DNA from: Derxia lacustris | GTDB taxonomy: Bacteria; Pseudomonadota; Gammaproteobacteria; Burkholderiales; Burkholderiaceae_E | Length of the DNA stretch: 64,000 bases | Reading direction: 5' to 3' | Assembly (NCBI RefSeq): GCF_002105195.1 | Contig: NZ_MUHU01000011.1 | Coordinates: 1 to 64,000 of the forward strand | Shown here: one piece after another, positions 1 through 64,000 of the stretch | Position numbering within the stretch: the stretch's first letter is position 1 | Layout of the letters: every line of letters begins with the position of its first letter | Notes under the pieces: generated by a model | Told to the model about the DNA's origin: nothing | Databases searched by the model: none | The model's input: the letters and a program-made list of their open reading frames with translations, nothing else | Translations under genes and position numbers: made by a program

Positions 1-1
1 G

Positions 2-478
2 ATGCGCGCGCATCACCGCGATGCCCAGGACCGGCCGCAGTTCTCCGATCCGGCGGCCGATCCCTCGTCGCATGCGCGCATCGTGTTCCAGCTGCCGCTG
101 GTGCCCGACATCACGCTGGTCGGCTTCAACCTGACCAAGCAGCAGGTGCAGGCCGAGGACTGGTGGTTCCTGCTCGCCGAGCATCCGACCGCGCCGCGCT
201 TCGGCCTCGACCTGTTCGATGCCGGCAATCCGCGCACCGGCGAGTTCGGCGTGCAGCGCAAGAACCTCGACTGGAACGACCTCACCGACGCCGCCGGCCG
301 GCTGATGCTCGACCGCTTCCTGTCGCCGCGTTCGCGCGCGCTGTCCATCACCGACGACCGTTCCACGCCCGCCACCTTCGCGTGGCAGACCAGCGCCGCC
401 AACGTCGCGCGCGCCCTGCTCCAGAACCCGGTTCGCGCGGCCTTCGACGCCCGCAAGCTGATCGACAAGATGGCCTGA
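2..478 (+). CDS. C-terminal part of a large protein of unknown function (truncated by window edge)
   Basis: The reading frame is open to the left edge, so the first ATG is probably internal and only the last ~158 residues are visible. They contain a conserved-looking core with the motifs PDITLVGFNL, WWFLLAEHP and PRFGLDLFD, followed by a polar tail ending DARKLIDKMA. No signal peptide, membrane segment or catalytic motif is visible. Only 27 bp separate its stop from the next gene, in the same orientation, so the two are almost certainly one operon. From memory, the EHPTxPRFGLD motif occurs at the C-terminus of large uncharacterised bacterial proteins, but I know of no assigned function and cannot run a search. 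Product unknown. Confidence 0.75.
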   Translation: MRAHHRDAQDRPQFSDPAADPSSHARIVFQLPLVPDITLVGFNLTKQQVQAEDWWFLLAEHPTAPRFGLDLFDAGNPRTGEFGVQRKNLDWNDLTDAAGRLMLDRFLSPRSRALSITDDRSTPATFAWQTSAANVARALLQNPVRAAFDARKLIDKMA

Positions 479-505
479 GCCGCCCGGCTCCCGAGGAGAC
501 CCGCC

Positions 506-3500
506 ATGCCCGATCTCGACCTGGCCGCCGCGCGCGGCCGTCCGCTGGCCGCGCCCGACGCCAACGACGCGCCCGGCGAGCTGCCCTTGCTGCTGCTGCC
601 GGTGCGCATCGAGACCCGCTACAGCGACGACCGCAAGGCGCTGCGGGTGCGGCTGTTTCCGGACGACATCCACATCGACACGCTGGAGCGCGGCCTGACC
701 GATGCCGAAGCCGGCGCCGGCCGCGACTGGTGGACCGCCGTCTGGCGCGCCGACGCCACCGGCACCGACGCGGCCTGGCGCGTGCTGGTCGATGCGGTCG
801 GCAAGCGCCGCGCGCGCTGGGTTGCGGTGGCGCTCACGCCGGCCAATCTGGCGGCGCGCGCCACCGAGGCCGCGCCGGTGTTTCCGGCCACCGCCGCCCA
901 GCTCGGCGCGCCGGCAATGGCGCGGCTGCTGCCCGACCGCTTCACCGTCACCGTGATCCAGGGCGGCCAGCGCATCAGCCAGACCGGCGCGCCGCTGCCG
1001 GCCGAACTGCCGGTCGGCATGTTCGCCAAGGACGGCCGGCCGATGAAGAAGGTGAACGGCGTGACCCTGGTGGAAGGCGCCGAATGGATCGCCGACTACG
1101 CCGTGGCCGAACAGCTCGGGCTGGCGCTGACGATTGCGCTGCCGGCGCCGGGCCAGCCGGTGGATCGGCTGCTGGCCGTGGGCGTGCGCGGCGCCGTCGC
1201 GCCCGGGCAGTCGCGCGCCGATCTGGCCGATCTGCTGCAAGCGCATGCCTGCTCGGACGGCCTGGCCTTTGTCGCGCCCGGCACGCCGACCAACAACACC
1301 AGCGAGGAGCGCGCCGGCTGGCAGCGCCGGCTCGATCCGCAGCCGCCGGCGCGCGATGGCTTCACGCCGGCGGCCGGCAGCAATGCCGCCACGCTCGCGG
1401 CGGCACTCGGCCTGCCGGCGGAGCTGTTCGCCAATCTCGATCTGGCCGAGGCGACCGAGCCGGCGCTCGCCGGTCAGGCCGCAACCGCGCTCTGGCCGGC
1501 CACCTGGGCCACCTTCCTCGACCGCATCACCACGGTGCAGAACGGCCGCGCCACGCTCACCGCCGGCGACCGCGAGAACGCGCGCCGCTTTGCGCGCGAC
1601 AACCTGCGCGGCCGCGGCCCGCTGCCCACGCTGCGCATCGGCCGCCAGCCCTACGGCCTGCTGCCGGTGTCCACGCTCAAGGCCGGCTTTGCGGCCAGCA
1701 ATCCCTTCGAGACGCGGCTGCTCGCGCTGCTGACCAAGCTGCGCGGCAAGTGGCTGGCGGCGGCGGCCGATCTGCCGCATCTGGGCCAGGGCGAGACCGA
1801 TACCGTGCTGCCCGAGCTGCTCGGCATGGCGCCGGCCTCGGTCGCGCTGCGGGTGCGCAGCGTGCTGTCGTCGCCGTTCGCCCAGCTCGCCAGCAAGGTC
1901 ACGGGCGGTTCGGCCAACGAGCTGGCGGTCGAGAACCTGATCGACGAGCTGATCTGGGAAGACCTGATCGCCAATGCCAGCCTGGTGCATCCGACCGGCT
2001 CGCTGTCGGCCAGCCGGCCGCTGTGGCTGGCGCTGGCCGATGCCGGGCGCGATGCCGCCGCGCTGCGCGCCATCGTCGCCGGCCAGACGCCGGAGATCAC
2101 CAGCGTGTTGCAGGCGCTGGTCGCGCTCGGCTGGCAGCGCGCCTCGGCCGAAGTGGCGCGCGCGAGCGGCGGCGGCCGGCTGATCGATGCCATCGGCGTG
2201 GCCACGCTGGTCGACGGCGCGGCGCGCGAGCGCGTGGCCGGGCTGGCGGCGCGCGCGCAACGCGCCGAGCGCATCGATGCGCAGGTGTTCTTCGGCGAGG
2301 CCGCCAGCATTGCCGCCACCGCGCCCGAGCTGCATGCGGTATCGCTGGAGGAAGTGCAGCCGGTCGCGGCGCTGCGCAGCGGCTTTGCCGACCTCGCGTT
2401 CAAGAGCAGCAATGCCGCCGCGCGCGCCGAATTCGGCAGCCGCGCCCTCACCGACTGGCTCGGCGCGAACGGCCGGCTGGCCGAGCTGCGCACCGCCATC
2501 GAAGCCTGGGCCGCGCAACTCGAAGCCGATGCCGCCAAGCCTGCTGACGCTTACCGCTACGACCACCGGCTGCTGGTCGCCGAGACGCTCGATTGCGCCT
2601 CGCACCGACTCGACGCCTGGCTGACGGCGCTGGTCGAATCGCGCCGGCGCAATCTCAAGCCGGTCGCCGAGACCGGCCTCGTCGTCGGCGCCTTCGGCTG
2701 GGTCGAGAACATCGTGCCGGCCCGGGCCAGCGCGCCCGACGGCGGCTATGTGCATGCGCCCAGCCCCGCCCATGCCGCCACCGCCGGCATCCTGCGCAGC
2801 GCCTATCTCACGCACAACAGCTCCAGGGCCGACACCGGCGCCTTCTCCATCGACCTGAGCAGCCAGCGCGTGCGGCGCGCCAGCTATCTGCTGGATGGCG
2901 TGCGCGGCGGCCAGACGCTGTCGGGCCTGCTCGGCTATGCGATCGAGCGGCGCATCCACGAGGCGGCGCTCGACCGCATCGTGCTGTCGCTGCGCACCAT
3001 CGCGCCGCTGCAACAGGGCCGGCTGACCGACCGGGGCCAGACCGTGCCGCGCGGCGACATCGAGGTGCTGGCGGCCAACAACGTGGTCGACGGCATCGAC
3101 CTGATCGAGAAATACCAGGGCAAGGTCGCCGGCTGGAACGCCGCCAAGGTGCTGCAGAAGATCAACCAGCGCCCGACCGAGAATCCCTATCTCGACGCCG
3201 CCTACCCGTGGCCGGCACTGAGCGCCGCCGAATGGGGCGCGGTGAAGAAGGCCATCGAGACCGCCGCCGCCGATCTGGATGCGGTCGCCGATCTGCTCAT
3301 GGCCGAGTCGGTGCATCAGCTGGCGCAGGGCAATGCGGCGCGCGCCGGCGCCGCGCTCGATGCGGCCAGCGGCGGCGACACCGCCGCGCCGCTGCCCGAC
3401 GTGGCCGCCTCGCGCATCGAGGGCGCGCCCATCACCCACCGGCTGCTCACGCTGCTGCCAGCCGCCGGCCCGAGCTGGAATGCGGCCCGCCCGCGCGCCA

Positions 3501-4927
3501 GGGCCGCGCCCGAGCTGGAGGCCTGGGCCGTCGCGCGCCTCGGCGATGCCGCCAGCGTGGCGGTCGCGCGGCGCGCCGACGCCAGCGTCATCACGCTCGC
3601 CGACAGCGGCTTCTGCGCCCTCGATCTGGTGCTCGAAGCCGGCAGCGTGCGGCTGCTGGAACAGCGCCTGCGCGCCGCCCTGGCCGGCGCCGGCTGGGAT
3701 GCGGACACGCCCTGGCTCGACCTGCCCGACGCCGATCTGCCGGCCGGCCAGCGCGCGATCGGCGATGTGGCCGAACTCGCCGCCACGCTGCGCTCGGTGC
3801 TGGCCAGCGCCCGGCCGCTCGCCGCCGACGATCTGGCCGCACCCGGCATGCCCGACAGCCGGCCGACCGACGCCACCGCGCTCGACGCTGCCTTCCAGCG
3901 CCTGAACAGCGCCATCGATGCGCTCGACCTGCGCGCCCAGTCGGTCGCTGCGCTGCTCGCCAATGCGCCGGTCGAGGCCGGGCCGCTGCGCGCCGCGCTC
4001 GAAGCGCTGGCCGCCTTCGGCATCTCGCTGCCCGACACGGCCGACGCCGGTCTGCCCAACGCGGCCCAGCTCGCGCTCACCGAGGCGGCGCGCCGCATCC
4101 AGCGCGGCGAGGCGGCGCTCACGCCCGGCCGGCCGCTGCGCGCCGACGACATCGAACGCGCGGCCGAGGCGGTGTTCGGCGATGGCTTCCGGCTGCCGGT
4201 CGCGCTCGCCGCGCCGGCCGCGCCCGACGGCTGGCAGGCGGCCTTCGCGCCCGGCGCCGTCACGGCCGGCGATGCCGCGCTGCGGCGCTATCTGGCCGAC
4301 GCCGCCTCGGTGCGCGACGGCGCCCGGCGCCAGCTCGAAGCGCTGATGCTCGGCGACACGCTCGGCCTGCCGGCCAGCCTCGCGCTGGCGCAACTGGCCG
4401 CGCCCGGCCGCATCACGGCCGACTGGTGGGTCGGCGACCGCATGCCGCCCACCGCCGAGACGCCCGACGCCGCAACCGTCAGCATCGTGGCCGAGCTACC
4501 GGCCGGCTACGACCCGGCCGCGAGCGCCGCCGGGCTGCTCCTCGATCACTGGGTCGATCAGCTGCCGGTGCGCGGCAAGACCGGCGCCGACGCCGACGCC
4601 GCCGTCGCCACCCGCGTGACCACCGGCATCGCCTTCGAAGGCCAGGCCGCCAGCGCGCGCGCGCCGCAAAGCCTGCTGCTCGGCATCTCGCCCGACGGCG
4701 GCCGCTGGACCACCGCGCGCCTCAACGCGCTGCTGGAGGAGACGCTGGAGCTGGCGCGCATCCGCCTCGTCACGCTGGAGCGCACCAACGGCGCGGCGCG
4801 GGTGCTGCCGGCGCTCTACGCATCGAGCTGGTCGCTGCAAGGCGAAAGCGCCTTCGACCTGCGCTACGTGGCCGAAAAGATCGCCGACCTCGGCGCCATC
4901 GCCCAGTTCGTCAAGGAAGCGCCATGA
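506..4927 (+). CDS. 1473-residue protein of unknown function, middle gene of the left-edge operon
   Basis: I do not recognise a function. The start is supported by GAGGAG eight bases upstream of the ATG. The protein is rich in Ala, Leu and Asp and has no signal peptide or membrane segment. Conserved-looking blocks are LPVRIETRY (about residue 32), FPDDIHIDT (about 52), FVAPGTPTNNT (about 254), IGRQPYGLLPV (about 378), and LDGVRGGQTLSGLLGY followed by AIERRIHE (about 797-820). The end is a compact block, SSWSLQGESAFDLRY. The even spread of motifs over about 1470 residues suggests a multidomain soluble or structural protein. Its stop overlaps the ATG of a 17-codon ORF (ATGA). The three genes look co-translated and are probably subunits of one assembly; that is inference. 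Confidence 0.8.
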   Translation: MPDLDLAAARGRPLAAPDANDAPGELPLLLLPVRIETRYSDDRKALRVRLFPDDIHIDTLERGLTDAEAGAGRDWWTAVWRADATGTDAAWRVLVDAVGKRRARWVAVALTPANLAARATEAAPVFPATAAQLGAPAMARLLPDRFTVTVIQGGQRISQTGAPLPAELPVGMFAKDGRPMKKVNGVTLVEGAEWIADYAVAEQLGLALTIALPAPGQPVDRLLAVGVRGAVAPGQSRADLADLLQAHACSDGLAFVAPGTPTNNTSEERAGWQRRLDPQPPARDGFTPAAGSNAATLAAALGLPAELFANLDLAEATEPALAGQAATALWPATWATFLDRITTVQNGRATLTAGDRENARRFARDNLRGRGPLPTLRIGRQPYGLLPVSTLKAGFAASNPFETRLLALLTKLRGKWLAAAADLPHLGQGETDTVLPELLGMAPASVALRVRSVLSSPFAQLASKVTGGSANELAVENLIDELIWEDLIANASLVHPTGSLSASRPLWLALADAGRDAAALRAIVAGQTPEITSVLQALVALGWQRASAEVARASGGGRLIDAIGVATLVDGAARERVAGLAARAQRAERIDAQVFFGEAASIAATAPELHAVSLEEVQPVAALRSGFADLAFKSSNAAARAEFGSRALTDWLGANGRLAELRTAIEAWAAQLEADAAKPADAYRYDHRLLVAETLDCASHRLDAWLTALVESRRRNLKPVAETGLVVGAFGWVENIVPARASAPDGGYVHAPSPAHAATAGILRSAYLTHNSSRADTGAFSIDLSSQRVRRASYLLDGVRGGQTLSGLLGYAIERRIHEAALDRIVLSLRTIAPLQQGRLTDRGQTVPRGDIEVLAANNVVDGIDLIEKYQGKVAGWNAAKVLQKINQRPTENPYLDAAYPWPALSAAEWGAVKKAIETAAADLDAVADLLMAESVHQLAQGNAARAGAALDAASGGDTAAPLPDVAASRIEGAPITHRLLTLLPAAGPSWNAARPRARAAPELEAWAVARLGDAASVAVARRADASVITLADSGFCALDLVLEAGSVRLLEQRLRAALAGAGWDADTPWLDLPDADLPAGQRAIGDVAELAATLRSVLASARPLAADDLAAPGMPDSRPTDATALDAAFQRLNSAIDALDLRAQSVAALLANAPVEAGPLRAALEALAAFGISLPDTADAGLPNAAQLALTEAARRIQRGEAALTPGRPLRADDIERAAEAVFGDGFRLPVALAAPAAPDGWQAAFAPGAVTAGDAALRRYLADAASVRDGARRQLEALMLGDTLGLPASLALAQLAAPGRITADWWVGDRMPPTAETPDAATVSIVAELPAGYDPAASAAGLLLDHWVDQLPVRGKTGADADAAVATRVTTGIAFEGQAASARAPQSLLLGISPDGGRWTTARLNALLEETLELARIRLVTLERTNGAARVLPALYASSWSLQGESAFDLRYVAEKIADLGAIAQFVKEAP

Positions 4928-4977
4928 GCCGCGCCGTCCGCGTCCCGACCCAATCCGCACCGGAGCTGCCGTCATGA
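4924..4977 (+). CDS. 17-codon coupling micro-ORF between the two large unknown genes
   Basis: Starts with ATG at 4924 inside the ATGA that ends the 1473-residue gene. It stops with the TGA at 4975-4977, which overlaps the ATG (4974) of the next gene. It encodes MSRAVRVPTQSAPELPS. Both junctions are 4-bp ATGA overlaps, so ribosomes could pass through all three frames without dissociating. It may be translated only to couple the flanking genes, be a leader peptide, or be fortuitous; the downstream gene also has its own GGAG nine bases ahead of its ATG. Confidence 0.4.
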   Translation: MSRAVRVPTQSAPELPS

Positions 4978-6779
4978 GCGACACCGTCAATGTCATCGCC
5001 AACCGGCCGATCCTGGCCGAGCTGAGGTTTGCGCTGCTCGAACCGCCGGCCTGGACCCGGCTCGAGCCGGTCTCGGTCACCGGCGATCCGGCGCCCGGGC
5101 TGGCCATGAGCACGCTGGATCCGCTCTGGGCGCTGGGCCGGCAATGGCAGTTCGGCGAGTTCGCCGGCGAGGACGCCGGCACGCCGCTCGGCGTGAACGT
5201 GCTGGCCACCGCCCAGCTGCTCAGCGGCTGGCGCCCGGGCGACCTCGGCGCCAACCCGGTGCTCGACGGCGCGCTGCCGCTCGGCAACAACCAGCCGCTG
5301 GAGCCGGCGGTCGAAGCCGAACCGCCGGCGCCACAAGGCCCGGGCTGGCGGCTGCTGGCCGAGGCCGGCCATGTGCTGCTGCGCGCGCTGGCCGAAGCCG
5401 ATTTCGACGCCAGCGCGCTCGCCGCGAGCTTTCCGCTGCCGGTCGATGCGCCCGCGCCGGCCGGCGTGCGCGAGACCGAATGGCCGCGTCCGCGCCTGTG
5501 GCGCACGCTCGCGCGCGGTGTGCCCGATGCCGAAGCCGTGGCCGCGTCGCTGGAAGCGGCGGGCTATGGCACCGCCGGTCCGGCGCCCGATCCGGCCGAT
5601 GCGGCGGCGGTCGCGGCCGCAGCAGCCGCCCTGCCCGCGCCGCCCGACTGGCTCGCCGCCGCACCCGACGCGGCCAAGCTCGCCGCCGCCGATTGGCTCG
5701 CCTGGTATCGCGCCCAGGTCGCGCCGCGCCCGGCCGGCGCCACGCCCAGCTGGATCGACGAGCGGCTCGAATACCGCTTTGCCGTGCGCGCCGGCGGCGA
5801 GGCCAGGCATCAGGTGCTGGTCGCGCCGCTGCATGACGGCGGCCTGGTCGACTGGTCGAGCTTCGACCTGGCGCGCGGCCTGCGCATGCCGCTCGGCGAC
5901 GCCGCCCCGCCCGACAGCACGCAGGCGGTCGAAGTCGATGTGCTCGCCTCGCCGCTGCGCTTTGGCGGCATGCCGTCCGACCGGCTCTGGCAGTTCGAGG
6001 ACGGCAGCGTCAACCTCGGCCAGCTCGAAACCCAGCGCCACGACCTCGCGCGGCTGTGCTTCACCGAGTTCGCGATGGTCTACAGCAGCGACTGGTTCGC
6101 CGTGCCGGTCGACGTGCCGGCCGGCAGCTTCACCACCGTGCGCAAGCTCAGCTACACCACCACCTTCGGCGAAACCATCGTCGTGCCGCCCGCCGACGAC
6201 CGCACGCGCGGCGGCCGCTTCCGGCTGTTCGAACTCAGCATCGCCGGCACCGATGCCACCGTCGACGGCCTGCTCGTGCCTCCGACCGCGCGCGGCACCC
6301 TCGAAGGCCGCCCGCTCGAAGACGTGCTCATCCTGCGCGACGAAGCCGCCAACATGGCCTGGGCCGTCGAGCGCAGCGTGCAAGGCCCGAGCGGCGATCC
6401 GCGCAACCGCGCCGACGAAGTGCCCGACGCGCCGCCCGTGCCCGAGCGCCTCGCCGGCACCGATCTGCAATACCTGTTCGCCAGCAGCGTGCCGCACCAC
6501 TGGATTCCGCTGGTGCCGGTGGCGGGCGGCGCCGCCGGCGGCTTTGCGCTGCGCAAGGGCACGACCGGCGACAGCGACGACAGCCGCGGCGCCCTGCTCG
6601 CCGCCACGCCCTTCGACCTCAAGGACGAGGAAGTCGTGCGCGAAGGCGTGCGGGTGCGGCGCGTGCCGGCACTCGCGCGCGGCCCGCTCGGCGAGCGGCT
6701 GCGCTGGATTGCGCGGCGGGTGAGCGTGGGGCGTGGCGAGGGCAACAGCGGGTTGCGGTTTGATGAGGCGGAGGGGTGA
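4974..6779 (+). CDS. 601-residue protein of unknown function, last gene of the left-edge operon
   Basis: Unknown function. GGAG upstream and an ATGA overlap with the micro-ORF support the start. The N-terminus carries RFALLEPPAWTRLEP and then a striking motif, LDPLWALGRQWQFGEF followed by AGEDAGTP (about residues 44-67). Similar motifs occur, as far as I recall, only in uncharacterised proteins. Later blocks include WLAWYRAQV (about 240), SDRLWQFEDGSVNLG (about 336) and FTEFAMVYSSDWF (about 362), and VPHHWIPLVPV (about 507). No signal peptide or membrane helix is visible. The last 30 residues are basic (LRWIARRVSVGRGEG). It is the last gene before the accessory segment at 6780, so the operon ends here. 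Confidence 0.8.
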   Translation: MSDTVNVIANRPILAELRFALLEPPAWTRLEPVSVTGDPAPGLAMSTLDPLWALGRQWQFGEFAGEDAGTPLGVNVLATAQLLSGWRPGDLGANPVLDGALPLGNNQPLEPAVEAEPPAPQGPGWRLLAEAGHVLLRALAEADFDASALAASFPLPVDAPAPAGVRETEWPRPRLWRTLARGVPDAEAVAASLEAAGYGTAGPAPDPADAAAVAAAAAALPAPPDWLAAAPDAAKLAAADWLAWYRAQVAPRPAGATPSWIDERLEYRFAVRAGGEARHQVLVAPLHDGGLVDWSSFDLARGLRMPLGDAAPPDSTQAVEVDVLASPLRFGGMPSDRLWQFEDGSVNLGQLETQRHDLARLCFTEFAMVYSSDWFAVPVDVPAGSFTTVRKLSYTTTFGETIVVPPADDRTRGGRFRLFELSIAGTDATVDGLLVPPTARGTLEGRPLEDVLILRDEAANMAWAVERSVQGPSGDPRNRADEVPDAPPVPERLAGTDLQYLFASSVPHHWIPLVPVAGGAAGGFALRKGTTGDSDDSRGALLAATPFDLKDEEVVREGVRVRRVPALARGPLGERLRWIARRVSVGRGEGNSGLRFDEAEG

Positions 6780-6794
6780 AACCCGGGTCTGATC

Positions 6795-6811
6795 GCAATT
6801 GCTGCAATTGC
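6795..6811. repeat. Two copies of the palindrome GCAATTGC
   Basis: GCAATTGC occurs at 6795-6802 and 6804-6811, immediately after the unknown operon and next to the terminator hairpin. This short AT-rich patch stands out from its surroundings. No function can be assigned; it may mark the edge of the accessory segment. Confidence 0.35.
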
Positions 6812-6841
6812 AATTACGATTCCCGCGCCACAAAGAGCAAA

Positions 6842-6873
6842 AAGGGCGATTCGATTTGCGTCGAATCGCCCTT
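6842..6873 (-). terminator. Rho-independent terminator for the small orphan gene
   Basis: A perfect 13-bp inverted repeat (AAGGGCGATTCGA, 6-base loop, complement) is followed on the minus strand by TTTTTGCTCTTT. The T-rich side identifies it as the terminator of the minus-strand gene ending at 6935. The stem may also stop read-through from the plus-strand operon ending at 6779, although that side has no T-run. Confidence 0.75.
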
Positions 6874-6934
6874 CTGCATTCTGGTGGGTACCTTGGGAAG
6901 CACCACACCAATCCAGGTTCCGAAGGGAGGTCAC

Positions 6935-7201
6935 CTAGCCGCCCTTATGAAAACAGTCTCCCAGAGCTTCAATACCCTTCGTTTTAATTGCCAAGATCAT
7001 GGTGTATCGGCTCCCGTAGTTGTACCTACCCTTGTGAACAATTACGTCAACCTCGCCAGTTCTTTTCGTTGGAAGTACAAGGTAGTCAGCCAATCTGATC
7101 GCCGCATCAATTTCTTCGTTCAATGTGAGCTTCAAAGCCCCCGAGCTTTCACCAAGACGAACAGCGAATTGGTACAAGTACTTCATATCGTCGGCGTGCA
7201 T
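6935..7201 (-). CDS. Small orphan protein (88 aa), unknown function
   Basis: I do not recognise this protein. It is soluble and mixed in charge, begins MHADDMKYLYQFAVRLGES and has a central EVDVIVHKGRYNYGSRY segment. The start is supported by AAAGGAA a few bases upstream; an internal Met at residue 6 is an alternative. A strong terminator (6842-6873) follows in the right orientation. Base composition is clearly lower in GC than the flanking core genes, and it lies in a segment with a transposase remnant next to a tRNA gene, so horizontal acquisition is likely. Two direct repeats sit just upstream of its ribosome site. Confidence 0.55.
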   Translation of the reverse strand: MHADDMKYLYQFAVRLGESSGALKLTLNEEIDAAIRLADYLVLPTKRTGEVDVIVHKGRYNYGSRYTMILAIKTKGIEALGDCFHKGG

Positions 7202-7212
7202 GTGTTCCTTTC

Positions 7213-7237
7213 ATGGATGCATCCGAGATGGATGCAT
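7213..7237 (-). promoter_or_regulatory. Tandem ATGGATGCAT repeats upstream of the orphan gene
   Basis: The 10-mer ATGGATGCAT occurs at 7213-7222 and 7228-7237, spaced by 15 bp. The first copy lies within the palindrome GGATGCATCC (7215-7224). The repeats are immediately upstream of the ribosome site of the 88-residue gene, a position suited to an operator or an RNA structure. Function is inferred from position only. Confidence 0.3.
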
Positions 7238-7273
7238 GCACAGAACCATATCCCGGCCGCACTAAAAACCTGC

Positions 7274-7609
7274 TTAGGCGAGATTTCGCACTTCGCGTAC
7301 CCAGGACAGCGATCTCACGCCGTGCAGTGGATCATCGGAACGGCATTTGTCGTCGACGCTGGCGGCACTGGCAGTAACGCCATGCACCATGGCCGATTCG
7401 GTATCGATGCCGATATGGGCCTTCATGCAGAAGTACCACTGCAGGCCTTTCTCAGCCCGCAGAATCGCAGGGTTGCGGCATCGAAAGATTGCGTCGTCGA
7501 TCAGGCTCAGTTCCACAAAGCGGCGCATAGGCTCGCTTTCGCGCAACTCGTCTTGCATTGCCAGATCGGACAGCGCGAACCATTGCCGCATGAAATAGAT
7601 GGGCAGCAT
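7274..7609 (-). pseudogene. Degenerate IS5-family transposase remnant
   Basis: The minus-strand translation MLPIYFMRQWFALSD and then ELSLIDDAI match the N-terminal part of IS5-type transposases. After a break it resumes with KGLQWYFCMKAHIGIDTES and MVHGVTASAASVDD, which match the region after the first catalytic Asp. The roughly 85-90 residues normally between these blocks, including the first DDE aspartate, are missing, and homology ends before the remaining catalytic residues. The frame continues upstream into sequence that is not transposase-like. I see no terminal inverted repeats. It is a decayed, immobile insertion. Confidence 0.75.
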
Positions 7610-7826
7610 CATTCGAGCATCCGTCGCGCGGATTGATCTTCGGATCGCAGGGCTTACCGGTCGGGGAGATCGGCAGGCGCTACAAGACACAAGGCAAGCG
7701 GGCCATGCCGCCAGCGCAAGTAATGGATTTTGTGGGAAATATGGGATGACGATTTGGGACACCAGTCCCAAACCGCGAACCCTAGACGCGCAAATGCCTG
7801 ACGAATCAGGCATTTGGCTTACTGAA

Positions 7827-7905
<79 letters not shown>

Positions 7906-7926
7906 GGCTATTTCAATTCTGCCGCA

Positions 7927-7964
7927 GGAAACCGCTCATGCCATTTGCAGCAATCGCGGTTTCC
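7927..7964 (-). terminator. Inverted repeat between rpoD and tRNA-Ile
   Basis: GGAAACCGC (7927-7935) and its exact complement (7956-7964) form a 9-bp stem with a 20-base loop just after the rpoD stop. No T-run follows. It could end rpoD transcription or separate it from processing of the downstream tRNA. Confidence 0.4.
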
Positions 7965-7969
7965 GTCGA

Positions 7970-10375
<2,406 letters not shown>

Positions 10376-10507
10376 GGATCGCTGAGTTATCCAGAGCACG
10401 ACGCGGGTGGCGCCGTGGCAAAGCCCGTGCAAACCAACTTGCCGCCGGTGTCTTCGGGCTCGACAGACGCGAGCGGCGGGCGCAAGTCCTTGAATGGAAA
10501 ACCAATT

Positions 10508-10533
10508 ATTGTAGCAAACGCGCCACTTTCAAG
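10508..10533 (-). promoter_or_regulatory. Putative rpoD promoter (extended -10)
   Basis: On the minus strand TGCTACAAT (10508-10516) is a good extended -10 element about 130 bp before rpoD. CTTGAAA lies 13 bp further upstream; that spacing is too short for a standard sigma-70 -35 but allows activation in other modes. It overlaps the 3' end of dnaG, giving rpoD independent expression. Confidence 0.45.
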
Positions 10534-12355
10534 CCCCGGATATTTCATTACCAGACGTTCGGAGTTTGATGCGCTCCGCTTGCAGCTCACGAAACTGGGT
10601 CATGTCCATGCCCGCTCCTTGCGCAATGAGCTGCTGGATTTCCGCCTCGACCCGGTTCAGCCTCAGGCGCGCGAGGCCTTGCGCAAGTTCCGTGCGCGCC
10701 GGCGCGAGTTCGGCATCGTCCTCGGGTGAATCCTGACTCGGCTCAATCCCGGCGGCGGGCGCGGCCGGCAATTCGGCATCGACCGCTGCGCGCAACTCGG
10801 CCGGCGGGTCGAACTGCTGAAGCTGCGCATGCAGCATCGCCGTCGTCACCGCGCCCTCGCCGGCACGCGCCAGCTGGATGAGCAGCCGCAGCGATTCCTC
10901 GAGCGGACTGCCCGCCAGCAGCACCGCTTCGTCGTCCGGCGCGAGTTCGCGCGCCAGCACCGGATGGCGCGCGAGCCGGCGCAGCAAGTTCTGTTCGAGC
11001 GAGGCGACGGCTGCGCGCGCGGCCTTGGGCGGCGCCGGCCGCTGCGACCAGCGCGACACGCCCAGCGCCTTCATCGCCGCGCCGGTGTCGATCTGCGCCA
11101 GCCGCGCCAGCTCGTTGCCCAGCTGCGTGCGCAGCGCCGCGCCCGCCACCTGGCCGATGAGCGGCTTGGCGCTCGACATCAGCCGCGACCGCCCTTCGGC
11201 GGTGCGCAGATCGCAATCGGCGGCCAGCTCGTGCAGCAGGAAGGCCGACAGCGGCATCGCGCTCGCCACCTCAGCCTCGAAGGCGGCGGCGCCGCGCTCG
11301 CGCACGAAGCTGTCCGGATCGTGCTCGGGCGGCAGGAACAGGAAGGACAGCAACTTGTCGTCGCCGGCATGCGGCAGGCTCGCCTCCAGCGCGCGCCAGG
11401 CCGCCTTGCGACCGGCCTTGTCGCCGTCGAAGCTGAACACCACGCGGTCGATCTGACGCAGCAGCTTCTGCACATGCACCGGCGTGCAGGCGGTGCCGAG
11501 CGTGGCCACCGCATTGCCGAAGCCGCTTTGCGCCAGCGCCACCACGTCCATGTAACCCTCGACCACCAGCGCATAACCGCGCTCGCGGATCGCCTCGCGC
11601 GCCTCGAACAGCCCGTACAGCTCATTGCCCTTCTGGAACACCGGCGTCTCGGGCGAGTTGAGGTACTTGGGCTCGCCCTTGCCGATCACGCGTCCGCCAA
11701 AGCCGATGACCGCGCCGCGCGGATTGCGGATCGGGAACATCACGCGGTCGCGGAAACGGTCGTAATGCTTCGCCTTGGCGCCGTCCTCGGCCTCCTTGTC
11801 GATCACGAGGCCGGCGGTGATGAGCTCGGGCGCGTCGTAATTGTCGAAGGCGGCGCGCAGGCCATCCCAGGCGTCGGGCGCATAACCCAGGCCGAATCGT
11901 TTCGCGATTTCGCCGGTGAGTCCGCGTTGGCGCAGGTAATCGATGGCTTTCGGGCTGGCGCGCAATTGCTTCTTGTAAAAGTCGGCCGCGCGGCCGAGAA
12001 AGTCGGTGAGCGAAACCGATTCGGACTTTCGGCGCGCAATTTCGGCCGGCGGCAATCCGCCGTCCTCGCGCACCACCTGCATGCCCACGCGGCCGGCCAG
12101 ATCCTCGACCGCTTCAGGAAAGGTGAGCCCGCTGTATTCCATGACGAAGCCAAGCGCGCTGCCGTGCGCCCCGCAGCCGAAGCAGTGATAGAACTGCTTG
12201 GTCGGGCTCACGGTGAAGCTCGGGCTCTTCTCGGCATGGAAGGGGCACAGGCCGGAGAAATTGGCGCCGCCCTTGCGCAGCTTCACGTAGCCGCCGATCA
12301 CGTCGACGATATCGACGCGGTCGAGCAGATCGGCGATGAAGCTTTGCGAAATCAT
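10529..12355 (-). CDS. dnaG: DNA primase
   Basis: Synthesises RNA primers at the replication fork with DnaB helicase. 608 aa, normal length. The N-terminal zinc-binding domain shows CPFHAEKSPSF and HCFGCGAHG (about residues 38-65). The catalytic RNAP-basal and Toprim regions follow, with VIGFGGRVI and YLNSPETPVF, then VEGYMDVVALAQSG (about 262-275) and the SFDGDKAGRKAA Toprim Asp pair (about 305-316). The C-terminal DnaB-interaction region is variable and rich in Ala and Glu. It lies between yqeY and rpoD as in many betaproteobacteria. Confidence 0.96.
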   Translation of the reverse strand: MISQSFIADLLDRVDIVDVIGGYVKLRKGGANFSGLCPFHAEKSPSFTVSPTKQFYHCFGCGAHGSALGFVMEYSGLTFPEAVEDLAGRVGMQVVREDGGLPPAEIARRKSESVSLTDFLGRAADFYKKQLRASPKAIDYLRQRGLTGEIAKRFGLGYAPDAWDGLRAAFDNYDAPELITAGLVIDKEAEDGAKAKHYDRFRDRVMFPIRNPRGAVIGFGGRVIGKGEPKYLNSPETPVFQKGNELYGLFEAREAIRERGYALVVEGYMDVVALAQSGFGNAVATLGTACTPVHVQKLLRQIDRVVFSFDGDKAGRKAAWRALEASLPHAGDDKLLSFLFLPPEHDPDSFVRERGAAAFEAEVASAMPLSAFLLHELAADCDLRTAEGRSRLMSSAKPLIGQVAGAALRTQLGNELARLAQIDTGAAMKALGVSRWSQRPAPPKAARAAVASLEQNLLRRLARHPVLARELAPDDEAVLLAGSPLEESLRLLIQLARAGEGAVTTAMLHAQLQQFDPPAELRAAVDAELPAAPAAGIEPSQDSPEDDAELAPARTELAQGLARLRLNRVEAEIQQLIAQGAGMDMTQFRELQAERIKLRTSGNEISGA

Positions 12356-12422
12356 CGGCGGACGTGAGAAGGCGGTTGGACGGGCACCGGCAGCCGCAGC
12401 GCGCGGATGCCGGCGGTGGCGA

Positions 12423-12872
12423 TCAGCGTGGCGCCAGCGCCTGCTTGACCTTGGTCGACACGAGCGTCATGTCGGCCTTGCCGGCGAGCTCAGCCTTGAG
12501 CAGGCCCATGACCTTGCCCATGTCCTGCGGGCCGGCGGCGCCCGCCTGCGCGATGGCCGCCGCGACGCGCGTCTCGATCTCCTCGGCCGACAGCTGCGCC
12601 GGCTGATAGGCCGACAGCACGCCCAGCTCGAAGCGCTCCTTGTCGGCGAGGTCGACCCGACCGCCCGCCTCGAACTGCGTGATCGAGTCCTTGCGCTGCT
12701 TGATCATCTTTTCGACGATCGCCAGCACGACGGCGTCGGTGATTTCCACGCGCTCGTCGACTTCCTTCTGCTTCATCGCGGCCGTGAGCAGGCGGATGGC
12801 CGACAGCTTTTCGCTGTCCTTGGCCCGCATCGCCGCCTTCATGTCCTCGGTGATCTGTTCCTTGAGACCCAT
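12423..12872 (-). CDS. yqeY: GatB/YqeY domain protein
   Basis: Small (149 aa) soluble protein with the all-alpha YqeY fold that resembles the tail domain of GatB amidotransferases. The exact role is not established, though a link to tRNA or translation is often assumed. Visible features: MGLKEQITEDMKAAMRAKD at the N-terminus, LSAIRLLTAAMKQKEVDER, and the C-terminal GKVMGLLKAELAGKADM. It sits between rpsU and dnaG, its usual place, and is separated from rpsU by a hairpin. Confidence 0.93.
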   Translation of the reverse strand: MGLKEQITEDMKAAMRAKDSEKLSAIRLLTAAMKQKEVDERVEITDAVVLAIVEKMIKQRKDSITQFEAGGRVDLADKERFELGVLSAYQPAQLSAEEIETRVAAAIAQAGAAGPQDMGKVMGLLKAELAGKADMTLVSTKVKQALAPR

Positions 12873-12892
12873 TGCAAGACTCCAAATGCGAA

Positions 12893-12921
12893 AGCCCGCG
12901 GTGGCGATGCCAGCGCGGGCT
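12893..12921 (-). terminator. Hairpin between rpsU and yqeY
   Basis: AGCCCGCG (12893-12900) pairs with CGCGGGCT (12914-12921). On the minus strand it is followed by TTCGCATTT. The position right after rpsU matches the partial terminator that in enterobacteria lowers dnaG expression relative to rpsU; here the same role is inferred. Confidence 0.55.
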
Positions 12922-12968
12922 CAGACCGGGTTGCCGCAAGCGCCGCAACCGTCAAACGAACCGCTCGA

Positions 12969-13181
12969 TCAGTAGAGCTTCTTCGGCAGCATCTGGCTGC
13001 GCAGGCGCTTGTAGTGGCGCTTGACCGCAGCTGCCAGCTTGCGCTTGCGCTCGGCCGTCGGCTTTTCGTAGAACTCGCGGGCGCGCAGTTCGGTCAGCAG
13101 GCCGGTCTTTTCGATGGTGCGCTTGAAACGGCGAAGAGCAACTTCAAACGGCTCGTTTTCCTTGACTTTAACGGTAGGCAT
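12969..13181 (-). CDS. rpsU: 30S ribosomal protein S21
   Basis: 70 aa, exactly the family size, beginning [20 protein letters not shown] and ending [10 protein letters not shown]. Basic throughout, with the typical [19 protein letters not shown] centre. S21 binds the 30S platform near the anti-Shine-Dalgarno helix and helps initiation. First gene of the rpsU-yqeY-dnaG-rpoD block. No strong Shine-Dalgarno is seen ahead of the ATG, in keeping with reports that S21 translation is self-controlled in some bacteria. Confidence 0.97.
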
Positions 13182-13244
13182 GTGTCGTGGCTTTGTTCCG
13201 GATAATGCCGCGAGTGGTGCCCAGCGGCCATGAGTAAGCCCGCG

Positions 13245-13274
13245 AGTGTATTGCGTTTCCGAATCGATGGTCAA
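13245..13274 (-). promoter_or_regulatory. Sigma-70 promoter of rpsU
   Basis: Minus strand: TTGACC (13269-13274), an 18-bp spacer and TACACT (13245-13250). The predicted start is near 13238, giving a 5' leader of about 57 nt before rpsU. Confidence 0.6.
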
Positions 13275-13327
13275 GAAATCGTCCCTTGACGCAGTTGCGG
13301 CCGATAAATAGGCCGGCAATTCGGCAT

Positions 13328-14572
13328 TCATGCCGAAATGGCCATTCCGGCGGCGACGCCACTGGCCCAGGCCCACTGGAAGTTGTAACCGCCGAGCCAG
13401 CCGGTCACATCGACGACTTCGCCAACGAAATGCAGGCCGGGAATGCGGCGCGATTCCATGCTGGCCTGCGACAGCTCGCGCGTATCGACGCCGCCGAGCG
13501 CGACTTCGGCCTTGCGCCAGCCTTCGCTGCCGTCGGGCGTGAGGGTCCAGGACGAGAGCCGCGCCGCGACATCGCGCAGCAGGCTGTCGGCGCATTCGGC
13601 GAGGCGGCGGTCGCCGGCGATGGCGGCGCGGTCGAGCCAGGTGTCGGTGAGGCGGCGCGGCAGCCATTCGGCGAGCGCGGGGCCGAGGCGCCGGGCCGAT
13701 TCGCGCTTGAGGGCGAGCAGCTCGGTCGCGGCGTCGCGCGTCGGGACGAGGTCGATGGCGAGCGCGTCGCCGTGGCGCCAGTAGCTCGAAATCTGGAGCA
13801 CGGCCGGCCCGGACAGGCCGCGATGCGTGAACAGCAGGTCTTCGGTGAAATGCCCGTCGCCGCAGGCAATGCCGACTTCGCAGGCGATGCCGGCGAGCCC
13901 GGCAAACGGCCGCCATTCCTCGGCGCTGAAGGTGAGCGGGACCAGCGCCGGACGCGGATCGACGACCTTGAGGCCGAAGCCGCGCGCGATGCGGTAGCCG
14001 AAGTCGGTGGCGCCGATCTTGGGAATCGACGGCCCGCCGGTGGCGACGACGACGCGCGGCGCGCGGAACTCGCCGGCATCGGTGGCGACGATGAAGCGCG
14101 CGCCGGCGGCGGGCGCGTGCGTGTTGCCGGATGCGGCGCCCGCCGCTTCGGCGCCGGCGGCCTCGCGCCGCACCTCGGCCACGCGCACGCCCATGCGCCG
14201 ATCCACGCCGCCGGCCGCGCATTCGGCGTCGAGCATGGCGATGATTTCCTCGCTGCTGCCGTCGCAGAACAGCTGGCCGCGATGCTTTTCATGGAAGCCG
14301 ATGCGGTGCCGCTTCATCAGCGCGATGAAATCGGCCGGCGTGTAGCGCGCCAGCGCCGAGCGCGCGAAGTGCGGGTTTTGCGACAGGTAGTTGCCCGGCC
14401 CGGCGCCCAGGTTGGTGAAATTGCAGCGTCCGCCGCCCGAGATGCGGATCTTCTCGGCGAGCTTGCCGGCGTGGTCGAGCAGCAGCACGCGCGCGCCGCG
14501 CTGGCCGGCGACGGCGGCGCACATGAGGCCGGCCGCGCCGGCGCCGATGACGATGGCGTCGAAGTCGTTCAT
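13328..14572 (-). CDS. BaiN/YhiN (HI0933) family FAD-dependent oxidoreductase
   Basis: 414 aa flavoprotein. N-terminal FAD-binding Rossmann motif [12 protein letters not shown] (about residues 8-19), then [11 protein letters not shown] (about 44-54), diagnostic for this family, a second [14 protein letters not shown] motif (about 174-187), and a C-terminal FAD-contact block [23 protein letters not shown]. Members reduce varied substrates and the physiological substrate of the proteobacterial branch is not known. Its ATG overlaps the stop of the upstream FUSC gene by 4 bp, so it is translationally coupled to it. The insert around 140-160 is Ala/Gly-rich and variable. Confidence 0.9.
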
Positions 14573-16743
14573 GCGGCCACCGTGGCGGTCGAGGGCGCGT
14601 CGCAGCGATGCGCGGCCAGCTCGCCGGCGCGGACGGTGACGCGGCGCGCGAAATCGAGCACCGCGTCGAGGCGCTCGACGAGCGCGGCCTGCTCGGGCGT
14701 GAGCGCGGCAGACGGCGCGACGGCGGGCGGCGCTGGCGGCAGCGCAGCAGCCGCAGACGACGCTCCCGCATCGATCACCCGCTCTGCCTCGCCGAGCAGC
14801 GCCGCGACCGACTGGCGCGCCGCCTCCAGCGCGCGCCCGGCAAACACCGGATCGACCGCCGCGCCCTGCTCGCGCAGCAGCACCCGCGTCGCCGCCAGTT
14901 GCGACGCCAGCGCGTAGTGCGCCGCGAGCAGATTGTTGAGCGGCAGCACCGGCCGCTTGCGCGCATCCGGCTCCACGAGCATGCCGCGCAGCGCGGTCGC
15001 AAACGCCGCGATCGCCTCCTGCATGCGCCGCCGCGCCAGACCGTAGCCGCCCGACGTCGGTGCCAGCGCCAGCGCCTGCTCGGCATAGCCCTGCATCGCG
15101 CGCACCAGCGCCCTGGCCTGGCCCGGCATGCTTTCCGAGGTCCAGCTCGGCAGCATGAAGCTGAAGACATGCGCCAGCGCCGCGCCGATCAGCGTGTCGA
15201 CAATCCGCTCGCCGACCAGCGACGGCTGGCCCGGATCGAGCAGATGCAGTTGCAGCAGCCCGACCACGCAGGCCGCCACCGAGGTGAAGCGGTAGTTGAC
15301 GGTCGCAAACGCATGCGCCACCGCCAGCGCCAGAAACAGCACCGCGATGATCGGCTCGGGCTCATGCACGTACTTGAGCAGCAGCCCGGCCAGCGCACAG
15401 CCGATGAGATTGCCCACCACCCGGTCGTTGCGCCGCTTGAGCGTGACCGAATAGTTGGCCCGCATGATTACGGCGATGGTCAGCAGAATCCATTGGCCGT
15501 GCGACGCGTAATGCAGGTTCTGCGCGATCACATAACCGGCGCCCATCGCGAAGGTGGTGCGGATCGCATGGCGCAGCACCGGCGATTCGAGCCGGAACTG
15601 CGCCGTCAGCACGCGCAGCCCCCAGCCCGAGCGCGACAGAAAGGGCCGCAGATTGAGCGTCGGCGACAGGTCGGCCAGCGAGCCCGGCCGCTCGACCAGC
15701 CCGCGCAGCGCCTCGGTCTGGTCGACCACGCTCAGCACGCGCCGATAGCTGCCGCGCGCGATCTCCAGCTCCTCGCTGCCTTCGAGCGCGTCGTCCTCGG
15801 CCAGCCGGCGCAGCTCGTGCGCAATGGCAAAGCGCTCGGCGCGGTAGTTGACGGCGCGGCGCGGCGCGATGTCGTTGAGCAGCGACCAGGCCAACTCGTC
15901 GATGTCGGCGGCGGACTTGCGCACCAGATCGCGCAGAAACATCAGCAGATCCGAGCCGGCGTAATTGCGCCGCAGCCGGTCGTAATCGGTCTGGCTGGCG
16001 ATGGCGTATTCCGACAGCTCGACCGCCGCCAGCAGCACCGACGCGAGCCGCGCGCCGCGGTCGTCGCGGATGTCGCGGAAGACGAAATCGCGCGCCATCT
16101 GGAGCTGGTCGGTCAGCCGCGCCTGCTGGGCGATGAGCGCGTCGTAGACCGCGTCGAGCGCGAGCTCGCTGTCGAACAGATCGGCCTTGCAGCGCAGATA
16201 GCTGGCGAATTCATTCAGGCATTCGGCCAGCGCCTGCTGCTTGGTGCGCAGCGCCAGCAGCCGCGCCACGCCGAGCGCATAGCCCGAATAGACCACGCCG
16301 CCGGCCATCATCAGCAAGGTGTGGCGCAGTACCTCGGCCGGCGTTTCGGTGCCGATGCCGATGGTCAGCACGATCATGAAGAAGCCGGCAAAGCTCACCG
16401 GCAGAGCCTTGCGGCCGTAGGCGGTCAGCATCGAGATGAAGAAGCTGAGCGCGAGCAGCGCCGGCCCGAGCGTGGCCGGATTGGCCATGCCGAAGCCGGC
16501 GAACAGCGCCGCCAGCGTCATCACGCCGAGCGCGGCGCCCAGCTCATTGAGCTTGTTGCGCACCGGGCTCGGCGTGTCGGCAAAGCTCAGGCAGATGGCG
16601 CCGCTGCCGAGCGAGACGGCGGTGGCGTAGTCGAAGGCCCACCACGCAAGCAGGCCGAGCGCAACGACGCCGAAGGCGGCGCCGAGCCCGTTGAAGGCGT
16701 AGTGGCTGAGAACGTAGCGGGCGAGTGCGGGGCGGACTTCCAT
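14569..16743 (-). CDS. FUSC/YccS-family inner membrane protein
   Basis: 724 aa membrane protein with two clusters of hydrophobic helices, about residues 15-190 and 390-515, separated by a long soluble helical region, and a cytoplasmic C-terminal tail. This is the YccS/YhfK/aromatic acid exporter layout. FIRTTFAMGAGYVIAQ-like sequence in the second half (here IRTTFAMGAGYVIAQNL) and LLTIAVIMRANYSVTLKRR match the conserved FUSC block. Family members export aromatic acids or related compounds, but the substrate here is unknown. It overlaps the flavoprotein gene by ATGA. Confidence 0.88.
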   Translation of the reverse strand: MEVRPALARYVLSHYAFNGLGAAFGVVALGLLAWWAFDYATAVSLGSGAICLSFADTPSPVRNKLNELGAALGVMTLAALFAGFGMANPATLGPALLALSFFISMLTAYGRKALPVSFAGFFMIVLTIGIGTETPAEVLRHTLLMMAGGVVYSGYALGVARLLALRTKQQALAECLNEFASYLRCKADLFDSELALDAVYDALIAQQARLTDQLQMARDFVFRDIRDDRGARLASVLLAAVELSEYAIASQTDYDRLRRNYAGSDLLMFLRDLVRKSAADIDELAWSLLNDIAPRRAVNYRAERFAIAHELRRLAEDDALEGSEELEIARGSYRRVLSVVDQTEALRGLVERPGSLADLSPTLNLRPFLSRSGWGLRVLTAQFRLESPVLRHAIRTTFAMGAGYVIAQNLHYASHGQWILLTIAVIMRANYSVTLKRRNDRVVGNLIGCALAGLLLKYVHEPEPIIAVLFLALAVAHAFATVNYRFTSVAACVVGLLQLHLLDPGQPSLVGERIVDTLIGAALAHVFSFMLPSWTSESMPGQARALVRAMQGYAEQALALAPTSGGYGLARRRMQEAIAAFATALRGMLVEPDARKRPVLPLNNLLAAHYALASQLAATRVLLREQGAAVDPVFAGRALEAARQSVAALLGEAERVIDAGASSAAAALPPAPPAVAPSAALTPEQAALVERLDAVLDFARRVTVRAGELAAHRCDAPSTATVAA

Positions 16744-16756
16744 CCGCCCGATTGTC

Positions 16757-17548
16757 TCAGCCCTCGCAGCGGGCGCGTGTGTCGCCGACCAGCGCGTCGA
16801 GGGCGTCGGCGGCGGCCAGCGCCACGACCTCGCCTATCACGATGACCGACGGGCTCGCCATGCCGTGCGCGGCGATGTCGTCGGCGAGCCGATCCAGCTG
16901 CGTGACCAGCCGGCGCTGATCGGCGCGGGTGCCGTTCTGCACCACGGCCACCGGCATGTCGGCACGCATGCCGCCGTCGATCAGCGCCGCCGCGATGTGA
17001 CGCGCGCGCGCCATGCCCATGTAGACCACGAGCGTGAGCCGCGAGCGCGCGAGCGCCGCCCAGTCCGGCCCCTCGCCGTCCTTCTTGCTGTGGCCGGTGA
17101 CGAAGGCCACGCCCTGCGCATGGTCGCGGTGCGTGACCGGAATGCCGGCCGCACTCGCCGCGCCGACGCCGCTGGTGATGCCCGGAATCACTTCCACCGC
17201 GATGCCCATCGCGCGCAGGTGGGCGCATTCCTCGCCACCACGGCCGAACACGAAGGGGTCGCCGCCCTTCACGCGCACCACGGTGCGGCCGGCGCGCGCC
17301 TCGGCGAACATCAGCCGCTCGATGAATTCCTGCGGCGTCGATTCGCAGCCGCCGCGCTTGCCCACGCCCACCATGCGTGCGTCGGGCCGGGCGTGAATCA
17401 GGATGTCGGGATGGACCAGATCGTCGATGAGCAGCACGTCGGCCTCGCCGATGGCGCGCGCGGCCTTGAGCGTGAGCAGCTCGGGATCGCCAGGGCCGGC
17501 GCCGACGAGGATGACGCGACCGACGGTGCGAGTGGTGGGAAGCTTCAT
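16757..17548 (-). CDS. cobA: Uroporphyrinogen-III C-methyltransferase (SUMT)
   Basis: Transfers two methyl groups from SAM to uroporphyrinogen III, giving precorrin-2, the precursor of sirohaem (and cobalamin). 263 aa; the start is fixed by the ATGA overlap with ybiB. Conserved motifs: VGAGPGDPELLTLKA (about residues 15-29), VRVKGGDPFVFGRGGEE (about 91-107), GITSGVGAASAAGIPVTHRD (about 124-143) and VVYMGMARA. It is a stand-alone methyltransferase without the CysG oxidase/chelatase domain, so another enzyme must finish sirohaem. It closes the nitrate cluster, where NirB needs sirohaem. Confidence 0.95.
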   Translation of the reverse strand: MKLPTTRTVGRVILVGAGPGDPELLTLKAARAIGEADVLLIDDLVHPDILIHARPDARMVGVGKRGGCESTPQEFIERLMFAEARAGRTVVRVKGGDPFVFGRGGEECAHLRAMGIAVEVIPGITSGVGAASAAGIPVTHRDHAQGVAFVTGHSKKDGEGPDWAALARSRLTLVVYMGMARARHIAAALIDGGMRADMPVAVVQNGTRADQRRLVTQLDRLADDIAAHGMASPSVIVIGEVVALAAADALDALVGDTRARCEG

Positions 17549-18543
17549 GCGGCGGATTCCTGGGAAACGGTTGGCGCGAGCGCGGCCAGCGCGGTGAAGA
17601 TGGCGTCGATCTGGGCCGCGATGGCCTCGGGTACGGGCGACTCGCCGGCCAGCACCGATTGCGTCCATTGCGCGGTGAGTGCGGCGTCGCGGTTCTCGGG
17701 CAGCTCGGTGCCGATGGCGGCCACGGCTTCGGGCTCGACCACGGTGCGGCAGACGCCGGCATGGAACCAGTCCATGCGCTGGGCGCGGCGCGCGTTGGCG
17801 ACCGGCTCGCCTTCGGTCGCGCGCATCAGCAGCACATCCTCGCCGCTGCGCTCGAAGCAGGTGCTCAGCAGCACCTGGTATTCGGGATGGGTATAGCTGG
17901 CCAGCCGCAGCGCCGGCACCGCGAAGGGCTGCAAAAGCTTGCACAGCGAATGGCTGGAGTTGCGCACGCCGAGCACCGGCCGCAGATCGAGGATGCCGGC
18001 AAGCTGCGGCGCGAGCACGCCGACCGGCACGAACAGCGGCTGGCGCGCGGCAACCGCTGCGGCCAGCGCGGCATCGAGCGCGGCGCGCTCGGTGGCGACC
18101 GGCAGCGCCATCGCATCGAAGATTTCGGCCGTGGTCACGCGGGCGCCGTGGGCCCGCGCGCCGGCCATCGGGTCGCGTGCCACGCCGTGCACCAGCACCG
18201 GCACGCCGCGCGCGGCGAGCAGGCCGGCCAGCAGCGGCACCAGATTGGCCATGTGGCGCGCGCCGTTGTAGCTGGGGATGACCACCGGCGCGGTCGCGCC
18301 CCTGGGGTCGGCGAGCAGGTCGAGGCTGGCGTGCGTGGCATCGAGGAAGCCGAGCAGCTCGTCGACCGATTCGCCCTTGATGCGCATGGCGAGCAGCACC
18401 GCGCCGAGTTCGAGATCGCCGATGTCGCGCGCCAGCACGGCGCGCCAGAGCGCTTGCGCCTGGGCCCGGTCGAGGCTGCGGGCGCCGTCCTTGCCGCGGC
18501 CGATTTCCTTGATGAGCGGGGCGCAGTTGAGTCGGTCGGTCAT
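17545..18543 (-). CDS. ybiB: YbiB-type DNA-binding protein of the anthranilate phosphoribosyltransferase fold
   Basis: 332 aa. The fold of TrpD-like phosphoribosyltransferases is indicated by LELGAVLLAMRIKGES and by PSYNGARHMANLVPLLAG. The diphosphate-binding motif of true TrpD enzymes is not intact, and E. coli YbiB is reported to bind nucleic acids rather than act as an enzyme. The start ATG at 18543 follows only a weak AAGAA. It overlaps cobA by 4 bp and follows nasA, so it is part of the nitrate assimilation operon, as often seen in betaproteobacteria. Its role there is unknown. Confidence 0.85.
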   Translation of the reverse strand: MTDRLNCAPLIKEIGRGKDGARSLDRAQAQALWRAVLARDIGDLELGAVLLAMRIKGESVDELLGFLDATHASLDLLADPRGATAPVVIPSYNGARHMANLVPLLAGLLAARGVPVLVHGVARDPMAGARAHGARVTTAEIFDAMALPVATERAALDAALAAAVAARQPLFVPVGVLAPQLAGILDLRPVLGVRNSSHSLCKLLQPFAVPALRLASYTHPEYQVLLSTCFERSGEDVLLMRATEGEPVANARRAQRMDWFHAGVCRTVVEPEAVAAIGTELPENRDAALTAQWTQSVLAGESPVPEAIAAQIDAIFTALAALAPTVSQESAA

Positions 18544-18578
18544 GGCGTGTTCTTGCGGATTCGGTGAATGGGGTCGGC

Positions 18579-21404
18579 TCAGGCGGCCTGACGGGCGGGC
18601 CGGCGCGCGTCGACGAGACGGCGCAGCTCGGGCACGCAGGAGCCGCATTGTGTACCGCAGCGCAGGCCCTCCTTCAGCGCGTGCAACACCGCGTCGGCGG
18701 GCGCATCGCCGTGGTCGGCGATGAAATCCTCGATGCGGCGCTGGGTCACGTTGATGCAGTTGCAGATGGTGCGACCGGCCGGTACCACGCCGGCCGGCGC
18801 CTGCGGCGTGGCCATGAGCAGCAGCCGGCCGAAGGCGCGCGCATCGACGCCGGCTTCCAGGCTGTCGCGCAGCCAGCCTTCGGCGACGAAGTCGGTGGCC
18901 GCGTCGCCGGCAAGCAGCACCGCGTCGAGCCGGCCGTCGGCCAGCCGCATGCGGCGGCGCGCGTTGCGCCGGGCGTCGTCATAGCGCAGCACCGGCTCGG
19001 CGGCGAGGCCGAAGCGCAGCTCGATGCGGTCGACGAGGCCGTCGGGCAGCCGCGCCGCCGCGCCACGGAACAGCAGCCCGACGCGCACCGGGCCGCCGTC
19101 GGGCGCCGGCTCGTCGCGGCCGAAGGGCGTGCAGCTCGCGTAGTCGAGCACGGCGAATTCGGCTTGCAGCGCCTCACGAACCGCGCGGGCTTCGTCCTCG
19201 GCAAACCAGCCGAAGGCGAGCACGCGCGCCGGCAGCGCGACCTTCTCGACCCGCACGGCGGCGTGCTTGAGTTCGGGCTGATGGCTGAGCGGATCGGTCG
19301 CGCCGGTGGTGAGCGCATTGACGCCAGCCAGCACGCGGCCGTCGGCATCGCGGCCGCCGACATAGGCCGAGCCCCAGTGCATCGGGATAAAGGCATCGCC
19401 CGAACGCACGGTGACGCTGGCGCGCGCCGGCAGCAGCATCGCGCCACGCCGCGAGGCCACGCGCACCAGCTCGCCGCTCTCGATGCCGCGCCGCGCCATG
19501 TCGCCCGGGTAGAGCTCGATGACCGGCTCGGGCGCATGGCCGAACAGCCGGCCGAGCGTGCCGGTGCGGGTCATGCCGTGCCACTGGTCGCGCAGGCGGC
19601 CGGTGGTCAGGCGGAAGGGATGGCGCGCGTCGATGGCGTCGGCGACCGGCACATAAGGCAGCGCAGCGAATTTCGCGCGGCCGGATTCGGTCGGGAACAC
19701 GCCGTCGGCGTACAGGCGCGCGACCGGCGCCTCGCCTTCGCGGCAGGGCCATTGCTGCGGGCCCTGGGCGTCGAGCATGGCGTAGCCGAGGCCGGTGATG
19801 TCGAGGTCGCGGCCGCGCGTGGTTTCGCGGTGCTCGTTCCAGATGGCTTCGGCGTCGTCGTAGCCAAACAGCGTCGGCTGGCCGGGGCGCAGCACGGCTT
19901 CGAGCCGGCGCGCCACGTCGACCGCAATGCGCCAGTCGGCGCGCGCCGCGCCCGGCGCGGCAATCGCGGCGCGCACGCGGCTGATGCGGCGTTCGGAATT
20001 GGTGACGCTGCCATCCTTCTCGGCCCAGCTTGTTGCAGGCAGCAGGATGTCGGCGTACTCGGCGGTTTCGGTGCCGGCAAAGGCGTCCTGCACGATCACG
20101 CATTCGGCGGCGGCCAGCGCCTCGCGCACCCGGTTCTGGTCCGGCATCGACTGGGCGGGATTGGTGCAGACGATCCACAGCAGCTTGATCTGCCCGGCGC
20201 GCACCGCCTCGAACATGTCGACCGCCGTCTTGCCCGGCGCGGCCGGCACGGCGTCCACGCCCCACAGCCGCGCCACCTCGGCGCGATGCTCGGCGTTGGC
20301 CAGGTCGCGGTGGCCGCTCAGCAGATTGGCCATGCCGCCCACCTCGCGCCCGCCCATCGCATTGGGCTGGCCGGTGAGCGAGAACGGCCCGGCGCCCGGC
20401 CGGCCGATCTGCGCCGTGGCCAGATGCAGATTGATGAGCGCCGCATTCTTGGCCGTGCCGCTGGCCGACTGGTTGAGGCCCTGGCAGTACAGCGACAGCA
20501 CGGCCTTGGCGCGGCCGAACAGCAGCGCCGCGTCCATCACCAGCTCGGCGCTGATGCCGCAGGTCTGCGCGACGAAGCCCGGCGTGTAGTCGCGCACCAG
20601 CCGCTTCAGCTCCGCGAAGCCCTCGGTATGCGCGGCGATATAGCTCTCGTCGATGAGCCCTTCCCACAGCAGCACATGCAGCATGCCGTGGAACAGCGCC
20701 ACGTCGGTACCGGGCAGGATTTGCAGGAACAGGTCGGCGCTCTCGGCCGTGTCGGTGCGGCGCGGATCGATGACGATGGTCTTCAGCGCCGGATTGCGCG
20801 CCTTCGCATCCTCGATGCGGCGGAACAGGATCGGATGCGCATAGGCCGGATTGGCGCCGACGATGAACAGCAGGTCGGTGTGGTCGATGTCCTCGTAGCA
20901 GGCCGGCGGCGCGTCGGCGCCGAGCGTGAGCTTGTAGCCCGCCACCGCGCTCGACATGCACAGCCGCGAGTTGGTGTCGATGTTGTTGCTGCCGAGCAGG
21001 CCCTTGGCCAGCTTGTTGAAGACGTAGTAGTCCTCGGTGAGCAGCTGGCCGCTCAGGTAGAGGCCCACGCTGTCGGGGCCGTGGCGCGCGACGGTGTCGG
21101 CGATGCGGCCGGCCACCGTGTCGAGCGCTTCGTCCCAGCCGGCGGCGCGGCGCGGCTGGCCGCGCGTGTCGCGGATTTCCGGCGCCAGCAGCCGCGCCGT
21201 GCGTTGCAGGCCGGGCCGCGCCGTCAGGTGCAGCGTCGAGCCCTTGGTGCAGAGCCGGCCGAAGTTGGCCGGATGGTTTTCATCGCCGCGCACGCCGGTC
21301 ACCTCGCCCGCGCGCGTCTCGATGACCACGCCGCAGCCGACCCCGCAGTAGGGGCAGGTGCTGCGTGTTTCCTGCGGGGCGACAGCAATCGGGATCGGGT
21401 TCAT
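18579..21404 (-). CDS. nasA: Assimilatory nitrate reductase, catalytic subunit with C-terminal BFD domain
   Basis: Molybdopterin (bis-MGD) enzyme reducing nitrate to nitrite in the cytoplasm; 941 aa. The N-terminal [4Fe-4S] site is CPYCGVGC followed by LCTKG (about residues 18-52). Mo-bisMGD domains follow, with LCMSSAVAGYK (about 152) near the active site and TNPAQSMPDQ. The C-terminal molybdopterin dinucleotide-binding domain contains MTRTGTLGRLFGH. After an intermediate region the last ~65 residues form a bacterioferritin-associated-ferredoxin-type [2Fe-2S] domain, CNCINV and CGTQCGSC. No separate reductase subunit is encoded nearby, so the electron donor is unknown. Lies between nirD and ybiB. 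Confidence 0.95.
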   Translation of the reverse strand: MNPIPIAVAPQETRSTCPYCGVGCGVVIETRAGEVTGVRGDENHPANFGRLCTKGSTLHLTARPGLQRTARLLAPEIRDTRGQPRRAAGWDEALDTVAGRIADTVARHGPDSVGLYLSGQLLTEDYYVFNKLAKGLLGSNNIDTNSRLCMSSAVAGYKLTLGADAPPACYEDIDHTDLLFIVGANPAYAHPILFRRIEDAKARNPALKTIVIDPRRTDTAESADLFLQILPGTDVALFHGMLHVLLWEGLIDESYIAAHTEGFAELKRLVRDYTPGFVAQTCGISAELVMDAALLFGRAKAVLSLYCQGLNQSASGTAKNAALINLHLATAQIGRPGAGPFSLTGQPNAMGGREVGGMANLLSGHRDLANAEHRAEVARLWGVDAVPAAPGKTAVDMFEAVRAGQIKLLWIVCTNPAQSMPDQNRVREALAAAECVIVQDAFAGTETAEYADILLPATSWAEKDGSVTNSERRISRVRAAIAAPGAARADWRIAVDVARRLEAVLRPGQPTLFGYDDAEAIWNEHRETTRGRDLDITGLGYAMLDAQGPQQWPCREGEAPVARLYADGVFPTESGRAKFAALPYVPVADAIDARHPFRLTTGRLRDQWHGMTRTGTLGRLFGHAPEPVIELYPGDMARRGIESGELVRVASRRGAMLLPARASVTVRSGDAFIPMHWGSAYVGGRDADGRVLAGVNALTTGATDPLSHQPELKHAAVRVEKVALPARVLAFGWFAEDEARAVREALQAEFAVLDYASCTPFGRDEPAPDGGPVRVGLLFRGAAARLPDGLVDRIELRFGLAAEPVLRYDDARRNARRRMRLADGRLDAVLLAGDAATDFVAEGWLRDSLEAGVDARAFGRLLLMATPQAPAGVVPAGRTICNCINVTQRRIEDFIADHGDAPADAVLHALKEGLRCGTQCGSCVPELRRLVDARRPARQAA

Positions 21405-21506
21405 GGCGAGTTTCGCGAGCTTGAGGCCGCAAGGCCCGGGTTCAAAGATGCATCGGCAATATCGGAAACGGCAGCCAGCATGAAGCCCGGCCGCCCTGCC
21501 CGGCTA

Positions 21507-21881
21507 TCAGCCGCAGCGGCGCACCGGACAGGCCGGCACCGCCGGCTCGGCACCGGCCTCGGCGAGCGCCTCGGCGGCCAGCAGCACGCGGCCGTTCTCG
21601 ATCCGCAGCGGCCAGGTCTTCACCTGGCCCACATCGGGCGCCACCACCGCGCCGGTCGCCAGTTCGATGTTCCAGTTGTGCAGCGGACAGGCCACGCGCC
21701 CGCCGAACACGATGCCCTGCGACAGCGGCCCGCCCTTGTGCGGACAGCGGTCCTCCAGCGCAAACACGGCGCCCGCGCTGCGGAAGATCGCCACATCGGC
21801 GAGACCGGCTTGGGCGCGCTTCACCACGCGCGCGCCGAGTTCGGGCAGGTCGTCCAGCGCGCCCACATCGAGCCATTCCAT
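21507..21881 (-). CDS. nirD: Nitrite reductase small subunit
   Basis: Rieske-like partner of NirB. The chosen start gives MEWLDVGALDDLPELG and is preceded by AGGAGAAGGCA, an excellent ribosome site; an in-frame ATG 11 codons upstream overlaps nirB by 8 bp and is less likely. 124 aa. CPHKGGPL (about residues 48-55) and CPLHNW (about 65-70) keep both Cys and both His of a Rieske [2Fe-2S] centre, residues that several enteric NirD proteins have lost. The cysteine-containing tail ends CPVRRCG. Encoded between nirB and nasA. Confidence 0.93.
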   Translation of the reverse strand: MEWLDVGALDDLPELGARVVKRAQAGLADVAIFRSAGAVFALEDRCPHKGGPLSQGIVFGGRVACPLHNWNIELATGAVVAPDVGQVKTWPLRIENGRVLLAAEALAEAGAEPAVPACPVRRCG

Positions 21882-21906
21882 TGCCTTCTCCTGTTCGATC
21901 GTCGGG

Positions 21907-24354
21907 TTACGCATGGCTCTTGGCCTCGGCGGTCAGCGGCACGAACTGGCGCAGATCGACCTGCGCCCGCTCGGGCTCGTGCCAGGGATCGGGCAGCCCG
22001 TCGAGCGAGAACAGCAGCCGCTCATACAGCGCCTTGCGGCCCTCGGCGTCGTCGAGCACACGCGCCTTCACGTAATCCATGCCGACGCGGCTCAGGTAAT
22101 GAACCGTGCGTTCCAGATACCAACCCTCCTCGCGGTAGAGCTGGAGGAAGGCGCCGGAAATCTCCATCACCTCCTCGGCCGTGCCCACCTTGCAGAAGAA
22201 TTGCGCGACCTCGGTCTTGATGCCGCCGTTGCCGCCGATGTGGATTTCCCAGCCCGAGTCGACGCCGATCACGCCCACATCCTTGATGCCCGATTCGGCG
22301 CAATTGCGCGGGCAGCCCGACACCGCCAGCTTGACCTTGTGCGGTGCCGCCATGCGCCAGAGCATCTTCTCCAGATCGATGCCGAGGCCCGTGCTGTCCT
22401 GGGTGCCGAAGCGGCACCACTCGCTGCCGACGCAGGTCTTCACCGTGCGCAGCGTCTTGCCGTAGGCGTGGCCCGACGGCATGCCGATCTCGGTCCACAC
22501 GGCTTGCAGGTCTTCCTTCTTCACGCCGAGCAGATCGATGCGCTGGCCGCCCGTGACCTTGACCGCCGGGATCTTGAACTTGTCCACGGCGTCGGCGATG
22601 CGGCGCAGTTCGTCGGCGCTGGTCACGCCGCCCCACATGCGCGGCACGACCGAATAGGTGCCGTCCTTCTGGATGTTGGCGTGCGCGCGTTCGTTGATGA
22701 AGCGCGATTGCGGATCGTCCACCGCTTCCTTGGGCCAGGTGCTGATGAGGTAGTAGTTCATCGCCGGGCGGCAGCTCGGGCAGCCGTCGGGCGTGCGCCA
22801 GCCGAGCGCCGCGCGCGTCTGCGTCATCGAGGTGAGGTGCTGGTTGCGGATCGCGTCGCGCACCGCCTGATGCGAATGGTCGGTGCAGCCGCACATGGCC
22901 TTGACGGCGGGCGCGGCGGTGTAGTCGGCGCCGGCCGTGGCCATGAGGATTTGCTCGACCAGCCCGGTGCACGAGCCGCAGGACGCGCTCGCCTTGGTGC
23001 ACTTGCGCACCTCGTCGAGCGTGAACAGGCCCTGCTCGCGGATGGCCTTGACGATGCTTCCCTTCTTCACGCCGTTGCAGCCGCAGACCTCGGCCTCGTC
23101 GGGCAGCGCCATCGCGCGGTTGCCGCCGCCGTGGCCGCTGTCGCCGAGATGGTTCTCGCCGAACATCAGGTGCTCGCGAATCTCGTTCACATGCCGGCCT
23201 TCGCGCAGCAGCGTGAAGTACCAGGAGCCGTCTGCGGTGTCGCCGTACAGGCAGGCGCCGACCAGCTTGTCGTCCTTCAGCACCAGCTTCTTGTAGACGC
23301 CGCCGTAGGGATCGCTCAGCACGATTTCCTCGCAGCCTTCGCCACCGATGAAATCGCCGGCCGAGAACAGGTCGATGCCGGTGACCTTGAGCTTGGTGCT
23401 GGTCACGGTGCCGGCATAGGCCGCGTCGCTGGGCCCGGCCAGATGCTGGGCACAGACCTTGGCCTGCTCGAACAGCGGCGCCACCAGACCGTAGGCAATG
23501 CCGCGATGCGCCGCGCATTCGCCGACCGACCACACGCTCGGGTCGCTGGTTTGCAACGCGTCGTTGACGACGATGCCGCGATTGCAGTCGAGCCCGGCGC
23601 TCTCGGCCAGCGCGTAGTTGGGGCGGATGCCGACCGCCATCACCACCAGATCGGCCGGTAGCTGGGTGCCGTCCTTGAACCTGATCGCGGCGACGCGGCC
23701 CGATTCGCCGCGCACCAGTTCGCTGGTCTGCGCGCCCATCGCGAAGTGGATGCCGCGCGCTTCGAGCGCGGTCTGCAACAGCTTGCCGGCGGTCTTGTCG
23801 AGCTGGCGTTCCATCAGCCAGTCGCCGACGTGGACCACGGTCACGTCCATGCCGCGGATCTTCAGGCCGTTGGCGGCTTCGAGTCCGAGCAGGCCGCCGC
23901 CGATGACGACGGCATGCGTGTGCACCTTGGCGGCGGCGATCATCGCGTCGGTATCGGCGATGTCGCGGTAGGCGATCACGCCTTCCAGGTCGGCGCCCGG
24001 AATTGGCAGGATGAAGGGATTTGAGCCGGTCGCGATCAGCAGCTGGTCGTAGTCGGCGCGCTGGCCGTCGGCGGTCTCAACAAACTTGGCCGCGCGGTCG
24101 ATCTTCACGATCCTCTTGCCGGTGTGCAGCGCGATGCCGTTCTCGGCGTACCAGGGCAGCGGGTTGAGGATGATCTCGTCGATCGTCTGCTCGCCGGCCA
24201 GCACCGGCGACAGCAGGATGCGGTTGTAGTTGGGATGCGGCTCGGCGCCGAAGACGGTGATGTCGTACTTGCCCGGCGCGAGCTTGAGCAGCTCCTCCAG
24301 GGTGCGGATGCCGGCCATGCCGTTTCCGATGCAGACGAGCTTGGGCTTGTTCAT
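21907..24354 (-). CDS. nirB: NADH-dependent nitrite reductase large subunit (sirohaem)
   Basis: Cytoplasmic six-electron reduction of nitrite to ammonium. 815 aa from the ATG at 24354; the longer frame adds 20 non-conserved residues. Domains in order: FAD/NADH oxidoreductase with CIGNGMAGIRTLEEL (residues 7-21) and VVIGGGLLGLEAANGL (about 147); BFD [2Fe-2S] domain CGCNGV ... CTKASASCGSC (about 420-460); a further MCGCTDHSH block; a ferredoxin-like half-domain; and the sirohaem/[4Fe-4S] site CVGSEWCRFG and SGCPRNCAESG (about 635-680). It lies between the nrt transporter genes and nirD. Confidence 0.97.
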   Translation of the reverse strand: MNKPKLVCIGNGMAGIRTLEELLKLAPGKYDITVFGAEPHPNYNRILLSPVLAGEQTIDEIILNPLPWYAENGIALHTGKRIVKIDRAAKFVETADGQRADYDQLLIATGSNPFILPIPGADLEGVIAYRDIADTDAMIAAAKVHTHAVVIGGGLLGLEAANGLKIRGMDVTVVHVGDWLMERQLDKTAGKLLQTALEARGIHFAMGAQTSELVRGESGRVAAIRFKDGTQLPADLVVMAVGIRPNYALAESAGLDCNRGIVVNDALQTSDPSVWSVGECAAHRGIAYGLVAPLFEQAKVCAQHLAGPSDAAYAGTVTSTKLKVTGIDLFSAGDFIGGEGCEEIVLSDPYGGVYKKLVLKDDKLVGACLYGDTADGSWYFTLLREGRHVNEIREHLMFGENHLGDSGHGGGNRAMALPDEAEVCGCNGVKKGSIVKAIREQGLFTLDEVRKCTKASASCGSCTGLVEQILMATAGADYTAAPAVKAMCGCTDHSHQAVRDAIRNQHLTSMTQTRAALGWRTPDGCPSCRPAMNYYLISTWPKEAVDDPQSRFINERAHANIQKDGTYSVVPRMWGGVTSADELRRIADAVDKFKIPAVKVTGGQRIDLLGVKKEDLQAVWTEIGMPSGHAYGKTLRTVKTCVGSEWCRFGTQDSTGLGIDLEKMLWRMAAPHKVKLAVSGCPRNCAESGIKDVGVIGVDSGWEIHIGGNGGIKTEVAQFFCKVGTAEEVMEISGAFLQLYREEGWYLERTVHYLSRVGMDYVKARVLDDAEGRKALYERLLFSLDGLPDPWHEPERAQVDLRQFVPLTAEAKSHA

Positions 24355-24475
24355 GCGTGCCTCGCTGCGCGTTTCTTGCGCGTGAGAAGGGCCTGCCGAT
24401 GCGCTCGGGCGCATCGGAACGAAGGTGGTCTGGGTCTTGGATTGCCCGCGCTCAGGCGGGCCGGATGCGTGCCGC

Positions 24476-25276
<801 letters not shown>

Positions 25277-25302
25277 GGCGATGCTCCGGTGCTTTGCGGG
25301 GT

Positions 25303-26163
25303 TCAGGACTTGACGTCTTCGTAGGTGAAGGCTTGCGCCACCCGCACCAATGCCATCTCGAGGATCAGGCCCACGATGCCGATCACGAAGATCGCCACGA
25401 TGATGTTGGCCACGTTGAGGTTGTTCCACTCGTCCCAGACCCAGAAGCCCACGCCCACGCCGCCGGTCAGCATCTCGGCCGCCACGATCACCAGCCACGC
25501 GGTGCCGACGGCCAGCCGCACGCCGGTCAGGATGTAGGGCAGCACCGAGGGCAGCAGGATCTTGGTGATGACCTTCCACTCGCTCAGGTTCAGCACCTTG
25601 GCCACGTTCAGATAGTCCTGCGGCACGCGCTGCACGCCCACGGCGGTGTTGATGATCATCGGCCAGATCGAGCAGATGAAGATGGTCCAGATCGCCGCCG
25701 GATTGGCGCCCTTGAACACCAGCAGGCCGATCGGCAGCCAGGCCAGCGGCGACACCGGCCGCAGCAGCGTGATGACCGGATTGAACATGCGGCCGCAGAA
25801 CTCGGACCGGCCGATGAGGAAGCCGAACGGAATGCCGACCGCCGCCGCGAGGCCGAAGCCCATCGCCACGCGCAGCAGCGAATTGCCGATCTTGAAACCG
25901 ATGCCCACGTCGTTCGGGCCGGCCTTGTAGAACGGATCGGCAAACACCTTGAGCGCCGCATCGAACACCACCGCTGGCGACGGAATGTCGGCGGTGAACT
26001 TGTGCACCGCGATCCACACCGCCAGCAGCGCACCGAAGCCGAGCAGCGGCGCAAGGATGCGCAGCGCAATCGCGCGGGTCGCTTCCAGGGTGCGCCCCGG
26101 TGCGGGCTGCGGCGTGGGACCGGACGTGCCGGGCGCGGGAACTTGCTTGAGGACAGCGGCCAT
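25303..26163 (-). CDS. nrtB: Nitrate ABC transporter, permease
   Basis: 286 aa inner-membrane permease of the BPD type. The start MAAVLKQVPAPG is preceded by CAGGAGCCCGCC, so it is preferred over the ATG four codons earlier. A Pro-rich cytoplasmic N-terminus is followed by about six helices (for example ILAPLLGFGALLAVWIAV). The EAA-loop region with LNVAKVLNLSEWKVITKILLP contacts NrtD. Encoded between nrtA and nrtD. Confidence 0.93.
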   Translation of the reverse strand: MAAVLKQVPAPGTSGPTPQPAPGRTLEATRAIALRILAPLLGFGALLAVWIAVHKFTADIPSPAVVFDAALKVFADPFYKAGPNDVGIGFKIGNSLLRVAMGFGLAAAVGIPFGFLIGRSEFCGRMFNPVITLLRPVSPLAWLPIGLLVFKGANPAAIWTIFICSIWPMIINTAVGVQRVPQDYLNVAKVLNLSEWKVITKILLPSVLPYILTGVRLAVGTAWLVIVAAEMLTGGVGVGFWVWDEWNNLNVANIIVAIFVIGIVGLILEMALVRVAQAFTYEDVKS

Positions 26164-26216
26164 GGCGGGCTCCTGTTGCATCGTCGTGGTGAAAGTGAAA
26201 GCAGGCGTGGCGGGCT

Positions 26217-27494
26217 TCAGGCCGCCTTCACCTTGAAGCTGTCGGCGTACTTCGCCGGATCCTTGCCGTCCCAGACCGCACCGTCGATCATCTTCACGCT
26301 GCGCATCGCGTCCTTCGGCACGGCGATGTTCATGGCCGAGGCCACCTGCTTGTAAAGATCGATCTGGTTTACCGCTTTGGCCACGGCCAGATAGTCGGGA
26401 TGCGCCTTGAGCAGGCCCCAGCGCTTGTGCTGCGTGAGGAACCACATGCCATCCGACAGGAACGGGAAGTTCACGTAGCCGTCGTTGAAGAACTTCATGT
26501 AGTTGGGGTCGTCCCAGCTCTTGCCCAGGCCGTTCACATAGCGGCCCAGGATGCGCTGGTTGATCGCATCGACCGAGGTGTTCACATAGCCCGGCGCGGC
26601 GATGGCTTCGGCCATCTTGAGGCGGTTGTTCAGCGAGGCGTCGATCCAGCGGCTGGCTTCGAGCACGGCCATCATCACGGCGCGCGTGGTGTTGGGGTTC
26701 TGCTTCACGAACTCGGCGGTGCATCCGAGCACCTTCTCGGGATGGTCCTTCCAGATGTCCTGGGTGGTGTTGGCCGTGATGCCGATGTTGTCCATGATGG
26801 CGCGCTGGTTCCAGGGCTCGCCAACGCAGAAGCCATCCATGTTGCCGATGCGCATGTTGGCCACCATCTGCGGCGGCGGCACGGTGATGGTCTTGGCGTC
26901 GGTCAGCGGATTGATGCCGTAGGTGCCGAGCCAGTAGTACAGCCACATCGCGTGGGTGCCGGTCGGAAAGGTCTGGGCGAAGGTGTATTCGCGCTTGTCG
27001 CTGTCCATCAGCTTCTTGAGGCTGGCGCCGTCCACGGCGCCCTTGTCGGACAGCTTCCTGGAGAGCGTGATCGCCTGGCCGTTGTGGTTGAGGCCCATGA
27101 GCACGGCCATGTCCTTCTTGGGGCCGGACACGCCGAGTTGCACGCCGTAGATCAGGCCGTAGAGCACATGGGCGAAGTCGATGTCGCCGTTGACCAGCTT
27201 GTCGCGCACCGAGGCCCAGGACGCTTCCTTGCTCGGCACGATGGTCACGCCGTACTTCTTGTCGAAGCCGAGCACCGAGGCCATCACGATGGAAGCGCAG
27301 TCGGTCAGCGGGATGAAGCCGATCTTGACTTCCTTCTTCTCGGGCGCGTCCGAGCCGGCGGCCCAGGCGCCGGCCTTCACGCGCGGATCGATCATGGCCA
27401 TGAGACCGGCACCGCTGCCGGCTGCGATGAGCGTGCGGCGGCGGCTGTCGATCTTCTCGGTGGTGTCCGTCGTGGCGGGCGTCTGGGGCGACAT
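26217..27494 (-). CDS. nrtA: Nitrate-binding protein of the ABC transporter
   Basis: 425 aa, NrtA/NasF family. The start at 27494 has GGAGAACTCG directly upstream. The N-terminus DSRRRTLIAAGSGAGLMAMID looks like a twin-arginine-type or related export signal. The mature part begins KEVKIGFIPLTDCASIVMA, and residues typical of nitrate/bicarbonate-binding proteins follow: FPTGTHAMWLYYW and GFCVGEPWNQRA. The gene begins after a 5' leader with a two-hairpin ANTAR motif and terminator (27543-27635). First gene of the transport-reduction operon. Confidence 0.95.
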   Translation of the reverse strand: MSPQTPATTDTTEKIDSRRRTLIAAGSGAGLMAMIDPRVKAGAWAAGSDAPEKKEVKIGFIPLTDCASIVMASVLGFDKKYGVTIVPSKEASWASVRDKLVNGDIDFAHVLYGLIYGVQLGVSGPKKDMAVLMGLNHNGQAITLSRKLSDKGAVDGASLKKLMDSDKREYTFAQTFPTGTHAMWLYYWLGTYGINPLTDAKTITVPPPQMVANMRIGNMDGFCVGEPWNQRAIMDNIGITANTTQDIWKDHPEKVLGCTAEFVKQNPNTTRAVMMAVLEASRWIDASLNNRLKMAEAIAAPGYVNTSVDAINQRILGRYVNGLGKSWDDPNYMKFFNDGYVNFPFLSDGMWFLTQHKRWGLLKAHPDYLAVAKAVNQIDLYKQVASAMNIAVPKDAMRSVKMIDGAVWDGKDPAKYADSFKVKAA

Positions 27495-27542
27495 CGAGTT
27501 CTCCGTGTGGCTGGCGAGTGCGGGCCAGCGTTCTGAAAAGAC

Positions 27543-27601
27543 AAAAAAATAAGGGCGTCCTGCCGGCCCGAACCTGAGTTCGAACCGACGGGACGCCCTT
27601 A
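27543..27601 (-). terminator. Leader terminator upstream of nrtA (attenuator)
   Basis: On the minus strand TAAGGGCGTCC (27591-27601) pairs with GGACGCCCTTA (27550-27560), an 11-bp stem extended by further internal pairing (CGAAC/GTTCG), and is followed by seven T. It lies inside the 5' leader about 50 bases before the nrtA ATG, so unless disrupted it would stop transcription before the operon. Confidence 0.9.
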
Positions 27602-27635
27602 TCCCGAAGAGCAGGCACCGTCCTTGGTACCTGCC
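27589..27635 (-). promoter_or_regulatory. ANTAR (NasT) target: two hexaloop hairpins P1 and P2
   Basis: Minus-strand RNA. P1 (27611-27634): 9-bp stem, GCAGGTACC pairing with GGTGCCTGC (one T-G pair), loop AAGGAC. P2 (27589-27606): 6-bp stem, CGGGAT with GTCCCG, loop AAGGGC. Both six-base loops have A at position 1 and G at position 4, the established signature of RNAs bound by ANTAR proteins, and a 4-base linker joins them. The P2 loop and 3' strand are the same bases that form the 5' arm of the terminator, so P2 and the terminator exclude one another. Confidence 0.85.
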
Positions 27636-27696
27636 ATTCCTAAATCTGAATTTGCTGCTTGCTGCTGCGCCGCCATTGGCGCGAGCCAACGACTAA

Positions 27697-27711
27697 GCAA
27701 TCGGCAGGCCA
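27697..27711 (-). promoter_or_regulatory. Candidate sigma-54 promoter of the nrtA leader
   Basis: Minus strand TGGCCT-GCCGA-TTGC has the invariant GG-N10-GC spacing of -24/-12 promoters and matches 8 of the 10 defined bases of TGGCAC-N5-TTGC. A start about 12 bases downstream (near 27686) would give a leader containing P1 and P2 intact. Such a promoter would bring the operon under NtrC control. No clear NtrC site was recognised. Confidence 0.4.
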
Positions 27712-27854
27712 GAACAAGGAGATATTCTCAATCCCTTGTTTTTAAAAGAATTGTCTCGTGATGAAATGCATTTTGACGCTCAGCCTGCCGAACCGTCAGG
27801 CACTGCGAATGTGCGTTGCACCACGTTCGCGCTTCATCGCTGTGCAGCGCAGCG

Positions 27855-28448
27855 TCAGACCAGCAGGTCGGCCATCTCGACCACGCGGCGCGCCACTTCG
27901 CCGAGCTTGAGGTTCTTTTCCATCGCCATGCGGCGCAGGCGCCGATGCGCCTCGTCCTCGCTGAGGCCGCGCTTGATGAGCAGCGCCTTGGCCTTGTCGA
28001 TGTGCTTGCGGTCGTCGAGCTGGGATCGGGTGTCGGCCAGCTCGGCGAGCAGCTGCTGGTCGAGCCGGAAGCGCGCCACCGCCACCTCCAGCACCGGCTT
28101 GAGCTTGGCCGGATTCATGCCCTCGGCCACATAGGCCGACACGCCCTGGCGCAGCAGCGCCGCCACATGCTGGGTCGATTCGCTGGCGCTGAACATGGCG
28201 ATCGGGCGCGGCCGGTCGCGCGTGGCCACCACCACATGTTCGAGCACGTCGCGCGCATCGGAATCGCTGCGGATGATGACCACCTCGGGCGCGAAGGCCT
28301 CGATGATCTCGGGCAGCTTGATGTCGTAGCCCGATACCGCGCGCACCTCGAAGCCGAGCGCCTGGAGCTGCTCGAACAGCTGCGGATCGGCGCCGTCATA
28401 GGCGTCGCCCGAATCGTTGATGACGATGATGCGCTGGCGATCGGTCAT
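27855..28448 (-). CDS. nasT: NasT-type ANTAR antitermination regulator
   Basis: 197 aa. The N-terminal receiver-like domain (IIVINDSGDAYDG) lacks an obvious phosphorylatable Asp constellation, as usual for NasT. The C-terminal ANTAR domain is clear: LDDRKHIDKAKALLIKRGLSE followed by EAHRRLRRMAMEKN, with the conserved Ala and aromatic/basic positions. NasT proteins bind the two-hairpin RNA and prevent termination; in known systems NasS, an NrtA-like protein, sequesters NasT without nitrate. The RNA target lies directly downstream in the same orientation (27589-27635). No nasS is present in this window. Confidence 0.93.
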   Translation of the reverse strand: MTDRQRIIVINDSGDAYDGADPQLFEQLQALGFEVRAVSGYDIKLPEIIEAFAPEVVIIRSDSDARDVLEHVVVATRDRPRPIAMFSASESTQHVAALLRQGVSAYVAEGMNPAKLKPVLEVAVARFRLDQQLLAELADTRSQLDDRKHIDKAKALLIKRGLSEDEAHRRLRRMAMEKNLKLGEVARRVVEMADLLV

Positions 28449-28550
28449 GGAATGGGGAGGAAGACGACGGTTGATGAGCGATTGACCTGAGCGCTGCCAT
28501 GGTCAAGCTCCGATCTGCTTCTAGGAGAAAAGCACAAACAGCGCCAAAGC

Positions 28551-28556
28551 TATCAT
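28551..28556 (+). promoter_or_regulatory. Candidate -10 box of tsaD
   Basis: TATCAT about 42 bases before the preferred TTG start of tsaD, in a stretch lower in GC than its flanks. No convincing -35 is visible. It lies downstream of the ATG at 28499, which argues against that earlier start. Confidence 0.3.
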
Positions 28557-28597
28557 TGGCCCGCATCTTTCGAACCGCTTTTGAAACGGAACCAACG

Positions 28598-29608
28598 TTG
28601 TTAGTGCTCGGCTTCGAATCTTCCTGCGACGAGACCGGCGTGGCGCTGTATGACGACGCGCGCGGCCTGCTCGCCCACGGTCTGCACAGCCAGATCGCCA
28701 TGCACCGCGAGTACGGCGGCGTGGTACCCGAGCTGGCCTCGCGCGACCATGTGCGCCGGCTGGTGCCGCTGCTGCGCGGCGTGCTCGCCGACGCCGGCGT
28801 GGCGCTGCCCGAGGTCGACGCGGTCGCGGTCACCGCCGGGCCGGGGCTGGCCGGCGCGCTGCTGGTCGGCGCGAGCTTCGGGCATGCGGTGGCGGTCGCG
28901 CTGGGCAAGCCGGTGATCGAGGTGCATCACCTCGAAGGCCATCTGCTGTCGCCGCTGCTCGAAGCCGATGCGCCCGGCTTTCCCTTCGTGGCGCTGCTGG
29001 TGTCGGGCGGCCACACCCAGCTGATGCAGGTGGACGGCGTGGGGCGCTACACCCTGCTCGGCGAGACGGTGGACGACGCGGCCGGCGAAGCCTTCGACAA
29101 GACCGCCAAGCTGCTCGGCCTGCCCTATCCGGGCGGCCCCGAGATTTCGCGGCTGGCCGAACAGGGCGACGCCAGCGCCTTCACCTTTCCGCGTCCGCTC
29201 AAGCATTCGGGCGATTTCAATTTCAGCTTTGCCGGCCTCAAGACCAGCGTGCTGACGGCGGTGCGCAAGATCGGCACGCCGACCGAGACCCAGCGCGCCC
29301 ACATCGCGGCGGCGGTGGTCGATGCGATCACCGATGTGCTCACCGCCAAGGCGGTCGCGGCGCTGAAGAGCACCGGCATGAAGACGCTGGTGGTGTCGGG
29401 CGGCGTGGGCGCCAATCGCCAGCTGCGCGCCCGGCTCGACGATGCGGCGCGGCGCCATCGCTTTCGCGTGCATTACCCGCGGCTGGATCTGTGCACCGAC
29501 AACGGCGCGATGATCGCCTTCGCGGCGGCGAAGCGCTGGGCGGTCGATCCGGCGCTGGCCAGGCCGGCCGGCGTCATCGAGGTACGGCCGCGCTGGCCAC
29601 TGGCCTGA
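28598..29608 (+). CDS. tsaD: tRNA N6-threonylcarbamoyladenosine transferase subunit
   Basis: Transfers the threonylcarbamoyl group to A37 of ANN-decoding tRNAs with TsaB and TsaE. 336 aa if translation begins at the TTG at 28598, giving the canonical start [19 protein letters not shown]; the in-frame ATG at 28499 would add 33 residues unlike the family. The metal ligand motif HHLEGH (about residues 108-113), VSGGHTQL (about 133-140), [13 protein letters not shown] and the C-terminal [13 protein letters not shown] and CTDNGAMIA motifs are all present. It is convergent with plsY. Confidence 0.95.
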
Positions 29609-29624
29609 AGCCCGAAAGCAGTCT

Positions 29625-29649
29625 CGCTGGCCGCTGACCTGAGCCAGCG
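29625..29649. terminator. Hairpin between convergent tsaD and plsY
   Basis: CGCTGGC (29625-29631) and GCCAGCG (29643-29649) form a perfect 7-bp stem in the 62-bp gap between two convergent genes. There is no T-run on either strand, so a role in termination is tentative. Confidence 0.3.
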
Positions 29650-29670
29650 CTGGTCCGAACCGTCAGCGCC

Positions 29671-30273
29671 TCAGGCCGCCTTGCTCGCGCCCAGCTTGCT
29701 TTCGGTGCCGGCGCGCAGCCGCGCCACGTTGGCGCGATGGCGCCAGACCAGTAGCAGCGCCATCGCCAGCACCGCCAGCGTGACCGCATCGATGCCGCGC
29801 AGCAGCGCGCTGGCCAGCGTGGCGACAAAGGCCGCGCTGATCGATGCCAGCGACACATAGCGCGACAGCTTCACCACCACGCCGAAGGTCAGCAGCGCCG
29901 CCAGCGCCAGCTGCCAGCTCAGCCCCACGAGTACGCCGAGCGCCGTCGCCACGCCCTTGCCGCCCTGGAAGCGGTGCCAGACCGGATACAGATGGCCGAG
30001 GAAGGCGGCGAGCGCGACCGCGCCGAGCACATCGCTGCCAAAGCCGAGCTGGGCGGCAAGCCACACCGGCACCCCGCCCTTGAGCGCATCGAACAGCAGC
30101 GTCAGCAGCGCCGCCGCCTTGTTGCCCGAGCGCAGCACATTGGTGGCGCCCGGATTGCCCGAGCCGTAGCTGCGCGGATCGGCCAGCTGGAACAGCTTCG
30201 AGAACACGATGGCGAACGAGATCGATCCGATCAGGTAGGCGGCGATGACGGCGAGCGCGGCGTTCAGGCTCAT
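29671..30273 (-). CDS. plsY: Acyl-phosphate:glycerol-3-phosphate acyltransferase
   Basis: Inner-membrane enzyme making lysophosphatidic acid from acyl-phosphate. 200 aa with about five hydrophobic helices. The three conserved motifs are visible: GSGNPGATNVLR (about residues 37-48), a central FLGHLYPVWHRFQGGKGVATALG (given here as GHLYPVWHRF then GGKGVATALG, about 92-113), and the C-terminal LLLVWRHRANVARL. Normal length, starting MSLNAALAVIAAYLIGSISF. Confidence 0.96.
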   Translation of the reverse strand: MSLNAALAVIAAYLIGSISFAIVFSKLFQLADPRSYGSGNPGATNVLRSGNKAAALLTLLFDALKGGVPVWLAAQLGFGSDVLGAVALAAFLGHLYPVWHRFQGGKGVATALGVLVGLSWQLALAALLTFGVVVKLSRYVSLASISAAFVATLASALLRGIDAVTLAVLAMALLLVWRHRANVARLRAGTESKLGASKAA

Positions 30274-30326
30274 GGACTTCCCTTGAATGAAACCGCGCGC
30301 ATGTTAGCCGCAGGCCATGGCGCGCC

Positions 30327-32276
30327 TCAGCCGGCCGCGTGCGAAATGATCGAGGCGAACGGTCCGGTACCGGCGGTGGCATTGCCGATCAGGTCGCGCA
30401 GTTCGGGCGACTGCTCCATGCGCCGCACCGCGAGGCCGACCGCCAGCACATCGATGGCGAGCAGATGCAGGATGCGCGACACCATCGCGATGTAGTGCTG
30501 GCCGTCCTCGGCATGGTCGACCGCGATGGTGGCGGTGGCGCGGCGCGCGAGCGGCGAATGGCTCGCCGCGATGGCGATCACGCTGGCACCGGCGGCCAGC
30601 GCCAGATCGACCGAATGCAGGATGTCGGCATGCTTGCCCGAGCTGGACACCGCCACCACCACATCGCCGGGCCCGAGCAGGCTGGCTGCCATCTCCTGCA
30701 GGCGCGCATCCGAATAGGCCACGGTGGGAATGCGGAACCGGAAGAACTTGTGCTGGCCGTCGAGCGCGACCACGCCCGAGTTGCCCATGCCGTAGAACTC
30801 GATGCGGCGCGCGTTCTGCAGCAGGCCGATGGCGCGCTCGACCGCCTGGGTGTCGAGCAGGTCGCGGAAGCGGACGATGGCCGAGATGGTGTTGTCGAGC
30901 ACCTTGGCGCTCAGGTCGGGCGCGGCGTCGCCGAGCTTGACCGAGCTGTGCCGCACCGGAATCGTCCCGGTCAGGCCCGACGCGAGCTTGAGCTTGAAAT
31001 CGGCCAGCCCCTGGAAGCCGAGCGAGCGGCAGAAGCGGATGACGGTCGGCTGGCTCACGTCGGCATGGCGCGCGATCTCGGCGATCGGCTCGCCGATGAA
31101 CACGCGCGGATGCTCGAGCAGCCAGTCGGCCACGCGCTGCTCGGCCGGGCTCAGGCGGGCGCGCGCGGAGCGCAGGTTGTCGAGTACCGGCGTGTCGTCG
31201 CTGCGCTGGTCGAGATGGGCGACGAGGATGGCGCCGACACCCAGAAACGCCGGATGCGGCGCGGTGATGACGTAGGTGGGAATGTCGGCAAGGTAGCCGG
31301 CGAAGCGCCCCTTGCTCTCGAAGCGCGCGCGAAAGCCCGAGCGGTCGAACAGCTCGCCGAGGCGCGGCACGATGCCGGCACCGATGTAGATGCCGCCGAC
31401 CGCGCCGAGCGTCACCGCCACGTCCGACGCGACCGTGCCGAGCATGGCGCAGAAGCATTCGACGGTTTCGAGGCAGAGCGGATCGGCCGGCGCAGCCAGT
31501 GCGCGCTCGACGATCTCAGGCGCCTTCAGCGGCGCCACATCGGCGCCGGCCTGCGCCGCCAGCGCGCGGAAGATCAGCTCCAGCCCCGGCCCCGACACCA
31601 GCCGCTCGAAGGACACATGCTCAAGCTCGGTCCAGGCGTATTGCAGGATCGCCAGCTCGCGCGCATCGGCCGGGGCAAAGCTCACATGGCCGCCCTCGCT
31701 GCCGAGCGTGATCCAGCGGTCGTCGGCCGGGATCAGGCCCGACACGCCCAGGCCGGTGCCGGGCCCGATCAGCCCGATCACGCTGTTCTCGCGCGGCTGG
31801 CCGCCGCCCAGCTGGCGCAGGTCGCCGGGCGCCAGATGCGGCAGCGCCATCGCCAGCGCGGTGAAGTCGTTGACGACCAGCAGCGTGGTCAGACCCAGCT
31901 CACGGCGCGTCTCCTCGATGGAGAACTGCCAGTCGCGGTTGGTCATCTTCACGAAATCGCCGTCGATGGGATTGGCGATGGCGATGGCCGCATGACGCGG
32001 CCTGGCGCCAGTCAGCGGCGCGAGATAGGCACGCACCGTGGCGACCAGGCTCGGGTGATCGTCGCAGGCCAGCACCGCCACCGACGCGATGCGGCCGTCG
32101 GGCCATTGCAGCGCAAAGCGCGCGTTGGTCGCGCCGATGTCGGCCAGCAGGCGCGGCGGCTCGACCGGCGTCGGCCGTGCGGCGCGGCCGGCGCCGGCGG
32201 CCAGCTCGATGTCCTTCTCGTTGGCGGTCAGGGCGCGGTCGGCGCTGCGGCGTGGCGTGGCATCGGGCGGGGTCAT
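30327..32276 (-). CDS. Glucokinase fused to HexR/RpiR-family transcriptional regulator
   Basis: 649 aa from the ATG at 32276 (an ATG 31 codons earlier would run into the divergent gene). Residues about 40-360 are glucokinase: [25 protein letters not shown] with the catalytic Asp, [13 protein letters not shown] and GSEGGHVSF. Residues about 370-649 are an RpiR/HexR regulator: helix-turn-helix with [23 protein letters not shown], then a SIS sugar-phosphate domain ([25 protein letters not shown]). HexR-type proteins repress sugar catabolic genes and release DNA on binding KDPG. Four candidate operators lie at the gts and pgl-glk promoters. The phosphate loop reads DIGATN instead of the usual DIGGTN. 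Confidence 0.93.
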
Positions 32277-32367
32277 CGTTGTGCTTGGGCGGGTGCGGGA
32301 CGCGCGTGCGGGCGGGGTGGCGATGCTAACTTGGCCGCCCGTCGTGTCCTTCTTCCTGCGCCCGCCC

Positions 32368-33468
32368 ATGTCCGCACTCCCTGTTCATTGCGCCCTGCTC
32401 GGCTATGGCTTTGCCGGCAAGACCTTTCATGCGCCGCTGCTGCTGGCCGAACCCGGCCTGCATCTCGCCAGCGTGCTGTCGAGCGACGCGGCCAAGGTGC
32501 ATGCCGATCTGCCCGAGGCGCGCGTCGAATCCGATCTGGCGGCGCTGCTCGCCGACCCGGCGCTGCGGCTGGTCGTCATCGCCACGCCCAACGATCTGCA
32601 TGCGCCGCTCGCGCGCGCCGCGCTGCTGGCCGGCAAGCATGTGGTCGTCGACAAGCCCTTCACCGTCACCCTCGCCGAGGCGCGCGAACTCGCGGCGCTC
32701 GCCGCCGAGCGCGGCCGCGTACTCGCGGTGTTCCACAACCGCCGCCACGACGGCGACTTTCTCGCGCTGCGCGCGCTGCTCGCGGCCGGCACGCTCGGCG
32801 AGCTGGTGCAGCTCGATTCGCGCTTCGACCGCTTCCGCCCCGAGCTGCGCGACCGCTGGCGCGAGCGCGCCACGCCGGGCGGCGGGCTCTGGTACGACCT
32901 CGCGCCGCATCTCGTCGATCAGGCGCTGCAACTCTTCGGCCTGCCCGAGGCGGTCAGCGCGCGCATCGCCACGCTGCGCCCCGGCGGCCAGGCCTGCGAC
33001 TGGTGGCAGGCGCGGCTCGATTACGGTCGGCTCCAGGTCTGCCTGCAAGCGTCGATGATCGCGGCCGGCCCGATGCAGCGCCTTGCCGCCTACGGCACGC
33101 GCGGCGCGTGGATCAAGCACGGCCTCGACATGCAGGAAGACCGGCTGCGCGCCGGCGGCGGCCCGCGCGATCCGGGCTTCGGGCTCGACACCAACGCGCC
33201 CACGCTCTACCTCGGCGACGACGCGGTCAGCGTGGCGCAGCCGATGCCGGTCGGCGACTACGCCGCCTTCTACGCGGCGGTGGCGCGCGCCGTCGCTGCC
33301 AGCGATGCGGGCGATGCCACCACCGCCGCCGCGCTCAACCCCGTGCCGCCGGCCGAGGCAGTCGCGGCGATGGCGGTGATCGAGGCCGGCCTGCGCTCGC
33401 AAGCCGAAGGCCGCGCGGTCGGACTCGACCTCAGCACCGCCGAGCGCGCCGCGTTCGAGCACGGTTGA
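32368..33468 (+). CDS. Gfo/Idh/MocA-family NAD(P)-dependent oxidoreductase
   Basis: 366 aa. Rossmann motif [17 protein letters not shown] (residues 8-24) and [15 protein letters not shown] (about 71-85), then the family catalytic Lys in [15 protein letters not shown] (about 97-111). The C-terminal domain contains [22 protein letters not shown], typical of the YdgJ-like subgroup. Members oxidise or isomerise sugars, inositols or their derivatives; the substrate here is unknown. Divergent from the glucokinase-HexR gene with a 91-bp gap, next to the sugar transporter ATPase. No operator-like repeat was seen in that gap. Confidence 0.9.
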
Positions 33469-33483
33469 CTGGCCCGGCGCACC

Positions 33484-34596
<1,113 letters not shown>

Positions 34597-34631
34597 GAAG
34601 CTGTCTCCGTGATGAATCTTTTGAACGGGCC

Positions 34632-35513
34632 TCAGCCCTTGACCGCGCCGGCCGTCAGCCCGCGCACGAAGTACTTGCCGGCCACCACGTAGACGAACAG
34701 CGTCGGCAGCGCGGCGATGATCGCGGCGGCCATGTCCACGTTGTATTCCTTGACGCCGGTGCTGGTGTTGACGAGGTTGTTCAGCGCCACCGTGATCGGC
34801 TGACGCTCGCCCGACGAGAACACCACGCCAAACAGAAAGTCGTTCCACACCTGGGTGAACTGCCAGATCACGCTCACCACGAAGATGGGCACCGACAGCG
34901 GCAGGATGATGCGGCGGAAGATCAGGAAGAAGCCCGCGCCGTCGATCTTGGCCGCCTTCACCAGCTCGTCGGGCAGGGTCACGTAGTAGTTGCGGAAGAA
35001 CAGCGTCGTGAACGCCAGGCCGTAGACGACGTGCACGAAGATCAGCCCGGTCGTGGTGTTGGCCAGCCCCAGCAGCCCGAGCGTGCGGGCCATCGGCAGC
35101 AGCACCACCTGAAACGGAATGAAGCAGCCGATCATCAGCAGGCCGAACAGCGTGTCGCTGCCGCGAAAGCGCCACATCGTCAGCACGTAGCCGTTGAATG
35201 CGCCGAGCAGTGTGGAGATGAGCACCGACGGCACGACGAAGCTCATCGAGTTCCAGAAGTAGCCGCGCATGCCGTCGCAGGTGCTGCCGGTGCAGGCGCC
35301 CGACCAAGCCTTTTCCCAGGCGTAGAAGCTGAGCTGCTGCGGCAGCGACAGCAGATTGCCGGCGCGGATTTCCTCGCTCGTCTTGAACGAGGTGGTCAGC
35401 ATCACGAACAGCGGCGCGAGGTAGTAGCAGCACACCGCCGCGAGCGCGGCGTACACGACGAACCGGCCCCAGCCGGGAGCGCCCGGCGGGCGCGATGCGG
35501 AAAGTTCAGCCAC
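34632..35513 (-). CDS. gtsC: Sugar ABC transporter permease (GtsC/MalG type)
   Basis: 293 aa inner-membrane permease with six predicted helices (for example [21 protein letters not shown] and [17 protein letters not shown]). The EAA motif region [20 protein letters not shown] contacts the ATPase. A periplasmic loop carries [10 protein letters not shown], a small two-Cys insertion also seen in glucose/mannose Gts permeases. Its ATG overlaps the stop of gtsB by 8 bp. Ends GLTAGAVKG, the typical MalG-like tail. Confidence 0.92.
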
Positions 35514-36441
35514 GGCGCGCGCTCCTGAGTTCGGAAACCATGAAGGGCACGATCACCGCCACCACGATCATGAGCATGACCATCGCGCTCGATGCGCCAA
35601 GGCCGATCTGGTTGCGCGTGAACGCATAGGTGTACATGAAGGTGGCCGGCAGATCGCTGCTGTAGCCGGGGCCGCCGTTGGTGAGCGCCATCACCAGGTC
35701 GAAGCTCTTGATCGCGATGTGCGCCAGGATCATGAAGCTAGAGAAGAACACCGGCCGCAGGCTCGGGATGACGATGCGGCGGTAGATGGTCGGTAGCGAG
35801 GCGCCGTCGACCTGGGCCGCCTTGATGATCGAATCGTCGATGCCGCGCAGGCCCGCAAGAAACAGCGCCATCACGAAGCCCGACGACTGCCAGACGCCGG
35901 CGATCACCACCGTGTAGATCGAGAAGTCGGGATCGATGATCCAGTCGAACTTGACGCCGTGAAAGCCCCAGTCGGTCAGCACCTTCTCCACGCCGAACTC
36001 GGGATTGAGAATCCACTTCCACGCCGTGCCGGTGACGATGAAGGACAGCGCCATCGGGTAGAGGTAGACCGAGCGGATGAAGCCTTCGGCGCGCACCTTC
36101 TGGTCGAGCAGCACCGCCAGCAGCAGCCCCACCGCCATGCAGATGACGATGAACAGCCCGCCGAAGATGGCGAGGTTCTTGAGCGCCAGCCACCAGCGCT
36201 CGTTGGCGAACAGCGCCTCGTACTGGCTCAGGCCGGCCCATTCGTAGCGCGGCATCAGCCGCGACGGCGTGAACGACAGCACCGCCGTCCAGGCGATGTA
36301 GCCGTAGATGAACAGCAGCGTGCACACGAAGGTGGGCGCAAGCACGATCTTGGGAAGCCAGCCGGCCAGCGTGTCGCAGAAGCGGCAGCGCGGCGGAGCC
36401 GGCGTTCGGGCAGTGACGACAGGCGTCATGGTGAGGTCCAT
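35506..36441 (-). CDS. gtsB: Sugar ABC transporter permease (GtsB/MalF type)
   Basis: 311 aa from ATG 36441, which has GGAG nine bases upstream; a GTG three codons earlier is an alternative. The N-terminus has an RCRFCDTLAGWLPK stretch before the first helix (IVLAPTFVCTLLFIYGYIAW). The EAA loop is GIDDSIIKAAQVDGASLPTIY. It pairs with GtsC to form the transmembrane pore. First gene of this part of the operon, about 110 bases behind a -10-like TACAAT overlapped by a HexR-type inverted repeat. Confidence 0.92.
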   Translation of the reverse strand: MDLTMTPVVTARTPAPPRCRFCDTLAGWLPKIVLAPTFVCTLLFIYGYIAWTAVLSFTPSRLMPRYEWAGLSQYEALFANERWWLALKNLAIFGGLFIVICMAVGLLLAVLLDQKVRAEGFIRSVYLYPMALSFIVTGTAWKWILNPEFGVEKVLTDWGFHGVKFDWIIDPDFSIYTVVIAGVWQSSGFVMALFLAGLRGIDDSIIKAAQVDGASLPTIYRRIVIPSLRPVFFSSFMILAHIAIKSFDLVMALTNGGPGYSSDLPATFMYTYAFTRNQIGLGASSAMVMLMIVVAVIVPFMVSELRSARRG

Positions 36442-36557
36442 GCGGCGCACTCCACGGAGAACCGCGCGGAGCGCGCGGGGTTGACGGAAACCGCCGCGCC
36501 GGCCGCGACAACGGCGGCCAGGATTGCAACTTGCGGGCGGTAGCGAATGACCGTTAT

Positions 36558-36572
36558 TGTAGTTTGACTACT
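36558..36572 (-). promoter_or_regulatory. Candidate HexR operator 1 (gtsB)
   Basis: TGTAGTTTGACTACT: perfect 5-bp arms GTAGT/ACTAC around TTG. It resembles the published gamma-proteobacterial HexR palindrome (TGTAATTAAATTACA) in length and TGTA/TACA ends. On the minus strand the site overlaps a -10-like TACAAT, a repressor geometry. Confidence 0.6.
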
Positions 36573-36743
36573 TTCTTCGAGCCAGACGCCAAGCCGCGAA
36601 AACCGGGGATTTCATCCCGGGGAAAACCCTTGCAAGCGCTCCTTTCTCCTGAGAAAAGTGGAAAAACCCGGCAGGCGCGGCGCTTGTCGCTGCAAGCGCT
36701 GTCGATGATCCGATCGAATCTTCAAGCACCGGCCGCGTATTTA

Positions 36744-36758
36744 TGTTGTTTGACTACA
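36744..36758 (-). promoter_or_regulatory. Candidate HexR operator 2 (distal gtsB)
   Basis: TGTTGTTTGACTACA, one base from a perfect match to the TGTAGTTTGACTACA pattern. It lies about 186 bp from operator 1 and could support repression by looping. It is immediately after the lipoprotein stop. Confidence 0.5.
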
Positions 36759-36762
36759 TGCA

Positions 36763-37704
36763 TCACAGCCCGTCGAGGATGGCGCGGCGCTTGTCGCGAT
36801 ATTCCTCGTCGCTGATGAGCTTGCGTTCGCGCAGCCGGTCGAGCGTGCGCAGGCGCTGCTCGATGCGGTCGGCGTCGGTGGCGGCCGGCGCAGCGGGTGC
36901 TGCTGCGGGCTGCGCCGGAACGGGCCGCGGCGCGGCGCTGGCATCGACGGCGCGCGGCGCGACAGCTGGCGGCGCAGGTGGCGTCGGGGCGGGCGCCGCA
37001 GCGGCTGGCGCGACCGCCGCCGGCTGCGCCACCGCGCATCCCGGCAGCGCAAAGCTCAGCCAGTCCTTGCGCGCGGCGTCCGGCCGCGCGAGCCCGGCGC
37101 CATCGAGCTCGGTGAACTTGTCGAGCGGCGCCTGCCGCGCGCCGGGCGTGAACGGCCGCAGATAGCCCGACACCCTCACCTCCTGCTCGAAGCCGTACTG
37201 CACCAGCCCGGCGATGTAGTTGAACTGCCCGCCGCGCACGAACACCCGCGCGCTGTTGGTCGACAGCCCGAGATAGCGCCCGAGCTGCCCGCGCCGCGCA
37301 CTGCTGGCGATGGCGATGTCCTCGTCGGGCCGGGCACGACCGAGCGCCTCGATCAGCGGCGGCAGCAGCGCATCGAGCTCGGCGCCGGTGTAGAGCGGCC
37401 GGTCGCCGAACAGCGCGCCGCGCGCCACGATGGCGCCGAGCTTTTCCTTGAGCGCGGTCGCATCCGGCTTGCACGCGGGCGGCGCGTCGTTGGGCGCCGC
37501 GCCCGGTTCCAGCCGCTCCACGCGCACGAAGGAATAGGCGGTGCGCTGCACGTAGTAGCGCACGTCGGGATTGCTGCCCTCGCCGCCCGCGACCGTCTGG
37601 TTCGGGAAGGCGGCGGTGATGTCGGGTTCGGGCGCGGCGGTGCGCTGGCTGGCGCAGCCGGCGAGCGCCAGGGCCACGGCAAGCGCGGGGATTCGCATCT
37701 GCAT
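36763..37704 (-). CDS. Lipoprotein with C-terminal SHOCT domain
   Basis: 313 aa. The start is supported by AGGAGATAGACG before the ATG. Lipobox LALAGC (about residues 12-17) gives a lipid-anchored protein. The central region of about 220 residues has no recognised fold. A Pro/Ala-rich linker (about 235-275) leads to a C-terminal SHOCT motif, LRTLDRLRERKLISDEEY, a short oligomerisation domain found at the ends of many bacterial proteins. Function unknown. It separates the porin gene from the permease genes, so it may be an accessory of the sugar system or an unrelated insertion. Confidence 0.8.
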   Translation of the reverse strand: MQMRIPALAVALALAGCASQRTAAPEPDITAAFPNQTVAGGEGSNPDVRYYVQRTAYSFVRVERLEPGAAPNDAPPACKPDATALKEKLGAIVARGALFGDRPLYTGAELDALLPPLIEALGRARPDEDIAIASSARRGQLGRYLGLSTNSARVFVRGGQFNYIAGLVQYGFEQEVRVSGYLRPFTPGARQAPLDKFTELDGAGLARPDAARKDWLSFALPGCAVAQPAAVAPAAAAPAPTPPAPPAVAPRAVDASAAPRPVPAQPAAAPAAPAATDADRIEQRLRTLDRLRERKLISDEEYRDKRRAILDGL

Positions 37705-37774
37705 CGTCTATCTCCTGTGCGAAGGCGTCATCGTCGCGGCGCCGGCCTCGGGCCGACACGCGGACTTGCCCCCG

Positions 37775-37806
37775 AAAACAAAAAAGGGAGCCCGCACTGG
37801 GCTCCC
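37775..37806 (-). terminator. Rho-independent terminator after the porin gene
   Basis: An 8-bp stem GGGAGCCC (37786-37793, 37799-37806) with a 5-base loop, followed on the minus strand by TTTTTTGTTTT. It ends the binding-protein/porin transcript, so the lipoprotein and permease genes need their own promoters. Confidence 0.88.
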
Positions 37807-37864
37807 GAAGATCAAGACCGTCTAGAGAGGCAAGTCTTGAGGCAAAGCCGATGACGGCCGGCGG

Positions 37865-39199
37865 TCAGAACCAGGTCTCGAACTGCGCGCCGACCGTGGT
37901 GCCGCTGGTCGACGTGGCATAGGCGCTGGTACCGGTGAGGCCCTTGGCGCCGCCGAGCGTGTTGGCCGCGTCGTTCCACTTGGCGAAGGTGGCAAACAGC
38001 CGCAGCTCGGGCCGCTTGAAGAAGCCCGGGCCCGGACGCAGCACGATCGGCGCGACCGTCAGCTTGGTGAGGTTGGCGCTCTTGCCGTCGGCGGCGCTGC
38101 CGGTGCCGTCGATCTTCACGCGGTCGAAGCCCAGCTCGATGGCCGACGCGGCGTACTGCGACCACTGGTAGATCGGCCGCACGCCGAACGACATCCAGCT
38201 GCGCGTGGCGTTCTCGATGCCCTGGAAGTTGCTGTCCTTCTGATAGAGCGCGAGACCGTTGAGCGCGATTTCCGTCACCGGCTGCACGACGATGTTGTCG
38301 AGCACGCGCCAGGCCTTGGGGCTGGCGGCGGTGGTCGGCACAAAGCCATAGGCACCGGGGTCGCCGGTGTTGAGATTGGCGCCGGCATCCTTGCCGTACT
38401 GCACGACAAACTTGTTGGCGCCGCCGGCCACCTTGGTCTGGGTGTGCTCCAGCGTCATCGACCAGCCGCTCTTGATGCGCGCGGCCTCGGGCGTGGTGTC
38501 GGCCTTGTCCTGACTGCGGATGTCGAAGGCGGCTTCGAGCAGGCCGTCCGGGTTCACCGGAATCTTGCTCCAGCGCACGTCGAAGGTGGTGCCGGTCGGG
38601 CTGGTGGTCGGGTCGAAGCTGCTGGCGCTGGTCTGGCTGCGCAGCAGGGCCACGCTCAGCTTGCCGGTGCCGATGTCGAGGTTCTCCATGCCGGCGCCCT
38701 GGCCGCGCGAGCCGATGTAGAAGAAGTCGTTGATGTGCACGTCATGGCGCTGGTAGTAGCGCCGGCCGACCCAGAAGGTGGCGGTCTTGATAGCACCGTC
38801 GCCCACGCCGGTCACGCCGACCCAGTTCTGGCGCAGGTCCCAGCCGATCGGCTGGGCGCCGCTCACGCTGCCGTTGTTCTGCGAGCCGTCGTTGTAGTAG
38901 CCGAACATCACGTCGTAGACGAACTTGGGGCCGTCGGCCACTTCGTAGACGTTGGCCAGCATCTCGAATTCGCCATAGGTGCCGCACTCGTTGCCGAAGC
39001 GGTACTTGCTCACGCCGGCCAGGCCGAAGCACACCTGATCGCCGCCCTTGTTGGCGGTGGCAAAACCCGAGCGCGCATAGCCCTTGAACTGGAACGGCGC
39101 CGGCGCGTCGTCGGCCACGGCGGGCGCGACCGCGCCCAGGGCGCCAAGACCGACGATGGCCGCGACCAGCGGCAGCTTGCGGATGCGGGAAAGATTCAT
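37865..39199 (-). CDS. LamB-family maltoporin-like outer membrane porin
   Basis: 444 aa. The start has AGGAGCTTCAA upstream. Signal peptide MNLSRIRKLPLVAAIVGLGA... cleaved near AVADDAPA. The mature beta-barrel begins FQFKGYARSGF and contains GRRYYQRHDVHINDFFY (about residues 147-163), the hallmark of LamB porins, and ends with an aromatic residue (FETWF) as outer membrane barrels do. It passively admits sugars, here probably glucose or maltodextrins for the adjacent ABC importer. It follows the binding-protein gene by 137 bp. Confidence 0.92.
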   Translation of the reverse strand: MNLSRIRKLPLVAAIVGLGALGAVAPAVADDAPAPFQFKGYARSGFATANKGGDQVCFGLAGVSKYRFGNECGTYGEFEMLANVYEVADGPKFVYDVMFGYYNDGSQNNGSVSGAQPIGWDLRQNWVGVTGVGDGAIKTATFWVGRRYYQRHDVHINDFFYIGSRGQGAGMENLDIGTGKLSVALLRSQTSASSFDPTTSPTGTTFDVRWSKIPVNPDGLLEAAFDIRSQDKADTTPEAARIKSGWSMTLEHTQTKVAGGANKFVVQYGKDAGANLNTGDPGAYGFVPTTAASPKAWRVLDNIVVQPVTEIALNGLALYQKDSNFQGIENATRSWMSFGVRPIYQWSQYAASAIELGFDRVKIDGTGSAADGKSANLTKLTVAPIVLRPGPGFFKRPELRLFATFAKWNDAANTLGGAKGLTGTSAYATSTSGTTVGAQFETWF

Positions 39200-39336
39200 T
39201 TGAAGCTCCTGATTGGCGCGGCGACGGCGCAAGCGCGCCCCTCGACCGCGCTGTCGGTCGATTTCTGCTGGGAATGGGCAAGGCTCTGCCGCCCGGCGAG
39301 CCCGTGGGCCCGGCCGGCACGGCGGGAGAGCGGGGC

Positions 39337-40593
39337 TTACTTGGTCTTGGCGGCGGCGGCGAGCTTGGTGGCAGCTTCGGCCGGCGTCATCGACGTGCTG
39401 TGGAAGAACTGCGTCACCACGTCCTGCATCGCGCCTTGCGTGGACTCGGGCACGGCCATCTTGTGGGCGATGGTCGGCACCAGCGTGCCGGCCTTGGCAT
39501 CGGCGGCAAAGTCGGCGGCCGACTTCTTGGCGCAATCGTCGAACTTGCTCAGATCGACGCCCGAGCGCACCGGGATCGAGCCCTTGTTCAGGTTGAACAC
39601 GGTCTGGAATTCGGGGCTCATGACGGCGCTTGCAAAGTCGGCGGCAGCCTTCTTCGCGTCGGCGCCCGGCTTGTTGAAGATGACGAAGCTGTCGATGTTG
39701 AAGGTGAAGGCGTTGGCCGTGCCCGGTGCGGCCACGCACACATAGTCCTTGCCCGGAACCTTGCCGGCGGCGGTGAACTCGCCCTTGGCCCAGTCGCCCA
39801 TGAACTGCATCGCCGCCTTGCCGCTGATGACCATGCCGGTCGCCAGATTCCAGTCGCGCGTGGCCGAATCCTTGTCGATGTACTTGCGCACCACCGCCAA
39901 CGTCTCGAAGGCCTTGACCGTGGTCGGCCCCTTGAGCGTCGCGTCGTCGAGCTGGACGAAGGCCTTCTTGTAGTACTCGGCGCCACCCAGGCCGAGGGCG
40001 ATGCTCTCGAAGGTGGTGAAGTCCTGCCAGGGCTGGCCGCCGTGGGCCACGGGGATGAAGCCGGCCTTCTGGATCTTCTCGGCCGCGACGGCGAATTCAT
40101 CCCAGTTGGTCGGGATGGTGGCGCCGGCCTTCTTGAACACCTCCGGGTTGGCCCACATCCAGTTCACGCGGTGCACATTGACCGGCGCGGCGACGTAGTG
40201 GCCCTTGTATTTCATGATGTTGGCGACCACCGGCGGCAGCAGGCTGTCCCAGCCACCGGCCTTGGCGGTGTCGTCGATGTTGGCCAGCACGCCCTCGGCG
40301 CCCCATTCCTGGATGCTCGGCCCCTTGATCTGCGCGGCAGTCGGCGGATTGCCCGACACGATGCGCGACTTGATCACCGTGGCCGCGTTGTCGCCGCCAC
40401 CGCCAGCCACGGCCACGTCCTTCCACTTGTTGCCCTTGGCCTCGACCATCTTCTTGAGTTCGGCGGCCGACTTGGCCTCGCCGCCGGAAGTCCACCAGTG
40501 CAGCACTTCGACATCGGCGGCCTGGGCCTTGGCGGCCAGCAGCGCGAACGCGACGAACGCGGCAGTGCCCGCCGTCCTGAGCTTGAAATCCAT
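39337..40593 (-). CDS. gtsA: Sugar-binding protein of the Gts ABC transporter
   Basis: 418 aa periplasmic binding protein. GAGGAGAAGAC lies before the ATG. Signal peptide MDFKLRTAGTAAFVAFALLA... cleaved after KAQA; the mature part starts ADVEVLHWWTSGGEAKS, typical of glucose/mannose-binding GtsA. Further family blocks: VAAPVNVHRVNWMWANPEVF and AMQFMGDWAKGEF. The gene is preceded by a promoter whose -10 is overlapped by a HexR-like operator. Glucose specificity is inferred from the linked porin, glucokinases and Pgl. Confidence 0.93.
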   Translation of the reverse strand: MDFKLRTAGTAAFVAFALLAAKAQAADVEVLHWWTSGGEAKSAAELKKMVEAKGNKWKDVAVAGGGGDNAATVIKSRIVSGNPPTAAQIKGPSIQEWGAEGVLANIDDTAKAGGWDSLLPPVVANIMKYKGHYVAAPVNVHRVNWMWANPEVFKKAGATIPTNWDEFAVAAEKIQKAGFIPVAHGGQPWQDFTTFESIALGLGGAEYYKKAFVQLDDATLKGPTTVKAFETLAVVRKYIDKDSATRDWNLATGMVISGKAAMQFMGDWAKGEFTAAGKVPGKDYVCVAAPGTANAFTFNIDSFVIFNKPGADAKKAAADFASAVMSPEFQTVFNLNKGSIPVRSGVDLSKFDDCAKKSAADFAADAKAGTLVPTIAHKMAVPESTQGAMQDVVTQFFHSTSMTPAEAATKLAAAAKTK

Positions 40594-40658
40594 GTCTTCT
40601 CCTCGTTGGTAGACGGGCGACTGCTGCCGCCTCGATGCCGAACCAGTCGGCGGCGCTG

Positions 40659-40688
40659 AGTGTAGTTCGCCTACATTTGCGCCGACAA
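40659..40688 (-). promoter_or_regulatory. gtsA promoter
   Basis: Minus strand TTGTCG (40683-40688), 18-bp spacer, TACACT (40659-40664). Its -10 region is overlapped by operator 3. Predicted start about 60 bases before the gtsA ATG. Confidence 0.5.
40661..40675 (-). promoter_or_regulatory. Candidate HexR operator 3 (gtsA)
   Basis: TGTAGTTCGCCTACA, with perfect outer arms TGTAG/CTACA. Two central differences from operator 1. Covers the -10 element of gtsA on the minus strand. Confidence 0.6.
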
Positions 40689-40789
40689 CAGCGGCGTCGC
40701 GCAAAACTGCCCGATCCCAGCTCCGCCCTGGGAAGAGATGCATCACACCCAGGGAAAGTCCTGATGAGCAAGCTGCAACGCAAGACTCG

Positions 40790-40811
40790 TTCGATGCATT
40801 TCGGCATCGAA
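40790..40811. repeat. Perfect 8-bp inverted repeat between gtsA and pgl
   Basis: TTCGATGC (40790-40797) and GCATCGAA (40804-40811) with a 6-base gap. It lies in the 375-bp divergent control region (40594-40968), which otherwise holds operators 3 and 4 and no supported gene. It could be a second-regulator site; nothing more can be said. Confidence 0.35.
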
Positions 40812-40848
40812 GCAGGACCGACCGCCGAATTTCCCGGCTTACATGACT

Positions 40849-40863
40849 CGTTGTTTTACTACA
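40849..40863 (+). promoter_or_regulatory. Candidate HexR operator 4 (pgl-glk)
   Basis: CGTTGTTTTACTACA shares GTTGTTT and ACTACA with operator 2. Immediately after it TACATA (40860-40865) may be the -10 for the plus-strand pgl-glk operon, as at operators 1 and 3 where the right half-site runs into the -10. Confidence 0.45.
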
Positions 40864-40968
40864 TACTCGTCAGCAATCGATTCCGTCGGCAACGTCCTCC
40901 GGGCACCCGGCGGTTCGCGGCATGATTGGCTGTCCCTTCACCGTCCATCGGCCTTCCAGCGAATTCCC

Positions 40969-41664
40969 ATGAGCATCGACTTCCACGACTTCACCGATAC
41001 CGCCAGCCTCGACGCCGCGCTGGCCGACTTCATCACCGACCGCCTGACCGCCGGCCTCGGCGCCCGTGGCCGCGCCAGCCTCGTGGTCTCGGGCGGCCGC
41101 ACGCCGCGCGGCCTGTTCACCCGGCTGTCGCAGGCCGATCTCGACTGGTCGAAGATCGACATCACCCTGGCCGACGAGCGCTGGGTGCCGCCCGACCATG
41201 CCGACAGCAACGAGCGCAGCGTGCGCGAGGCGCTGCTGATCGGCCGCGCCGCCGCAGCGCGCTTCCTGTCGCCCTATGACGGTTCGGTCACGGCCGAGGA
41301 AGGCTGCGCCGCCTGGCGCGCCGGGCTGGCCAGCTTCGCGCGGCCGTTCGACGTGCTGATCCTCGGCATGGGCAACGACGGCCACACCGCCTCGCTGTTC
41401 CCCGATGCGGCCGAACTCGGCGCCGGCCTCGATCCGGCCAACGATGCCGACTGCCTCGCCGTCCATCCCACGCTGGCGCCGCATGCGCGCATCTCGCTGA
41501 CCCGGCGCCGCCTGCTCGACAGCCGCACGCTGGTGCTGCATGTCACCGGCGCCGACAAGCGCGAGCTGCTCGACCGCGTGCTGGCCGCCGGTCCGGTCGC
41601 CGAATTCCCGATCCGCCTCGCCCTTCATCAAGACGACGTTCCACTCCATGTCTTCCGCACCTGA
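40969..41664 (+). CDS. pgl: 6-phosphogluconolactonase
   Basis: Hydrolyses 6-phosphogluconolactone to 6-phosphogluconate, feeding the Entner-Doudoroff or pentose phosphate route. 231 aa (DevB/Pgl family). Motifs: SLVVSGGRTPRGLFTRLS (about residues 38-55), ITLADERWVPPDHADSNER (about 65-83), LILGMGNDGHTASLFP (about 131-146) and the RISLTRRRLLD strand. The start ATG at 40969 is the first credible one; no strong ribosome site. The 3' end overlaps glk by 17 bp. Confidence 0.94.
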   Translation: MSIDFHDFTDTASLDAALADFITDRLTAGLGARGRASLVVSGGRTPRGLFTRLSQADLDWSKIDITLADERWVPPDHADSNERSVREALLIGRAAAARFLSPYDGSVTAEEGCAAWRAGLASFARPFDVLILGMGNDGHTASLFPDAAELGAGLDPANDADCLAVHPTLAPHARISLTRRRLLDSRTLVLHVTGADKRELLDRVLAAGPVAEFPIRLALHQDDVPLHVFRT

Positions 41665-42613
41665 CAGCTGGCCGCGCCTCGTCGGCGACATCGGCGGCAC
41701 CAACGCCCGCTTTGCGCTCATCGAAGCGCCGGGCGCGCCGATCGCCGCCGCGCGCACCCTGGCCTGCGCCGATCACGCCGATCCGCGCGCCGCCATCGAG
41801 CGCTATCTGGCCGAGGGCGGGCTGCCGCGCCCGCGCGTCGCCGCCATCGGCATCGCCAATCCGATCACCGGCGATCGGGTGCAGATGACCAATCATCACT
41901 GGCGCTTTTCCATCGCCGACTTGCAGCGCGACCTGGGGCTGGCGCGGCTGCGCTTCCTCAACGACTTCACCGCGCTGGCGCTGGCCCTGCCCACGCTCGA
42001 AGCGCAGGAGCTGGTGCAGGTCGGCGGCGGCACGGCGGCGCCAAGCGCGGCGCTCGGCCTGCTCGGTGCCGGCACCGGGCTCGGCATCTCGGGCCTGGTG
42101 CCGCATGGCGAACGCTGGGTGCCGCTCGAAGGCGAAGGCGGGCATGTGACGCTCGCCGCCTTCGATGCGCGCGAAGCCGCCGTCATCGATGCGCTGGCGC
42201 GCCGCTACGGCCATGTGTCGGCCGAGCGCGTGCTGTCGGGCCCCGGCATCGCCGCGCTGCATGCCGCGCTCGCCGAGGTGGACGGCCGCGCGCCCGACGG
42301 CCTGAACGCCGCCGAGATCACCGGCCGCGCGCTCGACGCGAGCTGCAGGTTCTGCGCCCAAACCGTCGATGTGTTCTGCGCCATGCTCGGCACGGTGGCG
42401 GCCGACCTCGCGCTCACGCTTGGCGCGCGCGGCGGCATCTACATCGGCGGCGGCATCGTGCCGCGGCTCGGCGCGCGCTTCGCGGCCTCGCCGTTTCGTG
42501 CCCGCTTCGAGGACAAGGGCCGCTTCGGCGACTACCTGGCGCGGATTCCGGTCTGGGTCATCCATGCCGACTATCCGGCGCTGCGCGGCGCGGCGCGCGC
42601 GCTCGACGACTGA
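41648..42613 (+). CDS. glk: Glucokinase, stand-alone
   Basis: ATP-dependent phosphorylation of glucose. 321 aa. LVGDIGGTNARFAL (residues 11-24, phosphate loop), NPITGDRVQMTNHHW (about 76-90), FLNDFTALALA with catalytic Asp (about 106), LLGAGTGLGISGLVP and EGEGGHVTLA, and YIGGGIVPRLG. It begins within the last codons of pgl (out-of-frame 17-bp overlap), so the two are co-translated. It is clearly paralogous to the glucokinase half of the 30327-32276 fusion, but keeps the standard DIGGTN loop. Confidence 0.95.
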   Translation: MSSAPDSWPRLVGDIGGTNARFALIEAPGAPIAAARTLACADHADPRAAIERYLAEGGLPRPRVAAIGIANPITGDRVQMTNHHWRFSIADLQRDLGLARLRFLNDFTALALALPTLEAQELVQVGGGTAAPSAALGLLGAGTGLGISGLVPHGERWVPLEGEGGHVTLAAFDAREAAVIDALARRYGHVSAERVLSGPGIAALHAALAEVDGRAPDGLNAAEITGRALDASCRFCAQTVDVFCAMLGTVAADLALTLGARGGIYIGGGIVPRLGARFAASPFRARFEDKGRFGDYLARIPVWVIHADYPALRGAARALDD

Positions 42614-42683
42614 GGCGGCCGAGCGTCGCGCCCGTCCCAGCCCGGCGCGCACGCTGGCCGCACGGGCCGGCTAGCATCGCCGC

Positions 42684-43325
42684 ATGACGCCCGACCGCCC
42701 GCCCCGCCCCGCCGACTTCCCGCTCGTGACCGCACGCCTGCTGCTGGTCGCGCCCGACCCGCTCGATGCGCCGGCCCATGCCGACTACCACCGGCGCAAC
42801 CGCGCGCATCACGCCGCCACCAGCCCGCTGCGGCCCGAGGCCTGGACCACCGAGCTGCACTGGCGCGTCACCCTCGGCCGCCAGCGCGACGAACTGCGCG
42901 CCGGCAGCGACATCGCGCTCGCGCTGCGCCTGCGCGCCGATCCCGACGGCCCCATCGTCGGCCAGTGCACCTTCAGCAATCTGGTGCGCGGCGTGTTCCA
43001 GGCCTGCCATCTCGGCTACTCGCTCGACCATGCCCACACCGGCCAGGGCTACATGACCGAGGCGCTCGACGCCGCCATCGGCTACTGCTTCGACCGCCTG
43101 GGCCTGCACCGCGTGATGGCCAACCATCTGCCCGAAAACGAGGCTAGCGCCCGCGTGCTGGCGCGGCTCGGCTTCGAGCGCGAAGGCTATGCGCGCGACT
43201 ACCTCCAGATCGCCGGCCGCTGGCGCGACCATGTGCTGACGGCGCGCATCAACCGCGCCGGCGACGGCAACCCAGCAGCGGATGCCGACGCGCGCAAGCC
43301 CGGAGCCTTTGGTCCCGATTCCTGA
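42684..43325 (+). CDS. GNAT acetyltransferase, RimJ/RimL type
   Basis: 213 aa. The family acetylates N-terminal residues of ribosomal proteins or other substrates with acetyl-CoA. Strand b1 region TARLLLVAPDPLDAPAHADY, then FSNLVRGVFQACHLGYSLD and the acetyl-CoA binding turn HTGQGYMTEAL (about residues 127-137). GLHRVMANHLPENEASARVL (about 150-169) and LGFEREGYARDYLQIAGRW complete the RimJ pattern. The substrate is uncertain. About 70 bp downstream of glk; no obvious link. Confidence 0.88.
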   Translation: MTPDRPPRPADFPLVTARLLLVAPDPLDAPAHADYHRRNRAHHAATSPLRPEAWTTELHWRVTLGRQRDELRAGSDIALALRLRADPDGPIVGQCTFSNLVRGVFQACHLGYSLDHAHTGQGYMTEALDAAIGYCFDRLGLHRVMANHLPENEASARVLARLGFEREGYARDYLQIAGRWRDHVLTARINRAGDGNPAADADARKPGAFGPDS

Positions 43326-43438
43326 AGCGCGGCTCGGACCGCCGGCGGCGCGGGCACAATCCAGGAAATTTCGTGACAAACATCACGAAAATCGCGTCAC
43401 AGAACGCTCCCCATCACTGCCAGGAAAGTCCGTCCGCC

Positions 43439-44017
43439 ATGCAAACCGTCCGCCGCTTCAGTCCGCTCCCGCTCATCCTCGCCGCCAGCCTCGGGCTCGG
43501 CGGCGGCCTTGTCGGCTGCGACAAGGTCAAGGAAAAGGCCAGCGAGAAACTGACCGAAAAGATGATCGAATCGGCGATCGAGAAGGACGGCGGCAAGGCC
43601 AAGGTCGATCTGTCGAACGGCACGGTGCGCACCACCTTCACCGACGAGAAGGGCCAGCAGTCCACCTATGAAATGGGCGGCGCCAAGATCAGCGAACAGG
43701 ACTTCGGCCTGGCCTTCTATCCCGGTGCCGAGCCCGGCAAGGACGGCAGCACCCGCATGGCCAGCGCCGAAGGCGAGATGCTGATGGTCACGCTCAAGAC
43801 CGCCGACACGCCGGCCAAGGTCGCCGCCTTCTACCGCGACAAGCTGCGCGCCGCGGCCAAGGGCCGGCAGTTCGTCGACATGGTTGAAGGCAACGGCGAC
43901 GCGCTGCTGATGATTGCCGACGACAAGGACGGCATGCAGGTCTCGGTCAAGGCGCTCGAAGAAGGCGGCAGCGAGATCACGATGAGCACCCAGCATCGCA
44001 AGCCCGGCGCGAGCTGA
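43439..44017 (+). CDS. Small exported lipoprotein, unknown function
   Basis: 192 aa from the ATG at 43439; the frame is open 22 codons further but those residues are unlike a signal peptide. The N-terminus MQTVRRFSPLPLILAASLGL leads to GGGLVGCDK, a lipobox-like site. The mature part is Lys/Glu-rich at first (KVKEKASEKLTEKMIESAIEK), then a beta-rich region with YEMGGAKISEQDFGLAFYPGA, resembling conserved proteins of unknown function. No enzyme motif seen. Gene lies upstream of a DUF2845-like gene. Confidence 0.75.
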   Translation: MQTVRRFSPLPLILAASLGLGGGLVGCDKVKEKASEKLTEKMIESAIEKDGGKAKVDLSNGTVRTTFTDEKGQQSTYEMGGAKISEQDFGLAFYPGAEPGKDGSTRMASAEGEMLMVTLKTADTPAKVAAFYRDKLRAAAKGRQFVDMVEGNGDALLMIADDKDGMQVSVKALEEGGSEITMSTQHRKPGAS

Positions 44018-44030
44018 GACGCGAGCCGCC

Positions 44031-44369
44031 GTGTGCCGCGTAGTCCGCCATTTGCTTGCCGCGCTGGCACTGCTTGGCGCCGGCGCGGCGCAGGCCAATC
44101 AGGTCGGCGCCTTCCAGTGCGACGGCGGCCTGGTCGACATCGGCGATTCGGTGCTGACGGTGCAGCGCAAGTGCGGCGCGCCGGCCTATGCCCAGCGCCG
44201 CGATGTCGGCATCGAGGCCGTCGACCGCTTCGGCTGGGTGCGCATCATCGGCAGCGTCACGGTCGACGACTGGCTCTACAACCTCGGCCCCACGCGCTTT
44301 CAGGTGCGCGTGCTGCTGCGCGACGGCAGGGTCTGGCGCATCGAAAGCCTGGACGAGCGCGGCTTCTGA
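44031..44369 (+). CDS. DUF2845-like exported protein
   Basis: 112 aa, GTG start 13 bp after the previous stop. Signal peptide CRVVRHLLAALALLGAGAAQA, then a domain with CDGGLVDIGDSVLTVQRKCG and WLYNLGPTRFQVRVL and GRVWRIESLDERGF, matching the short secreted DUF2845 family of unknown function. Two cysteines could form a disulfide. Probably co-transcribed with the lipoprotein gene upstream. Confidence 0.78.
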   Translation: MCRVVRHLLAALALLGAGAAQANQVGAFQCDGGLVDIGDSVLTVQRKCGAPAYAQRRDVGIEAVDRFGWVRIIGSVTVDDWLYNLGPTRFQVRVLLRDGRVWRIESLDERGF

Positions 44370-44376
44370 CGCGGCG

Positions 44377-44871
44377 CTACTTGGGCTGCCCGACCGTCAC
44401 CGGCTTGGCGCCGAGCGTGCGCACCAGCTCGGCCGGGTCGATGCTCACGAGAAAGCCGCGCCGCCCGCCGTTGATGTAGATGCGCGGCAGCCCGAGGATG
44501 GTTTCCTCGACGAACACCGGCATCGTCTTCTTCGTGCCGAACGGCGAGGTGCCGCCGACCAGATAGCCGCTGTGCCGGTTGGCGGTCTCGGGCGTGCAGG
44601 GCTCGATGGACTTGACGCCCGCCGCGCGCGCCAGCGCCTTGGTCGAGACCGTGTGCGTGCCATGCATCAGCACGATCAGCGGCTGCTTCTTCTCGTCCTG
44701 CATCACCAGCGTCTTGATGACGCTGTACTCGTCCGCGCCCAGTTCGCGCGCCGACACGCTGGTGCCGCCGTGCTCTTCGTAGGCATACGGGTGCGGCTCG
44801 AAGGCGACGCCGTGCTTCTTGAGGAAGAGCGTCGCCTGGGTTTCGGCGCTGCCGGTCTTGTCCTTGGCCAT
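44377..44871 (-). CDS. ybaK: Cys-tRNA(Pro) deacylase, YbaK/EbsC family
   Basis: 164 aa from ATG 44871. Trans-editing enzyme that hydrolyses mischarged Cys-tRNA(Pro). KKHGVAFEPHPY and GTSVSARELGADEYSVIKTLV, with the catalytic Lys of the INS/YbaK domain in VIKTL (about residue 53). GYLVGGTSPFGTKK (about 118-131) and IYINGGRRGFLVSIDP complete the fold. Separated by 16 bp from xerD. Confidence 0.93.
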   Translation of the reverse strand: MAKDKTGSAETQATLFLKKHGVAFEPHPYAYEEHGGTSVSARELGADEYSVIKTLVMQDEKKQPLIVLMHGTHTVSTKALARAAGVKSIEPCTPETANRHSGYLVGGTSPFGTKKTMPVFVEETILGLPRIYINGGRRGFLVSIDPAELVRTLGAKPVTVGQPK

Positions 44872-44887
44872 GTCGTGTCTCGTCGCG

Positions 44888-45778
44888 TCAGCCGCGCGGA
44901 TGGTGGCGCGCATGCAGCTCGCGCAGCCGCTCGCGCGCAACGTGCGTGTAAATCTGCGTGGTGCCGATGTCGGCATGGCCGAGCAGCAGCTGCACCACGC
45001 GCAGGTCGGCACCGTGATTGAGCAGATGGGTTGCAAACGCATGCCGCAGCGTGTGCGGCGACAGCGGCACCGTGATACCCGCCGTGACCGCATGCCGCTT
45101 GGTCAGCACCCAGAACATCTGGCGCGTCATCGCCTCGCCGCGCCCGGTGATGAACAGGTCGTCGCTCTGGCGCGCGCCGAGCAGCAGCGGCCGCGCTCCG
45201 GCCAGATAGCGCTCCAGCCAGTCCACCGCCAGCTCGCCGAGCGGCACCAGCCGTTCGCGCGCGCCCTTGCCCACCACGCGCAGCACGCCTTCGGCCAGGC
45301 CGATCTCGAACAGCCGCAGGCCGACCAGTTCGCTCACGCGCAGGCCGGTCGCGTACATCACTTCGAGCATCGCGCGGTCGCGCAGGCCGAGCGGGGTGTC
45401 GACGTCGGGCGCATTCAGCAGCGCCTCGACCTGGGCTTCGCTCAGCGTGTTGGGAAAGCGCTGCGGCTGCTTGGCCGAGTCGATGTTGAGCGTGGGGTCG
45501 ACCGGCATGTGGCGCTCGCGCACCGCCCAGCGGAAGAAGCTGCGCAGGCTGCTCAACCGCCGGTTGGCCGAGCTGGCCTTGCTGCCGGCAAAGCGCTCGA
45601 CCAGCCAGGCCGACAGATCGGCCTCGGTCACGGCAGCGAGCGCGGTATCGCGGTCGGCAAGCCAGTCGACCAGCTGGCCCACATCGCTGCGATAGAACTT
45701 GAGCGTGCTGCGCGCCAGCCCCTGTTCGAGCCAGCACGCATCCATCCACGCATCGATGAGCGCAACCGCGTCGCTCAT
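44888..45778 (-). CDS. xerD: Tyrosine recombinase XerD
   Basis: 296 aa. Works with XerC at dif to resolve chromosome dimers. N-terminal SAM-like core-binding domain, then the catalytic domain with MYATGLRVSELVGLRL (Arg, about 147), VVGKGARERLVPLG (Lys), SPHTLRHAFATHLLNHGADLR (His and Arg, split here by length: TLRHAFATHLL), LLGHADIGTTQIYTH with the second His and the Tyr nucleophile. Its length and ending (RLRELHARHHPRG) fit a housekeeping Xer, not a mobile integrase. Confidence 0.95.
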   Translation of the reverse strand: MSDAVALIDAWMDACWLEQGLARSTLKFYRSDVGQLVDWLADRDTALAAVTEADLSAWLVERFAGSKASSANRRLSSLRSFFRWAVRERHMPVDPTLNIDSAKQPQRFPNTLSEAQVEALLNAPDVDTPLGLRDRAMLEVMYATGLRVSELVGLRLFEIGLAEGVLRVVGKGARERLVPLGELAVDWLERYLAGARPLLLGARQSDDLFITGRGEAMTRQMFWVLTKRHAVTAGITVPLSPHTLRHAFATHLLNHGADLRVVQLLLGHADIGTTQIYTHVARERLRELHARHHPRG

Positions 45779-45788
45779 CGACCGCCCG

Positions 45789-46931
45789 TCACTTGAAGAA
45801 CTCGCTGACGCGGTCCATCCAGCTCTTGGACTGCGGCGAATGCTTGGAGCCGCCAGCCGTCAGCGTCGCCTCGAAGTCGCGCAGGATCTGCTTCTGCTTG
45901 TCGGTGAGCTTGACCGGCGTCTCGATCGACACATGCACATACAGGTCGCCCGGATAGCCCGAGCGCACGCCCTTCACGCCCTTGCTGCGCAGCCGGAAGG
46001 TCTTGCCGCTCTGCGTGCCCTCGGGAATGGTGATCTCGGCCTTGCCGCCGAGCGTCGGCACCACCACGTCGCCACCGAGCGCCGCCGTGCTGAAGCTGAT
46101 CGGAATCTGGCAATGCAGATCGTCGCCGTCGCGCTCGAACACGTTGTGCGGCTTGACGTGGATTTCCACGTACAGGTCGCCGGGCGGGCCGCCGTTCGGG
46201 CCCGGCTCGCCATTGCCGCTGGAGCGGATGCGCATGCCGTCGTCGATGCCGGCCGGCACCTTCACTTCGAGCGTCTTGGTCTTGCGGATGCGGCCGGCGC
46301 CGTCGCAGGTGACGCAGGGATCGGGCACCACCTTGCCGCTGCCGTGGCAGCGCGGGCAGGTCTGCTGGATGCTGAAGAAGCCCTGCTGCACCCGCACATT
46401 GCCCTGGCCCGAACAGGTCGGGCAGGTCTGCGGCTTGGTGCCCGGCTTGGCGCCGCTGCCCTTGCAGGTCTCGCACTCGACCCAGCTCGGCACCTTGATC
46501 GTGGTGTCGAAGCCGTTGGCCGCCTGCTCCAGCGTGATTTCCATCTGGTAGCGCAGGTCGGCGCCGCGAAACGAGCGCGCGCCCTGACCGCGCTGCCCCT
46601 GCGCACCGAAGATGTCGCCGAAGATGCCGCCGAACAGGTCGTCCAGACCCGCGCCGCCGGCACCGCCGCCAAAGCCGCCCTGGAAGCCGGCGCCGCCCGC
46701 ATTCGGATCGACGCCCGCATGACCGTAGCGGTCGTAGGCGGCGCGCTTGTTCGCGTCGGACAGCATCTCGTAGGCCTCCTTGGCCTCCTTGAATTTGTCT
46801 TCCGCGCCCTTGTCGTCCGGATTGCGGTCGGGGTGGTACTTCATCGCGAGCTTGCGATAGGACTTCTTGATGTCCTCCTCGGAGGCGTTCTTCGCCACGC
46901 CGAGGATTTCGTAATAGTCGCGTTTGGCCAT
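45789..46931 (-). CDS. dnaJ: Chaperone DnaJ (Hsp40)
   Basis: Co-chaperone that delivers substrates to DnaK and stimulates its ATPase. 380 aa. J domain [19 protein letters not shown] with the HPD motif (KYHPDRNPD, about residue 33), then a Gly-rich region ([17 protein letters not shown]), then four zinc-finger repeats [24 protein letters not shown] and CVTCDGAG (about 145-210), and the C-terminal substrate-binding domain. Downstream of dnaK with a 178-bp gap. Confidence 0.98.
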
Positions 46932-47073
46932 GATGTGAGAGCAGTTCGGGAACGGTTGTCGGCGATTCGGGTCGCGCCCGCGCGCAACCGGTCCTCAACA
47001 CCAAAACGCCGCGTGAGGCGCGTGGGCAGGCTTGCCGGCCGGCCCGCGTCCGCACGCGGCACTCTGAAACGAT

Positions 47074-47099
47074 GCGGCCGGCAAGGCTTCACCGGCCGC
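47074..47099 (-). terminator. Hairpin between dnaK and dnaJ
   Basis: GCGGCCGG (47074-47081) with CCGGCCGC (47092-47099), a perfect 8-bp stem and 10-base loop, just after the dnaK stop. No long T-run follows, so it more likely lowers dnaJ read-through or stabilises dnaK mRNA than terminates completely. Confidence 0.45.
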
Positions 47100-47109
47100 G
47101 CGCGGCGCG

Positions 47110-49056
<1,947 letters not shown>

Positions 49057-49206
49057 GAACTTTCCTTTCTGGCGCCCGCCGCGTCTTGTGCGCCGGCCGG
49101 CGATGAATTGATCTGGAAGTGAGTTGGTTACGTTTTGCGCGGATTCAAGAGGCGGCGCTCAAGCGGCGCGGCGGTCGCCGTCGATCGGCGCCCGGCCAAG
49201 CCGGAA

Positions 49207-49761
49207 TCACTTGGGTGCGGTCACCGACACCAGCGCCGGCCGCAGCACGCGGTCGGCAATCGAGTAACCCTTCTGCATCACCGACACCACGGTGTTCGGC
49301 TCCTGCTCGGCCGGCACCACGGCAATGGCCTGATGCTTGTGCGGATCGAACTTCTCGCCGACCGGGTTGATCGCGAACAGCTTGTTCTTCTCGAACGCCT
49401 GGGTCAGCTGGCGCAGCGTGATGTTCACGCCCTCGCGGTAGCTGTCGACGGTGGCGTTCTGCACCGCGAGCGCGGCTTCGAGCGAATCGGCCACGGCCAG
49501 CAGCGATTCGGCAAAGCTCTCGATGCCGAACTTGTGCGCCTTGGCAACGTCGTCCTGGGCCCGGCGGCGGATGTTCTCGGCATCGGCGCGGGCGCGCAGG
49601 AACAGCTCGGTCTGCTCGGCGGCCTTGGCCTGCGCGGCTTCGAGATCGCGCCGCAACTGGTCGATTTCGCTGTCGAGCGCGGTGCTGGCGGGTGTATCGG
49701 ATTCGGTACGGTTGGGCGCCTCGGCAGACGGCGCGGCAGAGGTGGGGTCGAGTTCGGGCAT
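49207..49761 (-). CDS. grpE: Nucleotide exchange factor GrpE
   Basis: Releases ADP from DnaK. 184 aa from the ATG at 49761; a TTG ten codons upstream is also in frame and the ribosome site is weak for both. Long coiled-coil region [21 protein letters not shown] and [21 protein letters not shown] (about residues 35-85), then the C-terminal beta domain with [15 protein letters not shown] (about 134) and [17 protein letters not shown]. Preceded by a sigma-32 promoter. Confidence 0.95.
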
Positions 49762-49842
49762 CCCTGGGTCCAGTGAATTCGGTCGGTCCAAAAGTCTTGC
49801 AAATCAAGGCACTGCGCTGCAAAGCGCGAGCTTCGGCACGGC

Positions 49843-49870
49843 ACATGCGGCCGGCCGGCGCAATTTCAAG
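49843..49870 (-). promoter_or_regulatory. Sigma-32 heat-shock promoter of grpE-dnaK
   Basis: Minus strand CTTGAAA (49864-49870), 13-bp spacer, CCGCATGT (49843-49850), against the consensus CTTGAAA-N13-15-CCCCATNT: all seven bases of the -35 and all but one defined base of the -10 match. It lies about 80 bp before the grpE start. No CIRCE repeat was found nearby. Confidence 0.75.
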
Positions 49871-49951
49871 ACGGCCCGGGAGCGTTTTGCTTACAAAGCC
49901 GGAGGCGCCCGCGACCGGACCGGCCGCCATCGGCCGCTAGCATTCCGGCCC

Positions 49952-50953
49952 ATGACCCAGCCCCCCCACCCATCGCGATCGATCTGCCTGTTGCTGCTCT
50001 GGCTCGGTCTCATGGGCATGCTGGCGGCAGCCCAGGCGCAAGCGCCGGCGGCCTATCAGGTGCAGGTCGTGGACCAGATCTGGCGCGACGAAAGCCGCAA
50101 TCGCGACATCCCGGTTCGGCTGCGGCTGCCGCAATCGCGCAACCCGGCCGAGCGCTTTCCGCTCATCGTCTATTCGCACGGCTTTGGCGGCGACCGCGAG
50201 AGCGGCCAGATCTGGGCCGAGTACTGGGCCAGCTACGGCTATGCGGTGGTGCAGATCCAGCATCCGGGCAGCGATTCGACCTTCGTCGACGCGCTCATCG
50301 GCGACACGGCGGTGATGAAGGCGCTGCGCTCGTCGAGCGCCGGCAATCTGGTCACGCCGCGCGCCTTCGACATCCGCTTCGTGCTCGACGAATTGCGGAT
50401 TCGTCCTGAAGGCCGGCTCATCGACCAGGGCCGCATCGGCCTGGCCGGCCATTCGCTCGGCGCCTACACGGTGCAGGTGCTGGCCGGCCAGCGCGCCAGC
50501 ATGCGACTGCCGGTGCTGGCCGATCCGCGCATCCGCGCCGCCATCGCGCTCAGCCCGACGGTGCGCAACCGGGTCGATGCCGAGTCGCAGTTCAGCGACG
50601 TGAAGCTGCCGTTCATGCTCATCACCGGCAGCAAGGATGTGGACCGCTTCGGCCTCGCCGACGCGCCCGAGGAACGCACCCGGCCGTTCTACGCCATGCC
50701 GCCCGGCGGCAAGTACCTGCTCTGGCTGCACAACGCCGATCATGCGGTGCTGTCGGGCAATGCCGGCTACGCCGCCATGCCGCGCGAGCCCGGCGCCGCC
50801 AGCGCCGATGCGCATGACGTGCATGCGGTGCAGCTGTTCAGCCTGGCGTTCTGGGATGCGCATCTGCGCGGCATGACCCAGGCCGAGCAATGGCTCAAGA
50901 CGCGGCAGAACCGCCGCGATCTGGCTGACGACGACCGCTTCGAGCGGCGCTAG
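49952..50953 (+). CDS. Exported alpha/beta hydrolase (PAF-acetylhydrolase/dienelactone hydrolase-like)
   Basis: 333 aa. Signal peptide ICLLLLWLGLMGMLAAAQAQA. The mature enzyme has PLIVYSHGFGGDRES (oxyanion region, about residue 74), the nucleophile elbow GLAGHSLGAYT (Ser, about 166) and a likely catalytic Asp in ITGSKDVDRFG (about 228) with the His in LHNADHAVLSG (about 264). Such secreted serine hydrolases act on esters of varied kinds; substrate unknown. It starts 190 bases from grpE, divergently, and its stop codon overlaps that of hemH. Confidence 0.87.
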   Translation: MTQPPHPSRSICLLLLWLGLMGMLAAAQAQAPAAYQVQVVDQIWRDESRNRDIPVRLRLPQSRNPAERFPLIVYSHGFGGDRESGQIWAEYWASYGYAVVQIQHPGSDSTFVDALIGDTAVMKALRSSSAGNLVTPRAFDIRFVLDELRIRPEGRLIDQGRIGLAGHSLGAYTVQVLAGQRASMRLPVLADPRIRAAIALSPTVRNRVDAESQFSDVKLPFMLITGSKDVDRFGLADAPEERTRPFYAMPPGGKYLLWLHNADHAVLSGNAGYAAMPREPGAASADAHDVHAVQLFSLAFWDAHLRGMTQAEQWLKTRQNRRDLADDDRFERR

Positions 50954-52059
50954 TCGGCCAGCCGCTCGGCGCCGGCGGCGCGCGCCAGTTCGCGCGTGAG
51001 GCCGGCGGCGCGTTCGCGCTGCGGCCGGTCGGTCAGCCGGGGCAGCCAGCCGGCGCCGTGGTCCTCGACGATGGCGGCGAGCGCATCGATCCATTCCGGC
51101 CGGTCGTTCAGGCAGTCGATGTAGTTGAACTCGCGCCCGCCCGCGCCCAGAAAGGTCTGGCGCCCTTCGAGCGCGATCTCTTCCAGTGTTTCGAGGCAGT
51201 CGGACGTGAAGCCGGGGCAGAACAGATCGACCCGCTGCACGCCCTCGCGCGCCAGCTTTTCGAGCGTGGGCGCGGTGTAGGGCTGAAGCCATTCGGCCTT
51301 GCCGAAGCGCGACTGGAAGGTGACCAGCCAGCGCTCCTTGGCCAGCCCGAGCCGCTCGGCCACGAGGCGCGCCGTCTTCAGGCATTCGCAGTGATAGGGA
51401 TCGCCCTTGAGCAGGGTGCGCTTGGGCACGCCGTGAAAGCTCATGACCAGCTTGTCGGGCATGCCGCTTTGCTCGAAGTGGGTGCGCAGCCGCGCCGCCA
51501 GCGCCTCGATGTAGGCCGGATGGTCGTGGTAGTGCTTGATGAAGCGCAGCTCGAACTGGTTGCGCAGCCGCTGCTGCAAGCGGCACACCTCGTCGACCGC
51601 CGTGGCCGTGGTCGACGCCGAGTACTGCGGATAGAGCGGCAGCACCAGCAGCCGCTCCACGCCGCGCGCACGCAGATCGAGCAGCGTCTTCTCGATGCTC
51701 GGTTCGCCGTAGCGCATGGCCCAGGCCACTTCCACATCCAGGCCGCGTTCGCCGAGCCAGCCGCGCAACAGCGTGGCCTGGCGCTCGGTATGGATGCGCA
51801 GCGGCGAGCCGTCGGGCGTCCAGATGCTGGCGTACTTGGCGGCCGACTTCCTGGCGCGCACCGGCAGGATCACGCCGTAGAGGATGAGGTTCCAGATCGC
51901 CTTCGGAATCTCGACCACGCGCGGGTCGCCGAGGAATTGCGCCAGATAGGGCCGCACGGCGGCGGCGGTGGGCGCGGCCGGCGTGCCCAGATTGACGAGC
52001 AGCACGGCGCTGCGCGCGGGCTGGCCGTGTCGGGTGGTGGTGTCGTCGAGAAAGCGCAT
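50950..52059 (-). CDS. hemH: Ferrochelatase
   Basis: Inserts Fe2+ into protoporphyrin IX, final step of haem synthesis. 369 aa. AVLLVNLGTPAAPTAAAVRPYL near the N-terminus (LLVNLGTP, about residue 21), MSFHGVPKRTLLKGDPYHCEC with the conserved His (about 205), and a C-terminal block CPGFTSDCLETLEEIALEGR with the conserved Glu (about 282-301). Convergent with the hydrolase gene; the two stop codons overlap. Confidence 0.96.
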   Translation of the reverse strand: MRFLDDTTTRHGQPARSAVLLVNLGTPAAPTAAAVRPYLAQFLGDPRVVEIPKAIWNLILYGVILPVRARKSAAKYASIWTPDGSPLRIHTERQATLLRGWLGERGLDVEVAWAMRYGEPSIEKTLLDLRARGVERLLVLPLYPQYSASTTATAVDEVCRLQQRLRNQFELRFIKHYHDHPAYIEALAARLRTHFEQSGMPDKLVMSFHGVPKRTLLKGDPYHCECLKTARLVAERLGLAKERWLVTFQSRFGKAEWLQPYTAPTLEKLAREGVQRVDLFCPGFTSDCLETLEEIALEGRQTFLGAGGREFNYIDCLNDRPEWIDALAAIVEDHGAGWLPRLTDRPQRERAAGLTRELARAAGAERLAD

Positions 52060-52125
52060 GGGCGGGGGTTGGGATTGGTTTTGGTGAGCGCCTGTGACCG
52101 CGCCGGCGCGGGCCGGTTCGGCGGC

Positions 52126-52680
52126 TCAGCCGCGCCGGGTCAGGCGCTGACTGAGCAGCAGGCAGATGCGGATGCGCAGCAAGGGGCTCCAGCCGCCGAG
52201 CGCGCCGCGCCAGCCGAGCGCCATGCGGGCGCAGGCCCAGAGCGAAAACTGCTCGGTCTCGGCGGTAATGCGGCCGGCGCGGATCTGAAAGCGCCCGTGC
52301 AGGCGCTGGGTCACGATGCGGCCGGTCGGGCGCCAGGTGTAGCGCGCAATCCAGACCACCTCGCCGCCGTGCTCGTCGGCATGCACCACGGCGTACTGCA
52401 CATGCAGATCGCTGGCGTCTTCGAGCAGCAGCCGCCAGAGCCGGCGCGCTGCATCGGCGCCGAGATCGCGCAGCTCGAGCGCCGGCACGCTGATGCGCGC
52501 GTCGGCGGCGTAGAACATGCCGGCCGCCGCCGCCTCGCCGAGCGCCAGCGCGCCGAAGAACTGGTCGAGCAGCCGGGCATTGGGATGCGGTTCGATCTCG
52601 CTGTGCAGGATCGAGCGCCGGTACAGGCGCGCGCCCGGCTCCTGCCAGGCGCGACCTGGATCGCTCGCATTGGGCGCCAT
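52126..52680 (-). CDS. NTF2/SnoaL-like protein, unknown function
   Basis: 184 aa. PHPNARLLDQFFGALALGE, MFYAADARISVPALELRDLG and the strand-rich EVVWIARYTWRPTGRIVTQRLHGR fit the cone-shaped NTF2-like fold used by polyketide cyclases and many small binding proteins. No catalytic residues can be assigned. A basic hydrophobic tail (LLRIRICLLLSQRLTRRG) is unusual for the family. Between hemH and hrcA in the same orientation. Confidence 0.7.
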   Translation of the reverse strand: MAPNASDPGRAWQEPGARLYRRSILHSEIEPHPNARLLDQFFGALALGEAAAAGMFYAADARISVPALELRDLGADAARRLWRLLLEDASDLHVQYAVVHADEHGGEVVWIARYTWRPTGRIVTQRLHGRFQIRAGRITAETEQFSLWACARMALGWRGALGGWSPLLRIRICLLLSQRLTRRG

Positions 52681-52696
52681 CGGGTCGGCCCCGCTT

Positions 52697-53752
52697 TCAG
52701 TGTGATGAGGACAGCGCGTTGGTCAGCAGCTTGGCGGTGATGTCGACGATCGGCACGACACGGTCATAAGCCATGCGCGTCGGGCCGATGACGCCGACCG
52801 TGCCGACGATCTTGCCGTCGACTTCATACGGCGCGGTGACGATGCTCATCGAATCGACCGGCACCAGCGCCGAATCGCCGCCGATGAAGATCTGCACGCC
52901 CTCGGCGCGCGCCGAGGTGTCGAGCAGCCGCAGCAGCGAGGTCTTCTGCTCGAACACCGCAAACAGCCGCTTGAGCGCATCCATGTCGTCGGTCAGGTCC
53001 TGCACGCCGAGCAGGTTGCGCTCGCCCGAGATGACCACGTCGTCGCTGTCGTCGGTCATCGCGTCCTCGCCGGCATCGACCGCGCGCGTCATGAGCTGGT
53101 TCATGTCGTCGCGGATCTGGCGCAGGTCGGTGGAAAGCCGCACGCGGATCTCGTCGAAGCTGTGGCCGGCGAAATGCACATTGAGGAATTGCGCCGCCTC
53201 GGCCAGCTCGGCCGGCACGTAATCGCGCTCGGTGAACAGGATGCGGTTCTGCACCCCGCCGTCGGGCGTGACGATGATGAGCAGCACGCGCTTCTCGCCC
53301 AGCCGCAGGAACTCGATCTGCTGGAACACCGCGCTGCGCCGTGGCGCCACCACCACGCCGGCAAACTGGCTCAGATGGCCGAGCACCTGGGCGGCGGTGG
53401 AAATCACGCGCTGCGGATCGCCGCGTTGCAGCTGGCTCTGCAACTGGATGTCGATGCTGCGGGTCGGGATCTGGTCCAGCGGCTGCACCGTGAGCATCGA
53501 ATCGACGAACAGCCGGTAGCCGCGCGCCGTCGGCACCCGCCCGGCCGAGGTGTGCGGGCTGGCGACGAAGCCCATCTCCTCCAGGTCGGCCATCACATTG
53601 CGGATGGTCGCCGGCGACAGGTCCATGCCGGCCATGCGCGACAGCGCGCGCGAGCCGACCGGCTGCCCGTCGGCGATATAGCGTTCGATGAGCGCCTTGA
53701 GCAGCGCCTGCGCCCGCTTGTCCAGCCCCGATTCCGATCCGTTCGATTTCAT
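52697..53752 (-). CDS. hrcA: Heat-inducible transcription repressor HrcA
   Basis: 351 aa. Represses groESL and sometimes dnaK operons by binding CIRCE and needs GroEL for activity. Winged helix N-terminus with [22 protein letters not shown] (about residues 39-60), [18 protein letters not shown] (about 67-84), and C-terminal [21 protein letters not shown]. Divergent from nadK. No CIRCE element (TTAGCACTC-N9-GAGTGCTAA) was found in the window, so its target is likely groESL elsewhere. Start ATG has no strong ribosome site. Confidence 0.96.
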
Positions 53753-53891
53753 GGGTCAAATTCTAAGCAACAGCCGCGCCGGCCGGGCCGCCGACGGCCG
53801 CGCGCATTCCCGGACAGGGTCGCAATCCGGGCCCCGCCCCTGCCTGCGCAGCGTCACGGAGGCCGAGAAACCCTGTGGTTTAATCGCCGCC

Positions 53892-54935
53892 ATGCCGAAA
53901 AAGCCCGCCCCAAAGACCGCTCCGGCCGCCGATTCGGCCCCGTCCGCAACGCGTCCGCCGGCTGGCGCCAGCAGCGGTTTCCGGACCGCCGCGCTCATCG
54001 GCAAATACGGCGGCGCCTGCATCGCCGAGCCCATCGTGGCACTGGCCGCCTTTCTGCGGCGTCGCGGCCTCAATGTGCTGTTCGACCCCGACACCGGCGC
54101 AACCCTCAAGGCGCCCGCGCACGAGATCGCCGACATCGCCCAGCTGGCGCGCCAGATCGATCTGGCCATCGTCATCGGCGGCGACGGCACCATGCTCGGC
54201 ATTGCGCGGCAGGTGGCGCGCGAGGGCGTGCCGGTGGTGGGCGTCAACCACGGCCGGCTCGGCTTCATGACCGACATTCCGCTCGCCACCACCTTCGACG
54301 CCATCGGCGCCATCCTCGACGGCAATTTCAAGAGCGAGAACCGCCTCATGCTCGAAGCCCGGGTGCAGCGCCGCAGCAGCGCGCGCGCCAAGCCGCAGGT
54401 GCTGTTCGAGGCGGTGGCGCTCAACGATGTGGTGATCGCGCGCGGCGCCATCTCGGGCATGGTCGAGGTGAGCGTGAGCGTCGACGGCGTGCATGCCTAC
54501 ACCCAGCGCGCCGACGGCCTGATCGTGGCCACGCCGACCGGCTCGACCGCCTACTCGCTGTCGGCCCACGGGCCGATCCTGCATCCCGAGCTGGCCGGGC
54601 TGGTGCTGGTGCCGATCGCGCCGCAGGCGCTGTCCAACCGCCCGATCGTGCTGCCCGAGCATGTGGAAATCGCCGTCACGCTAGATCGCGCAACGCCCCT
54701 TGCGCACGACACGCTGCTGGTCAATCCGGCGTCGGCGAGCTTCGACATGCAGACCTTCACGGAGCTGCGCGAGGGTGACGAGATCGTCATCCGCCGCAGT
54801 CCGCACCGTGTCACCTTCCTGCATCCGCCCGGCTACAACTACTTCGGCGTCCTGCGCGAAAAGCTCCACTGGACCCGCATGCCCACCGGCGGCGCGGCCC
54901 GCAAGAGCCCGCGCCGCAAGGCCGTCACGACCTGA
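53892..54935 (+). CDS. nadK: NAD kinase
   Basis: Phosphorylates NAD to NADP. 347 aa, longer than the usual ~290 because of an Ala/Pro/Lys-rich N-terminal stretch (residues 1-30) and a basic tail. GGDGTMLGIARQV (about residues 96-108, the GGDG motif with catalytic Asp), GVNHGRLGFMTD (about 117), LNDVVIARG (about 177) and VATPTGSTAYSLSAHGPI (about 215) are all present. Divergent from hrcA; an N-terminal MPKKPAPK start is the first credible one in this frame. Confidence 0.95.
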   Translation: MPKKPAPKTAPAADSAPSATRPPAGASSGFRTAALIGKYGGACIAEPIVALAAFLRRRGLNVLFDPDTGATLKAPAHEIADIAQLARQIDLAIVIGGDGTMLGIARQVAREGVPVVGVNHGRLGFMTDIPLATTFDAIGAILDGNFKSENRLMLEARVQRRSSARAKPQVLFEAVALNDVVIARGAISGMVEVSVSVDGVHAYTQRADGLIVATPTGSTAYSLSAHGPILHPELAGLVLVPIAPQALSNRPIVLPEHVEIAVTLDRATPLAHDTLLVNPASASFDMQTFTELREGDEIVIRRSPHRVTFLHPPGYNYFGVLREKLHWTRMPTGGAARKSPRRKAVTT

Positions 54936-54954
54936 TCCGCCCTCCTCCCCACCG

Positions 54955-56610
<1,656 letters not shown>

Positions 56611-56645
56611 GCGCGCCTCCAACGATTCCAACGATTCCCAGCCTC

Positions 56646-57107
56646 ATGAAAAAAGTCCTGCTCGTCCTCGTCGTGTTGCTGATGCTGGTTGCCGGCTGGT
56701 TCTGGATTGCGCTGCACTGGAGCTATTCGAACGGCGAGCGCGCCGGCTGGGTGCAGAAGTTTTCGCACAAGGGCTGGCTCTGCAAGACCTGGGAAGGCGA
56801 GCTGTCGATGGTGGCCATGCCCGGCACCGTGCCCGAGAAGTTCGAGTTCACGGTGCTCAGCGACGATGTCGCGCGCCAGATCAACGCCGCCATGGGCCGC
56901 CGCGTGTCGCTGCATTACGAGCAGCGCGTGGGTCTGCCGGGCAGCTGCTTCGGCGACACGCGCTACTACGTCGACCAGATCCAGGTGTTCGACGAGCTGC
57001 CGATCGGGCAAGGCGGGTATGTGGTGCCGGGGAGCGTCAGCGGCCAGCCGACGCCGGCCAAGCCTGCCGTTCCGGCGCAGCCGGCCGAGCCTCGGCCGGC
57101 GCAGTAA
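56646..57107 (+). CDS. Conserved single-pass membrane protein, unknown function
   Basis: 153 aa. One N-terminal membrane segment KKVLLVLVVLLMLVAGWFWIAL, then a soluble domain with YSNGERAGWVQKFSHKGW, CKTWEGELSMV and LPGSCFGDTRYYVDQIQVF. Two cysteines (CKTW, GSCF). A Pro/Ala-rich tail ends the protein. Homologues in betaproteobacteria are sometimes mislabelled 6-phosphogluconate dehydrogenase, for which there is no motif. Follows recN. Confidence 0.8.
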   Translation: MKKVLLVLVVLLMLVAGWFWIALHWSYSNGERAGWVQKFSHKGWLCKTWEGELSMVAMPGTVPEKFEFTVLSDDVARQINAAMGRRVSLHYEQRVGLPGSCFGDTRYYVDQIQVFDELPIGQGGYVVPGSVSGQPTPAKPAVPAQPAEPRPAQ

Positions 57108-57113
57108 GCCGGC

Positions 57114-57605
57114 TCAGCTGCGCCCGATGGCGAGCAAGGCGGCGCGCAAGGCTTCGGTGCTCATGTCGGCCAGCGGCAGGCCCAGCAGCTGCTGCAAGCG
57201 GTAGCCAAGCGCCTGGCGCGTCAAGTCGAAGGCGGCGCGCCGGTCGGCGTCGCCGATGACCCGCGACGGATCGGGATAGCCCCAGTGCAGCTGCACCGGC
57301 GCGCCGGGCCAGACCGGGCAGGTCTCGCCGGCGGCGTTGGCGCAGACCGTGATGACGATCTGCATCGCCGGCGCCTGCGGCCCGGTGAAGCTGTCCCAGC
57401 TCTTGCTGCTCAGCCCGTCGATGGCGACGCCGGCCGCCGCCAGCACGGTGAGCGCGGCCGGGTTGACCTGACCGCTTGGCGCGCTGCCGGCGCTGTAGGC
57501 CCGCACATCGTGGCCGCCGAGCCGGGCCAGATGGTTGAGCATGGCCTCGGCCAGGATGCTGCGCGCCGAGTTGTGGGTGCAGAGGATCAGAACATTGGTC
57601 GTCAT
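57114..57605 (-). CDS. Arsenate reductase-like / low-molecular-weight phosphatase fold protein
   Basis: 163 aa. The P-loop CTHNSARSILAEAML (Cys 9, Arg 15) is the LMW-PTP/ArsC active site. Further features of thioredoxin-coupled ArsC-like proteins: GLSSKSWDSF (about residue 65) and VITVCANAAGETCPVWPG (about 85), where two cysteines sit at the positions of the redox relay. No ars operon genes are nearby, so phosphatase or arsenate reductase activity cannot be decided. Convergent with the small membrane protein gene. Confidence 0.85.
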   Translation of the reverse strand: MTTNVLILCTHNSARSILAEAMLNHLARLGGHDVRAYSAGSAPSGQVNPAALTVLAAAGVAIDGLSSKSWDSFTGPQAPAMQIVITVCANAAGETCPVWPGAPVQLHWGYPDPSRVIGDADRRAAFDLTRQALGYRLQQLLGLPLADMSTEALRAALLAIGRS

Positions 57606-57609
57606 GGCA

Positions 57610-59088
57610 TCAGTACCCGCTGAATTCCCAGGGCCGCAGCACGCCGTGCTCGGTGAACTCCAGCCGGTAGTTGAGGCTGCGGAAATCCACCTCCAGCCGC
57701 GCCGCCTCGCTGCCGTCGGTCCACAGCAGCGCCAGCTGCTCGTCGGGCGAGGCGAGCAGCTGGAACTGGCCGCCGAAGGCCGGATGGCGGTTGCGGATGC
57801 GGATCAGCTCGACCAGATCGCGCACCACCGGCTGGGCCAGCGCGCGCTCGATCTCGTCGGGGCTGTAGCGGTGCCGGTTGATATCGCGGCCGACGCGGGT
57901 CTGCGCCAGCAGCTCCATGTCGTTGGCGCCGGCCAGCAGCCCCACGTAATAGACCTGGGGCACGCCGGGCAGAAAGAACTGGATCGCGCGCGCCAGCAGG
58001 TACTGGCGGTCGCTGCGGCCGAGCGCGTCGTAGAAGGTGGAGTTGATCTGGTAGAGGTCGAGATTGGACGCGGCGGCGCCGGTGGCCTGGCGGCTGCTGC
58101 CGCCGGTGCGCTCATGGATCATGTCGACCAGCCGGTCGAGCTCGCCGGGCGGCACCAGGCCGGGGCTGCCCTCGCGGTCGGCGGCGTCGGCGCCGATGTC
58201 GATCACGCCGATGCCGTCATGGGTGTCGAGCACGGTGAGCGCATTGGTCGGCCGCACCGCGATCCAGCCCTTGAGCGCGCGCGCGGTGCGGAAGTTGAAC
58301 GCATGCAGCACCAGCGGCGGCAGCGCGAAGTCGTAGACCCAGTCGACATGCGCCGCGATCTCGATCTGGCGCCGGTAGTAGGAATGGATCTCGACCAGCA
58401 CCTCGATGCCCAGCTCGCGCGCCTGGGCCGCGAACTCGCCGATGAAGTCGAAGGTGGCCTCGGTCATGAAGCAGTTGCTGCCGGCCGACTTGATCGCATA
58501 GCCGACCGCATCGAGCCGGACCATGCGGATGCCGTTCTCGCTGAAGGTCTTGAGGATCGACGCGAGATAGGCGCTGCCCTGGGGATGGCGCACATTGATG
58601 TCGATCTGCTGCGGCGTGAAGGTGGTCCACAGAATGCGGCGCTCGCCGTTGGCCAGCGTGGTGAAGGTGAACGGCAGGCCCGGACGCGGCCGGTAGATGC
58701 CGAGCAGATCCTGCTCGGTCGCGCCGTCGGTGAACACCTGGCCGAAGGTGAGGAACAGGCCGTCGTAGTCCGACGCCGAGCCGCGCGCATGAAAGTCGCG
58801 GAACTGCGGCGAGTCGGCCGAGATGTGGTTGACGATCACGTCGGCCATCAGGTCGATGTCCTGTGCCAGCGCCTTCACGTCCTGCCAGTCGCCGAGGCGC
58901 GGATCGACCTGGGTGTGGTCGATCGGATCGAAGCCGGCATCGGCACCGTCGATGGGATGAAAGAACGGCAGCAGATGGGCGGCGCCGAACACGTCGCGCA
59001 GCCGGCCGGTGAGCAGCCGGTGCAGCTCGCGCATGCCGCCACCGCCGAGCCGGTCGACATAGGTAATCAGTTGGACCTGGTTTTTCAT
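57610..59088 (-). CDS. Sucrose phosphorylase-type GH13 enzyme
   Basis: 492 aa. MKNQVQLITYVDRLGGGGMRE is the typical start of GH13 subfamily 18. The catalytic apparatus is visible: nucleophile Asp in MVRLDAVGYAIK (about residue 196), acid/base Glu in LVEIHSYYRRQ (about 232) and transition-state Asp in VLDTHDGIGVID (about 290). The enzyme cleaves an alpha-glucoside with phosphate giving glucose 1-phosphate. Sucrose, sucrose 6-phosphate, glucosylglycerol and glucosylglycerate all occur as substrates in this group, and the sequence alone does not decide. Last gene of the ABC importer operon. Confidence 0.92.
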   Translation of the reverse strand: MKNQVQLITYVDRLGGGGMRELHRLLTGRLRDVFGAAHLLPFFHPIDGADAGFDPIDHTQVDPRLGDWQDVKALAQDIDLMADVIVNHISADSPQFRDFHARGSASDYDGLFLTFGQVFTDGATEQDLLGIYRPRPGLPFTFTTLANGERRILWTTFTPQQIDINVRHPQGSAYLASILKTFSENGIRMVRLDAVGYAIKSAGSNCFMTEATFDFIGEFAAQARELGIEVLVEIHSYYRRQIEIAAHVDWVYDFALPPLVLHAFNFRTARALKGWIAVRPTNALTVLDTHDGIGVIDIGADAADREGSPGLVPPGELDRLVDMIHERTGGSSRQATGAAASNLDLYQINSTFYDALGRSDRQYLLARAIQFFLPGVPQVYYVGLLAGANDMELLAQTRVGRDINRHRYSPDEIERALAQPVVRDLVELIRIRNRHPAFGGQFQLLASPDEQLALLWTDGSEAARLEVDFRSLNYRLEFTEHGVLRPWEFSGY

Positions 59089-59120
59089 GGGCAGTTGAGG
59101 AAAGCCTGCGGTTGACGGAT

Positions 59121-60209
<1,089 letters not shown>

Positions 60210-60241
60210 GAGCCATCTCTCCTGTTGTTGTTGGCGCGGGC

Positions 60242-61132
60242 TCAGCCCTTGATTGCGCTGGAAACCACGCTGCGGACAAACCAGCGCTGGAACACCACGA
60301 ACAGCGCCAGCGTGGGCAGCGTGGCCATCGTGGCGAAGGCCATCACATCGCCCCACTGGCGCGGGAACTGGCCGAAGAAGGTCTGCATCGCGAGCGGCAG
60401 CGTGGCGAACTCGTCGCTGCGCACCGTCATCACCGGCCACAGCAGATCGCCCCAGCGCGCCAGGAACTGGAGCACCGCCACCGTGGCGATGACCGGCTTG
60501 GACAGCGGCATGACGATGCGCCAGTAGATCTGCCAGCGCGTCGCGCCATCCATGACGGCGGCCTCTTCCAGGTCGCGCGGCAGCTCGATGAAGAACTGGT
60601 AGAACAGGTAGACCGAGAACGCATGGCCGATGAAGGGCACGATCTGGACGTGATAGCTGTCGAGCCAGCCGGCGGCCCAGCCCTCGGCGCCGAACCACGG
60701 CAGCTCGTTGACCAGCAGCAGCAGCGGCACCGCGATGGCCTCGAACGGAATCACGATCAGCGCCACCACCAGCGTCAGCAGCAGGCGCCGGCCCCGGAAC
60801 GCGAAGCGCGCCAGCGCATAGGCAAACATGCTGTTGACCACGATGCCGAGCAGCACCGTGATGCCCACCGTGAACAGCGAACTGAACATCGCGCGGGCAA
60901 AGTTGGTGCGCGTGAACACGTCGGCAAAGTTCTGCAGCGAGATCTCGCCGCGCGGCAGGAAGGCGCCGAGCCCGCCCATGTCGCGCAGCAGCTGGGCCTC
61001 GTCGGACTTGAGCGCCGACACGAACATGAACACCAGCGGGAACAGGAAGAAGCCGGTCATCAGCGCATGCAGCGCATAGGCGCCGGCCTTCTCGCGCAGC
61101 CGGGCCGCGCGTTGCGAACGGTGGTCGCTCAT
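60242..61132 (-). CDS. Sugar ABC transporter permease (MalG type), second system
   Basis: 296 aa, six helices (for example ALMTGFFLFPLVFMFVSALK). The EAA loop is ELPRDLEEAAVMDGATRWQIY. Its ATG overlaps the stop of the MalF-type gene by 4 bp. Ends VRSVVSSAIKG, typical of MalG-type permeases. Confidence 0.92.
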   Translation of the reverse strand: MSDHRSQRAARLREKAGAYALHALMTGFFLFPLVFMFVSALKSDEAQLLRDMGGLGAFLPRGEISLQNFADVFTRTNFARAMFSSLFTVGITVLLGIVVNSMFAYALARFAFRGRRLLLTLVVALIVIPFEAIAVPLLLLVNELPWFGAEGWAAGWLDSYHVQIVPFIGHAFSVYLFYQFFIELPRDLEEAAVMDGATRWQIYWRIVMPLSKPVIATVAVLQFLARWGDLLWPVMTVRSDEFATLPLAMQTFFGQFPRQWGDVMAFATMATLPTLALFVVFQRWFVRSVVSSAIKG

Positions 61133-62109
61133 CGGCCCGCTCCCTGTTCGCGCAGCACCAGCCGCTGGAGCGCCGAGATGCCGACCACGATGGCGAAGAA
61201 CACCACCGAGATCGCCGACGCATAGCCGATCTTGCCGTCGCGAAAGCCCTCGTGCACCAGCAGCATCACCACGGTGCGAAAGCTGTCGATCGGCGCCGAC
61301 GCGCCGCTGCTGGCCACGATCTGCATCTGCGTGAACAGCTGGAAGGCGTAGATCGTGGTGGTGATGAAGACGAAGATCGTGGTGTTGCGCAGCATCGGCA
61401 CGGTGATGTGGCGGAACTGCTGCCAGCGGGTCGCGCCGTCGAGGCTGGCGGCCTCGTACAGGTCGAGCGGAATGGCTTGCAGGCCGGCCAGGAACACCAG
61501 CATCTGGAAGCCCACGCCCTGCCAGACCGACAGCAGCATCACCGCCGGCAGCACCAGCGCCGGATCGCGCAGCCAGTCGTGCGGCGCCACCAGGCCGAAG
61601 CTCAGCACGCCGACCAGCCGGTTGATGACGCCCTGATCCGGGCTGTACATCAGCGACCAGATCACCGCCACCACCGCCATCGTCGTGACGACCGGCATGA
61701 AGTAGATGGTGCGGAACACCCGGCTGCCGGCCAGCTTCTGGTTGACCAGCACCGCCAGCCCCAGCGCCAGCGCCGATTGCAGCGGCACCACCACCAGCGC
61801 GAACACGAAGTTGTTGCGCAGCGCGGCCCAGAAGCTGTCGTCGGCAAACAGCCGCAGATAGTTGCGCAGGCCGACGAAATCGGTGCCCAGCTCGTCGTTG
61901 GCCACCAGCCGCTGATCGGTGAACGACAGCCCGAACGCGAGGCAGAACGGCAGCACCAAAAACAGCCCGAGCAGCAGCAGGCCGGGCGCGGCAAACAGCC
62001 AGGGCGTGGCCGGATGGCAGCCCAGGCTGGCGCGGCGCCGCGACCTGAGCGGCCGCTCGGGCAGCGCGGGCTCGGCCGCGCCGGAGGCGATGACAGGGGT
62101 CATGGACAT
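61129..62109 (-). CDS. Sugar ABC transporter permease (MalF type), second system
   Basis: 326 aa. A basic N-terminal segment (RPLRSRRRASLG), then helices starting WLFAAPGLLLLGLFLVLPF. EAA loop AIPLDLYEAASLDGATRWQQF. ATGA overlap with the MalG-type gene; 27 bp after the binding-protein gene. Confidence 0.92.
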   Translation of the reverse strand: MSMTPVIASGAAEPALPERPLRSRRRASLGCHPATPWLFAAPGLLLLGLFLVLPFCLAFGLSFTDQRLVANDELGTDFVGLRNYLRLFADDSFWAALRNNFVFALVVVPLQSALALGLAVLVNQKLAGSRVFRTIYFMPVVTTMAVVAVIWSLMYSPDQGVINRLVGVLSFGLVAPHDWLRDPALVLPAVMLLSVWQGVGFQMLVFLAGLQAIPLDLYEAASLDGATRWQQFRHITVPMLRNTTIFVFITTTIYAFQLFTQMQIVASSGASAPIDSFRTVVMLLVHEGFRDGKIGYASAISVVFFAIVVGISALQRLVLREQGAGR

Positions 62110-62136
62110 GGCTTCCTCGAACAGGGCGGCGCCGCC

Positions 62137-63408
62137 TCAGCGGACGACATAGCCCTTGTTGTCCTCGATGTTCTCGTCGATCTTTTTCGCCGCCCGATCC
62201 AGCTCGTGCTTCACGTCGGCGCCGGCGGCGATGTTGTTGAGCGCCTCGGCAAATGCGCCGCTGATGGCCGGATAGGCCGGCGTCTTGGGCCGCACCACGG
62301 CAATCCGGCGCAGCTGCTCCACATAGAGCCGCAGCGGGCCGCCATCGCGGTAATCGCGGCTTGCGGCCAGCGCCTCGGTGGTGGCCGGGATGGCGCCGTT
62401 GGCATCGGTGATGCGGTTGATCTCGGCCGGCGTCATGAGAAAGGCCAGCACCTTCGCCGCCGCCTCGGGCGACTTGCAATCGCTGGAGATGCCCAGGTTC
62501 CACGAGCCGGCGGCCGTGACCGCACGCGCGCCGAAGCGCGGCATCGGGATCAGCACCAGATCGCTGCCGAGCGCCTTGCGGTAGTCGCGGTAGACCCAGT
62601 GCCCCACATAGGACAGCGCGGCGCGACCCTTGACGAAGTCGCTGTCGTCCTTGGTCGCGGCATTCACATAGCCGGCCTTGATCCAGCCTTGCAGCGCGGT
62701 CAGCGCCTTCACCGAGGCCTCGCCGTTGAGCAGGCCGGTCGCGCGGCGCAGCTGCACCCGCTCGATCAGGTCGCCGCCAAAGCTCTGCACGATGGGCGCG
62801 AAGCCATAGCTCGACCATTCGCCGACGCCGTAGTTGAACTTCATGTCGAGCGGATAGGGCACGCCGGCCTGCTTGAGCCGGACCAGCGCGGTCTCGAACT
62901 CGTCGAGCTTCCAGGCGTCGTCGAGGCCGGCGGGAATGCGCACGCCGGCCTGGGTCAGCAGCTTGCGGTTGCCCCAGATCGCCAGCCCGGAATCGAACTG
63001 CGCCAGCGTGTAGAGCCGGCCGGCATACGTGCCCTGCTGTTGCAGCGAGGGCAGCAGGCTGTCCTTGAGGCGCGCCAGTTCGGGATAGCCGTCGAGCGGC
63101 ACGATCTTCTTCGACCAGGCGTAGTTGTAGACATTGGGCCCGTCGAACTCCAGCACGCAGGGCAGCTTGCGCGCCAGCGCGGCGGCGCTGATCTGGTTGC
63201 CGTAGCTGCCCTCGGGCAGCCGCACCAGATCGATCTTGATGTCGGCGCTGCCGGCATTGAAGGCGTCGGCCGAGGCGGCATAGGCATCGGCCTCCGGGCC
63301 GGCGCCCGAATGCACCCACATGGCGATGCGTGTCTCCGCGAGCGCCGGCGATTGCGCCAGCAAGCCCGCCAGCCCGACGGCGAGCGCCGCGATCTTGTTG
63401 TTGTTCAT
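62137..63408 (-). CDS. Sugar-binding protein, second ABC importer
   Basis: 423 aa. Signal peptide NNKIAALAVGLAGLLAQSPA cleaved at ALA; mature ETRIAMWVHSGAGPEADAY. Extracellular solute-binding family 1 pattern with PCVLEFDGPNVYNYAWSK, SYVGHWVYRDYRKALGS and NLGISSDCKSPEAAAKVL. Ligand unknown; the linked GH13 phosphorylase suggests an alpha-glucoside such as sucrose or glucosylglycerol. Follows the TonB gene by 11 bp. Confidence 0.9.
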   Translation of the reverse strand: MNNNKIAALAVGLAGLLAQSPALAETRIAMWVHSGAGPEADAYAASADAFNAGSADIKIDLVRLPEGSYGNQISAAALARKLPCVLEFDGPNVYNYAWSKKIVPLDGYPELARLKDSLLPSLQQQGTYAGRLYTLAQFDSGLAIWGNRKLLTQAGVRIPAGLDDAWKLDEFETALVRLKQAGVPYPLDMKFNYGVGEWSSYGFAPIVQSFGGDLIERVQLRRATGLLNGEASVKALTALQGWIKAGYVNAATKDDSDFVKGRAALSYVGHWVYRDYRKALGSDLVLIPMPRFGARAVTAAGSWNLGISSDCKSPEAAAKVLAFLMTPAEINRITDANGAIPATTEALAASRDYRDGGPLRLYVEQLRRIAVVRPKTPAYPAISGAFAEALNNIAAGADVKHELDRAAKKIDENIEDNKGYVVR

Positions 63409-63419
63409 GAACCCGTCTC

Positions 63420-64000
63420 TCACTCGACCTTGAACTCGAATTCCTGCACCGCGACGATTTCCTCGTCGCCCTGGGTTGCGCACTTGTATTGCCGCATCGC
63501 CGCGCGCACGGCGGCGTAGTACACGCGCGGCCCGGACAGCAGCTTCACGTCGACCACCGCGCCGTTGCGGATGCGCGCCTCGGCCTTGACCACGCCGCCG
63601 ATGCCTTCGTCGATGGCGGCGGCCGGGATTTCGGGCCGCACCTGCTTCGGGCAGGCCAGCGCGATGTCGCGCACGGCGGGCTGGGCCGGTGCCGGCGGCG
63701 GCGCCGGCGGAGCGGGCGGTGCCGGTGGCGCGGGCGGCGCATGCGCCGGTTCGGGCGTAGGTGCGCTCGATACCGCGGCGATCACCGGCGCGGCCGTGCT
63801 GGCCGGTGGCGCCACGTCGGGCGGCGGCACAAAGGGCGGCGGCGGCGCGCTCGGCTTGGGCGGCTCGACCGCCTTGGGCGGCGGCGGTGGCGGAGGTGGC
63901 GGCAGCTTCACTTCCTCGACGATCTTGGCGTCGAGCGGCTTCTTGACGATCTCGATCGCCTTGCGGCCTAGCCCCGACGCCAGGCCCCACACCAGCAGTG
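63420..64000 (-). CDS. TonB-family energy transducer (N-terminus beyond window)
   Basis: The frame is open to the right edge; the last bases read LLVWGLASGLGRK, the end of an N-terminal membrane anchor, so the true start is outside. Then a Pro-rich periplasm-spanning region (nine consecutive Pro, and PAPPAPPAPPAPPAPP repeats) and a C-terminal TonB domain: CPKQVRPEIPAAAIDEGIGG (about 115-135 of the visible part) and VKAEARIRNGAVVDVKLLSG. It transmits the ExbB/D proton-motive energy to TonB-dependent receptors. Its link to the sugar importer suggests a receptor nearby beyond the edge. Confidence 0.88.
   Translation of the reverse strand, partial: LLVWGLASGLGRKAIEIVKKPLDAKIVEEVKLPPPPPPPPPKAVEPPKPSAPPPPFVPPPDVAPPASTAAPVIAAVSSAPTPEPAHAPPAPPAPPAPPAPPPAPAQPAVRDIALACPKQVRPEIPAAAIDEGIGGVVKAEARIRNGAVVDVKLLSGPRVYYAAVRAAMRQYKCATQGDEEIVAVQEFEFKVE

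What the first reader, a model, noticed from the sequence alone, without database searches (positions are those of the whole stretch)
2..6779. Uncharacterised three-gene module of large proteins with distinctive conserved motifs
Three consecutive genes encode large, soluble-looking proteins with no recognisable enzymatic or transport domain, yet with sharp motifs: PRFGLD, IGRQPYGLLPV, LDGVRGGQTLSGLLGY, LGRQWQFGEF plus AGEDAGTP. From memory these motifs recur together in hypothetical proteins of distant bacteria, which would mean a transmitted functional unit. The gene order, tight spacing and coupling suggest a stoichiometric assembly. This is the strongest candidate here for an undescribed system; its upstream part is outside the window.
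Basis: partly seen in the sequence, partly recalled or inferred. Interest (0 to 1): 0.65.

Follow-up and report, generated by a model that had tools for sequence, protein, structure and literature searches.

The report
Undescribed four-gene operon of giant proteins
The window starts in the middle of a four-gene operon of very large, uncharacterised proteins that recurs, in the same order, in unrelated bacteria and salt-loving archaea, often beside a swappable degrading enzyme, and it may be a new kind of protein-built delivery or membrane-acting machine.

Summary
The window starts at a contig end, so the first gene (A) is cut; B (1473 aa) and C (601 aa) are intact. The front lies on contig C7 of the same genome: a DUF6603 gene (E) overlapping the start of A by 4 bp. 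The unit is E-A-B-C. A genome scan confirmed 389 relatives of C; in 84 of 85 loci examined B adjoins or is fused to C. Hosts span 11 bacterial phyla and haloarchaea. A, B and C match nothing convincing in Pfam, NCBIfam, PHROGs or PDB sequences, and the predicted fold of C has no PDB counterpart found. The core of E is predicted as a long amphipathic beta-meander, like porins and the apolipoprotein B belt. A crude hydropathy test finds no Sec-like N-terminus. In 12 of 13 loci outside one clade a swappable hydrolase gene precedes E or is fused to it; the window's own clade shows none. Best reading, inferred: an assembly that pairs an enzyme with a membrane-active subunit (E) on an A-B-C scaffold. 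Function is not shown. DUF6603 is in none of the open-access papers searched.

The parts
2..478 (+). C-terminal part of gene A (158 aa seen; N-terminal 545 aa lie at contig C7:1-1638 minus strand). Holds the PRFGLD block.
   Evidence: matches residues 961-1108 of the 1112-aa Acidobacteria A; C7 matches residues 1-523; the search found the middle on no contig
506..4927 (+). gene B, 1473 aa, large soluble-looking protein of unknown fold
   Evidence: best hits in Pfam, PHROGs, NCBIfam, PADLOC and PDB sequences are none or chance level, E 0.14 or weaker
4974..6779 (+). gene C, 601 aa; predicted mixed alpha/beta fold (pLDDT 81.6, pTM 0.80) without a PDB counterpart found
6840..6875 (.). 15-bp-stem inverted repeat 60 bp after the stop of C, terminator-like only on the minus strand; possible end of the transcription unit
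   Evidence: pattern match; 4 found against 3.4 expected in shuffles, so weak

Best explanation
The three genes are the distal part of a mobile four-gene operon, E-A-B-C, that encodes a multi-protein assembly. Shown by computation: gene order, coupling, co-evolution, patchy distribution, no Sec-like N-termini by a crude test, a variable hydrolase before E outside one clade, and a predicted core of E that is an amphipathic beta-meander resembling porins and the lipid belt of apolipoprotein B. Inferred: E inserts into or wraps lipid or membrane, with or for the enzyme encoded next to it. A, B and C form the invariant soluble scaffold. Optional binding-type domains on C (Kelch, lamin-tail) and A (FG-GAP, PKD) and genes behind C (WD40, tail-fibre-like) choose a target. 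The whole is exported without Sec, for example by lysis, and acts on a cell envelope, in the manner of Tc toxins or extracellular injection particles but built from unrelated proteins. The window's own copy lacks a recognised adjacent enzyme gene, so in its clade the enzyme would have to be elsewhere or part of A, or E itself acts.
For: B joined to C in 84 of 85 loci (83 next to each other, 1 fused). Median gaps E-A, A-B, B-C of 1, 8 and 2 bp. 13 plasmid records carry E, B and C together, out of 15, 13 and 14 with each; three of the 13 are near-identical Streptomyces longwoodensis plasmids. Distance correlations 0.93-0.96, 0 of 1000 permutations as high for the three pairs tested. Hydrolase before or fused to E in 12 of 13 loci outside clade I with upstream sequence, 7 of the 12 separate enzyme-E pairs overlapping by 4 bp; Nitrospira has PLD-E-M64 peptidase-E-A-B-C. 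E core: over 20 long strands; VIA Z 17.4 to apolipoprotein B and about 14 to porins; strand amphipathicity 2.8 against 1.47 shuffled. Hydrophobic N-terminus in 0 of 58 A, 0 of 77 B, 0 of 78 C and 0 of 4 E; cysteine lower than in flanking genes in 65 of 74 loci. C carries Kelch repeats in Polyangium and lamin-tail domains in haloarchaea.
Against: No secretion, assembly or activity is shown. The own genome and the other 4 clade-I loci with upstream sequence have no recognised enzyme before E, nor has Neobacillus. The E model is moderate (pLDDT 78.3, pTM 0.58) and lacks the N-terminus; Foldseek TM-scores of the ten best rows are only 0.13-0.25 and VIA rmsd about 8-11 A, so closed barrel against open sheet is unknown. 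Two of the seven PhoD-like genes given to Pfam score below its cut-off. The signal-peptide test is a hydropathy threshold, not a trained predictor. A, B and C could equally be a cytosolic scaffold. I recognised no immunity gene but made no search for one.
Confidence: 0.36

Rival explanations
1. E-A-B-C is an intracellular lipid-handling or storage assembly: E is a soluble apolipoprotein-like belt that holds lipid, and the adjacent phospholipases and phosphatases process it.
For: Best structural match of E is the apolipoprotein B belt; no Sec-like N-termini by a crude test; PLD, PhoD-like and alpha/beta-hydrolase neighbours.
Against: M64 and S8 peptidases, a GH-like protein and peptidoglycan-binding domains also occupy the neighbour role; low cysteine; domain types usual on exported proteins (recalled) on A and C.
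Confidence: 0.2
2. E-A-B-C is an accessory or cargo set of extracellular contractile injection systems (eCIS).
For: The eCIS tail-terminator family Pvc16_N is in 37 of 60 E-A-B-C genomes against 19 of 398 in the phylum sample, own genome included. Without the 10 Nitrospira-type and 6 Streptomyces genomes it is still 23 of 44. Pvc16_N lies 27-44 kb from E-A-B-C in 3 of the 37, where the contractile genes around it were recognised by eye.
Against: No contractile gene was found inside the operon; 23 of 60 genomes lack the marker. Within the own order the marker is in 51 of 399, but only 1 of the 4 genomes with a C match has it, and the same-genus genome G502 has the marker without C. The comparison across phyla is not matched for lineage or genome size.
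Confidence: 0.15
3. It is an anti-phage defence system with exchangeable effector enzymes.
For: Patchy spread, plasmid carriage and effector exchange are typical of defence systems (recalled).
Against: No PADLOC match for E, A's N-terminal part, B, C or one PhoD-like neighbour. Of 124 downstream genes scanned, no defence family matched more than 3, although 59 families matched at least one gene; there was no control set. No nucleotide-binding or nuclease domain was recognised in the core.
Confidence: 0.12
4. It builds a surface or matrix structure of the producer, with the hydrolases serving envelope remodelling.
For: Peptidoglycan-binding, PKD, FG-GAP and lamin-tail domains on members.
Against: No Sec-like N-termini by a crude test, sortase motifs not looked for, and the same unit in hosts with Gram-negative, Gram-positive and archaeal envelopes.
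Confidence: 0.1

Closest known systems
DUF6603 (Pfam PF20248)
   Same: E is a full member (329 bits against a cut-off of 27)
   Different: The Pfam family is of unknown function; the A-B-C partners are in no family library searched
Tc (ABC) toxin complexes
   Same: Large multi-gene assemblies with a variable enzyme part (Tc features recalled)
   Different: Pfam gave no Tc, Rhs or related domain in A, B, C or E; different proteins and gene order
Extracellular contractile injection systems (PMC8213781, passages read)
   Same: Widespread in environmental bacteria and some archaea, toxins next to the structural genes; genomes overlap
   Different: No sheath, tube, spike or baseplate gene found in the operon; not on the same contig in most genomes
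Outer-membrane porins and apolipoprotein B belt (fold only)
   Same: Long antiparallel meander of amphipathic strands in the E model
   Different: No signal peptide by a crude test, occurs in Gram-positives and archaea, no sequence match, low TM-scores

Membership tests
DUF6603 family (PF20248), for gene E | match over the curated Pfam cut-off | tested here: met
   329.4 bits, residues 295-840 of 995 in the own genome; 20 of 20 other E-A-B-C genomes tested have a match over the cut-off
Extracellular contractile injection system | sheath, tube, spike and baseplate genes in the operon | tested here: not met
   none among E, A, B, C by Pfam, nor among A (part), B, C by PHROGs; own sheath hits lie on other contigs, C12 and C57
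Tc toxin complex | TcA, TcB and TcC (Rhs-type) homologues | tested here: not met
   no Pfam family for A, B or C; only DUF6603 for E; sequence search only, the fold of B was not predicted
Outer-membrane beta-barrel porin, for gene E | Sec signal peptide and Gram-negative producer | tested here: not met
   a hydrophobic N-terminus in 0 of 4 complete E ORFs by a hydropathy threshold; family present in Actinomycetota, Bacillota and Halobacteria
Outer-membrane beta-barrel porin, for gene E | closed beta-barrel fold | tested here: inconclusive
   VIA Z about 14 to porins, rmsd 8-10 A, Foldseek TM 0.13-0.25; coordinates not available to check closure
Known anti-phage defence systems (PADLOC 2023) | match to a PADLOC model | tested here: not met
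   0 families for 5 proteins at E up to 1
Prophage or virus module | phage hallmark families or phage records with the genes | tested here: not met
   only one unverified 40-kb metagenomic record matches B; none matches E; the IMG/VR scan with C found no relative

The most novel reading that the evidence does not exclude
E-A-B-C is a new, non-phage-derived modular weapon or delivery machine shared by bacteria and archaea: a large beta-meander subunit that enters or coats a membrane, an invariant three-protein scaffold, an exchangeable envelope-degrading enzyme coupled to the membrane subunit, and an exchangeable binding domain at the C end, with gene order mirroring assembly order.
Probability: 0.27. 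Interest if true: 0.92.

Novelty: categorically new. Interest (0 to 1): 0.66.

Why it matters
A conserved operon of about four thousand residues of protein, found here in 11 bacterial phyla and in haloarchaea, is absent from the family libraries searched except for one domain of unknown function, and no open-access paper found here names that domain. If it is a delivery or membrane-acting machine, it would be a new architecture next to Tc toxins and contractile systems. If it handles lipid, it would be an apolipoprotein-like assembly in prokaryotes. Either way the enzyme-E coupling and the B-C fusion give testable starting points.

Tried and rejected
Single-sequence and profile searches of PDB sequences gave nothing for C, a chance hit for B (E 1.3), and only hits to helical stretches for E (best E 0.0069) and A (best E 0.96). 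The NCBIfam hit of B to antiphage ProA (9.5 bits, E 0.14, against a 1500-bit cut-off) was taken as chance. Foldseek and VIA with the C model gave no E below 0.36 and no Z above 3.1. Foldseek against viral models with the E model gave a best E of 1.2e-5 but at TM 0.12. Profile comparison found no shared domain among E, A, B, C and the PhoD-like gene D; an earlier version of that script crashed. None of E, A, B, C or D clearly resembles a protein of the three neighbouring contractile regions (best E 0.024, for B with one gene; the one strong hit there is the operon's own C). eCIS linkage looked strong at first (3 of 13 genomes with a sheath within 50 kb, a fourth on the same contig 330 kb away), but of the 26 genomes with a sheath (one, G405, already) none had it on a contig of a C match (positions), and the own-order test gave no support. 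In one search three plasmid loci that are not in the tree were counted as clade II by default. The folds of B and A were not predicted: the session allows two structure jobs, spent on C and E.

The phylum search with C alone found a second, doubtful match (G022, E 7.7e-4), not pursued. The genome search reports one TAG in the C match of the genome of L045; by coordinates it is the gene's own final stop.

Gene calls come from my own codon-usage script, not a standard gene finder; start sites are approximate. Two large gaps (B-C 2208 bp in L037, A-B 2017 bp in L066) come from B frames that are broken in two there. The contractile genes were recognised by eye and recall, plus Pfam hits. The tail-fibre-like label of the genes behind C in L068 and L074 is recalled; Pfam gives no family.

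Full report
OBSERVATION. The window is the first 64 kb of contig C3 of a 5.47-Mb genome in 58 contigs. None of the three proteins matches Pfam, and the best PHROGs and NCBIfam hits are chance level (E 0.54 and 0.14). Single-sequence PDB searches with B and C found nothing. Profile searches with alignments of A, B and C found nothing convincing either.

THE UPSTREAM PART. The own genome has one DUF6603 match, on contig C7. C7 carries, on its minus strand, E (1635-4622, 995 aa) and a frame A (from 1638, 545 aa) that overlaps E by 4 bp and runs off the contig end. A full-length relative of A (1112 aa, Acidobacteria) matches C7 with residues 1-523 and the window with residues 961-1108, and no other contig. 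So the operon is E-A-B-C, broken by an assembly gap in the variable middle of A. That C7 and C3 adjoin is inferred, not assembled. No recognised enzyme lies directly before E in C7: the next two genes are on the other strand, one of them a TonB-dependent receptor, and ordinary metabolism follows.

RECURRENCE. A scan of the genome collection (84,980 species by the tool's description) with a C profile gave 490 pattern matches and 389 confirmed relatives, of which 80 were kept. With five loci from plasmid and phage records, 85 loci were examined. B is the next core gene before C in 83, is fused to it in one (L045, 2168 aa, read without a stop), and is missing in one where C itself is in two pieces (L025). 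E-A, A-B and B-C gaps have medians 1, 8 and 2 bp over 53, 71 and 84 pairs, the window included. Twelve A-B gaps exceed 850 bp: 11 in Nitrospira loci with one extra ORF between A and B, and one from a broken B frame. In Rhizobium lusitanum A and B are each split in two genes. Plasmid records: C in 14, B in 13, E in 15, with 13 records shared. By their titles the 80 loci belong to ten bacterial phyla (nine are labelled, and Polyangium as Myxococcota is recalled); Gemmatirosa and haloarchaeal plasmids add Gemmatimonadota (recalled) and Halobacteria. The C tree (70 rows) needs 15 changes of phylum where 8 is the least, with two main clades; the window's C sits with six Pseudomonadota sequences, alphaproteobacterial by name, then an acidobacterial one. 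The operon is rare: C in 2 of 398 phylum genomes including the own one, the other doubtful, and in 4 of 399 order genomes including the own one and one weak fragment, but not in the same-genus genome G502. Pairwise distances of E, A, B and C over 37 loci correlate at 0.93-0.96, with 0 of 1000 permutations as high for the three pairs tested. Together this is a unit that is inherited and probably transferred whole.

VARIABLE ENDS. Eighteen loci were taken with sequence upstream of E. Of the 13 outside clade I (one of them, Polyangium, not in the tree), 9 have a PhoD-like metallophosphatase gene. Seven of these were given to Pfam: PhoD E-values from 7e-11 to 2e-4, two of them below the curated cut-off; motifs GDQIYADD, DDHE and GDVH are conserved in the alignment, their role as PhoD metal sites being recalled. 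Nitrospira defluvii has PLD-E-M64 peptidase-E, Acidisphaera has an Rv2525c-like GH-like protein, and in Polyangium an alpha/beta-hydrolase is fused to E in one 2734-aa frame. Neobacillus shows none (its upstream gene is a CoA-transferase). The five clade-I loci, the own one included, show no recognised enzyme directly before E; one has a ferritin-like gene about 230 bp away and one an unknown 222-aa gene 13 bp away. In Nocardia an S8 peptidase overlaps the end of C instead. C carries Kelch repeats in Polyangium and lamin-tail domains in Salinigranum. A carries FG-GAP in 4 and PKD in 1 of 33 members scanned. WD40 genes follow C in three chromosomal Streptomyces loci and one Streptomyces plasmid. 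Otherwise the genes behind C are mixed: no Pfam or PADLOC family matched more than 3 of 124 downstream genes, taken from 49 loci after 24 near-duplicate loci were skipped; 136 genes were selected and 12 left out for size.

STRUCTURE. C (window sequence, 70-row alignment): pLDDT 81.6, pTM 0.80. Foldseek best E 0.36; VIA best Z 3.1 among 996 chains. E was modelled from an acidobacterial relative (722 residues, lacking the N-terminus; 36 rows): pLDDT 78.3, pTM 0.58, with more than 20 strands of 8-16 residues in series. VIA gives Z 17.4 (283 residues, 10.5 A) to the apolipoprotein B belt and 13-15 to many porins (about 250 residues, 8-10 A); Foldseek E 4.8e-4 at best, with query TM-scores of 0.13-0.25 in the ten best rows. 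Mean difference in hydropathy between strand faces is 2.8 against 1.47 in shuffles; 8 of 25 strands reach p below 0.05 alone. This supports a lipid- or membrane-contacting sheet but does not tell a closed barrel from an open belt, and it is one moderate model.

LOCALISATION. By a hydropathy threshold, no A, B, C or complete E has a hydrophobic N-terminus (0 of 58, 77, 78 and 4), nor do the 15 hydrolase genes printed in the same call. Core cysteine is 0.28% against 0.66% in flanking genes (medians); lower in 65 of 74 loci. Export without Sec, for example by lysis, is compatible with this; so is a cytosolic life.

CONTRACTILE SYSTEMS. Pvc16_N, an eCIS tail-terminator family, is in 37 of 60 E-A-B-C genomes, 23 of 44 without Nitrospira-type and Streptomyces genomes, and in 19 of 398 phylum genomes. 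Phage_sheath is in 13 of 21 and 26 of 40 E-A-B-C genomes (one genome in both). In three genomes of three genera or classes (Streptomyces, Citricoccus, Anaerolineae) Pvc16_N lies 27-44 kb from the operon among contractile genes. Against a functional tie: within the own order 51 of 399 have Pvc16_N but only one of the four genomes with a C match does, and a same-genus genome has Pvc16_N without C; the cross-phylum comparison is not matched for lineage or genome size. I treat the tie as unproven. Published eCIS frequency is 1.9% of sequenced bacteria (PMC8213781, passages read).

LITERATURE. DUF6603, PF20248 and six motif strings of A, B and C occur in none of the 5.39 million open-access papers of the library. 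Subscription papers and preprints were not searched.

VERDICT. The unit is E-A-B-C, with an exchangeable enzyme outside one clade. The most likely mechanism is an assembly in which E meets membrane or lipid with its enzyme partner on an A-B-C scaffold; confidence 0.36.

Noticed in passing
window 7274-7813 (-), 7827-7905 (-): IS5-like transposase remnant (by eye) and a tRNA-Met lie between C and the rpoD-like sigma factor gene (by eye), a possible trace of insertion beside a tRNA.
   Followed up: partly
own genome G000:C12 near 264794-267869 and G000:C57 near 550761-553375: Two places with both Pvc16_N and sheath matches, so probably two contractile injection clusters in the same genome.
   Followed up: partly
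L123 8501-19901 (Nitrospira defluvii): Two enzyme-E pairs in a row (PLD-like then E, M64 peptidase then E) before A-B-C, as if E copies are matched to their enzymes.
   Followed up: partly
L045 4656-11162: B and C fused into one 2168-aa frame; C's usual start Met is inside it.
   Followed up: yes
L147 17293-19098 (Streptomyces anthocyanicus plasmid): Solitary C downstream of two IS5 transposases; the plasmid searches with B and E did not list this record.
   Followed up: no
L151 10744-20860 (Paenibacillus polymyxa plasmid): A distant DUF6603 gene followed by three large unknown genes of A-B-C-like sizes but no profile match, about 9 kb behind a phage baseplate V gene.
   Followed up: partly
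L056 12065-12565 and G435:C51:57099-57284: Truncated second copies of C beside the full operon in Nitrospira relatives.
   Followed up: no
L014 (MT835531.1): A record named Bacteriophage sp. carries A-B-C and regulator-like genes (by eye); it may be a bacterial contig.
   Followed up: no
L146 178-4332 and 21600-25886: Tyrosine recombinase genes flank the operon on both sides in a Streptomyces europaeiscabiei plasmid.
   Followed up: no
L037 479-6165, L066 5405-9938, L025 10118-11752: B (L037, L066) or C (L025) is in two ORFs, from frameshifts or sequencing errors.
   Followed up: no
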